A stretch of 35,149 nucleotides of DNA from NCBI GenBank assembly GCA_029821755.1, contig JALGSV010000035.1:1-35149 (forward strand), read 5' to 3'. The DNA comes from Candidatus Zipacnadum vermilionense (GTDB lineage Bacteria; Armatimonadota; Zipacnadia; Zipacnadales; Zipacnadaceae). The position numbers were made by a program, and so were the translations under genes. This document shows, one piece after another, positions 1 through 35,149 of this stretch (positions within the stretch are counted from its first letter, which is position 1; each line of letters opens with the position of its first letter). The notes under the pieces were generated by a model that made no database searches, had not been told where the DNA came from, and was given only the letters and a program-made list of their open reading frames with translations.

Positions 1-48
1 GGGCGCCTTGTTCACCTATTCAGTTGTCAGGGCTTGAAGCGGGGTAGC

Positions 49-372
49 CTAGCGCCAGCCGCCGCCACCGCCGCCACCGCCGCCGCCGTAGCCGCCGCGG
101 CCGCCGCCGCCGCCGCCACCACCGCGGTTGCCCTGCGGGCGGGCCTCGTTAACCGTCAACGCACGCCCCTCCCACTCCTTGCCGTTCAACTCGGCAATGG
201 CCTTCTGCGCCTCGGCCTCATCACCCATCTCGACAAAGCCGAAGCCACGCGACCGGCCGCTGTCCCGGTCCTGCATGACGATGGCGTCGTCGACGGTGCC
301 AAAAGCCTCAAACTCGGTTCGCAAGCTGCTGCTCGTACTCGAATACGGCAAGTTGCCTACATAGATACGCAT
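49..372 (-). CDS. RRM-domain glycine-rich RNA-binding protein
   Basis: This 107-residue protein has one RNA recognition motif and a Gly-rich tail. RNP2 (IYVGNL) lies at residues 3-8 and RNP1 (RGFGFVEM) near residue 42, with the aromatic residues that stack on RNA. After about residue 80 the chain is nearly all glycine with a few Arg and Tyr, ending GGWR. This is the layout of small bacterial Rbp proteins, often cold-responsive, that bind single-stranded RNA. An upstream in-frame start exists, but I chose the ATG at 372 because an AAGGAG site lies 9 nt before it and the RRM begins at once. The gene is monocistronic on the visible evidence. Its promoter lies near 517-544, giving a leader of about 140 nt. 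The family call is seen directly; the cold-response role is inference. Confidence 0.93.
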   Translation of the reverse strand: MRIYVGNLPYSSTSSSLRTEFEAFGTVDDAIVMQDRDSGRSRGFGFVEMGDEAEAQKAIAELNGKEWEGRALTVNEARPQGNRGGGGGGGGRGGYGGGGGGGGGGWR

Positions 373-516
373 ACAAACGGTCTCCTTCGCGTCTCTTTGG
401 ACGCGCACCAACTGGGATAACAGGGTTCCAACGAGAAGCTAAGGAGCAACCAGTCGAGGCATGAACCGGAGTCCTGCGAGCGAACCGCCGCCACTTTTCT
501 TCCATCCTGCATGGGC

Positions 517-544
517 ATTATACCAGGATGAAGAAAAAAAGCAA
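517..544 (-). promoter_or_regulatory. sigma-70 promoter and long leader of the RRM gene
   Basis: On the minus strand, TTGCTT (544-539) and a perfect TATAAT (522-517) are separated by 16 nt. Transcription would start near 510 and leave about 138 nt of untranslated leader before the ATG at 372. Just ahead of the ribosome binding site the leader contains a small stem-loop, GCGTC/GACGC around CAAAGA. The element is seen in the sequence; activity is inferred. Confidence 0.65.
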
Positions 545-636
545 GACCTGGGGATAGTAACCATAGAATCGTGGGGTGGATAGAGGTGGACGGGGCGGGC
601 CGAGTCGATCCCGGCCGGTGCCCGGCCCGGCTGCTG

Positions 637-873
637 CTAGTGCAGCAAGCTGTCCAGAGCCGCGGTGGCGGCGGTTACGGTGGCGCGAACGGACTCACCC
701 AGGCCCTGCCAGGCGGCGACAGTAGCTACGCCCATCACCCCTAGCAGCATGGCATACTCCATGCTAGAGGAGCCGTTTTGGTCACCGGCCCAGCGCCGCA
801 AGTGTGGCACTGGCAACCAGCGGAGAGTACCCCAGGACAGCCCGACAATGCCGCGAAAGAGACCAGAACCCAT
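637..873 (-). CDS. Flp-type pilin (third pilin of the locus)
   Basis: This 78-residue protein carries the Flp prepilin signature: G34, then SSSMEY with Glu at +5 and Tyr at +6 of the predicted mature chain, followed by a hydrophobic helix (AMLLGVMGVATVAAW). Prepilin peptidase would cut after G34 and leave a 44-residue mature pilin. The 34-residue leader is longer than the usual Flp leader. AGGAGGA lies 7 nt before the ATG at 873, which fixes the start. It is separated from the other pilin genes by about 450 nt and has its own structured leader (910-1048), so it is probably a separate transcription unit. No Tad ATPase, secretin or peptidase gene is present in the window. The product would be a fimbrial subunit assembled from the inner membrane. 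Confidence 0.82.
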   Translation of the reverse strand: MGSGLFRGIVGLSWGTLRWLPVPHLRRWAGDQNGSSSMEYAMLLGVMGVATVAAWQGLGESVRATVTAATAALDSLLH

Positions 874-909
874 TTGTTCTTCCTCCTGTCACTGGGCGCA
901 AGCGAAAAA

Positions 910-1048
910 GCCAGACAGGGTAATCACCCTTACACGGCCCTGCGCCTTGCGCTCCCCCCGTCCTTCAGGTGTCCCCCGACTTGCGGAGACAGGCCTAAGA
1001 CGATCCCCTCGCCAGGCACTTCCAGCCGCTTAGGTCATCCCGTCTGGC
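910..1048 (-). promoter_or_regulatory. structured 5' leader B, candidate riboswitch-like RNA before a pilin gene
   Basis: Read on the minus strand, a closing helix GCCAGAC...GTCTGGC (1048-1042 with 916-910) encloses about 125 nt and is followed at once by TTTTT. Inside are CGGCT/GGCCG near the base, an outer stem CGTC/GACG, an inner stem TGTCTCC/GGGGACA and a GC hairpin (GCGC-AAG-GCGC). The same plan occurs at 2544-2670 before another Flp pilin gene, with different bases in several stems. The element ends 37 nt before the ATG at 873. The closing helix plus U-run could act as an intrinsic terminator or as the P1 of a riboswitch. It does not fit the c-di-GMP-I or cobalamin consensus as I know them. 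Pairing is seen by eye; function is inferred. Confidence 0.6.
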
Positions 1049-1328
1049 TACAAGACCGGAACTGTAGGAGCTCCAGCCGGGTAGTAAAAGCAAAGGGTGG
1101 AGAGATCCCTCCCCACCCAACACTCACATGATACCGTACGGATAGCGATTGTCCAGGTGGTTGAACAACAATTGCCCATAACTTGACTGCGGACATAGCG
1201 ATAGGGGAATGGATTCTTAGGAAGAGGTCGGAGAGAGCAAACGGGGGTATGGGGACAGGGAAGCAAAGACGCTGGTTACAGGGGGCAGCGGCCCACGAGG
1301 AGTTAGCGCTAGTCGGCGGCAGCACCAG
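1049..1328. other. noncoding stretch between pilin units
   Basis: No convincing gene was found here. Open frames on the minus strand lack a ribosome binding site and show no recognisable domain. The stretch holds the candidate promoter at 1128-1155 and the hairpin at 1095-1118. With leader B it makes up most of the 455 nt between the two pilin transcription units. Confidence 0.5.
1128..1155 (-). promoter_or_regulatory. candidate promoter upstream of leader B
   Basis: On the minus strand TGGACA (1155-1150) and TATCAT (1133-1128) are 16 nt apart, each matching the sigma-70 consensus at five of six positions. Transcription would begin near 1121, about 70 nt before leader B. A GC-rich hairpin (GGGTGG...CCACCC, 1095-1118) lies between. 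This is a plausible but unproven promoter. Confidence 0.4.
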
Positions 1329-1640
1329 CTAGCGCCAGGTGGCCCAGGTAGCAGGGGAGGCGGGGCCTTCCGACGCCTGACCCACGGCCTCGGCTTGCGC
1401 ACCCACACCGGCGGTGAGGTCCTGGACCAGCGGTGCGGATGCGCAGGCGACCGTGACCACCACCACCGCCAGCACGATCGCATACTCGACGCTGGTGGTG
1501 CCCTTCGCGTCCTTCGACCACCGCTTGGCACGCCTCCCCAGGGCCGTCAGGGCCTCGGAGAAGGCCAGGCCCACCACGCTACCGACCGCCAAGGCGGTGA
1601 AGACAATGCCTATATACGTAAGAATCATGTCCCAACTCAT
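1329..1640 (-). CDS. Flp-type pilin with an extra N-terminal hydrophobic segment
   Basis: This 103-residue protein has the Flp motif G47/TTSVEY followed by a long hydrophobic helix (AIVLAVVVVTVACASA), so cleavage after G47 would release 56 residues. It is unusual that the 47-residue leader holds its own hydrophobic stretch (residues about 6-26, ILTYIGIVFTALAVGSVVG). The precursor may therefore cross the membrane twice, or may be a pseudopilin rather than the main subunit. The tail after residue 85 is Ala/Pro-rich. The gene follows the TadE-like gene by 68 nt with no structured leader, so it is probably co-transcribed from the first pilin gene. The ribosome binding site before the ATG at 1640 is weak; the ATG four codons later is an alternative start. 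Confidence 0.72.
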   Translation of the reverse strand: MSWDMILTYIGIVFTALAVGSVVGLAFSEALTALGRRAKRWSKDAKGTTSVEYAIVLAVVVVTVACASAPLVQDLTAGVGAQAEAVGQASEGPASPATWATWR

Positions 1641-1708
1641 CTCTTACTCAACCCCTTAACAGTCCTGGTGGCACATGAGGACGGGCTGTTGGGACGCTGG
1701 AGGCGCCG

Positions 1709-2224
1709 CTACTCGCGGGTGACTACTATGCTGCTCTGCAGGTGGACCGAGTTGGTGCCTGGCGTGGCCATAGACGCGAACATTGATCCGGTTACCAGGG
1801 AGTGCGGATAGGCGAGGGTGATCCGCACCTGAGCTCGGGAGGGGGCAACGTTCTCCACTTTGGCGTCCCGAGGGGGCGCATCGGTCAGGGGGGTCCAGGC
1901 ACTCCAGATGCCGTCGACGCAGGTGCGGTACGCTTGCTCGATGGTCAGTGCGCTGACGTTGAGGGTCGGGGCGGCGGCGCGGGCGACCTCGACGATTTCG
2001 GCGATGGTTGCGCCGACGGCCGCTGAGCGCGCGGCCTCGCGGCTGGCAGAGCCGACCACCAGGGAGTCCTTCACCACCAGGCCCATCTCGATGGTCCCCA
2101 GCAGGAGCAGGACCAGGAGGGGGGCGATGATCGCCATCTCCACGGTCAAGCTCCCCGCCGAAGCGCGGCGCCACCGCCGCTGCCGCCAATACACTCCTCC
2201 CAGTTCGTTCTTCACCGATATCAT
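1709..2224 (-). CDS. TadE-like pseudopilin
   Basis: This protein of about 170 residues has a short basic N-terminus, then GSLTVEMAIIAP followed by LLVLLLLGTIEMG, the TadE/TadG signature of one N-terminal transmembrane helix starting with a Glu a few residues after a Gly. The remaining 120 residues would lie outside the membrane, with one Cys near residue 101. TadE proteins are minor pseudopilins of Tad/Flp pilus systems. The ATG at 2224 directly abuts GAGGAG, which is too close for normal initiation. The GTG three codons later (2215) is 9 nt from the same site and may be the true start. The gene lies 31 nt after the first Flp gene and before the second, so an flp-tadE-flp operon is likely. 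Confidence 0.82.
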   Translation of the reverse strand: MISVKNELGGVYWRQRRWRRASAGSLTVEMAIIAPLLVLLLLGTIEMGLVVKDSLVVGSASREAARSAAVGATIAEIVEVARAAAPTLNVSALTIEQAYRTCVDGIWSAWTPLTDAPPRDAKVENVAPSRAQVRITLAYPHSLVTGSMFASMATPGTNSVHLQSSIVVTRE

Positions 2225-2255
2225 CTCCTCGTGGATCTGCCGGGAAAACGTTCTG

Positions 2256-2501
2256 CTAGCTCGGTGGCTGACTGATCGATACAGTCAGCGTCACGAGGGT
2301 CTCTCTCACTTTGGCCCCGAGCTCCACCCAGGCCCCCAGAGTGGCGACGACTACCAGGCTTAGGAGCAGAGCGTATTCGACCGAAGCGGTGCCTTGCTCG
2401 TCCTGTAGGGCCCAGCGCAGGCGGGCCAGAAAGGTGCCGTTCGTCCGCAGGGGGGCATCTGAGCGATCGGCGCTGACGGATTGTCGAAGTTCTGAATGCA
2501 T
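2256..2501 (-). CDS. Flp-type pilin (first pilin of the locus)
   Basis: This 81-residue precursor has the Flp cleavage motif G37/TASVEY, with Glu and Tyr at +5 and +6, followed by the hydrophobic run ALLLSLVVVATLGAW. The predicted mature chain is 44 residues. The 37-residue leader is polar and longer than typical. GAGGA lies about 7 nt before the ATG at 2501. It is the first gene of a probable flp-tadE-flp unit and is preceded by structured leader A (2544-2670), whose fold matches the leader of the separate pilin gene at 637-873. The mature chains of these two pilins have the same length. The product is expected to be a Tad-type fimbrial subunit. Confidence 0.83.
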   Translation of the reverse strand: MHSELRQSVSADRSDAPLRTNGTFLARLRWALQDEQGTASVEYALLLSLVVVATLGAWVELGAKVRETLVTLTVSISQPPS

Positions 2502-2543
2502 GGCGTTGTCCTCGCCTTCCTAGCGGGGCCGGAAAACAAAAAA

Positions 2544-2670
2544 GCCAGACAATATTCCAACGTATGCGGCTGAGCGCCCCCGGGGCGCTTGCCGTCTGTG
2601 TTTGTCTCCCCCCATTTTGGAGACAAGTTAGACGGTACTCTTCTGAAGCCGATACGTGGTTTTGTCTGGC
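2544..2670 (-). promoter_or_regulatory. structured 5' leader A, candidate riboswitch-like RNA before a pilin gene
   Basis: On the minus strand GCCAGAC (2670-2664) pairs with GTCTGGC (2550-2544), which is followed by TTTTTT. Inside, ACGTAT-CGGCT pairs with AGCCG-C-ATACGT, CCGTCT pairs with AGACGG, TGTCTCC pairs with GGAGACA, and AGCGCCC pairs with GGGCGCT. This is the same order of helices as leader B (910-1048). The element ends 43 nt before the ATG of the pilin gene at 2256-2501. Several equivalent stems differ in sequence but stay paired, as expected for a conserved RNA. No known riboswitch class was recognised. Confidence 0.65.
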
Positions 2671-3164
2671 TGTCGCACGGAAGCCGCTGATGGCTCCGGG
2701 CTGATTGGCCGGTTAGGGACTCACTGCTCCTTCGTATGTTGGTTGCGAACGGGGCACTTCAAGTCATGTGCCCACCGCGTGTATATCATTCTAATCGGGA
2801 CCGGTGAGCGGTACAATCCTCTTGAGCTAAATATGAGTATAAGCTTATCTATACTTTAGGGGACAATAAACAGCGCTTTGTCATGGAAGCGAGAGCGCAG
2901 GGCCGAGAGGGAGGTGTGCAGAGCCTGGACAGCCAATGTGGTTCTGTTAGGAGAGGGGGCGACAGGCGTCCTCGCCCATCGAGGAAGCGCATGAATACGC
3001 GGTTTCCGGCGCGGACCGGGAAGCCGGCGTCAGACGAAACGGGCTTCCGTAACAGAGCCAATATTGGGGCCGGAAGGGGGGAGGCGGGAGCGTCGTGCAA
3101 CTTTTCCCGCGGTCCGGTCTCTAACAAGGAGACACTCCCCAGTTTCTCGGAAAGGTTCCCTATC
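2671..3164. other. divergent intergenic region between pilin leader A and the DegT gene
   Basis: No gene is supported here. An open frame from 2883 runs into the DegT gene, but its first 94 codons look unlike the family and are low in recognisable content. The patch 2770-2870 is AT-rich against its surroundings and includes the palindrome ATAAGCTTAT (2839-2848) flanked by AGTATA and TATACT, a possible operator or plus-strand promoter region. The rest shows nothing I can name. Confidence 0.4.
2788..2816 (-). promoter_or_regulatory. weak candidate promoter upstream of leader A
   Basis: On the minus strand TTGTAC (2816-2811) and TAGAAT (2793-2788) are 17 nt apart in a locally AT-rich patch. The -10 is good and the -35 poor. 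It would give a leader of about 110 nt before leader A. Inference only. Confidence 0.3.
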
Positions 3165-4265
3165 GTGAACGTACCCCTGATGGATCTGAAGGCGGAATAC
3201 CTCGACCTGCGCGCGGAGATGCTGGCGAGGATAGACGAGGCGCTGACCTCGATGCGGCTGTTCCTGGGGCCGAACGTCCAGGCGTTGGAAGAGGAGTTCG
3301 CCGACTTCTGTGGCGTCGAGTATGCGGTGGGCTGTGGCAGTGGGACGGATGCCTGCCAGCTCGCTCTGCAGGCGGCAGGTGTGAGGCCGGGGGACGAGGT
3401 CATCACCGTGGCCTGGACCTTCATCGCCACCCTCGCCTCGATCGTCCACCTAGGGGCCAAGCCGGTGCTGGTAGATATCGAGCCACGGCACTTCAACATG
3501 GACCCGGCGCTGGTGGAGGCGGCCATCACCGAGCGAACCAAGGCGATCTTCCCGGTGCATGTCTACGGCTATCCCGTGGACCTGGGGGCGCTGCGGGAGA
3601 TCGCCGACCGGCACGGGGTGCTGCTGATTGAGGACGCCAGCCAGGCGCACGGGGCGCAGTGGCAGGGGAAGAGAGTGGGGAGCGTAGGGGAGGCCTCGGC
3701 CTTTAGCTGCTACATGAGCAAGAACCTGGGGGCGTACGGCGAGGCAGGGCTGATGACCACCAACGACAAGGGGCTAGCGGAGCAGCTGCGGCTGCTGCGC
3801 AACCACGGCTACACCGGCAAGTACGAGCATGGGCTGGTGGGCTACAACAGCCGGCTGGATGAGATCCAGGCGGCGATCCTGCGGATCAAGCTGGCGCGGC
3901 TGGAGCAGTCGATGGAGATTCGGCGGCGCCAGGCAGAGCTCTACACCGAGCGGCTGGCGGGGACACCGCTGACGCTGCCTTACGAAGAGCCGGGGTTCAC
4001 GCACTGCTGGTACATGTACAACGTCCGCGCCCCGCGGCGGGATGAGCTAGTGGCGCACCTGGAGGCGCGGGGTGTGGCGACGGCGCAACATTACCGGATT
4101 CCGGCGCACAAGCAGGCGGCGCTGGCACCGTACGGCCTGAATGAGATAAGCCTGCCGGAGTCGGAGAAGGCCTCGGAGGAGATCCTCATCCTCCCCTGCC
4201 ACCCCTACCTGAGCGAGGAGCAGATAGAGTACGTGGCGGAGGGGGTTAAGGAGTTCTACGGGTAG
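3165..4265 (+). CDS. DegT/DnrJ/EryC1/StrS-family PLP aminotransferase
   Basis: This 366-residue protein belongs to the sugar aminotransferase family that transfers an amino group to keto-sugar nucleotides for surface polysaccharides or glycosylation. The N-terminus VPLMDLKAEY is typical. EDASQAHGA near residue 156 holds the Asp that contacts the PLP ring nitrogen, and the PLP lysine is K186 in SCYMSKNLGAYGEAG. GCGSGTDA near 56-63 is the cofactor phosphate site. I chose the GTG at 3165 because GGAAAGG lies about 9 nt upstream and the length then fits the family (about 370 residues). A start at 2883 would add 94 atypical residues. The substrate cannot be told from sequence alone. The gene stands apart from the downstream lpt-like genes (317 nt gap) but on the same strand. 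Confidence 0.9.
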   Translation: MNVPLMDLKAEYLDLRAEMLARIDEALTSMRLFLGPNVQALEEEFADFCGVEYAVGCGSGTDACQLALQAAGVRPGDEVITVAWTFIATLASIVHLGAKPVLVDIEPRHFNMDPALVEAAITERTKAIFPVHVYGYPVDLGALREIADRHGVLLIEDASQAHGAQWQGKRVGSVGEASAFSCYMSKNLGAYGEAGLMTTNDKGLAEQLRLLRNHGYTGKYEHGLVGYNSRLDEIQAAILRIKLARLEQSMEIRRRQAELYTERLAGTPLTLPYEEPGFTHCWYMYNVRAPRRDELVAHLEARGVATAQHYRIPAHKQAALAPYGLNEISLPESEKASEEILILPCHPYLSEEQIEYVAEGVKEFYG

Positions 4266-4582
4266 CCGAGTGGGGGCACTGCACGTAACTCCGGGGAGTT
4301 GGGTATGGTGGCCCCCGATGGCCACGCCTCTGGCGGGACACCCTCAACGCCTGCGTTGGGAGGTGGTGCCGGGGGTCGGGAGGAGGCGCTTCCTCCTCGT
4401 CCTCGTGTCTTCGGGTCAGCACTGCCCGGCCTCGTTGCCGAGGCCGATCGCGTACGGGCAGTAGCCTCAGTGCATTGCGACGGATACGCCGGGAAGCGGC
4501 CGCCCCCGCACGGGGCAGGTCTCCTCCACTTCCACGCGGAACCTTTCCCCTACTTCGGCGGTCTTTAGGCGACGGGTGCGCT
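4266..4582 (+). other. intergenic region between DegT and permease genes
   Basis: About 317 nt with no supportable gene. Short frames lack ribosome binding sites and family motifs. A GC-rich imperfect inverted sequence around 4425-4460 (CGGCCTCG...CGAGGCCG) could form a hairpin. No clear promoter for the permease gene was found. Confidence 0.4.
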
Positions 4583-5653
4583 ATGTTGCGGATTGACCGA
4601 TACCTGCTGCGGGAGATGCTGGTGCCCTTGCTGGTGGGGCTGGGGACGTTTGTGGTCATGATTACCGGCCACATGCTCTTCACCGTGGTGGACAGGGTCG
4701 TGGAGCACGGGGTGGGGCTGCCCTCGGTGGCGAAGTTCGTGGCGCTGCAGGTGCCGTATGCCATGCTGCTGTCGCTACCGGCGTCGGCACTGCTGGCCTC
4801 GTCACTGGCGCTGAACCGGATGGCCTCGGAGAATGAGCTGACCGCGCTGCGGGCGGGCGGGGCGGGGTTCTGGCGGATTCTGCGGCCGGTACTGCTGGTG
4901 GGGCTGGGGGCGTCGCTGGTGGCGCTCGTCCTGGCAGCAACGGTGGTGCCCGCCGCCAATCATGCCGCGGCGACAATGCTGGAGCACATGGTCGCTCAGC
5001 GGCCGACGTTGGCCTTCCAGCCGGGGAAGTTCACGCATACCGAGGCCGGGTGGGACTTCTTCGCAGAGAGAGTGGACCGGGCGCAGGGGAGGCTGGGAGA
5101 CTTGTTCATCTTCCAACGGCGGCCCCGGGAGGCGCCGCTGCTGTTCCACGCTGCTGAGGCCAGCTTCTCCGAGTGGGGCCTGACTACGGGCCCGGCCAGC
5201 TTCTATACCCTCAGCCCCAGCGGCGTGCGGGACTGGGGCGAACTGGAGCGCCTACGGGTGAACCTGGGCGCCCTGGCGTTCATGCCCGGGATTTTGAGCA
5301 AGAACGTCAACGACTTGAGCTTCAGCGAACTGTGGGCCGAGTACCAGGAGAAGGAGAGCGCCGGGCGGGGCGGGGGGCGGCGGTATGCGGTGGAGCTGCA
5401 CTGGCGCATCTCGCTGGCCTTCGCCTGCCTGGCCTTCACGCTGCTGGCGTTGCCGGTGACCCTAAGCTTCGCGCGGGGGCAGAGCTTGCTGGGGGTGCTG
5501 GCAACGCTGCTGCTGGTGTTCGTGTACTACGTGGTGATGCTGTGGTTGCGAATGGTGACGGAGGGCGGGGCGTTGCCGCCGGTGGTGGGGGCCTGGATAG
5601 AGAATGGGGTAATCATGGTGGCGGCGGGGGTAGGGCTGTGGCGGCAGAGGTAG
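4583..5653 (+). CDS. LptF/LptG-type permease (YjgP/YjgQ family)
   Basis: This 356-residue inner-membrane protein is of the family that, with an LptB ATPase, extracts lipopolysaccharide from the inner membrane. The start MLRIDRYLLREML is characteristic (LptF/G proteins begin with an RY-containing amphipathic helix). There are three hydrophobic segments in the first 130 residues (about 12-35, 53-75, 95-118), a soluble periplasmic domain, then about three more from residue 275 to the end: the usual 3+3 layout. I chose the ATG at 4583 over an upstream in-frame start because the family N-terminus begins there; the ribosome binding site is weak. Which paralogue it is cannot be decided, and no second permease is visible. 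The LptD-like gene follows 62 nt downstream, so co-transcription is likely. Confidence 0.9.
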   Translation: MLRIDRYLLREMLVPLLVGLGTFVVMITGHMLFTVVDRVVEHGVGLPSVAKFVALQVPYAMLLSLPASALLASSLALNRMASENELTALRAGGAGFWRILRPVLLVGLGASLVALVLAATVVPAANHAAATMLEHMVAQRPTLAFQPGKFTHTEAGWDFFAERVDRAQGRLGDLFIFQRRPREAPLLFHAAEASFSEWGLTTGPASFYTLSPSGVRDWGELERLRVNLGALAFMPGILSKNVNDLSFSELWAEYQEKESAGRGGGRRYAVELHWRISLAFACLAFTLLALPVTLSFARGQSLLGVLATLLLVFVYYVVMLWLRMVTEGGALPPVVGAWIENGVIMVAAGVGLWRQR

Positions 5654-5715
5654 GGGAGCCTATCCCCCTCCCCGGGCGCGGACGCAAGCCTAGTCGTAGG
5701 TGGTTCTCCACGATC

Positions 5716-8163
5716 ATGTCATTCCTCCGGGCCTGCCAAACCAGGGCGTCTCTGTCCCTCCAGGGAGTGGTGCCCTTGGCCCTGCTGGCGTGCTGGCCGG
5801 TGTGGGCGGGGTCGCAGGCGGCCTTGACCAGGTTGGAGCCCGTAGAAACGAGGTTGGCGCAGGCGGCGACCGGGGAGGCGACTGCCACACCACCGCCATC
5901 CGACACCGGCGAGACGCCGGTGCCACCAGGGACGGAGCCTCACCCCCTGCCCCCTCCCCTCGCAGGGGAGGGGGTACAGAGCACCGGCGAGACGCCGGCG
6001 CTACCGGGAGAGGAGCCCTCAACACCTCCTACCGGCGGTAAGATGGAGCCGGCGTTCCCGGGGGAGCCGGCGGAGGGGCGGGTGATCATACGCGGGAAGC
6101 AGGTGCGCATCGAGAACGGGATCATCCATGCCCGGGGAGAGGTGGTGGTCCGATCTACCCAGTACACGCTGCGCGCGGACGAGGTGGAGTTTGACCAGGA
6201 GACGCAGTGGGCAACGCTGCGCGGGAACATCAGCCTGCAGGGCAAGGACCTCGTGGCCCGCGGGGGGCGGGTGCGGGCCAACGTCAAGACCGGCGAGTGG
6301 CACCTGGAGGAGGGCGGCAGGGTGGTGATCGAGCCGAGCTTCTTCGCGGGAGGGCAGGTAACCGACCAGCTGTACTTGAGTATGCGGGAGGGCTCGTCGC
6401 CGGAGGAGGGGGGGCCGATCACCCTGACGGGGGGTACAGTCAGCTCCTGCGACCTGGAGCACCCGCACTATGACATAAGCGCGCGAGAGATCGAGATTCG
6501 GCCCGGCAAGAAGGTCATCGCCCGGCGGGCCAGCTTGGATATCCTCGGGCGCCGCGTGCTCACCTTCCCCTTCAGCCTGGTGATGCCGCTGGATCAGCAG
6601 AAGAATCAGTACCTGCCGCTGGTGGGAATGAACGACGTGGAGGGGTGGTACGCCAAGTTCGCCTTTGCGTACCTGATGGGGGCCGCGGGGGACGGCGTGG
6701 CGCGGTTGAACCTGTCGACGAAGCGCGGGATCGGACTGGGGTTCGACCACACCATCGCCAGCAAGTTGCAGCAAGGCACCGGGACCGTGCTGTGGGAACC
6801 CTCCCAGGGCTCGCTGAGCACCAACCTACAGCACCGCTACCAGATCGCCGACGCGTGGACCTCCGACCTGACGGGCAGCTACAACAGTAACAGTGGTTAC
6901 TTCGGGAGCACCACCAACCTGGCCGGCAGCTTGCTGCTGACGCGGCAGACGACAGGCGGGCAGACGCAGGTGGGGTACCAACATTCCGTCTCGGGCGGAG
7001 GGTTTGGGGCCTCGCGACGCGACACGCAAACCTTTAGCCAGCGGCAACAGATGGGCAATAACGGCAGTTGGTCACTACGGGGAACGTTCGAGGACTACAA
7101 CTTCGGGGGGAGCGCGCCGGGACAGCGGAACCTGGACACGCGCTTCGAGGTGAACCGACGGGAACGGGCTTGGGATTGGAGCCTGGCGGCCGGGAAGCTT
7201 CTCGAGCTGGCTCGGCCGGAGGGACAGGCACGCCGATACGCGCTCAACCGCTTGCCGGCGCTGGTCGTCAACACCGATAGCCGGCGGCTAGGCAACTACA
7301 AGCTCTTGGGGCGGGTGCCCTTCACCGCGCAACTGGGGCTGGGCCAGTTCGAGCAGCAGCCGGCGGACATCAGCGTGGGGCGAGTCGGGCTGGACCTGCG
7401 CCTGGGAGGCAACCAGCAGCGCTGGGGCAAGCGGCAGCTGGCCACGGTCTCAGGGCGATTCCTGCAGTCCCTCTACACTGACTCGTCGGCCCAATATGTT
7501 CTGGCGGCCAACCTGGACTGGCAGTACGATCTGGGGAACGCCTGGCAGACGCGGTTGCGCTACGACCACTCGGAACGGCACGGCTTCGCGCCCATCAGCC
7601 TCGACTACGGGAGCAGGAGCGACTACTTCACCTGGCAACTGGTGCGGGCGATCACCGACCGGCAGCGGATGGAGCTGACCACGGGATACGACGCCGTGGG
7701 GCATTACTGGCAGGATGCGTACCTGCGGGCGGAGTACATGCCCACCCGCCGGAACAAGCTGTCACTGCAGACCGGGTACAGTATCGAGCAGACGGAATGG
7801 CGGCCGCTGGGGTTGATGTGGACGCATGTGAGCCGGCCCAACCTGTACCTGACGCTGGCTGCGGAGTATGATCTAACCGGGGAGGGTCTGACGCGGGCGA
7901 CGAGTGAACTGGACTGGCAGGTCAACCGGCTGTGGCGGGTGGCGGCGGTCAGCGGCTACACCGGCTACAGCGGGCAGTTGGACACGCTGGACGTCCAGGT
8001 GCAGCGCGACCTGCACTGCATGATCGGGACGCTCACCTACAGCAAGGCGCTGAACCAGATAATGGTAGGCATCAGCATCAAGGCCTTCCCCTCGCCGGAG
8101 CAGATCATCGGGATCGGGCGAGGCGGGCAGCAGTTCCAGGCGCTCCCAGGGCAATACTTCTAA
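5716..8163 (+). CDS. LptD/OstA-like outer-membrane assembly protein
   Basis: This 815-residue protein appears to be the outer-membrane LPS translocon or a close relative. Residues 1-31 form a signal peptide. Residues 50-120 are a Pro/Gly/Thr linker. About 122-225 resemble the OstA/LptA beta-jellyroll (GEVVVRSTQYTLRADEVEFD, with repeated G-x-hydrophobic strands). A segment with SSCDLEHPHYDISAREIEI near 243-262 and ASLDILGRRVLTFPFS resembles the LptD transition, and the rest is alternating beta strands of a barrel ending in QYF, a suitable C-terminal aromatic. The linker contains two TGETP peptides encoded by dispersed DNA hairpin repeats (5904-6000). The ATG at 5716 was chosen for the signal peptide; upstream frame sequence overlaps the permease gene. 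Conserved LptD cysteine pairs are not evident, only C29 and C245 early on and one late Cys. Confidence 0.82.
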   Translation: MSFLRACQTRASLSLQGVVPLALLACWPVWAGSQAALTRLEPVETRLAQAATGEATATPPPSDTGETPVPPGTEPHPLPPPLAGEGVQSTGETPALPGEEPSTPPTGGKMEPAFPGEPAEGRVIIRGKQVRIENGIIHARGEVVVRSTQYTLRADEVEFDQETQWATLRGNISLQGKDLVARGGRVRANVKTGEWHLEEGGRVVIEPSFFAGGQVTDQLYLSMREGSSPEEGGPITLTGGTVSSCDLEHPHYDISAREIEIRPGKKVIARRASLDILGRRVLTFPFSLVMPLDQQKNQYLPLVGMNDVEGWYAKFAFAYLMGAAGDGVARLNLSTKRGIGLGFDHTIASKLQQGTGTVLWEPSQGSLSTNLQHRYQIADAWTSDLTGSYNSNSGYFGSTTNLAGSLLLTRQTTGGQTQVGYQHSVSGGGFGASRRDTQTFSQRQQMGNNGSWSLRGTFEDYNFGGSAPGQRNLDTRFEVNRRERAWDWSLAAGKLLELARPEGQARRYALNRLPALVVNTDSRRLGNYKLLGRVPFTAQLGLGQFEQQPADISVGRVGLDLRLGGNQQRWGKRQLATVSGRFLQSLYTDSSAQYVLAANLDWQYDLGNAWQTRLRYDHSERHGFAPISLDYGSRSDYFTWQLVRAITDRQRMELTTGYDAVGHYWQDAYLRAEYMPTRRNKLSLQTGYSIEQTEWRPLGLMWTHVSRPNLYLTLAAEYDLTGEGLTRATSELDWQVNRLWRVAAVSGYTGYSGQLDTLDVQVQRDLHCMIGTLTYSKALNQIMVGISIKAFPSPEQIIGIGRGGQQFQALPGQYF
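5904..6000 (+). repeat. REP-like hairpin repeats inside the lptD-like gene
   Basis: A perfect hairpin CACCGGCGAGACGCCGGTG (5904-5922) is followed by CCACC. A second copy at 5982-6000 differs by one base in the stem and is followed by CTACCGGG. Between them lies another perfect hairpin with an 11 bp stem (5950-5960 with 5964-5974, loop CGC). The reading frame stays open and encodes TGETPVPP and TGETPALPG. A third copy of the first hairpin lies between genes at 13094-13112, so the sequence is a dispersed element rather than a protein-level repeat. Confidence 0.75.
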
Positions 8164-8221
8164 CGGCAGGCACGAGGGCAGGCACAGAGGCAGGCTCAAC
8201 GACAGGCACAACGGCAGCCGG
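8164..8221 (+). repeat. 12-bp tandem repeat directly after the lptD-like stop codon
   Basis: Starting at the base after the stop, four units of 12 bp and a partial fifth follow the pattern NGNCAGGCNCNN. The unit is a multiple of three and would encode RQAQ-type repeats if read. It is a degenerate minisatellite seen directly. Confidence 0.65.
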
Positions 8222-8476
8222 GCTGGCCCCCCGGAGGGGCCGCATGGGTGGACCGCGACGGTAGTCGCGGGACGGGCCCCATCCGGCCCTGGGAGGCGCC
8301 GGAGCTACCGGGAGGGCTGGGGCACCGCCCTCGCCAGGTAGACGCTGCACAGAGCTACCCCCGACCCCAAGGCCTGCCAGGCACTGAGTTACCCGCGGAG
8401 CAGTGCCCAGGCACCGGCCCACGCCCCCCCGGGAAGCACCACTACTACTTCCACGAAACGGTGAAGAACGTCGGCT
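8222..8476. other. intergenic stretch, no firm gene
   Basis: With the preceding tandem repeat this forms a 313 nt gap between convergent genes. The frame of the lptD-like gene stays open past its stop to about 8544, with a possible GTG start at 8248 and a GGAGG some 10 nt upstream. The encoded 98 residues are Gly/Pro-rich, match nothing I know and run into the opposing gene, so I do not call it. A CTACCGGGAGGG tail like that of the REP repeats occurs near 8311. Confidence 0.4.
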
Positions 8477-9319
8477 TCATCCCCGCGCCTCAGGGCGGGG
8501 CGGCAGGACGGGTGGGGTCAGTCTGGTCGCGCACTGCTGCATGATCACGGCGGCCTGAGCCAGGGGCAGGTCCGAGGGCGGGAGAGCCTCCACAGTGATG
8601 GGGAGGGTGTAGTCTATCTCCCGCAGCGCGGCGAAGAAGTCCTCCCACGCAATCCTGCCCCGGCCGGGGAAGAGATGGTCGTCCTGGCCACCGTTATCGT
8701 GGAAGTGGAGGCCCAGCAGGCGCGGGGCGAAGGCGCGCACGAAAGCCGCCGGGCCCTCCCCGGAGATCGCGGCGTGTCCGGTGTCGCAGCAGAAGCCGAA
8801 AACGGTCGGGTCGAGGGCCTCCAGCAGCTCCCGCATGTCGCTCAGACTGCTGCCGACGTAGCCGGGCGGGAGGTTCTCCACGGCCAGCAAAACGCCGGTC
8901 TCACGGGCGACCGGCCCGAGCTCGCGGAGGCTGTCGAGGGAACGCTGGAGCTGGGCGGGCACCGGCTCGTCTGGGGTCAGCTCCTGGCCGGGATGGAGGA
9001 TGACATGCCGGGCGCCGAGGCGGGCGGCGGCGCGGACGATGGTCTTGTTGGCCTCCACGCTGAAGGTGCGCGTCGTGGGGTCGGGCGAGGCCAGGTCCCA
9101 GTTGAAGCGGAATTCGGTGTGGACGGCGTGGCAGCCAATCCCGAACTGCGCGCCAAGGGCGGCGACCCACTCGAGTTGGTCCGGATCGCGCAGGTCGGGA
9201 TTGGGCGGTTCAGCCCCGGTGCTGAGCTCGATCAGAGGTATGCTCAGATCGTGCAGGGCGCGGAAGGTATCGGCGAGGGAGTCTCCGAGGACCCAACTGG
9301 CAGCAGCGATTTCGCTCAT
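8477..9319 (-). CDS. sugar phosphate isomerase/epimerase-like TIM-barrel protein
   Basis: This 280-residue protein fits the xylose isomerase-like TIM-barrel superfamily (AP endonuclease family 2). Metal and catalytic positions are visible in order: HTEF after strand 3, VILHPGQE, AVENLP, CCDTGHA, LGLHFHDN and TVEAL, supplying the Glu/Asp/His set that binds a divalent metal. Such proteins interconvert or epimerise keto-sugars or cyclitols; the substrate is unknown. Length is as expected. The ATG at 9319 has only a weak GAG-containing site upstream. The end overlaps no other gene. It lies downstream of a Pro-rich lipoprotein gene (10 nt gap) and an alcohol dehydrogenase on the same strand, so it may share their transcript and act with the dehydrogenase on a polyol or sugar. 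Confidence 0.88.
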   Translation of the reverse strand: MSEIAAASWVLGDSLADTFRALHDLSIPLIELSTGAEPPNPDLRDPDQLEWVAALGAQFGIGCHAVHTEFRFNWDLASPDPTTRTFSVEANKTIVRAAARLGARHVILHPGQELTPDEPVPAQLQRSLDSLRELGPVARETGVLLAVENLPPGYVGSSLSDMRELLEALDPTVFGFCCDTGHAAISGEGPAAFVRAFAPRLLGLHFHDNGGQDDHLFPGRGRIAWEDFFAALREIDYTLPITVEALPPSDLPLAQAAVIMQQCATRLTPPVLPPRPEARG

Positions 9320-9329
9320 TAGTGGTGTC

Positions 9330-9857
9330 TCACTTTGGTCGAGTCGCGAACCGCGGGGCGCGAGTCGCGAGGCGGCGGAAGTTGTGGCGAGTTCTCCTTT
9401 GGTTAGTGCGCAGGGCTACCACGGCTGCGGACAGGCCGGGCAGGGGCGGGGGCGGCCGTGGGAGGGATCGCGAGCATTCTGCGGCTCCACGCCAGCCGGA
9501 GGAGGGGCAGGCGGCGGAGCGGGGGGGGGCAGTTGTGGGGACCGTTTCGGGCGGAGCGGCCGGCACCGAGGGGGTATCCGGAAGAAGGGGAGCCGGCGGA
9601 GGAGGGGATGGACGGCGGCGGTGGCTGGTCCGCGTGGGCCGCGCTGTTGGGGCCGGCGGGTCGGGCTGACGGGATTCGGCTGGAGCCGCCTCCGGACCGG
9701 GAGTCGGGGCTGGAGACGCGGACGGGAGCGGAGGCGGGGGCGGAACCGGGGAGAAGACGGGCGCCGGGGAGACAGGCGCGGCCGTCCGCGGGGCACATCC
9801 GCCCAGCAAGATGATGGCGAGGAAGGCGACGCAGATTGGCATGAGACAACGTTGCAT
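9330..9857 (-). CDS. proline-rich predicted lipoprotein
   Basis: The N-terminus MQRCLMPICVAFLAIILLGGC is a good lipoprotein signal with lipobox LGGC, so the product would be acylated and exported. The following 90-100 residues are mostly Pro, Ala and Ser, and the last 50 are Arg-rich. This low-complexity composition also leaves other frames open, so the C-terminal half may not be real or the gene may be decaying. I chose the ATG at 9857 because the signal begins there; a GTG eight codons upstream is also in frame. The ribosome binding site is weak. No function can be assigned. It sits between an alcohol dehydrogenase gene and an isomerase-like gene. Confidence 0.45.
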   Translation of the reverse strand: MQRCLMPICVAFLAIILLGGCAPRTAAPVSPAPVFSPVPPPPPLPSASPAPTPGPEAAPAESRQPDPPAPTARPTRTSHRRRPSPPPPAPLLPDTPSVPAAPPETVPTTAPPRSAACPSSGWRGAAECSRSLPRPPPPLPGLSAAVVALRTNQRRTRHNFRRLATRAPRFATRPK

Positions 9858-9880
9858 GGTGTTCCGCGGACGACTACTCA

Positions 9881-9900
9881 CGCAGGCTTGGAGGCCTGCG
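9881..9900. repeat. REP-like hairpin
   Basis: CGCAGGC pairs with GCCTGCG around TTGGAG, followed by CTACCCGGA. The tail resembles that of the hairpins at 5982-6000 (CTACCGGGA), so it is probably a member of the same dispersed family. It lies 10 nt after the alcohol dehydrogenase stop codon and might also affect transcript ends. Confidence 0.5.
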
Positions 9901-9910
9901 CTACCCGGAG

Positions 9911-11062
9911 TTACATGCTTTCCACCAGCATGGCACGGACCTCGGCCTCGCCGACGGAAATCGGCATGCGGTCGAGGGTGCCGCGGTTGTAGCGCAAAGT
10001 GTCGGCGACTATCTCGTCCACGCAGTCTGCCCTGACGCCGAGATCACCGAGAGTGACCGAGAGTCCCACCTTCTCCAACAACTGACGCAGGGCCGGCTCC
10101 AACTGTTCCGAGGATTCCCCGGCGCCCAGGAGCGCCGCGAGATGGGCGAAGCGTGCCGGGGATTGAGCATGAAATAGGCGGGCGTAGGCCGGGAGCAGGG
10201 CGGCCAGGCCCTCCCCGTGCGTCAGGTCGGTGTAGTGGGCGCTGAGTGGATGTTCGAGGGCGTGGATGATGGTTCCGCCGCAGTTGGACAGGCCATAACC
10301 GGCGAAGATGTCGGCCTCGCTCAGGGCGCGGCGAGCCTCCCGGTCGGAGCCGTCGGCGACGGCGCGGGGGAGGAATTCGGCGACCAGGGCCACCGCCTTT
10401 TCGACGCATAGGTCGGTAACGGGGCTGGCCCCGCTCGCGAAGGAGGCCTCGATCGAGTGGCAGAGCACATCGATTCCCGTCGCGGCGGTGACGCGAGGCG
10501 GGGCGGAATAGGTCAACTCCGGGTCGCAGATCGCCACGCGAGGAAAGATCGCGTCACCGGCGAGGGAGGTCTTGACGCGCGCCGCCTCGGCGTTAATAAT
10601 GGCGAAGGGGGTGAGCTGGCTGGAGGTACCGGCGGTGGAGGTCACGCAGATGATCGGCAGCGTCTGCGGGCCGGGCTTGGCCTTCTTGCCGTCGGGACCG
10701 AAGAGGAGGAAATCGTCGATGTCGCGGTCGTGGGTGCCGGCGACGGCGACGCCCTTGGCGGTGTCCATCGGCGAACCGCCGCCCAGACCGAGGATCACGT
10801 CGCAGCCGCGCTCCCGGCATCGGGCGGCCGCCTCGCGGATGCCGATATCGGTGGGGTTGGGGCGGACGCCGGTGAAGACGGTAGCCTGCACCCCAGCGGC
10901 GGCGAGTAGGTCTTGGGCCTGTTGCAGGCGGCCGGTGCGCTGCATGGCCTCCCGGCCGGTGACGATTAGGGCATGGGAGCCGTAGCGGGCGGTGTGGACG
11001 CCGAGTTCCGCGAAGGACCCTTCGCCCATGGCGAGGCGGACGGGATTGAAGAAGGAAGACAT
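9911..11062 (-). CDS. iron-containing alcohol dehydrogenase family protein
   Basis: This 383-residue protein belongs to the group III (Fe-type) NAD(P)-dependent alcohol dehydrogenases. GGGSPMDTAKG near 94-104 is the nucleotide site. The metal ligands are D198 and H202 (GIDVLCHSIEA), H267 (IIHALEHPL) and H282 (LTHGEG), all present. It would interconvert an alcohol and an aldehyde or ketone in the cytoplasm; substrate unknown. The ATG at 11062 was chosen because the family begins SFFNPVRL there; more than 100 upstream in-frame residues are Ala/Pro-rich and overlap the next gene. GGAG lies about 13 nt upstream. The gene is on the same strand as the histidine kinase and isomerase genes, with a hairpin (11120-11150) upstream. 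Confidence 0.9.
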   Translation of the reverse strand: MSSFFNPVRLAMGEGSFAELGVHTARYGSHALIVTGREAMQRTGRLQQAQDLLAAAGVQATVFTGVRPNPTDIGIREAAARCRERGCDVILGLGGGSPMDTAKGVAVAGTHDRDIDDFLLFGPDGKKAKPGPQTLPIICVTSTAGTSSQLTPFAIINAEAARVKTSLAGDAIFPRVAICDPELTYSAPPRVTAATGIDVLCHSIEASFASGASPVTDLCVEKAVALVAEFLPRAVADGSDREARRALSEADIFAGYGLSNCGGTIIHALEHPLSAHYTDLTHGEGLAALLPAYARLFHAQSPARFAHLAALLGAGESSEQLEPALRQLLEKVGLSVTLGDLGVRADCVDEIVADTLRYNRGTLDRMPISVGEAEVRAMLVESM

Positions 11063-11119
11063 GATTGAGTTGGGACTCCAGTTGGAAAGACAGTTGGAAC
11101 GGCAGTAGCGGCGCCTTGC

Positions 11120-11150
11120 GCGGAGGGCAGGCTTCGGGCCCGCCCTCCGC
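11120..11150. repeat. 13-bp stem hairpin with a CTTCGG-type loop
   Basis: GCGGAGGGCAGGC pairs with GCCCGCCCTCCGC (12 of 13 positions) around TTCGG. The right arm also occurs at the 25089-25164 repeat, which suggests a second dispersed repeat family. It lies between a small membrane protein gene and the alcohol dehydrogenase gene and has no U-run, so it is less likely to be a terminator. Confidence 0.55.
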
Positions 11151-11163
11151 GGTGCACTTGGAC

Positions 11164-11523
11164 CTATCGTGTGTTGAATGCGCCGGGCGGGCTGGGCGGC
11201 GGCGTGGGACGCGACGGCGGAGGCGGCGCCGGGGCCGGCCGGTAGGTCGGCGGCGGCGCGGGGGCCTCCGGCACATATGGTGGCGGGGCGACCAGGTCCA
11301 GCAAACGGCGCCGGCCCGGGCCGACCCAGGTCCACACCAGCCACAGCAAGGCCAGCACCAGCAGCAGCACCAGCAGAGACAGCAACCACGACCGGGAGCG
11401 CGCAGACACGACGGGCAGCCGGCTAACCAGCGACGAACCCTTCGGCGGTGCGGGCACCGGAGCGGGAGGCTGCTTCTCGCGGCGCAATTGGTGCAGAACC
11501 TGCGGGCGCAGCTTGCGGCTCAC
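11164..11523 (-). CDS. small single-pass membrane protein with Pro-rich tail
   Basis: This 119-residue protein has a basic N-terminal half (residues 1-43), one strong hydrophobic helix (WLLSLLVLLLVLALLWLVW, about 46-64), and a C-terminal tail of about 45 residues rich in Pro and Ala. The start is GTG at 11523, supported by GGAGG 8 nt upstream. I do not recognise a family. The positive-inside rule suggests the Pro-rich tail is outside the inner membrane. The gene lies 107 nt after a GAF histidine kinase gene on the same strand and could be co-transcribed with it, but no functional link can be shown. Real coding is supported by the start signal and the clean helix. Confidence 0.6.
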   Translation of the reverse strand: MSRKLRPQVLHQLRREKQPPAPVPAPPKGSSLVSRLPVVSARSRSWLLSLLVLLLVLALLWLVWTWVGPGRRRLLDLVAPPPYVPEAPAPPPTYRPAPAPPPPSRPTPPPSPPGAFNTR

Positions 11524-11630
11524 GGACGGGACCTCCAGAGATCGGCATCCCGAAATCAGCCGCCGAGCGGGCGGGGTACTTCGCCCAGTTCGCGGCGCGA
11601 GCCGTGCTCGTGTGCGACCCCTGTCGGATC

Positions 11631-12968
11631 CTAGGCGGGCGGCTGGTTGATCGGGATCTTGCAGCGGACCGTCGTGCCGCAGCCGACCTCACTGTCCAAC
11701 TCTATTATACCCCCGTGGGCGCGGACCACGTTGGCCACTATCTTGGTGCCCAGGCCGGTGCCCATCGGCTTGGTGCTGACGGCGTTCTCGGTGAAGAGCT
11801 TGGCCTTGACCTCCGGCGGGATACCGGGGCCGGTGTCCTCGCACTCCAGGATCAGGTAGTTGCCCTCCGGCCAGGGGGCGGCGGCACCGGTGAGAGTGCG
11901 GAAGGTAACGCCGCAGCCCTCGGTGCAGGCGTCGATGGCGTTGAAGATCAGGTTGTAGATGAGGTTGTAGATCTGCTTCTTGTCCACGCAGGCCGTCGGT
12001 ATGTCGCCGACCGTTTCCACCGAGAGAGTGACGATGGACTTGTCGGCCTGGGGGCGCAGGAGGTTGAGCACGCGGCCGACGATCTCGGGGACGTCGGCCT
12101 CCTCGAAGGTCGGTTCGCTGACCATGCCCTTGATGGCGCCCGCGATCTCCGCCATGCGCTGCTGGACGGCGTCGGAGCCCTCCAGGAACATCTCGAACAA
12201 CTCCGGCATCAGCTCGCGGAGGGTGCCCATGGCGTCGTTGATCTTCTCGGCGATTTCCGGACCGGCCTCGGCGGTGATCTCATCCAGGTCGGTGAAGGCC
12301 TCCTCGGCGAACATCTGGAGGGTCTCCGTGCCGGTTTTGACCGGGGCTATCATGTTCTTTACGTCGTGGCTCAGGTCTCCGAGGAAACGGACCACGGTGG
12401 CCAGACGCGCCTCCTCAGCCAGGCGGGCGGACTCGATGGCGGCGGCCACCTCGCTGGACATGATCTCGATCAGCCGTACGTCGCTGTCGGTGAAGGCGCC
12501 CTCGTGCTTGTTCAGGACCTGCATCACGCCGAGGGGAGCGCCATCGACAGACTTGAGCGGGACGGTCACCATGTTGTGGGTGACGTAGCCGGAGTCCTCG
12601 TCCACTTTGCGCAGGTGGCTCTTCTCCTTGGAGACGTCTTCGGAGATGAGGCTGGTGCCGCTGGTGAAGACTTGACCGGCGATGCCTTGGTCGGGGGCGA
12701 TTTCCAGGCCGGTGATAGTGGCGGCGGCCTCGCCGATGACGTAGCGGTAGACCAGCTTCTCTTTCTTGGGGTCGAGGAGCACCAGGGACCCCGCGTCGGC
12801 CTCGGCGATTTCTAGACACAATCCGAGAGCCTCGTGGACGATGTCTTCGACCTTGGTGACGGAGCTGAGGCTGGCTGCGATGCGCTGGACCGCGGCTAGT
12901 TGCCGGCTGAGCTGCTCGACTTCTTCGCGGAGCCGATCCTCGGTGGGGGGGAGCGAGGTGACGTCCAT
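11631..12968 (-). CDS. GAF-domain histidine kinase, no transmembrane segment
   Basis: This 445-residue protein has a short coiled N-terminus, a GAF domain (about 27-185), a dimerisation/phosphoacceptor helix with the H box FLGDLSHDVKN (H201), an unusually acidic helical insert (about 225-300), and a HATPase domain with N box (NLIYNLIFNAIDA), G1 (DTGPGIP), F box (LFTENAVSTK) and G2 (GTGLGT). All catalytic boxes are intact. There is no signal peptide or membrane segment, so it should sense a cytosolic ligand or partner through GAF. No response regulator gene is adjacent, making it an orphan kinase in this view. AGGAGGT lies 8 nt before the ATG at 12968. Confidence 0.93.
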   Translation of the reverse strand: MDVTSLPPTEDRLREEVEQLSRQLAAVQRIAASLSSVTKVEDIVHEALGLCLEIAEADAGSLVLLDPKKEKLVYRYVIGEAAATITGLEIAPDQGIAGQVFTSGTSLISEDVSKEKSHLRKVDEDSGYVTHNMVTVPLKSVDGAPLGVMQVLNKHEGAFTDSDVRLIEIMSSEVAAAIESARLAEEARLATVVRFLGDLSHDVKNMIAPVKTGTETLQMFAEEAFTDLDEITAEAGPEIAEKINDAMGTLRELMPELFEMFLEGSDAVQQRMAEIAGAIKGMVSEPTFEEADVPEIVGRVLNLLRPQADKSIVTLSVETVGDIPTACVDKKQIYNLIYNLIFNAIDACTEGCGVTFRTLTGAAAPWPEGNYLILECEDTGPGIPPEVKAKLFTENAVSTKPMGTGLGTKIVANVVRAHGGIIELDSEVGCGTTVRCKIPINQPPA

Positions 12969-13093
12969 AGGGCGACCTCCTGTTGACGTGGCGGATGGAA
13001 AGTTCCAGAAACGGGCGTGGATCGCAGAGGGTGCAATGGGCTCATCTGCACCGATCTCCTAACGTTCCATCTCTGCTTTCTCCAACCGCCCGG

Positions 13094-13112
13094 CACCGGC
13101 GAGTCGCCGGTG
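13094..13112. repeat. REP-like hairpin, third copy
   Basis: CACCGGCGAGTCGCCGGTG is an 8 bp perfect stem with a 3 nt loop, followed by GTACCGGG. It differs from the copy at 5904-5922 only in the loop. It lies between the TPR lipoprotein stop and the histidine kinase start. Confidence 0.7.
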
Positions 13113-13166
13113 GTACCGGGATTAGTTCCTCACGGCACCGTGCCGCGTTCCACGGTCCACGTGCCG

Positions 13167-14132
13167 CTATTGCGATGGGGTGCGAACTCTGGCGGCCTGT
13201 AGGGTCTTGCTGGCGGCCTCGGCGAGCTCTGACCGGCCCGCCTTGAGCGCGGCCTCCTTGATCCACAGCACGACCTGCATGTTGCCCGGGTGACGTTTGT
13301 AGACAAGGGCCAGCTCCCGGAGGCCTTCTTCTTGCTTGCCGCTGAGGAAGAGGGCCCAGGCGGCCAGACCGGCGGCAGTGCCGCTGTCGGAGTCAGCAGC
13401 GTCGACCTCGGCGGCCAGGCGGCGGGCCTCCGCCAGTTGCTTATGCTGGTGGACCAGCGCCAGGGCCAGGGCGAACTTGGCGGATTTGTGGTCGGGGTCC
13501 AAGCGCAAAGTCTCGCGGTACTGTCTCTCGGCCTCGGCCAGCCGCTTCTGCTTCTCGAGCAAAGCGGCGTAAGCAAAGCGGGCACGCGGTTCGGAGGGGA
13601 ACTGCGCCGTGAGCTTGGCGGCTTGGTTGATGGCCAGCAGGTCCTGCTCGGAAGCATGGTAGGCGGTGAGCAGGGCCAGACGCACCTCGACCAGGGAGGG
13701 GTCCAGATTGGCGGCGCGCTCCAGGTCGGGCCGGGCCTGGTCGACCTGATCCAGGGCCAGGCGGGCCCGGCCACGCAGGCCGAGGGCGACCGGGTCCCTG
13801 GGCTTGAAGGCGAGGGCGCGGCCGGACCAGTCCAGGGCCCCCTGAGCATCGCCCAGCCGCAAGGAAGCCTCGCCCAGCCCGCGGAGCGCTTCGAAGTTCT
13901 TCTGGTCGAGGCGGGTAGCCTTCCGGTAGGCGACGAAGGCGTCATTGTAGAGCTTGGTGTCTAGGTAGGCCTGGCCCAGGGCGGCCCAGGCGTCAGGGGC
14001 CTGGGGCTGGTGCCGCGTCCGGGCGAGCGCGGCTTCCACGCCATTGGGGGCGGGTTGCTGGCAACCGCCGGCCAGCAGACAGATTGCGGCCGGCGCCATG
14101 AGGGCGAGGGCCAAGGAAAGATTGCATTTCAT
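13167..14132 (-). CDS. TPR-repeat lipoprotein
   Basis: This 321-residue protein begins with a lipoprotein signal (lipobox LAGGC, Cys near residue 24). It then carries about seven tetratricopeptide-like units, for example AWAALGQAYLDTKLYNDAFVAYRKATRLD, ALRGLGEASLRLGDAQGALD and AEAERQYRETLRLDP (each given in part). TPR arrays are protein-binding scaffolds. The protein should be anchored in the periplasm by its lipid. The ATG at 14132 is supported by GAGAAGG upstream and by the signal. It is divergent from the HEAT operon across a 359 nt region, and upstream of the kinase gene on the same strand. Envelope scaffolding is inference. Confidence 0.88.
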   Translation of the reverse strand: MKCNLSLALALMAPAAICLLAGGCQQPAPNGVEAALARTRHQPQAPDAWAALGQAYLDTKLYNDAFVAYRKATRLDQKNFEALRGLGEASLRLGDAQGALDWSGRALAFKPRDPVALGLRGRARLALDQVDQARPDLERAANLDPSLVEVRLALLTAYHASEQDLLAINQAAKLTAQFPSEPRARFAYAALLEKQKRLAEAERQYRETLRLDPDHKSAKFALALALVHQHKQLAEARRLAAEVDAADSDSGTAAGLAAWALFLSGKQEEGLRELALVYKRHPGNMQVVLWIKEAALKAGRSELAEAASKTLQAARVRTPSQ

Positions 14133-14491
14133 CGAGTAACCTTCTCCACAGGGGGCACGAAAGACCCCCTCCCTGAACTGTATTCGCTGCCCGCCGGGGG
14201 CAGACCTGCCGAATCGAGGAGGTATACGGCCGGTAGGGACAATTCTGTAGGAAGAACCAAGTCGGAGAAGGAAAGAAGAGGTGGGGAGGAGAAACTAGTG
14301 TGGGATATGGTAGGTCGTGGGGACCTACCCCCGCCCAGTTCCTCCTGAGGCTTCTCCGGGAGCCGCCTCTTGATCGACGCTCAACGCATAGGAGGTCACG
14401 CCGGGGGCAGAGAGGGACACGGGCGAGGGAGAGGTTGCGGATCCGGAGTCCCGGACTATTGACGTGCGCTGCAGTTGAGGAGTTGACCGCC
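14133..14491. other. divergent intergenic region between TPR and HEAT genes
   Basis: No gene is supported in these 359 nt. A perfect 8 bp inverted repeat GGTAGGTC/GACCTACC (14309-14316 with 14322-14329) could be an operator or a leader hairpin for the HEAT operon. A plus-strand frame is open from 14300 into the HEAT gene but has no start signal as good as the GTG at 14492. No consensus promoter was picked with confidence. Confidence 0.45.
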
Positions 14492-17077
14492 GTGGACGAC
14501 ACCACCAGGCGACAAATCACCTGGGTCCTGATGATCACAGCGGCGCTGGCGCTGATCGTGTACGCGGGGGCGCAGCGAAGTCTGGTGCCCAATGCGCTGG
14601 AGGAGCTCGCGCAGGGCAATGTGGCCCAGCAAGTGGCCGCGATCCAGAAGCTGACCAACCGCGGGAAGGTCGCCGAGGCGCTGAAGGAACAGCCCCGTTG
14701 GACCCAGATGGCCGCCGTCAAGGCGCTGCTGGAGATCGGGACTCCGGAGGCGGTGCAGCAGTTGGCAGAGACGGTGCCCCTGCTGGACGAGCCGGTAGGC
14801 AAGTGGGCCACTGACGCCCTGGCGTCGTTCGGGCGGCTAGCGATCGGGCCGCTGGTGGAATGCATGCAGAACAAGGACGAGGGGGTGCGCACGGCGGCGC
14901 AGGGGCCGCTGGCCAAGATCGGCGCGACCTCGCCGGAAGACGGCGCGGCGGTGATCGCGGCGGTAACGCCACTGATGGGGGCATATGACGACTACGTGCG
15001 GGCGGGCGTGACGGCCGTGCTGGCGCCGCTGGGAGCGCCGGCGGCACCGGTGGCGATAAGAGTCCTGCTGCAGCAGCAGCCCTCTCTCGACCAGACTTCG
15101 GCGGCCTTTACCCGTGCGCAAAGCTGTGCGGCGGAGACCCTGGTGGCGATGAAGGAGCCGGCGCTGGAGCCCATCATCAAGAAGCTGGTGCCCAGCAAAC
15201 GGGAGAACGTGCGGGCGACGGCGGCGTTGATCCTGGGACGAATGGTAGAGCTGCTGGAGCTCCAGGCACCCCAAGTGGTGCCGCCGTTGCTGCAGTTAAT
15301 CACCGACTCCGGTTGGTCAGTGCGGCGGCGGGCGGCCTCGGCGCTGGGAGAGTTGGGCGAGAAGGGACAGAAGCCGGAGATCCTGGCGGCGCTGACGGCG
15401 CGGCTGCAGGATATCGCGGAGGTCAAGGCTGCGGCGGTCAAGTCGCTGGGGCTGATTGCCTCGCCGAGTTCGGCACCGGCGCTGGTGCAGACGCTGGTCG
15501 CCAACCGCGAGGGCGCGGGGCGTGAATTGGTCCTGGCGCTGCAGAGCATCGGGCCGGCCGCCCTGCCGGCAATGGGGCCGGCGCTGGTGGCCGCCGACCC
15601 GGAGGCGCGGGAGCTGGCGACAAAGGCGGTGGCGGGGATGAACGCCCCGGAGGGCATGCCGCTGCTGGTGGCGCGGCTGAGCGACTCGGCCGACGGCGTG
15701 CGGCGAGTGGCAGCGACCGCGTTGGAGGCGCAGGCGACGGCCGGGGTGATCGACGCTCTGGCGCGGGCGCTGGGCGACTCGGATCCCGTGGTGTACAGCG
15801 CGGTACAGCGCGCCTTCATTCGGCTGGGTCAGGTGGCGGTGGCTCCGCTGATCGCGCGGCTCAGTTCCGGCGACCCGCGGGTGGCCCTGGTGGTAACCAA
15901 CGCGCTGACCTCGATCGGCCCGCCGGCGGTGCCGGCGCTGGCCGAGGCGCTACGATCGAGCAATGCTTTCACACGCGACTGGGCGGCGGTGGGCCTGGGT
16001 GAGTTGGGGCGGCCGGCGCTGCCGGCGACCGCGGCGGTACTGGCGGATACGGGCGCTACCGGCGAGGCGCGGGCGGCGGCGGCCGATGCCTTGGGGCGGT
16101 CCCAACTGCCCGCGGCCGTGGCACCGCTGACGGCAGCGGCTGGGGCAGGTAGTCCGGCGCTGCGGCAAGCGGCGCTCCAGGGCCTGGCGGCTACCCGGCA
16201 GCCGGAGGCTACCGAGGCGCTGGTCAAGGGGCTGGTCGATGCGGACCCGGCGGTGGGCATGACCGCCATGCGCCTGTTGCTGGACTGGCAGTTGGGCGAT
16301 ACGGACAAGCTGCTGACGAGCGCGGTGACCAGCGGTGAGGAAACGGCTAAGCGGCGGGCGGCCGTAGCGCTGGCCTTCCATGAATCGCCGGGTACCACCC
16401 CGCTGCTGGGGGCCTTGTTCGGGACCACCGCAGCGGCGGCTGGCGAGCAGCGGGCCGAGCTAGCGTCGATTCTCAACAGCACCGTAACGGACCCGGCGGA
16501 GTCGGCGGAGATGCATCGGCTGGCCCTCATCGGCCTGGCCTACCGCGGCAACGGGGAGTCGGTGGAGGTGCTCAACAGCTTCCTGACCCCGGGGAATCCG
16601 CTGGCGGCGACAGCGGCACGAGCGATGGGGATTCTGGGCGGGCGCCTGGCCAGGCAGAGCGACGGCACTGGCACCGAGGCCCAGGCGGCGGTGGCCAAGT
16701 TGATACAGGTGCTGGAGCAGACCAGCGACGACGGGCTGCGGCTACAGGCGGCGACCGCTCTGTCGCTGATGCAAGGCACCCCGGCGCTGGAGTTGACCAA
16801 GAGGTTGAACACTGCCGAGGAGCCACTTATGCCGTGGATCGCGGCAATCCTCGGAGCCATCGGCAAGCCGGCCAACGAGGAGACGATGCGGGAGCGGGGT
16901 CGGGAGCAAGCCAGTAAATCGTGGGCCGCGGTGTCGATCTATCTGATCGGGGACCCGGAGTCGATGAAGTTCCTGCAGCGGCTCCCAGACAGTGAGAGAC
17001 CGGAGCAAGCTCGGGTCGAGGCGGCGCAGGCGGTGTACGACAGGATCATGAAGGTGCGGGCCCAAGCGTTTGTGTGA
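14492..17077 (+). CDS. large membrane-anchored HEAT-repeat protein
   Basis: This 861-residue protein has one N-terminal hydrophobic segment (about residues 10-27, ITWVLMITAALALIVYAG). The rest is almost wholly alpha-helical HEAT/PBS-type repeats, with recurrent A-A-x-A-L-G-x-L and L-x-x-x-L-x-D motifs; I estimate more than 20 units. Such solenoids bind proteins or act as scaffolds. The single N-terminal anchor suggests the solenoid lies in the periplasm. I chose the GTG at 14492 because GAGGAG is 9 nt upstream and the membrane segment follows directly. No catalytic motif was found. Two more HEAT proteins and a thioredoxin-like protein follow on the same strand, and the cluster probably works as a unit. 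Confidence 0.85.
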   Translation: MDDTTRRQITWVLMITAALALIVYAGAQRSLVPNALEELAQGNVAQQVAAIQKLTNRGKVAEALKEQPRWTQMAAVKALLEIGTPEAVQQLAETVPLLDEPVGKWATDALASFGRLAIGPLVECMQNKDEGVRTAAQGPLAKIGATSPEDGAAVIAAVTPLMGAYDDYVRAGVTAVLAPLGAPAAPVAIRVLLQQQPSLDQTSAAFTRAQSCAAETLVAMKEPALEPIIKKLVPSKRENVRATAALILGRMVELLELQAPQVVPPLLQLITDSGWSVRRRAASALGELGEKGQKPEILAALTARLQDIAEVKAAAVKSLGLIASPSSAPALVQTLVANREGAGRELVLALQSIGPAALPAMGPALVAADPEARELATKAVAGMNAPEGMPLLVARLSDSADGVRRVAATALEAQATAGVIDALARALGDSDPVVYSAVQRAFIRLGQVAVAPLIARLSSGDPRVALVVTNALTSIGPPAVPALAEALRSSNAFTRDWAAVGLGELGRPALPATAAVLADTGATGEARAAAADALGRSQLPAAVAPLTAAAGAGSPALRQAALQGLAATRQPEATEALVKGLVDADPAVGMTAMRLLLDWQLGDTDKLLTSAVTSGEETAKRRAAVALAFHESPGTTPLLGALFGTTAAAAGEQRAELASILNSTVTDPAESAEMHRLALIGLAYRGNGESVEVLNSFLTPGNPLAATAARAMGILGGRLARQSDGTGTEAQAAVAKLIQVLEQTSDDGLRLQAATALSLMQGTPALELTKRLNTAEEPLMPWIAAILGAIGKPANEETMRERGREQASKSWAAVSIYLIGDPESMKFLQRLPDSERPEQARVEAAQAVYDRIMKVRAQAFV

Positions 17078-17084
17078 TACCTCG

Positions 17085-17141
17085 CCCCCTAAGCCCCTAC
17101 CTGCGCGGAGGCGCGCCTCGTAGGGGACGTAGGGGAGGGGG
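17085..17141. repeat. palindromic GTAGGGG-containing repeat
   Basis: CCCCCT (17085-17090) and CCCCTAC (17094-17100) pair with GTAGGGG (17120-17126) and AGGGGG (17136-17141) around a GC-rich centre that forms its own small hairpin. It lies 8 nt after the stop of the first HEAT gene. Its arm resembles the ends of the 33250-33420 element (CGTAGGGG). Confidence 0.5.
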
Positions 17142-17226
17142 AATGGGGGACGGAGAGCCCAGCACACACGCGCAGATCGCAGAGCGCAAGCGCAACCGCC
17201 CGACGGGCATAAGCGAGAGGATACGC

Positions 17227-18099
17227 GTGAACAGAAAGACACTGACTAATATCATCATCGTCGTGGTGCTGGTAGCCGTGGTGTGGGGGGTGAGCGCGCT
17301 ACAGCGCAGTGCGCGGGCCACCGGTCTGACGAAGGACCTGCAGGTGCAGGACGACTACCAGGCGTATAGGGCGATGCGCAAGATGAACGGCCTGGGGGCC
17401 GCGGCGCAGGCCCGGGCGGTGCCGCTGCTCAAGGCGGCCGAGCCCTACCTGCGTGCCCGGGCGGCGATCCTGGTCGGCAATACCGGCAACCCGCGCCACG
17501 CCCCGGCAGTGCTGGAACTGCTCCAGGACCCGGATGCCACGGTGCGGGCCGCGGCGGCGACGGCGCTGGGACGTCTGGGGGCAGGGGCGGCGGTGCAGCC
17601 CCTGACGGCCCTGCTCCAGCAGGCTACCCAGCCGCTGGAGGTGCGCACCGCGGCGGCCCGCAGCCTGGCTCTGCTGGCCGCCCCGGAGGCGGCGCCGGTG
17701 CTGATCGCCTTGCTGCAGGCGCCGTCCGACCCCCAGGAGGCCGCGCTGCGCCAGGCGGCGACCATCGCTCTGGGGACGGTCAAGAGCAAGGAGGCGGTGG
17801 AGGAGCTGACGGCGCTGCTGCAGCCAGACCGGGAGCCGGATGTCGTCGTGCGGACCCTGGCAGCGGAGGCCCTGGCACACGCCGCGCCGGCGGAGGAGCG
17901 CCAGGGGATGCAGGTGGGGGAGGCGCTAATCGGGGCAATGCGGGACGAGGCTTCGGAGGTGCGCATCGCGGCGGTGCACTCGCTGGGAATGGTCGCCCTG
18001 CCGGCAGCGATGGGTGAACGGAGCCGCGCGGCCCTCGAGGAGGCGCGGAATGACGACGAGTACTGGGTGCGGGAGGCGGCCGAAGAGGCGTTGAGGTAG
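17227..18099 (+). CDS. membrane-anchored HEAT-repeat protein
   Basis: This 290-residue protein has a basic N-terminus (VNRKTLTN), a hydrophobic segment at about 9-26 (IIIVVVLVAVVWGVSAL), and then about seven HEAT/PBS-type repeats such as ATVRAAAATALGRLG and VRTLAAEALAHAAP. It is a smaller version of the preceding protein with the same topology. I chose the GTG at 17227, 6 nt after GAGAGG, by analogy with its neighbour. An ATG at 17143 would add 28 residues but lies directly behind the palindromic repeat. No enzyme motif was seen. It is the second gene of the HEAT operon; the lipoprotein HEAT gene follows 144 nt downstream. Confidence 0.82.
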   Translation: MNRKTLTNIIIVVVLVAVVWGVSALQRSARATGLTKDLQVQDDYQAYRAMRKMNGLGAAAQARAVPLLKAAEPYLRARAAILVGNTGNPRHAPAVLELLQDPDATVRAAAATALGRLGAGAAVQPLTALLQQATQPLEVRTAAARSLALLAAPEAAPVLIALLQAPSDPQEAALRQAATIALGTVKSKEAVEELTALLQPDREPDVVVRTLAAEALAHAAPAEERQGMQVGEALIGAMRDEASEVRIAAVHSLGMVALPAAMGERSRAALEEARNDDEYWVREAAEEALR

Positions 18100-18243
18100 G
18101 AGGCCTCCGACTCCCCCGAGGGAGGGTCGGACAAAGGCGGAATCGTAGTCTGGAGCCGAATCAGCACCGCTGCGGCGATAAGGTGGTGGCGGGTGAGGCG
18201 TTGGGGAGCCCCTGTAGACAGGAAGGCGAGAGGAGCAGATACG

Positions 18244-18804
18244 TTGCGCGTCAAGCACGTTCTTACCGGGTTGATCATGGTAGCCACGGCGCTGTCACTG
18301 TTGGGGTGCGGGGTGGATCGAATGGAGACCTTGAGCCAGCAGATCAAGTCACCTGACCCCACCAAGCGCAAGGTGGCGGTGCTGGAGCTGGCTAACGTCA
18401 ACGACCCGCGTGCCCTCAAACTGCTGGTGGATGCGCTGGAGTCCGACCCGGTGATCTACGACCAGGCGGCGCTGGCGCTGGTGAAGAAGGGCCGCGAGAT
18501 GGTGGGCCGGTCGAAGGAGAATCCGGTGAGCAAGCAGGTGGCCGACGCGCTCAAGTCGGAACTGGTGGGGCCCAACTTCCGGGCGCGGGCGGCGTGGACG
18601 CTAGGAGAGATCGGCGACCGGCGAGCCATACCCGACCTGAAACTAGTGGTCGACGGTCCTGAGTCAATCGGCCCAGAGGCCACCCACGCCCTGCAGAAGC
18701 TAGGCTACACGGCGAAAGGGCGGCCCTTCGATATCGCCCCAGGGGGCCTGGTCGGGCGGATAGACACGCTCCCGTCAGTGCCGGAGTTGGCCAAGGAGGT
18801 CTGA
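18244..18804 (+). CDS. HEAT-repeat lipoprotein
   Basis: This 186-residue protein has a signal with lipobox LLGCG, then a short HEAT solenoid of about three or four units (for example DPTKRKVAVLELANV, FRARAAWTLGEIGD). The start is TTG at 18244, set by GAGGAG 8 nt upstream; no in-frame ATG gives a signal of suitable length. The C-terminal 45 residues are not repeat-like. As a lipoprotein with HEAT repeats beside two membrane-anchored HEAT proteins, it may join the same envelope assembly. That role is inference. Confidence 0.82.
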   Translation: MRVKHVLTGLIMVATALSLLGCGVDRMETLSQQIKSPDPTKRKVAVLELANVNDPRALKLLVDALESDPVIYDQAALALVKKGREMVGRSKENPVSKQVADALKSELVGPNFRARAAWTLGEIGDRRAIPDLKLVVDGPESIGPEATHALQKLGYTAKGRPFDIAPGGLVGRIDTLPSVPELAKEV

Positions 18805-19066
18805 GCGGCCGGCTCCCCCCTGTTCCTGGCGATAGAGGGGGGAAGGGACGGGGAATGGCAGTGGGCCGGGACGGCCGGCGCGGGCGCGGCGCCGGCTTGT
18901 TTGCTGTTGAGAGAGGGCGGAGATAGCCGGAGGGTGCAACCTGGGGACGCGGCGGAACGTTATTACAGTGGGGAGGCGCTCTGGGCGCGGGACTCTTGAC
19001 GTCCGGGGCGCAAGGCAATACGCTATCCGGGTGAGGGTGCCCGGAACCCGAGGTATCCGGGAAGGA

Positions 19067-20140
19067 ATGAGTGCGGTAATGTCCCACGCAGTCTCGACTC
19101 GCACCATAATTCTGGCGATGGTCGTCCTGGTTTTGGCCGTCGCGGCGGCTTGGGCACAGGGGACGGAAGGAGGCACACTGCCCACGGCCACGGGGCCCCT
19201 TACTCCGATAGCCCTGCAGTGGTCTACCGACGTCGGGCAGGCCTTAGCCAGTGCGCAGGTCGCCGGGCGACCGGTCTACATCTATATCTGGGCCAAGTAC
19301 AACCCGGACTGCATAAAGATGGCTGACGAGACCCTGACCTACGACCATGTGGTGGCGCAGTTGGCTTCCTTCCAGCTTGTCGCCCTGGACGCGCACAACC
19401 GCACTAATTTCGCTTTCTTCGAGAAGTACAAGATTCCATACTTTCGCGTCGGGGGGCCGGCGGGCGCGGAGGTGTCTCGCGAAGCCGGGGTGGTCTGGGA
19501 GGGGGGTGGGCGGTATCCCACCAGCCTGTTCCTGGACCCGCAGGGGCGCGAGGTCTACCGGATGTTCGGCTGCGTGGTGGGTAAGGGCTTTGCCGTGCGG
19601 CTAGCCCAGGTGACCGAGGCGCTCGAGGCCTGGGATAGCCTCAAAGCCGATCCCAACTCGCCTGCGGCGGAGTTGCGAGTAGGGCATGTGTACATGCAGC
19701 TTCAGGTCATCTCCGAGGCTCGGAAGCACTTGCAGCAGGCCCTGGAGCTGGACCCACAGAACCAGAGCGGGGTGGTGCCGGACGCCCGCCTGGACCTGCT
19801 CATCATGGCCATCCCGGACGACCCGGTGAAGTCGATCCCGGCGCTGCAGCAGTGGCGGCAGGCGAACGCCGATCATCCCCGGCGGCTGGAAGCGGCGTAC
19901 TATGAGGCGGCCGCGAACGTAGCGGTGGCCGAGGCGCTGATGGCCGCCGCACCTGAGGGAACCCAAGGGCTGACCAGAGAGGCTACGGCTCGGCTGGACG
20001 CGGCGGTGCGCGTCCTGCAGCTGTTCAAGGAGTCCAAGCCAGGTAGCCCGGAGCACGAGAGCCAGTGGTACATGCAGGCGATGGCGCTGCTGACGGGGAT
20101 TGAGGCAGCGCGCAAGCCTGCCCCGCCACCCGGACGGTGA
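19067..20140 (+). CDS. secreted thioredoxin-like/TPR protein with a single active-site cysteine
   Basis: This 357-residue protein has a signal peptide (about 1-30, ending AWA-Q), a thioredoxin-like domain (about 48-185) and a TPR-like C-terminal half (about 195-345, with RVGHVYMQLQVISEARKHL and similar). At the redox site only one Cys remains: KYNPDCIKM, C82, where related thioredoxin-like domains have CxxC. It could form mixed disulfides but not a normal dithiol centre. The ATG at 19067 abuts GAAGGA; the ATG at 19079 is 12 nt from it and is an equal candidate. It is the last gene of the HEAT run, 262 nt after the lipoprotein gene. A role in envelope protein handling is inference. Confidence 0.78.
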   Translation: MSAVMSHAVSTRTIILAMVVLVLAVAAAWAQGTEGGTLPTATGPLTPIALQWSTDVGQALASAQVAGRPVYIYIWAKYNPDCIKMADETLTYDHVVAQLASFQLVALDAHNRTNFAFFEKYKIPYFRVGGPAGAEVSREAGVVWEGGGRYPTSLFLDPQGREVYRMFGCVVGKGFAVRLAQVTEALEAWDSLKADPNSPAAELRVGHVYMQLQVISEARKHLQQALELDPQNQSGVVPDARLDLLIMAIPDDPVKSIPALQQWRQANADHPRRLEAAYYEAAANVAVAEALMAAAPEGTQGLTREATARLDAAVRVLQLFKESKPGSPEHESQWYMQAMALLTGIEAARKPAPPPGR

Positions 20141-20248
20141 GTTTGGACGGCGCGGAGGGGGGTAAGTGCGGGCGGAACGAGCGTTCCGCCCGTTGTGCTA
20201 TGGGCGTGTAGTCAGGGCCGTCCCCAGCCGCAAGACAGGAGACCACGC

Positions 20249-21541
20249 ATGAAGATCGTTATCATCGGCGCGGGAAGCGCCAGCTTTGGGCGAGGAGTGC
20301 TGGCCGACTGTTTCCAGGAGGAGGCCAGGAGCCTGCCGGACCTGGAGCTAGGTCTGGTGGACACTGATCCCCAGGCGCTGGCGACCATGGCCGCTTTTGC
20401 CGAGCGGCTGCGCGACGACACCGGGAGCGCCGTTCGCCTCACGAGCTTTACTGATCGGCGCCAGGCCCTCCCCGGCGCCGACTACGTCATCACCGCCGTG
20501 GCCGTTCAGCGCATGGAGCTGTGGGAACAGGATTTCCGGGTGCCGCATGCGCATGGGGTGGAGCATATTCTGGGCGAGAACGGCGGGCCAGGGGCGCTGT
20601 TCCACGCTCTGCGCAGCTACCACCTGATTCTGCCCCTCTGCCGGGACCTGGAGGAGCTCTGCCCGGAGGCTTTGCTCCTCAACTTCACCAACCCGGAGGC
20701 GCGGGTCCTCCACGCGATCCTGCACCTGACCCAGGTGCGTGCTATCGGGCTATGCCACGGGGTTTTCGGGCTGGAGTCGCTTGCCAGCCGGCTGACCGAC
20801 TTGCCTCTCGAGGACCTCGAGGTCACCTCGGCGGGCCTGAACCACGTCTTCTGCGCCCTGAGCATCAAGGACAAGCGTACCGGCCGCGAGTGGCTGCCGG
20901 AGTTGCTGCGGAGGGTGCAGGAGGACGAGACTGTGGAGGTGCCGCCGCTGTACCGGGAGATGGCACGTATCTACAACGTGCTCTCCTACCCCTCAGACGA
21001 CCACATCGGGGAGTACTTCTCCTTCGGGACCGATTTTCACGGGCGTAAGTGGTCCTATGGGCTGGAGAGCCGGCAGGTAACTGCGCCGGCTCCGGGAACG
21101 CCGGAAAGCCTGGCGCAGCGGTTCCTGGGTGGGAGAGCGACCGCGGAGGAGGCGCTCCAGCCAAGCGGCGAGGTGGCGCTGCCCGTAATCTGCGCGCTGC
21201 AGCAGGCGGAGCCGGTGCGGGTCTCGGCAGTGAATCTGCTGAACGCCGGCCCCCTGATCGCCAATTTGCCCGAGCACGCCGCGGTGGAGGTGCCCGCGCT
21301 GGTGAGTAGTCAGGGGATCGAGCCCTTGGCCGTCGGCGCCCTACCGGAGGGCTGGGCCGCTCATCTGCGCACGCAGGTCGCGATCATCGGCCTGCTGACC
21401 GAGGCCTACCGCACGCGCTCGAAGCAGCTACTCCTGCAGGCGCTATTGCTCGACCCGTGCATGCACAGCGTCCGCGGGGCGCGGAGCCTACTGGAAGACA
21501 TGCTCGCCCTGCAGGCGGCGTACCTGCCGGAGTTCACCTAG
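20249..21541 (+). CDS. glycoside hydrolase family 4 protein (alpha-glycosidase/galacturonidase type)
   Basis: This 430-residue protein belongs to GH4, whose members cleave glycosides by an NAD-dependent oxidation-elimination-addition route with a divalent metal. The Rossmann motif GAGSASFG (7-14), the NFTNPEAR motif (145-152), the metal-ligand Cys/His of GLCHG (167-171) and AGLNH (195-199) are all visible. The GH4 type is normal length. AGGAG lies 7 nt before the ATG at 20249. Distinguishing alpha-glucosidase, alpha-galactosidase or alpha-galacturonidase needs a tree. It is cytoplasmic, so substrate must be imported, but no transporter is nearby. A PfkB kinase gene follows 34 nt downstream and probably shares its transcript. 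Confidence 0.92.
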   Translation: MKIVIIGAGSASFGRGVLADCFQEEARSLPDLELGLVDTDPQALATMAAFAERLRDDTGSAVRLTSFTDRRQALPGADYVITAVAVQRMELWEQDFRVPHAHGVEHILGENGGPGALFHALRSYHLILPLCRDLEELCPEALLLNFTNPEARVLHAILHLTQVRAIGLCHGVFGLESLASRLTDLPLEDLEVTSAGLNHVFCALSIKDKRTGREWLPELLRRVQEDETVEVPPLYREMARIYNVLSYPSDDHIGEYFSFGTDFHGRKWSYGLESRQVTAPAPGTPESLAQRFLGGRATAEEALQPSGEVALPVICALQQAEPVRVSAVNLLNAGPLIANLPEHAAVEVPALVSSQGIEPLAVGALPEGWAAHLRTQVAIIGLLTEAYRTRSKQLLLQALLLDPCMHSVRGARSLLEDMLALQAAYLPEFT

Positions 21542-21575
21542 GGCGGCCATGCGCGAGGGACTGAGAGGACTTACC

Positions 21576-22607
21576 ATGTTTGACATTGCCGTCGTGGGAA
21601 CTGCTACAGAAGACGTCTTCGTCAAGGCGTCGGAGGCCAAGTTGATAGAGGTGGCCGACGCGGACCGCGAGACCACTTACCTGGCGTTGGAGTATGGGGC
21701 GAAGGTCTCCGTCGAGAGCTTGTTCCTGTCTGTAGGGGGGGGGTCGACCAACACGGCGGCGGGGCTGGCGCGAATGGGGCTGCGGACGGCGGCGGTGGCC
21801 AAGATCGGGGAGGACGAGGAGGGGGACCGGGTCCAGACGCGGCTACAGGCGCTGGGGATTGACACTAGTCGCTTCGTGCGCACCGCCGAGCATTGCACCG
21901 GGCTGTCGGTCATCCTGACCGGCTTCACCGGCGACCGAACCATCTTGACCTACCGGGGGGCGAGCAGCCAGCTGAGCGAGGCGGACCTGCCGTGGGACCT
22001 GCTGCAAGAGGTGCCGTGGTTGTTTGTGGGGTCGATGTCGGGACCCAGCGCACCGCTGTTCATGCAACTGGCGGACTTTGCGGGAGCGCACGGCATCAAG
22101 CTGGCGCTCAACCCCGGCGGCCACCAGCTCAAGGTGGGCTGGGAGAAGCTGCGGCCGGCGCTGGAGCACTGCACCGTGTTGTTCGTGAACAAGCAGGAGG
22201 CCTACAAGCTGACGGGCGTTGAGCCGCGCCGGGGCACGGCGGATGAGGAAGAGATGATGCGGCGCCTGCACGTGGCGGGTTGCGGCACCGTCTTTGTTAC
22301 CGCGGGAAGCGAGGGCGTGGAGGCCTCTGACGGCCAGGAGCGCCACAGCATCCCGGCCTACAAAGCGCCTGCCGTATCGACCGTCGGTGCCGGGGATGCT
22401 TTTGCCGCCGGGGCGCTAGCGACGCTGATCCGGGGCGGCGATATCCCCCAGGCAATGCGTATCGGGGCGCTCAACGCCGGATCGGTGATACAACGCTACG
22501 GGGCAACCGAGGGGCTGTTGACCTGGGAGATGGCCAACCGACAGGACCAGGAGTGCGAGGTAGGCGGGCCGTGCGCGGTGCGGAAGACGGAGATGGGGGA
22601 GGGGTAG
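21576..22607 (+). CDS. PfkB-family carbohydrate kinase
   Basis: This 343-residue protein has the ribokinase/PfkB signatures: GGGSTNTAAGLARMG (54-68), the substrate-lid region, NPGGHQLKVG (179-188), NKQEAYKLTG (205-214) and the C-terminal STVGAGDAF (268-276) with catalytic D274. It would phosphorylate a sugar or nucleoside using ATP in the cytoplasm. The ATG at 21576 is preceded by GAGAGG at 7 nt; an ATG nine codons earlier (21549) is less likely. It follows the GH4 gene closely, so the kinase may act on the sugar released by GH4. The specific substrate is unknown. Confidence 0.92.
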   Translation: MFDIAVVGTATEDVFVKASEAKLIEVADADRETTYLALEYGAKVSVESLFLSVGGGSTNTAAGLARMGLRTAAVAKIGEDEEGDRVQTRLQALGIDTSRFVRTAEHCTGLSVILTGFTGDRTILTYRGASSQLSEADLPWDLLQEVPWLFVGSMSGPSAPLFMQLADFAGAHGIKLALNPGGHQLKVGWEKLRPALEHCTVLFVNKQEAYKLTGVEPRRGTADEEEMMRRLHVAGCGTVFVTAGSEGVEASDGQERHSIPAYKAPAVSTVGAGDAFAAGALATLIRGGDIPQAMRIGALNAGSVIQRYGATEGLLTWEMANRQDQECEVGGPCAVRKTEMGEG

Positions 22608-22634
22608 CCCTCCTCGACTTGTAGTGAGGAGACC

Positions 22635-23048
22635 ATGATGTTCAAGTGGACAACGCTCATACCCGGCCTGGGCTTGGGAGTGGTGGTGGGGACCATCTCG
22701 GGGATGCTCGGGATCGGTGGCGGTATTCTCATGGTGCCGGTGTTGCTGTACCTGTGGAAGGACAGCATCACCAGCATGCAGATGGCGACTGCGACCTCCC
22801 TGGCGGTAATGGTCCCCTCCGCCATCGCCGGAACGCTGCGGAATCACTATTCCTTCGGCCGCGTGGAATGGTCCCTGGCCGTGCTGGTGGGCGTCGGGGC
22901 GGTCATGGGGACCTACCTGATCGGCGTGCCGCTGGCGCAACACATTCCGAGCGAAACGCTGAAGAAGGTCTTCGGCGTGGTGTTGATGATCTTCGGGCTG
23001 CAGATGGTCGGAGTGGGTCCATGGATCAGCAGACTGGTAGTACGATGA
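22635..23048 (+). CDS. half-size TauE/SafE-type membrane permease
   Basis: This 137-residue protein matches one repeat of the TauE/SafE (DUF81) family. It has four hydrophobic segments and the hallmark GMLGIGGGILMVPVL (about 24-38), with MATATSLAVM downstream. Full-length family members have two such repeats (about 250 residues). This one ends after the first with a clean stop, so it is either a native half-size form that dimerises or a truncated gene. GAGGAG lies just before; either of two adjacent ATGs (22635 or 22638) could be used, the second having better spacing. Family members export sulfite or organosulfur anions; the substrate here is unknown. A deacetylase remnant follows at once. 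Confidence 0.8.
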   Translation: MMFKWTTLIPGLGLGVVVGTISGMLGIGGGILMVPVLLYLWKDSITSMQMATATSLAVMVPSAIAGTLRNHYSFGRVEWSLAVLVGVGAVMGTYLIGVPLAQHIPSETLKKVFGVVLMIFGLQMVGVGPWISRLVVR

Positions 23049-23060
23049 GTGAGCAGTGGC

Positions 23061-23544
23061 AGGCGGCAAGTCCGGGGCTTCCCGCTGGTGGAGTTGCTGG
23101 TGGGGTACCACCTGCAGAGACACACGTGCTCGCACCACCATCTCCATGCCGGACATCCCTTTGTCCGACGCCTTGGAGGAGGCTGAGCAGTCCCTTCGGC
23201 GCGGGGGAGAGCTGATCGAGGAGTGGTTCGGCTACCGGCCGGAGGGGCTGTGCGCGCCGGGGGGTTCGCGAACGGGCTTGCGTGGGCAGCCGCAGGTGCT
23301 CCGGGGGCTGAGGGATAGCGGGATCCGGTTCGTGAAAAGCGACAACCTGGGGTTTCTGGAGACGCCGATGCTGCCCTCGCGAATTGCGCCGTATACCTAT
23401 GCCGAGGACGGATACCCCGAGCTGTGGGAACTACCGGGGGTGGGCTGGCACTGCGCGCTGACGCTTCCCTGCGGGCCGGTGGGCGACCGTCCGCCGCGGG
23501 CGGCAGTGCCCGGGAGGGCGCAGGGGGAGAACGCTAGCTCCTGA
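23061..23544 (+). pseudogene. frameshifted fragment of a polysaccharide deacetylase (NodB-type)
   Basis: Translation in one frame up to about 23130 gives LVELLVGYHLQRHTCSH, the second NodB motif (HxxSH metal ligands). After a one-base shift the next frame continues TTISMPDIPLSDALEEA, then EEWFGYRPEGLCAPGG, the third motif region (RxPGG type). The N-terminal third with the catalytic DD motif is absent, and the C-terminus stops early and overlaps the opposing gene by 11 bp. So the gene lost its start, suffered a frameshift near 23130 and was truncated. It begins right after the TauE-like stop codon, which suggests a deletion joined the two. No functional enzyme is expected. Confidence 0.72.
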
Positions 23545-24322
23545 CGCGCGCCAGCACCCGCCGCGCATTCCCCCCCAGCACCTGCGCCTTCACCTCGTCG
23601 CTCAGCTTCGCCCCCAGGACCTTCCCCAACTGCTGTGCCTGGCCGATGAAGTAGATGTCCGAGCCCCAGATGACCTTGTCCGCTCCTGCCCCCTCCACCA
23701 AGCGCTCGATTAGGCCCAGGCGCGGCATGCTGAGGGTGGTGTCCAGGTAGACGTGGGAGTGCTCGCGGGCGATCTCGGTATAGCCCGGCTCGTTGTTGCT
23801 GCCGCTATGGGCGAGGACGAAGGCGGCCTCGGGGTAGCGCTCGGCCAGGGCGCGGACCTGGGCAAAATCGTCCTCGGCGCCCCAGGTGTGGAAGAGAACG
23901 GGAAGGCGGCGCTCGTGAGCGGCGGCGTAGAGCGGCTCGTAGGCGTCGTAGGTGTAGGGGAAGCCGGTGGAGTTGTGGACCTTGATGCCCACGAAGCCCG
24001 GCTGGGCCAGCCAGTGCTCGGCCTGCTGGACCACCCACTCGCGCGAGAAAGGCCAGACGGAGAGGTAGGCCAGCAAGCGGCCGGGGTAGGCCTCCACGGC
24101 GACCCGCAGTTCGCGGTTGCCACGCTCGGCGTCAGCGGACATGCAGGCCATGTGGCTGACAACGGTCCGGGTCACGCCCAGACGGTCCATGGAGGCGATC
24201 ATGCCCGCCGCCGACAGGTCGGGAATGGTAAAGCTGTAGACGCCCAAGTGGGCGTGCACGTCGATGATCTCCAGGCCGGTGAGTCTCTCGCCCCTCCGGC
24301 CGGCGCGCAGCAGGTCGCTCAC
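23534..24322 (-). CDS. amidohydrolase 2 family (ACMSD-like) metal-dependent hydrolase
   Basis: This 262-residue protein is of the amidohydrolase-2 type, TIM-barrel enzymes that hydrolyse or decarboxylate cyclic and aromatic acids. DVHAHLG (21-27) gives the first two His ligands; GIKVHN, LFHTWG, VLAHSG and the terminal WGSD supply the remaining barrel positions, so the metal site looks complete. The start is GTG at 24322, overlapping the previous stop as GTGA, with GAGGAGG 6 nt upstream, so translation is coupled to the upstream gene. The partner gene is a paralogue without these ligands. The substrate is unknown. It is cytoplasmic. Confidence 0.9.
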   Translation of the reverse strand: MSDLLRAGRRGERLTGLEIIDVHAHLGVYSFTIPDLSAAGMIASMDRLGVTRTVVSHMACMSADAERGNRELRVAVEAYPGRLLAYLSVWPFSREWVVQQAEHWLAQPGFVGIKVHNSTGFPYTYDAYEPLYAAAHERRLPVLFHTWGAEDDFAQVRALAERYPEAAFVLAHSGSNNEPGYTEIAREHSHVYLDTTLSMPRLGLIERLVEGAGADKVIWGSDIYFIGQAQQLGKVLGAKLSDEVKAQVLGGNARRVLARVRS

Positions 24323-25071
24323 CGGACCACCTCCTCTACCAGCGCCTCCAGGTTCCCCGCTCCCACGCGCTGCTTGTCCCCCTCGCTGATCTCTGCGTAC
24401 ACAAGCTGCGTGATCGCGGCCATGGGCCCGGCGGCAGGCAGGCCGCTGCCGAACAGGAGGCGACTGGCGCCCACCCGCGCTACCAGTTGTTCGATACCGC
24501 CATGGACGCTGTAGGGGGCGCCTAGCACTAGACGGATATTCGGGAAGTGCTCGAGCAGGGGGAGATAGGTGCGCTGTTCGCGGTAGCTCAGTTCGGCGTA
24601 GAGCAGCGGCAAGGCCGGATGGCGGGACGCCAGCTCAGCCAGGTCGGCGATCTTCACCAGGCGCTGTAGGCAGACGACCGGAAGACGGCGCTGTTCCAGG
24701 GCCGCGAAGAGCGGGCCCGACTGCCAGTCGGCCAGCAGCCAGTGATCAAAGTCAGGGCGAATCCACACCGCACGAGCGCCGCAGGCGATCAGGTCGGCAA
24801 CCTGCTCCTCCTCGGGCGGGAAGTCGCCGCCGGTCGCGGGGACGACAATCGGGCAGGGCGTGAAGGCGGGCTGCTCGGCGCAGGCGGCGAAGAGCCCCGC
24901 ATTAGAGGCGGGCACGTCGCCGTCCAGCGTCTCCGGAGTGATGCGCACCAGGGCGCGAGCGAGGTCCGCCCGCTCCATCTCGGCGAGAAGATCACCGGTA
25001 GTAACGAGTTCGGCGACGCCGGGGACGGCGCCACCGAAGCCGCACTGGGCATCGAAGAGGGGAATGATCAT
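24319..25071 (-). CDS. amidohydrolase-like protein lacking metal ligands
   Basis: This 250-residue protein has the overall strand pattern of its overlapping neighbour: an N-terminal FDAQCG where DxHxH is expected, WIRPDFDHW where GIKVH lies, LVLGAPYS where AHSG lies, and LLFGSGLPAAGP where WGSD would be. The key His and Asp ligands are therefore missing at the first, fourth and last sites. It is best read as a catalytically dead paralogue that may bind the active neighbour, as seen in some enzyme-pseudoenzyme pairs. An alternative is a different substrate chemistry. AAAGGAGG lies 9 nt before the ATG at 25071. The gene is first of the two-gene unit; the 4 bp GTGA overlap implies coupled translation. 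Confidence 0.72.
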   Translation of the reverse strand: MIIPLFDAQCGFGGAVPGVAELVTTGDLLAEMERADLARALVRITPETLDGDVPASNAGLFAACAEQPAFTPCPIVVPATGGDFPPEEEQVADLIACGARAVWIRPDFDHWLLADWQSGPLFAALEQRRLPVVCLQRLVKIADLAELASRHPALPLLYAELSYREQRTYLPLLEHFPNIRLVLGAPYSVHGGIEQLVARVGASRLLFGSGLPAAGPMAAITQLVYAEISEGDKQRVGAGNLEALVEEVVR

Positions 25072-25088
25072 GGGGCGCCGCCTCCTTT

Positions 25089-25164
25089 CGCGTGGGGCGG
25101 GCTTTCCAGCCCGCCCTCCGCCTGCAGTTCAAGGGAGCGCGGGCTAGAAAGCCCGCGCCACGCG
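25089..25164. repeat. palindromic two-hairpin repeat (76 bp)
   Basis: The outer arms CGCGTGGGGCGGGCTTTC and GAAAGCCCGCGCCACGCG match at 17 of 18 positions as an inverted repeat. Each half also folds alone: GGGCGGGCT/AGCCCGCCC and CGCGGGCT/AGCCCGCG. It lies upstream of the amidohydrolase-like gene and 7 nt after the DegT stop codon. Its CCGCCCTCCGC segment is shared with the hairpin at 11120-11150. Confidence 0.75.
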
Positions 25165-25171
25165 GAGGGGA

Positions 25172-26482
25172 TCATTCCACCTCCTCGCCAAGCTCATCCG
25201 CATGTTCGGCGGCCTTGCGGAAGGCGAGGGCGTACTCGGCGATCACGTCCGGGCGGTCATGCTTGAACCAGGGGATGGAGAGGGCGATCTCGTTGATGGA
25301 CTCAGAAACCGGCAGCGAGCCGGGGCCTTGGCGCACGTCACGCTGACCGAAGGCGATACTGGTCGGCTGGCCCATCCGGAAGATGTCGGCGGTGTGGAAG
25401 TAGGCGTGCAGGTGCAGCGCGCCGTTGGCGCCGGGGCCGCAGCCGGGGAAGCCCTCGGCGCGGACCGCCTCGCAGTAGCGGGCACAGGGCAGGCCGCCCA
25501 GTTCCTCGGCGCGGTACAGGCCGCGGGCGGAGTACCAGCCGCCCATGGTGCTGCCGCTGTCGGCAGGCGGGCGATGCGCGTGGATGCCCGGCACGCCCTC
25601 CAGCAGGTCCCAGAAGCGGTTCATGGCGGCTTGAATCTCAGCCATGCGCTGCGGGTAGTACTTAAGCTGCACCCGACCCATCGCCGCGCACCACTGGTTC
25701 AAGCGGTGCTTGGCCCCGCCCAGCGGGACACCGGAGTAAGGGGTCAGTTCGGGGTCGGTGATCTGCTGATCCACCCCGAACCAGCGGCCGACGGTCCCGG
25801 TGCGCTCGTAGTGACCAAAGGCGACACAGCGCTCGTAGAGCGTGCGGTCGTTGGTGAGGATCATGCCCGCCTCGCCGACGGCGAAGCCCTTACCGGCCAT
25901 CATGCTCATGGCGGTGATGTCGCCCAGCGTGCCGACCATCTGCCCCTTGTACAGCCCCCCGTGGGCATGGGAGGCGTCTTCGATGACGCGGACGCCGTGC
26001 TTGCGCGCGATGGCCATGATCTCGTCCATCTCGCAGGGGTAGCCGGTGTAGTGGACGACCACGATGGCTTTGGTGCGCGGGCCAATGCGGTGCTCGAGGT
26101 CCGCGGGGTCTAGGCACAGTGTGTCGGGATTGATGTCGGCGAAGTTGACGGTAGCGCCGAGCTGCAGGGCAGGGACAGCGCTGGCCCAGTAGGTCATGCT
26201 AGGGCAGATGATCTCCGTGCCGGCCCCGACCTCACAGGCCCACATGGCGGCCAGCAGCCCGGCGGTGCCGTTGCAGCAGCCCAGGCCGTACTCCACGCCG
26301 TTCCAGGCGGCGAACTCACGCTCCCATTCCTTGGTAACGTCGAGGCCGCTCATGGCGCCGCGGCGCAGGACGTCGAGGATGGCATCCTCGTCTTCCTGGG
26401 TAACTATGGGCCAGGCGAACAGGTCGCCGGGGTCGGTGACGATAGCGGGCGAGCCGCCGAGTAGGGCAAGGTCGTTGGACAT
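25172..26482 (-). CDS. DegT/DnrJ/EryC1/StrS-family PLP protein (second copy)
   Basis: This 436-residue protein has the fold-type I signatures: NGTAGLLAA (71-79), EDASHAHGG (168-176) with the ring-nitrogen Asp, and the PLP lysine K198 in SMMAGKGFAVGEAG. It is longer than the 3165-4265 protein and only distantly similar, with an insert around WFGVDQQITDPELTPYSG. Members aminate keto-sugars or keto-cyclitols. GAGGTG lies about 8 nt before the ATG at 26482. It sits between an amidohydrolase pair and a sialidase-like gene on the same strand, so it may serve amino-sugar or cyclitol catabolism rather than cell-surface synthesis. That is inference from context. Confidence 0.9.
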   Translation of the reverse strand: MSNDLALLGGSPAIVTDPGDLFAWPIVTQEDEDAILDVLRRGAMSGLDVTKEWEREFAAWNGVEYGLGCCNGTAGLLAAMWACEVGAGTEIICPSMTYWASAVPALQLGATVNFADINPDTLCLDPADLEHRIGPRTKAIVVVHYTGYPCEMDEIMAIARKHGVRVIEDASHAHGGLYKGQMVGTLGDITAMSMMAGKGFAVGEAGMILTNDRTLYERCVAFGHYERTGTVGRWFGVDQQITDPELTPYSGVPLGGAKHRLNQWCAAMGRVQLKYYPQRMAEIQAAMNRFWDLLEGVPGIHAHRPPADSGSTMGGWYSARGLYRAEELGGLPCARYCEAVRAEGFPGCGPGANGALHLHAYFHTADIFRMGQPTSIAFGQRDVRQGPGSLPVSESINEIALSIPWFKHDRPDVIAEYALAFRKAAEHADELGEEVE

Positions 26483-26577
26483 GGGTAAGACACCTCGTCA
26501 GACACGTATGGTGACAGAGTATTCCTCTCGGGACACGCACTTCCCTCCAGCGGGGGGCAGACCTCCTCCCGCGTGGG

Positions 26578-27750
26578 TCAATCCAGGGCTACTCGATAGC
26601 GGTACAGGTCGGCCTGACGCCAGTCGTTCACGTCGCGCTCGCCGTGGCGGGACATGAACAGCACCACGTCGCCGGTCTCGCGGTCCTGGTAGACGCGGAA
26701 GTTGGACAACTGCAGCCCGGCCGAGTCGCTGGGGCTGCGGTTGTCCACGACCAGAGCCGTCTCCCTCCGGAGGGTGAAGGGATCCTCCTGTACCTCGTAC
26801 ATCACCAGCGGCGCGCGGGGGAAGTTGCCGTGGGCGCGCTCCTCGCCGACGCAGGGGTTGCCCAGCCAGTAGAGCTTGCCGTTCTTGATCGAGCGCACGA
26901 GAATGGAGCCGTTGCTGCCTGACTCGAGCAGCGTGTGGTCAGAGAAGCGCAGCGGGCCGACGTCGCCCCAGGTCTCGCCGCCGTCCTCCGAGAAGCACAG
27001 CCACTTGTGGCCGGGACGGGCGCGGTGGCCGCTGTTGTCGCCGCGCATGATCATGGCGAGGCGTCCGTCCGCCAACTCCGCCACCGCCGGCTCCACCAGG
27101 CCGCGGCTGGTGACCTCCATCGGGAGGGCGACCTGCTCGCCGAGGTGGAAGGCGAAGCGGCCGTTGGCGCAGCGCTCGCCAACGATGACCAGCGACGCAT
27201 AGCACTTGTCCCAGACCTGGGGGTGCTGGACGATGTGGCCTTGCTCGTCGCTGGCCGCGGTCGCGGCGGGGAGGAGCAGACGGTCCGTGGAGAGGAGCAG
27301 CGGATTGCAGAAGCTGAGCATGATCCCGTGCGGGAGGCCGAAATCGGTGCACTCCAGAGGGGTGTAGACATCGGTCGCGGGGTCGTACTCCAGGAATTGG
27401 AGCGACCAGCGTACTTTCTCCATGCCTTCACTACCCGCCCGGCAGCCGGAGTCAAAGACGGTCAGGACCTTGCCGGTGACGGGGTCGAGCCAACTGGCGT
27501 TCTCGCTCACGTAGACGCGGCCGCCCTCCACGTCATGGCCCTGGTGGCGGACGACCGGCTCCGACCAGGTGCGGCCGTTGTCGCGGCTGATCATCTCGCT
27601 CCAGTCGTCGTAAGCGTCCGAGTCCGACTCCCAGGCGTAGCGGAAGAGCAGGTGGTCCTCGCTGGGGCTGAGGTAAGTGACCGAGCCCGGCATCAGCCCG
27701 CGGGGACCGTTGCCCTGGGGGAGGAAGATTTCGCGGGAAAGGAGTTGCAT
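26578..27750 (-). CDS. sialidase-like BNR-repeat protein
   Basis: This 390-residue protein folds as a six-bladed propeller typical of exo-alpha-sialidases. Asp-box motifs are seen at SRDNGRTW (55-62) and SEDGGETW in the second half, with weaker ones between. There is no signal peptide after the chosen start, so it would be cytosolic or use another export route. AGGAGG lies 6 nt before the ATG at 27750; upstream in-frame residues are low-complexity and were excluded. The arginine triad of true sialidases cannot be confirmed by eye, so activity on sialic acid is not claimed; many BNR proteins act on other glycans. It is 95 nt upstream of the DegT gene on the same strand. Confidence 0.82.
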   Translation of the reverse strand: MQLLSREIFLPQGNGPRGLMPGSVTYLSPSEDHLLFRYAWESDSDAYDDWSEMISRDNGRTWSEPVVRHQGHDVEGGRVYVSENASWLDPVTGKVLTVFDSGCRAGSEGMEKVRWSLQFLEYDPATDVYTPLECTDFGLPHGIMLSFCNPLLLSTDRLLLPAATAASDEQGHIVQHPQVWDKCYASLVIVGERCANGRFAFHLGEQVALPMEVTSRGLVEPAVAELADGRLAMIMRGDNSGHRARPGHKWLCFSEDGGETWGDVGPLRFSDHTLLESGSNGSILVRSIKNGKLYWLGNPCVGEERAHGNFPRAPLVMYEVQEDPFTLRRETALVVDNRSPSDSAGLQLSNFRVYQDRETGDVVLFMSRHGERDVNDWRQADLYRYRVALD

Positions 27751-27781
27751 AGGAGGCCTCCTGGGAGAAGGCTGCTGGCCG

Positions 27782-28657
27782 TTAGTCGCTGGCCGTGGGC
27801 GGTGGTTTGGTCTGCTTCCGCCCTGCAGTCTGAGGTCTGGAGTCTGAAGTCTCCTCTGGTGTGTCGCGGACCTCTGGGCCGACGGCTTGCGTGGCGTAGA
27901 AGTGCAGGAGAGCGGCACCTACGCCTAATAGGAGCAAAAGGGCGTTGAGGAAGGGGAAGCCGGTGCGCAGCAGCGAAAGCGCTATGCCGCCGCTGAGCAG
28001 GGCGGCGGCAACGAGCAACAGGAGCAAACGGCCGCGGCCGGCGCCCAGGCCCACGGCGGCCAGGATCTCGTGGCTGCCGGGGAGGGTGGCGCCGCAGTAC
28101 CGGCATTGCTGGGCGCCGCGCGGGTTGAGCTTGCCGCACAAGCACTGCACCGGCTCGCCCCGGCCTAGGCTCTGCCGCTCGCGGGCCTTGGCGAACATGA
28201 ACTCGACCTGCTTGTCGGCGTGTACCTTCTGTGCCTTCTCGTACCACTCCGCCGCCAGACCCCACTGACCGCTCTCGTAGTACAGGTCGCCCAGCTTGCG
28301 GTAGTTGTAGGGGATCTCGGGGCGTTCCTGGGTGCCGTATAGGTAGCGCTCAATGTCCTGCAGGCGCAAGCGCTGGCTGCCTAGGCGATCCACAAGTCGG
28401 GAGGACAGCGGGGGGCCCAGGCCCAGGCCGATGGTCAGTAGGACCAACAGGTAGAAGAGCGGCGTGCCGATGGAGGCGATGGTGGTGGCCAGCAGGCCGA
28501 CAAAGGCGAGCGTCCACATCAGGAACTCCCCGAAGGACACCTCCCGGTTCATGAGCATCCCGAAAAGGCCAATGGCCATGTAGCCGCCTGCGATCAGGCC
28601 CAGGGCCAGAGCGATGATCGTGAGGAAGGTATGGGCTAGCTCACCGGAAGACCACAA
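27782..28657 (-). CDS. membrane protein with TPR-like segment and zinc ribbon
   Basis: This 291-residue protein has about three N-terminal hydrophobic segments (11-35, 46-65, 66-82), a cytosolic-looking TPR-like stretch (NYRKLGDLYYESGQWGLAAE, about 118-137), and a zinc ribbon QCLCGKLNPRGAQQCRYCG (C172, C174, C185, C188). Two more hydrophobic segments (210-228, 236-252) and a polar tail follow. I do not know a family with this order. The start chosen is TTG at 28657, 7 nt after GAGGTG; a TTG at 28720 overlapping the FAD gene is possible. The tail near the stop is encoded by GTCTGAGG/GTCTGGAG-like direct repeats and may be recent. Function unknown. Confidence 0.68.
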   Translation of the reverse strand: MWSSGELAHTFLTIIALALGLIAGGYMAIGLFGMLMNREVSFGEFLMWTLAFVGLLATTIASIGTPLFYLLVLLTIGLGLGPPLSSRLVDRLGSQRLRLQDIERYLYGTQERPEIPYNYRKLGDLYYESGQWGLAAEWYEKAQKVHADKQVEFMFAKARERQSLGRGEPVQCLCGKLNPRGAQQCRYCGATLPGSHEILAAVGLGAGRGRLLLLLVAAALLSGGIALSLLRTGFPFLNALLLLLGVGAALLHFYATQAVGPEVRDTPEETSDSRPQTAGRKQTKPPPTASD

Positions 28658-28706
28658 GCGCGGGCACCTCGCTATTTCGGCGTGGCGTGTGCTCTCTATC
28701 CCGCGG

Positions 28707-30026
28707 TTAGACCTCGTCAATCACTGCGCCGCGCTCACGCAGGCGTTGGCGGAGGGTCGCTACTTCTACCGACCGCGTCCGGCCGCGGCGGCGCAGGGAC
28801 TGGGCGGCGGCTACGCCCGCGGCCTCGCCGACGTTCATGGCGATGTGCATGACGCGCAGCGAGGAATGGGCGGCATGGTCGGCAGAGATAGGTCGGCCCG
28901 CGACCAGGAGATTCTCCAGGCCGCGCGGCGTCAAGCAGCGGTAGGGCAGGGCGTAGCTGCGGCCGGGCGGCACGGGCTGCATGACGGTGCCGGTGCCGGC
29001 GGGGTTGTGGATGTCCACCGGGTAGCAGCCGCGGGCGATGCCGTCGGCGAAGTCGCGCGCGGAAAGCACGTCCTCGGCAGTCAAGACGTAGTCGCCCCTA
29101 ACCCGGCGGCTCTCCCTCATGCCGATCTGCGTACCGGTGGCAGCGAGGTAGGCGTCGGCGAAGCCGGGAACCTCGCGGCGGAGGAAGGCCACCATCTGCT
29201 GGACTTGGCGCCGGCCCTCAATCTCGGCCGCGGTCAGGTCATCCGCGTCGGTGGCCTGCTTGCCGACCACTCGGGTAGTGTTGAAATGGATCTCGCCGCG
29301 CCGGGTGGTGTAGAACCACAGCACGTCCTCGCGGGGGTTGTCGATCTCCCCCCGCTGCTGGGCGGCGTCATAGAGGGCGTTAATTTCGGCACGGGAGGGC
29401 ATCAGGTCAGGGGCCACCCCGGCCATGCGGAAGTTGAGGGTCATAGGCTGGCACAGGCCGTCCTCGGGGCGGCCCTGTTCGTACTCGGCCCCGGCCCAGG
29501 CGGCCAGGTCGGCGTCGCCGGTGGCATCAATGAAGACCTCGGCGGCGATAGCCTGCAGGCCGGACTTGCTCGCCGTCCCGGCGAGGCGGAGGTGGCCGTC
29601 CTCGGCGAGGGCCCCCAGGAGCGCGGTGTGCAGGCGCAGCCGAACCCCGGCCTCCAGGACCAACTCCTGGGCCACCTGCTTGAAGGTCTCGGGGTCGAAG
29701 GCCTGCTGCTGCGGTTCGTAGCCGCCGGCGGCCTGCAAGCGGCGGAGGATTTCCTGGAAGAGGCCGCCGTTGACGAGCTTGAGTGCCTTAGGAGCAGCGG
29801 GGCTAGGGGTGTTCAGATCCGCGACCTGGAAGGGCATGAAAGGGTTGACCAGCCCGGCCGTGGCCATGCCGCCGAGGAAGCCGTAGCGCTCGACGAGCAG
29901 CACGTCGGCGCCCTCCTGCGCGGCGGCCACCGCGGCGCACAGCCCGGCCGGCCCGCCACCCAGCACGGCTACCTCCGCCTGCGCGGCGACGGGGAGTTCG
30001 GCAAGGAGAGTGCGGAGTTGAGACAT
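28707..30026 (-). CDS. FAD-dependent oxidoreductase
   Basis: This 439-residue protein is of the FAD_oxidored type. The dinucleotide-binding motif VLGGGPAGLCAA (21-32) leads to the FAD ribose Glu in LLVERYGFLGG. FIDATGDADLAAWAGA in the middle and the C-terminal ENLLVAGRPISADHAAHSS with MNVGEAAG form the second FAD contacts. Such proteins are common in clusters that break down plant or microbial glycans, though the reactions are mostly unknown. The ATG at 30026 is 4 nt after the gatB stop, with AGGGTGA overlapping it, so the two may be co-transcribed even if functionally unrelated. Length is normal. Confidence 0.9.
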   Translation of the reverse strand: MSQLRTLLAELPVAAQAEVAVLGGGPAGLCAAVAAAQEGADVLLVERYGFLGGMATAGLVNPFMPFQVADLNTPSPAAPKALKLVNGGLFQEILRRLQAAGGYEPQQQAFDPETFKQVAQELVLEAGVRLRLHTALLGALAEDGHLRLAGTASKSGLQAIAAEVFIDATGDADLAAWAGAEYEQGRPEDGLCQPMTLNFRMAGVAPDLMPSRAEINALYDAAQQRGEIDNPREDVLWFYTTRRGEIHFNTTRVVGKQATDADDLTAAEIEGRRQVQQMVAFLRREVPGFADAYLAATGTQIGMRESRRVRGDYVLTAEDVLSARDFADGIARGCYPVDIHNPAGTGTVMQPVPPGRSYALPYRCLTPRGLENLLVAGRPISADHAAHSSLRVMHIAMNVGEAAGVAAAQSLRRRGRTRSVEVATLRQRLRERGAVIDEV

Positions 30027-30030
30027 CAGA

Positions 30031-31458
30031 TCACCCTAGCTTCTTCTTGAGCAACTTGTTCACCAGGCCCGCGTTCGCCTGCCCCCGCGTGGCCTTCATC
30101 ACCGCGCCGACCAGGGCCCCTATCGCCTTCCTCTTGCCGCCGCGGTAGTCCTCGACGATCTTGGGGTTGTCGGCGATGGCCCGCTCCACCAGGCGCTCCA
30201 GCTCGCCGGTGTCGCTGATCTGCGCCAGGCCCTCCGCCTCGACTATCTCCTGGGCGCCCTTGCCCTCCGCGATCATCTTGGCGAAGACGTCCTTCGCGGT
30301 GGTATTGTTGATGGTCCCGGCGGCGACCAAGCTGACCAATTCGCTCAGGGCGGTGGGGGCCAGGGGCAAGGTGGAGATATCCCCGCCCTCCTGGTTCAGC
30401 CAGGCGCGGACGTCGCCCATCACCCAGTTGGAGGCCAACTTGGCGTCGGGGACGGCGGCAGCGACGGCCTCGAAGTAGTCCGCCAGGTCGCGGGTCTCGG
30501 TGAGGACCCCCGCATCGTACGCCGGCAAGCCATAGTCCACGACCAGCCGCTGCGCCCGTGCGCGGGGCAGCTCGGGCAAGCTCGCGCGAATCTCCTCGAT
30601 CCACTCCGGCTCCGGCGCCAGCGGGGCCAGGTCGGGCTCGGGGAAGTACATATAGTCGTCGGCGGTTTCCTTGAGGCGCATGGTGGCCGTAACCAGCTTG
30701 GCCTCATCCCAGCGCCGGGTCTCCTGCACCAACTCCTCCTCGCCCATCGCCGCGGCGCGCTTCTGGCGGGCCAGTTCGTACTTGACCGCCTCGTAGACCG
30801 ACTTGATGGAGTTGAGGTTCTTGATCTCTACCTTGGGCGTGCGCTCCCCGGTGTCGGGGTCGATCCAGTTGATGGTCGGCTCGCACCGCATCTGGCCCTT
30901 CTCCATGTCCGCGCTGGAGACGCCCAGGTACTGCAGGATGGAGCGCAGCGTGTAGAGATACTCGCGGACGTGCTCGGCGGTGCGGAAGTCCGGCTCGGTG
31001 ACCACCTCCATCAGCGGCACGCCACAGCGGTTGTACTCCACCAGGGTGTGGCCGTCGGAAAGATGGATATTCTTGCCGGTGTCCTCCTCCAGATGGGCGC
31101 GGCGGATGCGGATGCGAACGGGCTGGCCCTCGCCCTCCAGGTCGATATGCCCGTCGTGGGTGAGGGGCTCATCGTACTGGCTGATCTGGAAGTTCTTGGC
31201 CAGATCGGGGTAGAAGTAGTTCTTCCGCGCGAAGCGGCAGCGCTCGGCGACGTGACAGCCCAGCGCCAGCCCCGTGCGGATAACGCTCTCCACCGCCTGC
31301 CGATTGGGGACAGGCAGAGAGCCGGGCAGGCCCAGGCAGACCGGGCAGGTGTGCGAATCCGGCGGTGCGCCGAACTCGTTGGCGCAAGAGCAGAACATCT
31401 TGGACTTGGTGGACAGTTCGGCGTGAACTTCCAGGCCGATCGTGGGTTGCAGAGGCAT
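30031..31458 (-). CDS. gatB: aspartyl/glutamyl-tRNA amidotransferase subunit B
   Basis: This 475-residue protein is full-length GatB, the subunit that phosphorylates Glu-tRNA(Gln) or Asp-tRNA(Asn) and transfers ammonia from GatA. The start PTIGLEVHAELSTKSKMFC is diagnostic, the Cys-rich zinc site appears at CSCANEFG and CPVCLG, and motifs FYPDLAKNFQISQYD and EDTGKNIH follow. The C-terminal YqeY-like tail ends MKATRGQANAGLVNKLL. I chose the ATG at 31458, with GGAG 8 nt upstream, because the family starts there; 36 upstream in-frame residues lie across the promoter. GatA and GatC are not adjacent. The minus-strand promoter is at 31523-31551, divergent from tRNA-Asp. Confidence 0.97.
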   Translation of the reverse strand: MPLQPTIGLEVHAELSTKSKMFCSCANEFGAPPDSHTCPVCLGLPGSLPVPNRQAVESVIRTGLALGCHVAERCRFARKNYFYPDLAKNFQISQYDEPLTHDGHIDLEGEGQPVRIRIRRAHLEEDTGKNIHLSDGHTLVEYNRCGVPLMEVVTEPDFRTAEHVREYLYTLRSILQYLGVSSADMEKGQMRCEPTINWIDPDTGERTPKVEIKNLNSIKSVYEAVKYELARQKRAAAMGEEELVQETRRWDEAKLVTATMRLKETADDYMYFPEPDLAPLAPEPEWIEEIRASLPELPRARAQRLVVDYGLPAYDAGVLTETRDLADYFEAVAAAVPDAKLASNWVMGDVRAWLNQEGGDISTLPLAPTALSELVSLVAAGTINNTTAKDVFAKMIAEGKGAQEIVEAEGLAQISDTGELERLVERAIADNPKIVEDYRGGKRKAIGALVGAVMKATRGQANAGLVNKLLKKKLG

Positions 31459-31522
31459 AGGGTGACTCCGATGAAAGCGAGCCGGGCCGCCCGCTCCTGG
31501 TTGACTGGGTCGCGACCTTGGG

Positions 31523-31551
31523 ATTATAACAGCGCGGGCGGGTACTTGCAA
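31523..31551 (-). promoter_or_regulatory. sigma-70 promoter of gatB
   Basis: On the minus strand TTGCAA (31551-31546) and TATAAT (31528-31523) are exactly 17 nt apart. Transcription would start near 31516 and give a leader of about 58 nt to the ATG at 31458. It is divergent from the tRNA promoter 20 nt away. Confidence 0.75.
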
Positions 31552-31571
31552 GGAGCCGGGCCACAAGTGGC

Positions 31572-31600
31572 TTGACAGCCCCCTGGGGGTATGGTAAAGT
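31572..31600 (+). promoter_or_regulatory. sigma-70 promoter of the tRNA-Asp gene
   Basis: A perfect TTGACA (31572-31577) and TAAAGT (31595-31600) are 17 nt apart. Transcription would begin near 31607, about 36 nt before the mature tRNA. Confidence 0.8.
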
Positions 31601-31642
31601 GACGCTGCCCCCTCCCCATGGAGCGGGCACTTTGCGTCTTGC

Positions 31643-31721
31643 GGGGCTGTAGCTCAGTCGGTTTCAGAGTGCCGGCCTGTCAAGCCGGAGGTCGCGGGTT
31701 CGAGTCCCGTCAGCCCCGCCA
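31643..31721 (+). tRNA. tRNA-Asp (anticodon GTC), CCA encoded
   Basis: The acceptor GGGGCTG pairs with CAGCCCC. The anticodon stem CCGGC/GCCGG holds the loop CTGTCAA with anticodon GTC. The T arm GCGGG-TTCGAGT-CCCGT is canonical, the discriminator is G, and the gene ends in CCA. The D loop is slightly long (AGTCGGTTTCA). It has its own promoter and terminator. Charged with Asp; if the cell lacks AsnRS, the nearby gatB product would act on the matching tRNA-Asn, not on this tRNA. Confidence 0.98.
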
Positions 31722-31739
31722 CTTGGTTCCACCAACCAG

Positions 31740-31776
31740 AAGACCGCGTTCTCCCGAGAGGGAAGCGCGGTCTTTT
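31740..31776 (+). terminator. intrinsic terminator of tRNA-Asp
   Basis: AAGACCGCG pairs with CGCGGTCTT (31740-31748 with 31766-31774) around a loop that has its own CTCCC/GGGAG-like pairing, and a TTTT run ends the stem. It starts 19 nt after the tRNA. Confidence 0.9.
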
Positions 31777-31800
31777 CGACGTCTCCGCCACCCCCTCGGC

Positions 31801-32013
31801 CTACTTCTCGCACCGCCACAAGAGGTCACCCAGCGGGCCTTTGCTTTGGCCGTAACGGAGTGCCTCGCCGCCGTCGTCCTGCAGGTCCGGGCCGATACTG
31901 TACAGAAGGAAGCCCTTACCCTCGCGGCGGTAGACGAAGGGCTGGCCGCTGAAGGGGTCCGGGAGGAGGAGCGGGGCGCGGTTTTGGGCCTGGGTTCTGG
32001 TTGTGCAGCCGCC
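31801..32013 (-). pseudogene. C-terminal remnant of an unknown DPFSGQPF-type protein
   Basis: Directly after the TGA of the sigma/PepSY fusion gene (32014-32016) the same frame remains open for 70 codons to a TAG at 31801. The C-terminal 55 codons look like real protein: LLLPDPFSGQPFVYRREG, then KGFLLYSIGPDLQDDGGE, ending LLWRCEK. I know this DPF-G-P-YRR...LYS-GP---DDGG pattern as the C-terminal end of many uncharacterised bacterial proteins, whose N-terminal part is missing here. There is no start codon with a ribosome binding site between the TGA and this stretch. It is either a decayed gene end or the tail of the fusion gene before a nonsense mutation. Readthrough is possible but unsupported. 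Confidence 0.6.
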
Positions 32014-33153
32014 TCACCCTGCTGTGGGCGCTGGGCCTGTTTCGTTGGCCCGCCGGACGCCGAGACCATAAACCTTCCCCGTTTGTGCGTCGACCGCCCA
32101 GGTCTGCGCCCACTCGTAGCGCTCGCCGGACCCGTCTGGCGCGGGCATCTTGCCGCTCAGCCGCATCGGATACACGAACGTCCCGTGCGGCGCTACGCGG
32201 CACCGGTTGGTCATCGCCGACACCGCGAACGTGGGCTCCGTCAACCGGTTCGGCGCGCTGCTCGTGGCGATCTGCAGCGCCTGGTCCGCGCTGATCTGCG
32301 GCGCCTTCGGCCGCGGCAGGTCCTGAAGGGTTACGCGCTTGGTCAGGATCTCGCCGGTGCTCGCATCGACCTCGTACACAATGCGGTAGCAAGCCAGCCT
32401 CGTTCGGTCCGGGGGCTTGGCATCGCCCTCGAGCTTGGCATAGCCAGTGGGCGTTTTGTAGCCCTCCAGGTCTACGAGATAGACCGGCTGGCCTGGCAGG
32501 GAACAAGGAGTGCCGCCGGTCCGAAGCCCCATGACGGTCACCTTGGCCTCCCCGACCGTGTCCGGTTGCAGCGTAGGCAGCATCTCCCTGACTCGCTGCA
32601 CCGCGTCGTCTGCTGAGAGCCGCACGGGCTTTGCGGCGGGCAAGTTCGGCGGGTCGACCGAGGCGTCATAGGCAACCGCCTCGCCGGTAACGCTCGAGAT
32701 GCTCACCTTCACTCGATGGGTGAATTCCTCGGGCCCTGGCCCCTCCCACCCAAAGACGCACAGCGGTTGTGGCATTTCACCGCGGTATTTGTCATAAGTT
32801 AGTCTGTCCCCCGGCTGCCAGAACGCGCACCTTTTGGCAAGAAAAGTACTCGCGGCAGCCAGCGTCTGTTCGCGGCGGCGGCGCTGCCGCCCGCGGGAGG
32901 CCAGATGGTGCGCTACGCCCAGCAGGTACGCCTGGGGAGAGCGGATGCTCCGGGCGCCCCGCCCCTTGTCCAGCAGCGCCAGGAAGGTCTCCTGCAGCAG
33001 GTCGGCGGCGGTGTCGGGATCGCTCGTCAGCGCCAGCAGCAGATGGTAGACGGGCGGCGCGTAGCGGTCGTAGAGGGCGGCCAGGGCCTCGAGGTCTCCC
33101 TGGGCCAATCGCTCCAGCAACGCCCCATCTTCCGCCGATGAATCGCGATTCAT
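32014..33153 (-). CDS. ECF sigma region 2 fused to PepSY-like repeats
   Basis: This 379-residue protein starts like an ECF sigma factor: MNRDSSAEDGALLERLAQGD, then region 2 with DLEALAALYDRY and TAADLLQETFLALL (47-61) and SPQAYLLGVAHHLASRGRQRRRR (72-94). Region 4, which reads the -35 element, is absent. From about residue 120 three PepSY-like units follow, each with a D/S-x-x-TGE or TGK turn: SISSVTGEAVAY, YEVDASTGEILTK and WAVDAQTGKVYGL, plus helices such as LSADDAVQRV and ISADQALQIA. PepSY domains normally lie outside the membrane, yet no membrane segment is present. The junction is near residues 100-118. The ATG at 33153 has AAGGA 4 nt upstream; a GTG at 33240 is possible. The fusion probably arose by deletion between two adjacent genes. 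Confidence 0.7.
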   Translation of the reverse strand: MNRDSSAEDGALLERLAQGDLEALAALYDRYAPPVYHLLLALTSDPDTAADLLQETFLALLDKGRGARSIRSPQAYLLGVAHHLASRGRQRRRREQTLAAASTFLAKRCAFWQPGDRLTYDKYRGEMPQPLCVFGWEGPGPEEFTHRVKVSISSVTGEAVAYDASVDPPNLPAAKPVRLSADDAVQRVREMLPTLQPDTVGEAKVTVMGLRTGGTPCSLPGQPVYLVDLEGYKTPTGYAKLEGDAKPPDRTRLACYRIVYEVDASTGEILTKRVTLQDLPRPKAPQISADQALQIATSSAPNRLTEPTFAVSAMTNRCRVAPHGTFVYPMRLSGKMPAPDGSGERYEWAQTWAVDAQTGKVYGLGVRRANETGPAPTAG

Positions 33154-33249
33154 GCCGTCCTTGCCGGGCGCGAGGTCGCCGTCTGCTAGGGTAGTGTCAT
33201 GGGGGGCGGGGATTTGTCTACGGGCGTGTTTGAGGAGCACCGGCGGCTC

Positions 33250-33420
33250 CGTAGGGGCGGATATTGGCGAGCGTACTCGTGCGAGCGTACTCGCTCGGCA
33301 ACATCCGCCCGCGCAGGGGGTGAGCGATCCGGATAGCCGCGGTTCGGCGGCTCCGGCGCCCTGTTCCCGGCAGCCTCGGGCGGATATTGCGGCTCAGAAG
33401 CCGCGATATCCGCCCCTACG
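33250..33420. repeat. 171-bp inverted-repeat element (REPIN/MITE-like)
   Basis: The ends CGTAGGGGCGGATAT (33250-33264) and ATATCCGCCCCTACG (33406-33420) are perfect 15 bp inverted repeats. Each half also folds by itself: the left as GGGCGGAT...ATCCGCCC with a 15 bp tandem unit (GCGAGCGTACTCG twice) in its arm, the right as GGGCGGATAT...ATATCCGCCC around GCGGCT/AGCCGC. A GC-rich spacer joins them. No coding frame is inside. It fills most of the 281 nt between the sigma-fusion gene and the glycosyltransferase gene. A two-hairpin inverted arrangement fits a REPIN-like nonautonomous element. Confidence 0.75.
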
Positions 33421-33434
33421 AGTCGGGAAGCGCC

Positions 33435-34301
33435 TCATCTGCGCCGCAGCCACAGCGGCAGGAGCAGCAGGCCCGCCCTCAGCCACACGCCCAGCCAGAT
33501 TAGCCCGCAGGAGAGCGGGTTGCGGGCCAGGTGCTTGCAGTACAGGCGGTACATGCTGCGGTGCGTGTTGACGATGGTGCGGCGGACCGCCTGGTCCGTG
33601 CTACGGCCCACCGTGTGGATGATGCGGGGCGCGGGGGTGTACAGCACTTGCCATCCTGCCTTATGGACGCGCCAGGCGTAATCCACGTCCTCCGACCCCC
33701 AGTAGAAGCGCTCGTCTAGCGGGCCGACCTGCTCGTAGGCCTCGCGGCGGATGAGTAGCGCCGCGCCTGAGACCCAGTCCACCTCCCGCACCTCCGTATG
33801 ATCCCAGTCGGTCATCAGATAAGCCTGCACGGCCCGGGCCTTCGGGAAGAGGCGGCCGAGCCAGGTGTTACGGAAGAGGGCGGCGGTGATGGTGGGGAAG
33901 TGGCGGGCGGAGTACTGGAGGCTGCCATCGGGGTAGCGCAACTGCGGGCCGACTATCCCGGCCTCCGGGTGCTGGTCGGCGAAGGCCACCAGCTCCTCCA
34001 GGCCCTGGGGCGGGACGACGGTGTCGGGGTTGAGTAGCAGCAGGTAACGCCCCTCGGCGGCGGCCAGCGCCTGGTTGGAGGCGGCGGCAAAGCCGCGGTT
34101 CTCGGCGTTGACGATCAACTCCGCCTCGGGGAACTCCTGGCGGAGACGACTGACAGTGTCGTCGGCGGAGGCATTGTCCACCACGATGACTTGCAGGCGC
34201 AGGCCGGGGTTCTCGCGCAGGCTCAGCAGACAGGCCCGCAGGTCCGCCCAGACGTTCCAACTAACGAGGCCAACGCTCAGGTCCACCGGAGGGCCGGACA
34301 T
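33435..34301 (-). CDS. GT2-family glycosyltransferase (rhamnosyltransferase-like)
   Basis: This 288-residue protein is a GT-A fold family 2 transferase. LSVGLVSWN starts the Rossmann-like half, VIVVDNASADDT (38-49) and NRGFAAASNQAL (68-79) bind the nucleotide-sugar, LLLLNPDT (87-94) is the DxD-equivalent, and FYWGSEDVDYAWRVHKAGW holds the catalytic ED pair. The C-terminus has a hydrophobic stretch (LIWLGVWLRAGLLLLPLWL) that may bind the membrane. Related enzymes add rhamnose or other sugars to surface polysaccharides. I chose the ATG at 34301, 7 nt after the Trm112-like stop, so translation may be coupled. No strong ribosome binding site was seen. Confidence 0.9.
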   Translation of the reverse strand: MSGPPVDLSVGLVSWNVWADLRACLLSLRENPGLRLQVIVVDNASADDTVSRLRQEFPEAELIVNAENRGFAAASNQALAAAEGRYLLLLNPDTVVPPQGLEELVAFADQHPEAGIVGPQLRYPDGSLQYSARHFPTITAALFRNTWLGRLFPKARAVQAYLMTDWDHTEVREVDWVSGAALLIRREAYEQVGPLDERFYWGSEDVDYAWRVHKAGWQVLYTPAPRIIHTVGRSTDQAVRRTIVNTHRSMYRLYCKHLARNPLSCGLIWLGVWLRAGLLLLPLWLRRR

Positions 34302-34308
34302 GCGCGGG

Positions 34309-34497
34309 CTAGGCCGAGTCCTTATCGCCCTCAGGCGCCCCCGGTAGCTCGGCCTCCTCAATCAGCATGATGGGGATGTCGTCGCGGATGGGGTAGCGCC
34401 GCCCGCAGCCGGTGCAGACGATCTTGTCGTCCTCCAGGCGCACCGGCTCCTTACAGGCAGGGCAGGCCAGTATCTCTAGTAGGGTTTCGTCTATCAT
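34309..34497 (-). CDS. Trm112-like/YcaR-family small zinc protein
   Basis: This 62-residue protein has the family start MIDETLLEILACPACKEP and the second half IVCTGCGRRYPIRDDIPIML. The two Cys pairs CPAC and CTGC would bind one zinc. In bacteria these proteins often sit beside lipid A or glycosyltransferase genes; their role is unclear, though relatives act as activators of methyltransferases. Here it overlaps in spacing with a GT2 gene. GAGGT lies 8 nt before the ATG at 34497. The tail after residue 48 is acidic. Confidence 0.92.
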   Translation of the reverse strand: MIDETLLEILACPACKEPVRLEDDKIVCTGCGRRYPIRDDIPIMLIEEAELPGAPEGDKDSA

Positions 34498-34628
34498 TTC
34501 GGCGTACCTCGACGAACCAGGTTGGCAGAGAATTCGCTATCGGCGAGGAGGATACCTGCGCGGAGGGGCTGGATGAACGGAACGCAGCGGAGTGAATCCG
34601 GCCCGCCCATGCCACGGGTCGGCGCAGA

Positions 34629-34637
34629 TGGTATAAT
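34629..34637 (+). promoter_or_regulatory. extended -10 promoter, near-leaderless
   Basis: TGGTATAAT is a perfect extended -10 (TGn plus TATAAT). No good -35 lies 16-18 nt upstream. Transcription should start about 7 nt after the hexamer, near 34644, only 3-4 nt before the ATG at 34648. No Shine-Dalgarno site is present, which fits a leaderless mRNA. Confidence 0.65.
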
Positions 34638-34647
34638 AAGTAGACCC

Positions 34648-35149
34648 ATGCCCCGCTTCACCTACGAAGGTCGCGACCAGCAAGGCCGGACAGTGGCCGG
34701 CGAGGTGGAAGCGCCTGATCGGATGCAGGCGACGATGCGCCTGCGCGCCTCCGAGTTGTGGATCACCCGGTTGGAGCCGGCAAAGATGCTGGTGGTGGAG
34801 ATCGACGAGCCCCGTCCGACGCGGGCCGCGCCGGGGCAGTGGGCCTACGCGCTGTGGTCGGTGAAGGCAGGGCTGCTGCGTGATTTCTTCGACCAGTTGG
34901 GCGAGCTCTTGGAGGCCGGGGTAGGTATCTACGAGGCGATGACCGTCCTGCCGGGGCGGGTGCACTGGCGGCTGCGGCCGATCCTGCGGGAGATCTCCCC
35001 ACCGCTGGCCCAGGGGCAGAGCTTCAGCGACCAATTGGCGCGGTATCCCCATATCTTCTCGGCCAGCACGGTGGGGCTGATGCGGGCCGGGGAGCGCTCC
35101 GGGCAACTGGGGCCCATGTCCCGGCTACTGGCCGACCAGTACCGGCAAG
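34648..35149 (+). CDS. type II secretion/type IV pilus F-domain protein, 3' partial
   Basis: The first 167 codons run off the window end. The start MPRFTYEGRDQQGRTVAGEVEA is typical of GspF/PilC inner-membrane platform proteins, and the first F domain is present: LLRDFFDQLGELLEAGVGI, then EISPPLAQGQSFSDQLARYP and TVGLMRAGERSGQLG. These proteins couple the assembly ATPase to pseudopilus or pilus growth. The N-terminal region between residues 20 and 70 is shorter and less conserved than usual. The start is the ATG at 34648, set by the family N-terminus; the message would be near-leaderless. It is divergent from the Trm112-like gene. Whether it serves the pilins at the other end of the window is unknown. 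Confidence 0.88.
   Translation, partial: MPRFTYEGRDQQGRTVAGEVEAPDRMQATMRLRASELWITRLEPAKMLVVEIDEPRPTRAAPGQWAYALWSVKAGLLRDFFDQLGELLEAGVGIYEAMTVLPGRVHWRLRPILREISPPLAQGQSFSDQLARYPHIFSASTVGLMRAGERSGQLGPMSRLLADQYRQ

Follow-up and report, generated by a model that had tools for sequence, protein, structure and literature searches.

Ordinary intrinsic (Rho-independent) terminators have a short loop. The c-di-GMP-I riboswitch, i.e., GEMM (RF01051), controls genes for pili, membrane proteins and extracellular proteins. The HMP-PP riboswitch, i.e., the thiS motif, is an aptamer embedded in a terminator stem (PMC6478431). It forms a short, extended hairpin whose alternative state contains a pseudoknot, and 400 representatives are known. 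Its equilibrium fold is purely that of the terminator, and it works during transcription (PMC6478431).

The leader RNA of Candidatus Zipacnadum vermilionense was compared with these systems. Like intrinsic terminators and attenuator leaders, it carries a GC-containing helix that runs directly into 4-6 U and precedes a gene, but this helix, P1, has its arms separated by 113-130 nt and encloses four further helices in place of a short loop. The target genes are similar to those of the c-di-GMP-I riboswitch, whereas the leader sequence did not match RF01051 at any threshold used. As in the HMP-PP riboswitch, the most stable fold is terminator-like, i.e., a strong stem and a U-run, with the putative sensing domain enclosed. 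Unlike that riboswitch, the leader is a multibranch domain of ~127-144 nt, has three copies and has no Rfam match. Given the HMP-PP precedent, a terminator-only equilibrium fold of the leader is compatible with sensing (PMC6478431). The leader appears to work like a terminator-embedded attenuator, with membership in none of the known families shown.

Copies A, B and C and their genes

The leader is an undescribed structured RNA in three copies, real but apparently restricted to one species. Two copies were located on the minus strand of the window, i.e., the whole stretch of 35,149 nt that was analysed. The structured domain of copy A lies at 2544..2670 (129 bits with covariance model R1), and that of copy B, with the same helix order, at 910..1048. 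On the minus strand both start with GCCAGAC and end with GTCTGGC, straight after which comes a T-run, i.e., TTTTTT at 2538..2543 in A, immediately 3' of the P1 3' arm and terminator-like, and TTTTT at 905..909 in B. The coordinates, helices and U-runs of the original prediction were all confirmed from the sequence for A (2670-2544) and B (1048-910), whereas its count of two copies was too low. Copy C is present on another contig of the same genome (G000:C1:86377-86525, i.e., L009:2378-2526), and was first met in a DNA search of the genome with A, at 66% identity over the whole element. All three copies share sequence and architecture, sense orientation, position and the closing helix with a U-run after it. 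The pattern GCCAGAC-N(100-130)-GTCTGGCTTTT has exactly three matches in the 4.39 Mb genome, i.e., A, B and C, and none in the reversed control. The P4 hairpin pattern TGTCTCC-N(4-16)-GGRGACA occurs three times in the window, where 0.02 occurrences were expected; two of these are A on both strands and one is B.

The homology of A, B and C is secure. The covariance model of A and B only recovered C genome-wide (E=4.7e-7), and model R2 of A and C matched B out-of-sample (24 bits, E 3.3e-4 in 41 kb), although both tests are somewhat favourable because the helices of the seeds were brought into register by hand-trimming, mainly of loops and linkers. In the hand-trimmed alignment 94.5% of cells are paired, against 33-46% with the partners slid. 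Two-sided changes occur in only two pairs, one in P1 and one in P2. Most of the variation among the helices is G-U replacement, and RNAalifold assigned almost no covariation energy (-0.11) to the native alignment. The statement that the stems differ yet still pair thus holds for the pairing, but the changes are mostly one-sided, to G-U, and not compensatory, and covariation had been overstated. Judged by covariation, the conservation of structure is suggestive.

An Flp-type pilin gene lies behind A (2256..2501, minus strand), with its ATG 42 nt after P1. Its product showed a weak Pfam match (Flp_Fap, 17.4 bits), and tblastn matches were found to flp arrays of the same and related genomes (E to 5e-16). 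The Flp-like pilin gene behind B (637..873, minus strand) has its ATG 36 nt after P1; its product, without a Pfam match, resembles Flp1 with 47% over 48 aa (E 1.7e-7), and is likewise similar to flp arrays of this genome and its relatives. Copy C is oriented with a PEP-CTERM protein gene (Pfam, 27.9 bits) and lies ~131 nt before it. The predicted placement before Flp pilin genes is therefore right for A and B and wrong for C, and a tie to pili alone is too narrow. Since C precedes a gene unrelated to pilin, conservation of the leader does not depend on the neighbouring coding sequence.

Shine-Dalgarno-like sequence was found downstream of the leaders, near the start codons. Copy A is placed between divergent genes, i.e., flp on the minus strand and a DegT-family aminotransferase gene on the plus strand, and is therefore unlikely to form the 3' end of a minus-strand gene lying upstream. 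Named relatives of this aminotransferase point to a position of the genome near candidate division WS1 / Ca. Zipacnadia in the Armatimonadota. Among the ORFs listed to 50 aa, no convincing leader-peptide ORF was detected. Upstream of B, a promoter-like site, TGGACA-16-TATCAT, was recognized at 1128..1155 (minus strand) with 10/12 consensus matches, but it is weak because one such site was found against 0.7 expected. The interval between this site and the P0 hairpin of B holds GGGTGGGGAGGGATCTCTCCACCC, a strong hairpin of terminator-like form, with TTTGCTTTT after it (1095-1118, minus strand). The gene directly downstream of Flp2 (49-378, minus strand) encodes a glycine-rich RRM protein (RRM_1, 74 bits).

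Predicted fold and the closing helix as a proposed terminator stem

From 5' to 3' the predicted order of elements is P0, P1, P2 with an internal loop, a junction segment, stacked P3-P4, P5, the 3' arms and the U-run. In C the junction segment is a small hairpin capped by GAAA. The helices of A were assigned as P1 GCCAGACAA/TTGTCTGGC, P2 CACGTATCGGCT/AGCCGCATACGTTGG, P3 CCGTCT/AGACGG, P4 TTGTCTCC/GGAGACAA and P5 AGCGCCC/GGGCGCT, and P1 of B as GCCAGACGG/CTGTCTGGC. The fold of A has an energy of -64.5 kcal/mol (z -5.45), equalled by 0 of 200 shuffles, and that of B -74.8 kcal/mol (z -2.6), equalled by 1 of 200. Copy C by itself was no more stable than its own shuffles (z -0.92).

The P0 hairpin, overlooked in the original prediction, is found upstream of the closing helix in all three copies. 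In A it is CGGAGCC..GGCTTCCG at 2678..2698 (minus strand), 7 nt before P1, a conserved alignment block that folds as a hairpin. In B it is GGCTGGAGCT/AGTTCCGGTC at 1054..1078 (minus strand), also an alignment block, in a stretch with z -3.45. The arms are GGAGCC..GGCTTCC in A, GGAGCT..AGTTCC in B and GGGGAGCC..GGCTTCCC in C. The P0 of C together with T6 (L009:2342-2371) resembles a complete intrinsic terminator placed immediately 5' of the P1 domain, and C may thus have a tandem pair of terminators.

P1 consists of 9-10 bp followed by U6 in A, U5 in B and U4 in C, i.e., the stable stem and U-run of a terminator. Because each copy ends in this way, the leader is a plausible on/off control element, and the terminator-like end likely reflects attenuation. 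In the completed RNA the predicted pairing probability of P1 is 0.88-1.0. When the transcript was folded without the P1 3' arm, the 5' arm was predicted to be unpaired in A and mostly so in B.

Our proposal is that A, B and C are one cis-acting 5' leader that attenuates surface-protein genes, its closing helix being at the same time the stem of an intrinsic-type terminator, and we give this proposal about an even chance. The P1 5' arm would stay waiting while P2-P5 fold. The 3' arm, emerging just before the U-run, would then pair with it, and closure of P1 would stop transcription ahead of the pilin or PEP-CTERM gene. Delay or block of this closure would let the polymerase through. Possible blockers would be a ligand or protein on P2-P5, or the P0 5' strand paired with the P1 3' arm and U-run. 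That the leader is transcribed, terminates and is regulated in response to some trigger is what we infer from these features.

The last of these blockers was judged from pairing energies. The P0 5' strand can be matched to the P1 3' arm and U-run as GGAGCCA/TGGCTTT in A, with 6 pairs in B and 9 in C. This pairing lies 14-17 kcal/mol above the minimum, and its combined p is ~0.01, uncorrected for the many helices examined; it is a possible antiterminator and a candidate only. A strand exchange between the P1 and P4 5' arms, drawn from the repeated GTCT/AGAC arms, was 18-28 kcal/mol worse and was rejected as energetically untenable. For the U-run paired with the purine-rich stretch that follows P2, the combined p was 0.05, which was unconvincing. 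No antiterminator that could compete in energy was detected, and the leader therefore shows no evident switch.

Distribution of the leader

The failure to fit the leader to known aptamers was borne out by Rfam 15, in which nothing relevant matched it at gathering or relaxed thresholds (E up to 10). Covariance models run on the other 40 genomes of the order and 290 genomes of the phylum returned only A, B and C, in a search whose first-look filter may miss distant copies. Homologues with compensatory changes, on which the original prediction had staked the element, were thus not found in these related genomes. A weak model match in G010 was discarded as chance, being inside an aminotransferase gene and without P1. 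The DNA search of 60 relatives gave chance matches only, besides C in the leader's own genome. Eight stretches of viral contigs contain the P1 pattern and none scores as leader RNA, and no copies were found in plasmids and phages. In G001, G003, G006 and G009 the leader is absent from the orthologues of C's gene, and upstream of several orthologues a sigma-70-like promoter was read by eye.

The original prediction had proposed a look for more copies before flp/tad genes, and the models detected no related leader at the other flp loci of the same genome and its relatives. A generic scan of these loci for a closing helix plus T-run yielded about as many matches as chance would give. At G000:C76:38438-40167 (L077), an array of five or more flp pilin genes was without leader. 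The hairpin CTCC..GGGGGGAG was rejected as a family signature, since at ~2-3x over the reversed control in the genus it is far too common.

Two other elements were recognized in the genus. A different intercistronic hairpin is conserved in three genomes downstream of the last flp gene, ahead of the gene that follows, which is prepilin-peptidase-like by sequence. It is located at L077:1330-1425 (-), L081:1498-1600 (-) and L080:300-400 (+), with an apical CTCC/CGGGGGGAG and a downstream run of GGGGGCGGGGAGG type, and those of L077 and L081 have no Rfam match. A nearly identical motif of CTCCTKGCAGGAGAGGGGGGAG type recurs in all three genus genomes (G000:C16:18376-18397, G000:C16:24509-24530, G000:C12:30283-30304, G001:C179:15050-15071 and G002:C335:7108-7129), and is possibly another repeated leader or binding element.

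Alternative explanations and meaning of the leader

The original prediction had suggested a riboswitch or attenuator class. A structured family with no Rfam match and an attenuation-like end was retained, but not a riboswitch in the usual sense. Ligand sensing had been argued from second messengers; no similarity to an RNA of known ligand and no strong alternative fold were found, and the link to c-di-GMP is unsupported. No c-di-GMP-I riboswitch was detected in this genome or 14 relatives, by a search whose sensitivity is uncertain because a single sub-threshold signal was all that came from the control genomes. A new ligand-binding class for surface structures, with P2-P5 as aptamer and P1 with its U-run as terminator, would agree with the compact multibranch fold, the terminator-like end and the several copies before functionally related extracellular-protein genes. 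It is unlikely, however, as conservation in one species cannot define a binding core and neither Rfam similarity nor a plausible alternative fold is at hand. Quite unlikely is the fuller version, in which a novel riboswitch class, restricted to this lineage, would jointly control pili and exosortase-sorted surface proteins of uncultured Armatimonadota by closure of a multibranch aptamer with P1 as terminator stem. The strong closure of P1 in all predictions, with no switch partner of comparable energy, would also suit an RNA that does not switch, i.e., a trans-acting stable small RNA that ends at the U-run, or a constitutive element for partial termination or stability. This is rather improbable, because the consistent site near start codons, with Shine-Dalgarno-like sequence downstream, favours a role in cis.

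The inverted ends, the confinement of the copies to one species and the orthologues of C's gene that lack the element in related genomes would be expected of a MITE-like mobile or repeat element with imperfect terminal inverted repeats, GCCAGAC/GTCTGGC, that landed by chance before three genes, its fold being a by-product. By inspection, however, no target-site duplications flank A, B or C, and the conserved sequence reaches beyond the ends into P0 and the U-run. All three copies are also in sense orientation less than 150 nt from the start of a secreted or surface protein, and the helices are kept despite the divergence between A and C. A mobile origin is therefore decidedly improbable. Glycine-rich RRM proteins are common general RNA binders, and an attenuator controlled by an RNA-binding protein, possibly the one encoded downstream of Flp2, was considered in view of that gene's RRM_1 match and its position adjoining Flp2. 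With C on a different contig, this is highly improbable. The attenuating leader with P1 as terminator stem is the preferred reading.

To our knowledge, RNA regulation has hardly been studied in Armatimonadota. At present, the leader is a three-member RNA family that is undescribed and limited to one species, and its use is chiefly as a lead for metagenome-wide searches. If the proposal is true, it would be another sensor built into its own terminator. One RNA leader would then have been copied to at least three surface-structure genes, and the transcription of pili and secreted proteins would be under shared control.
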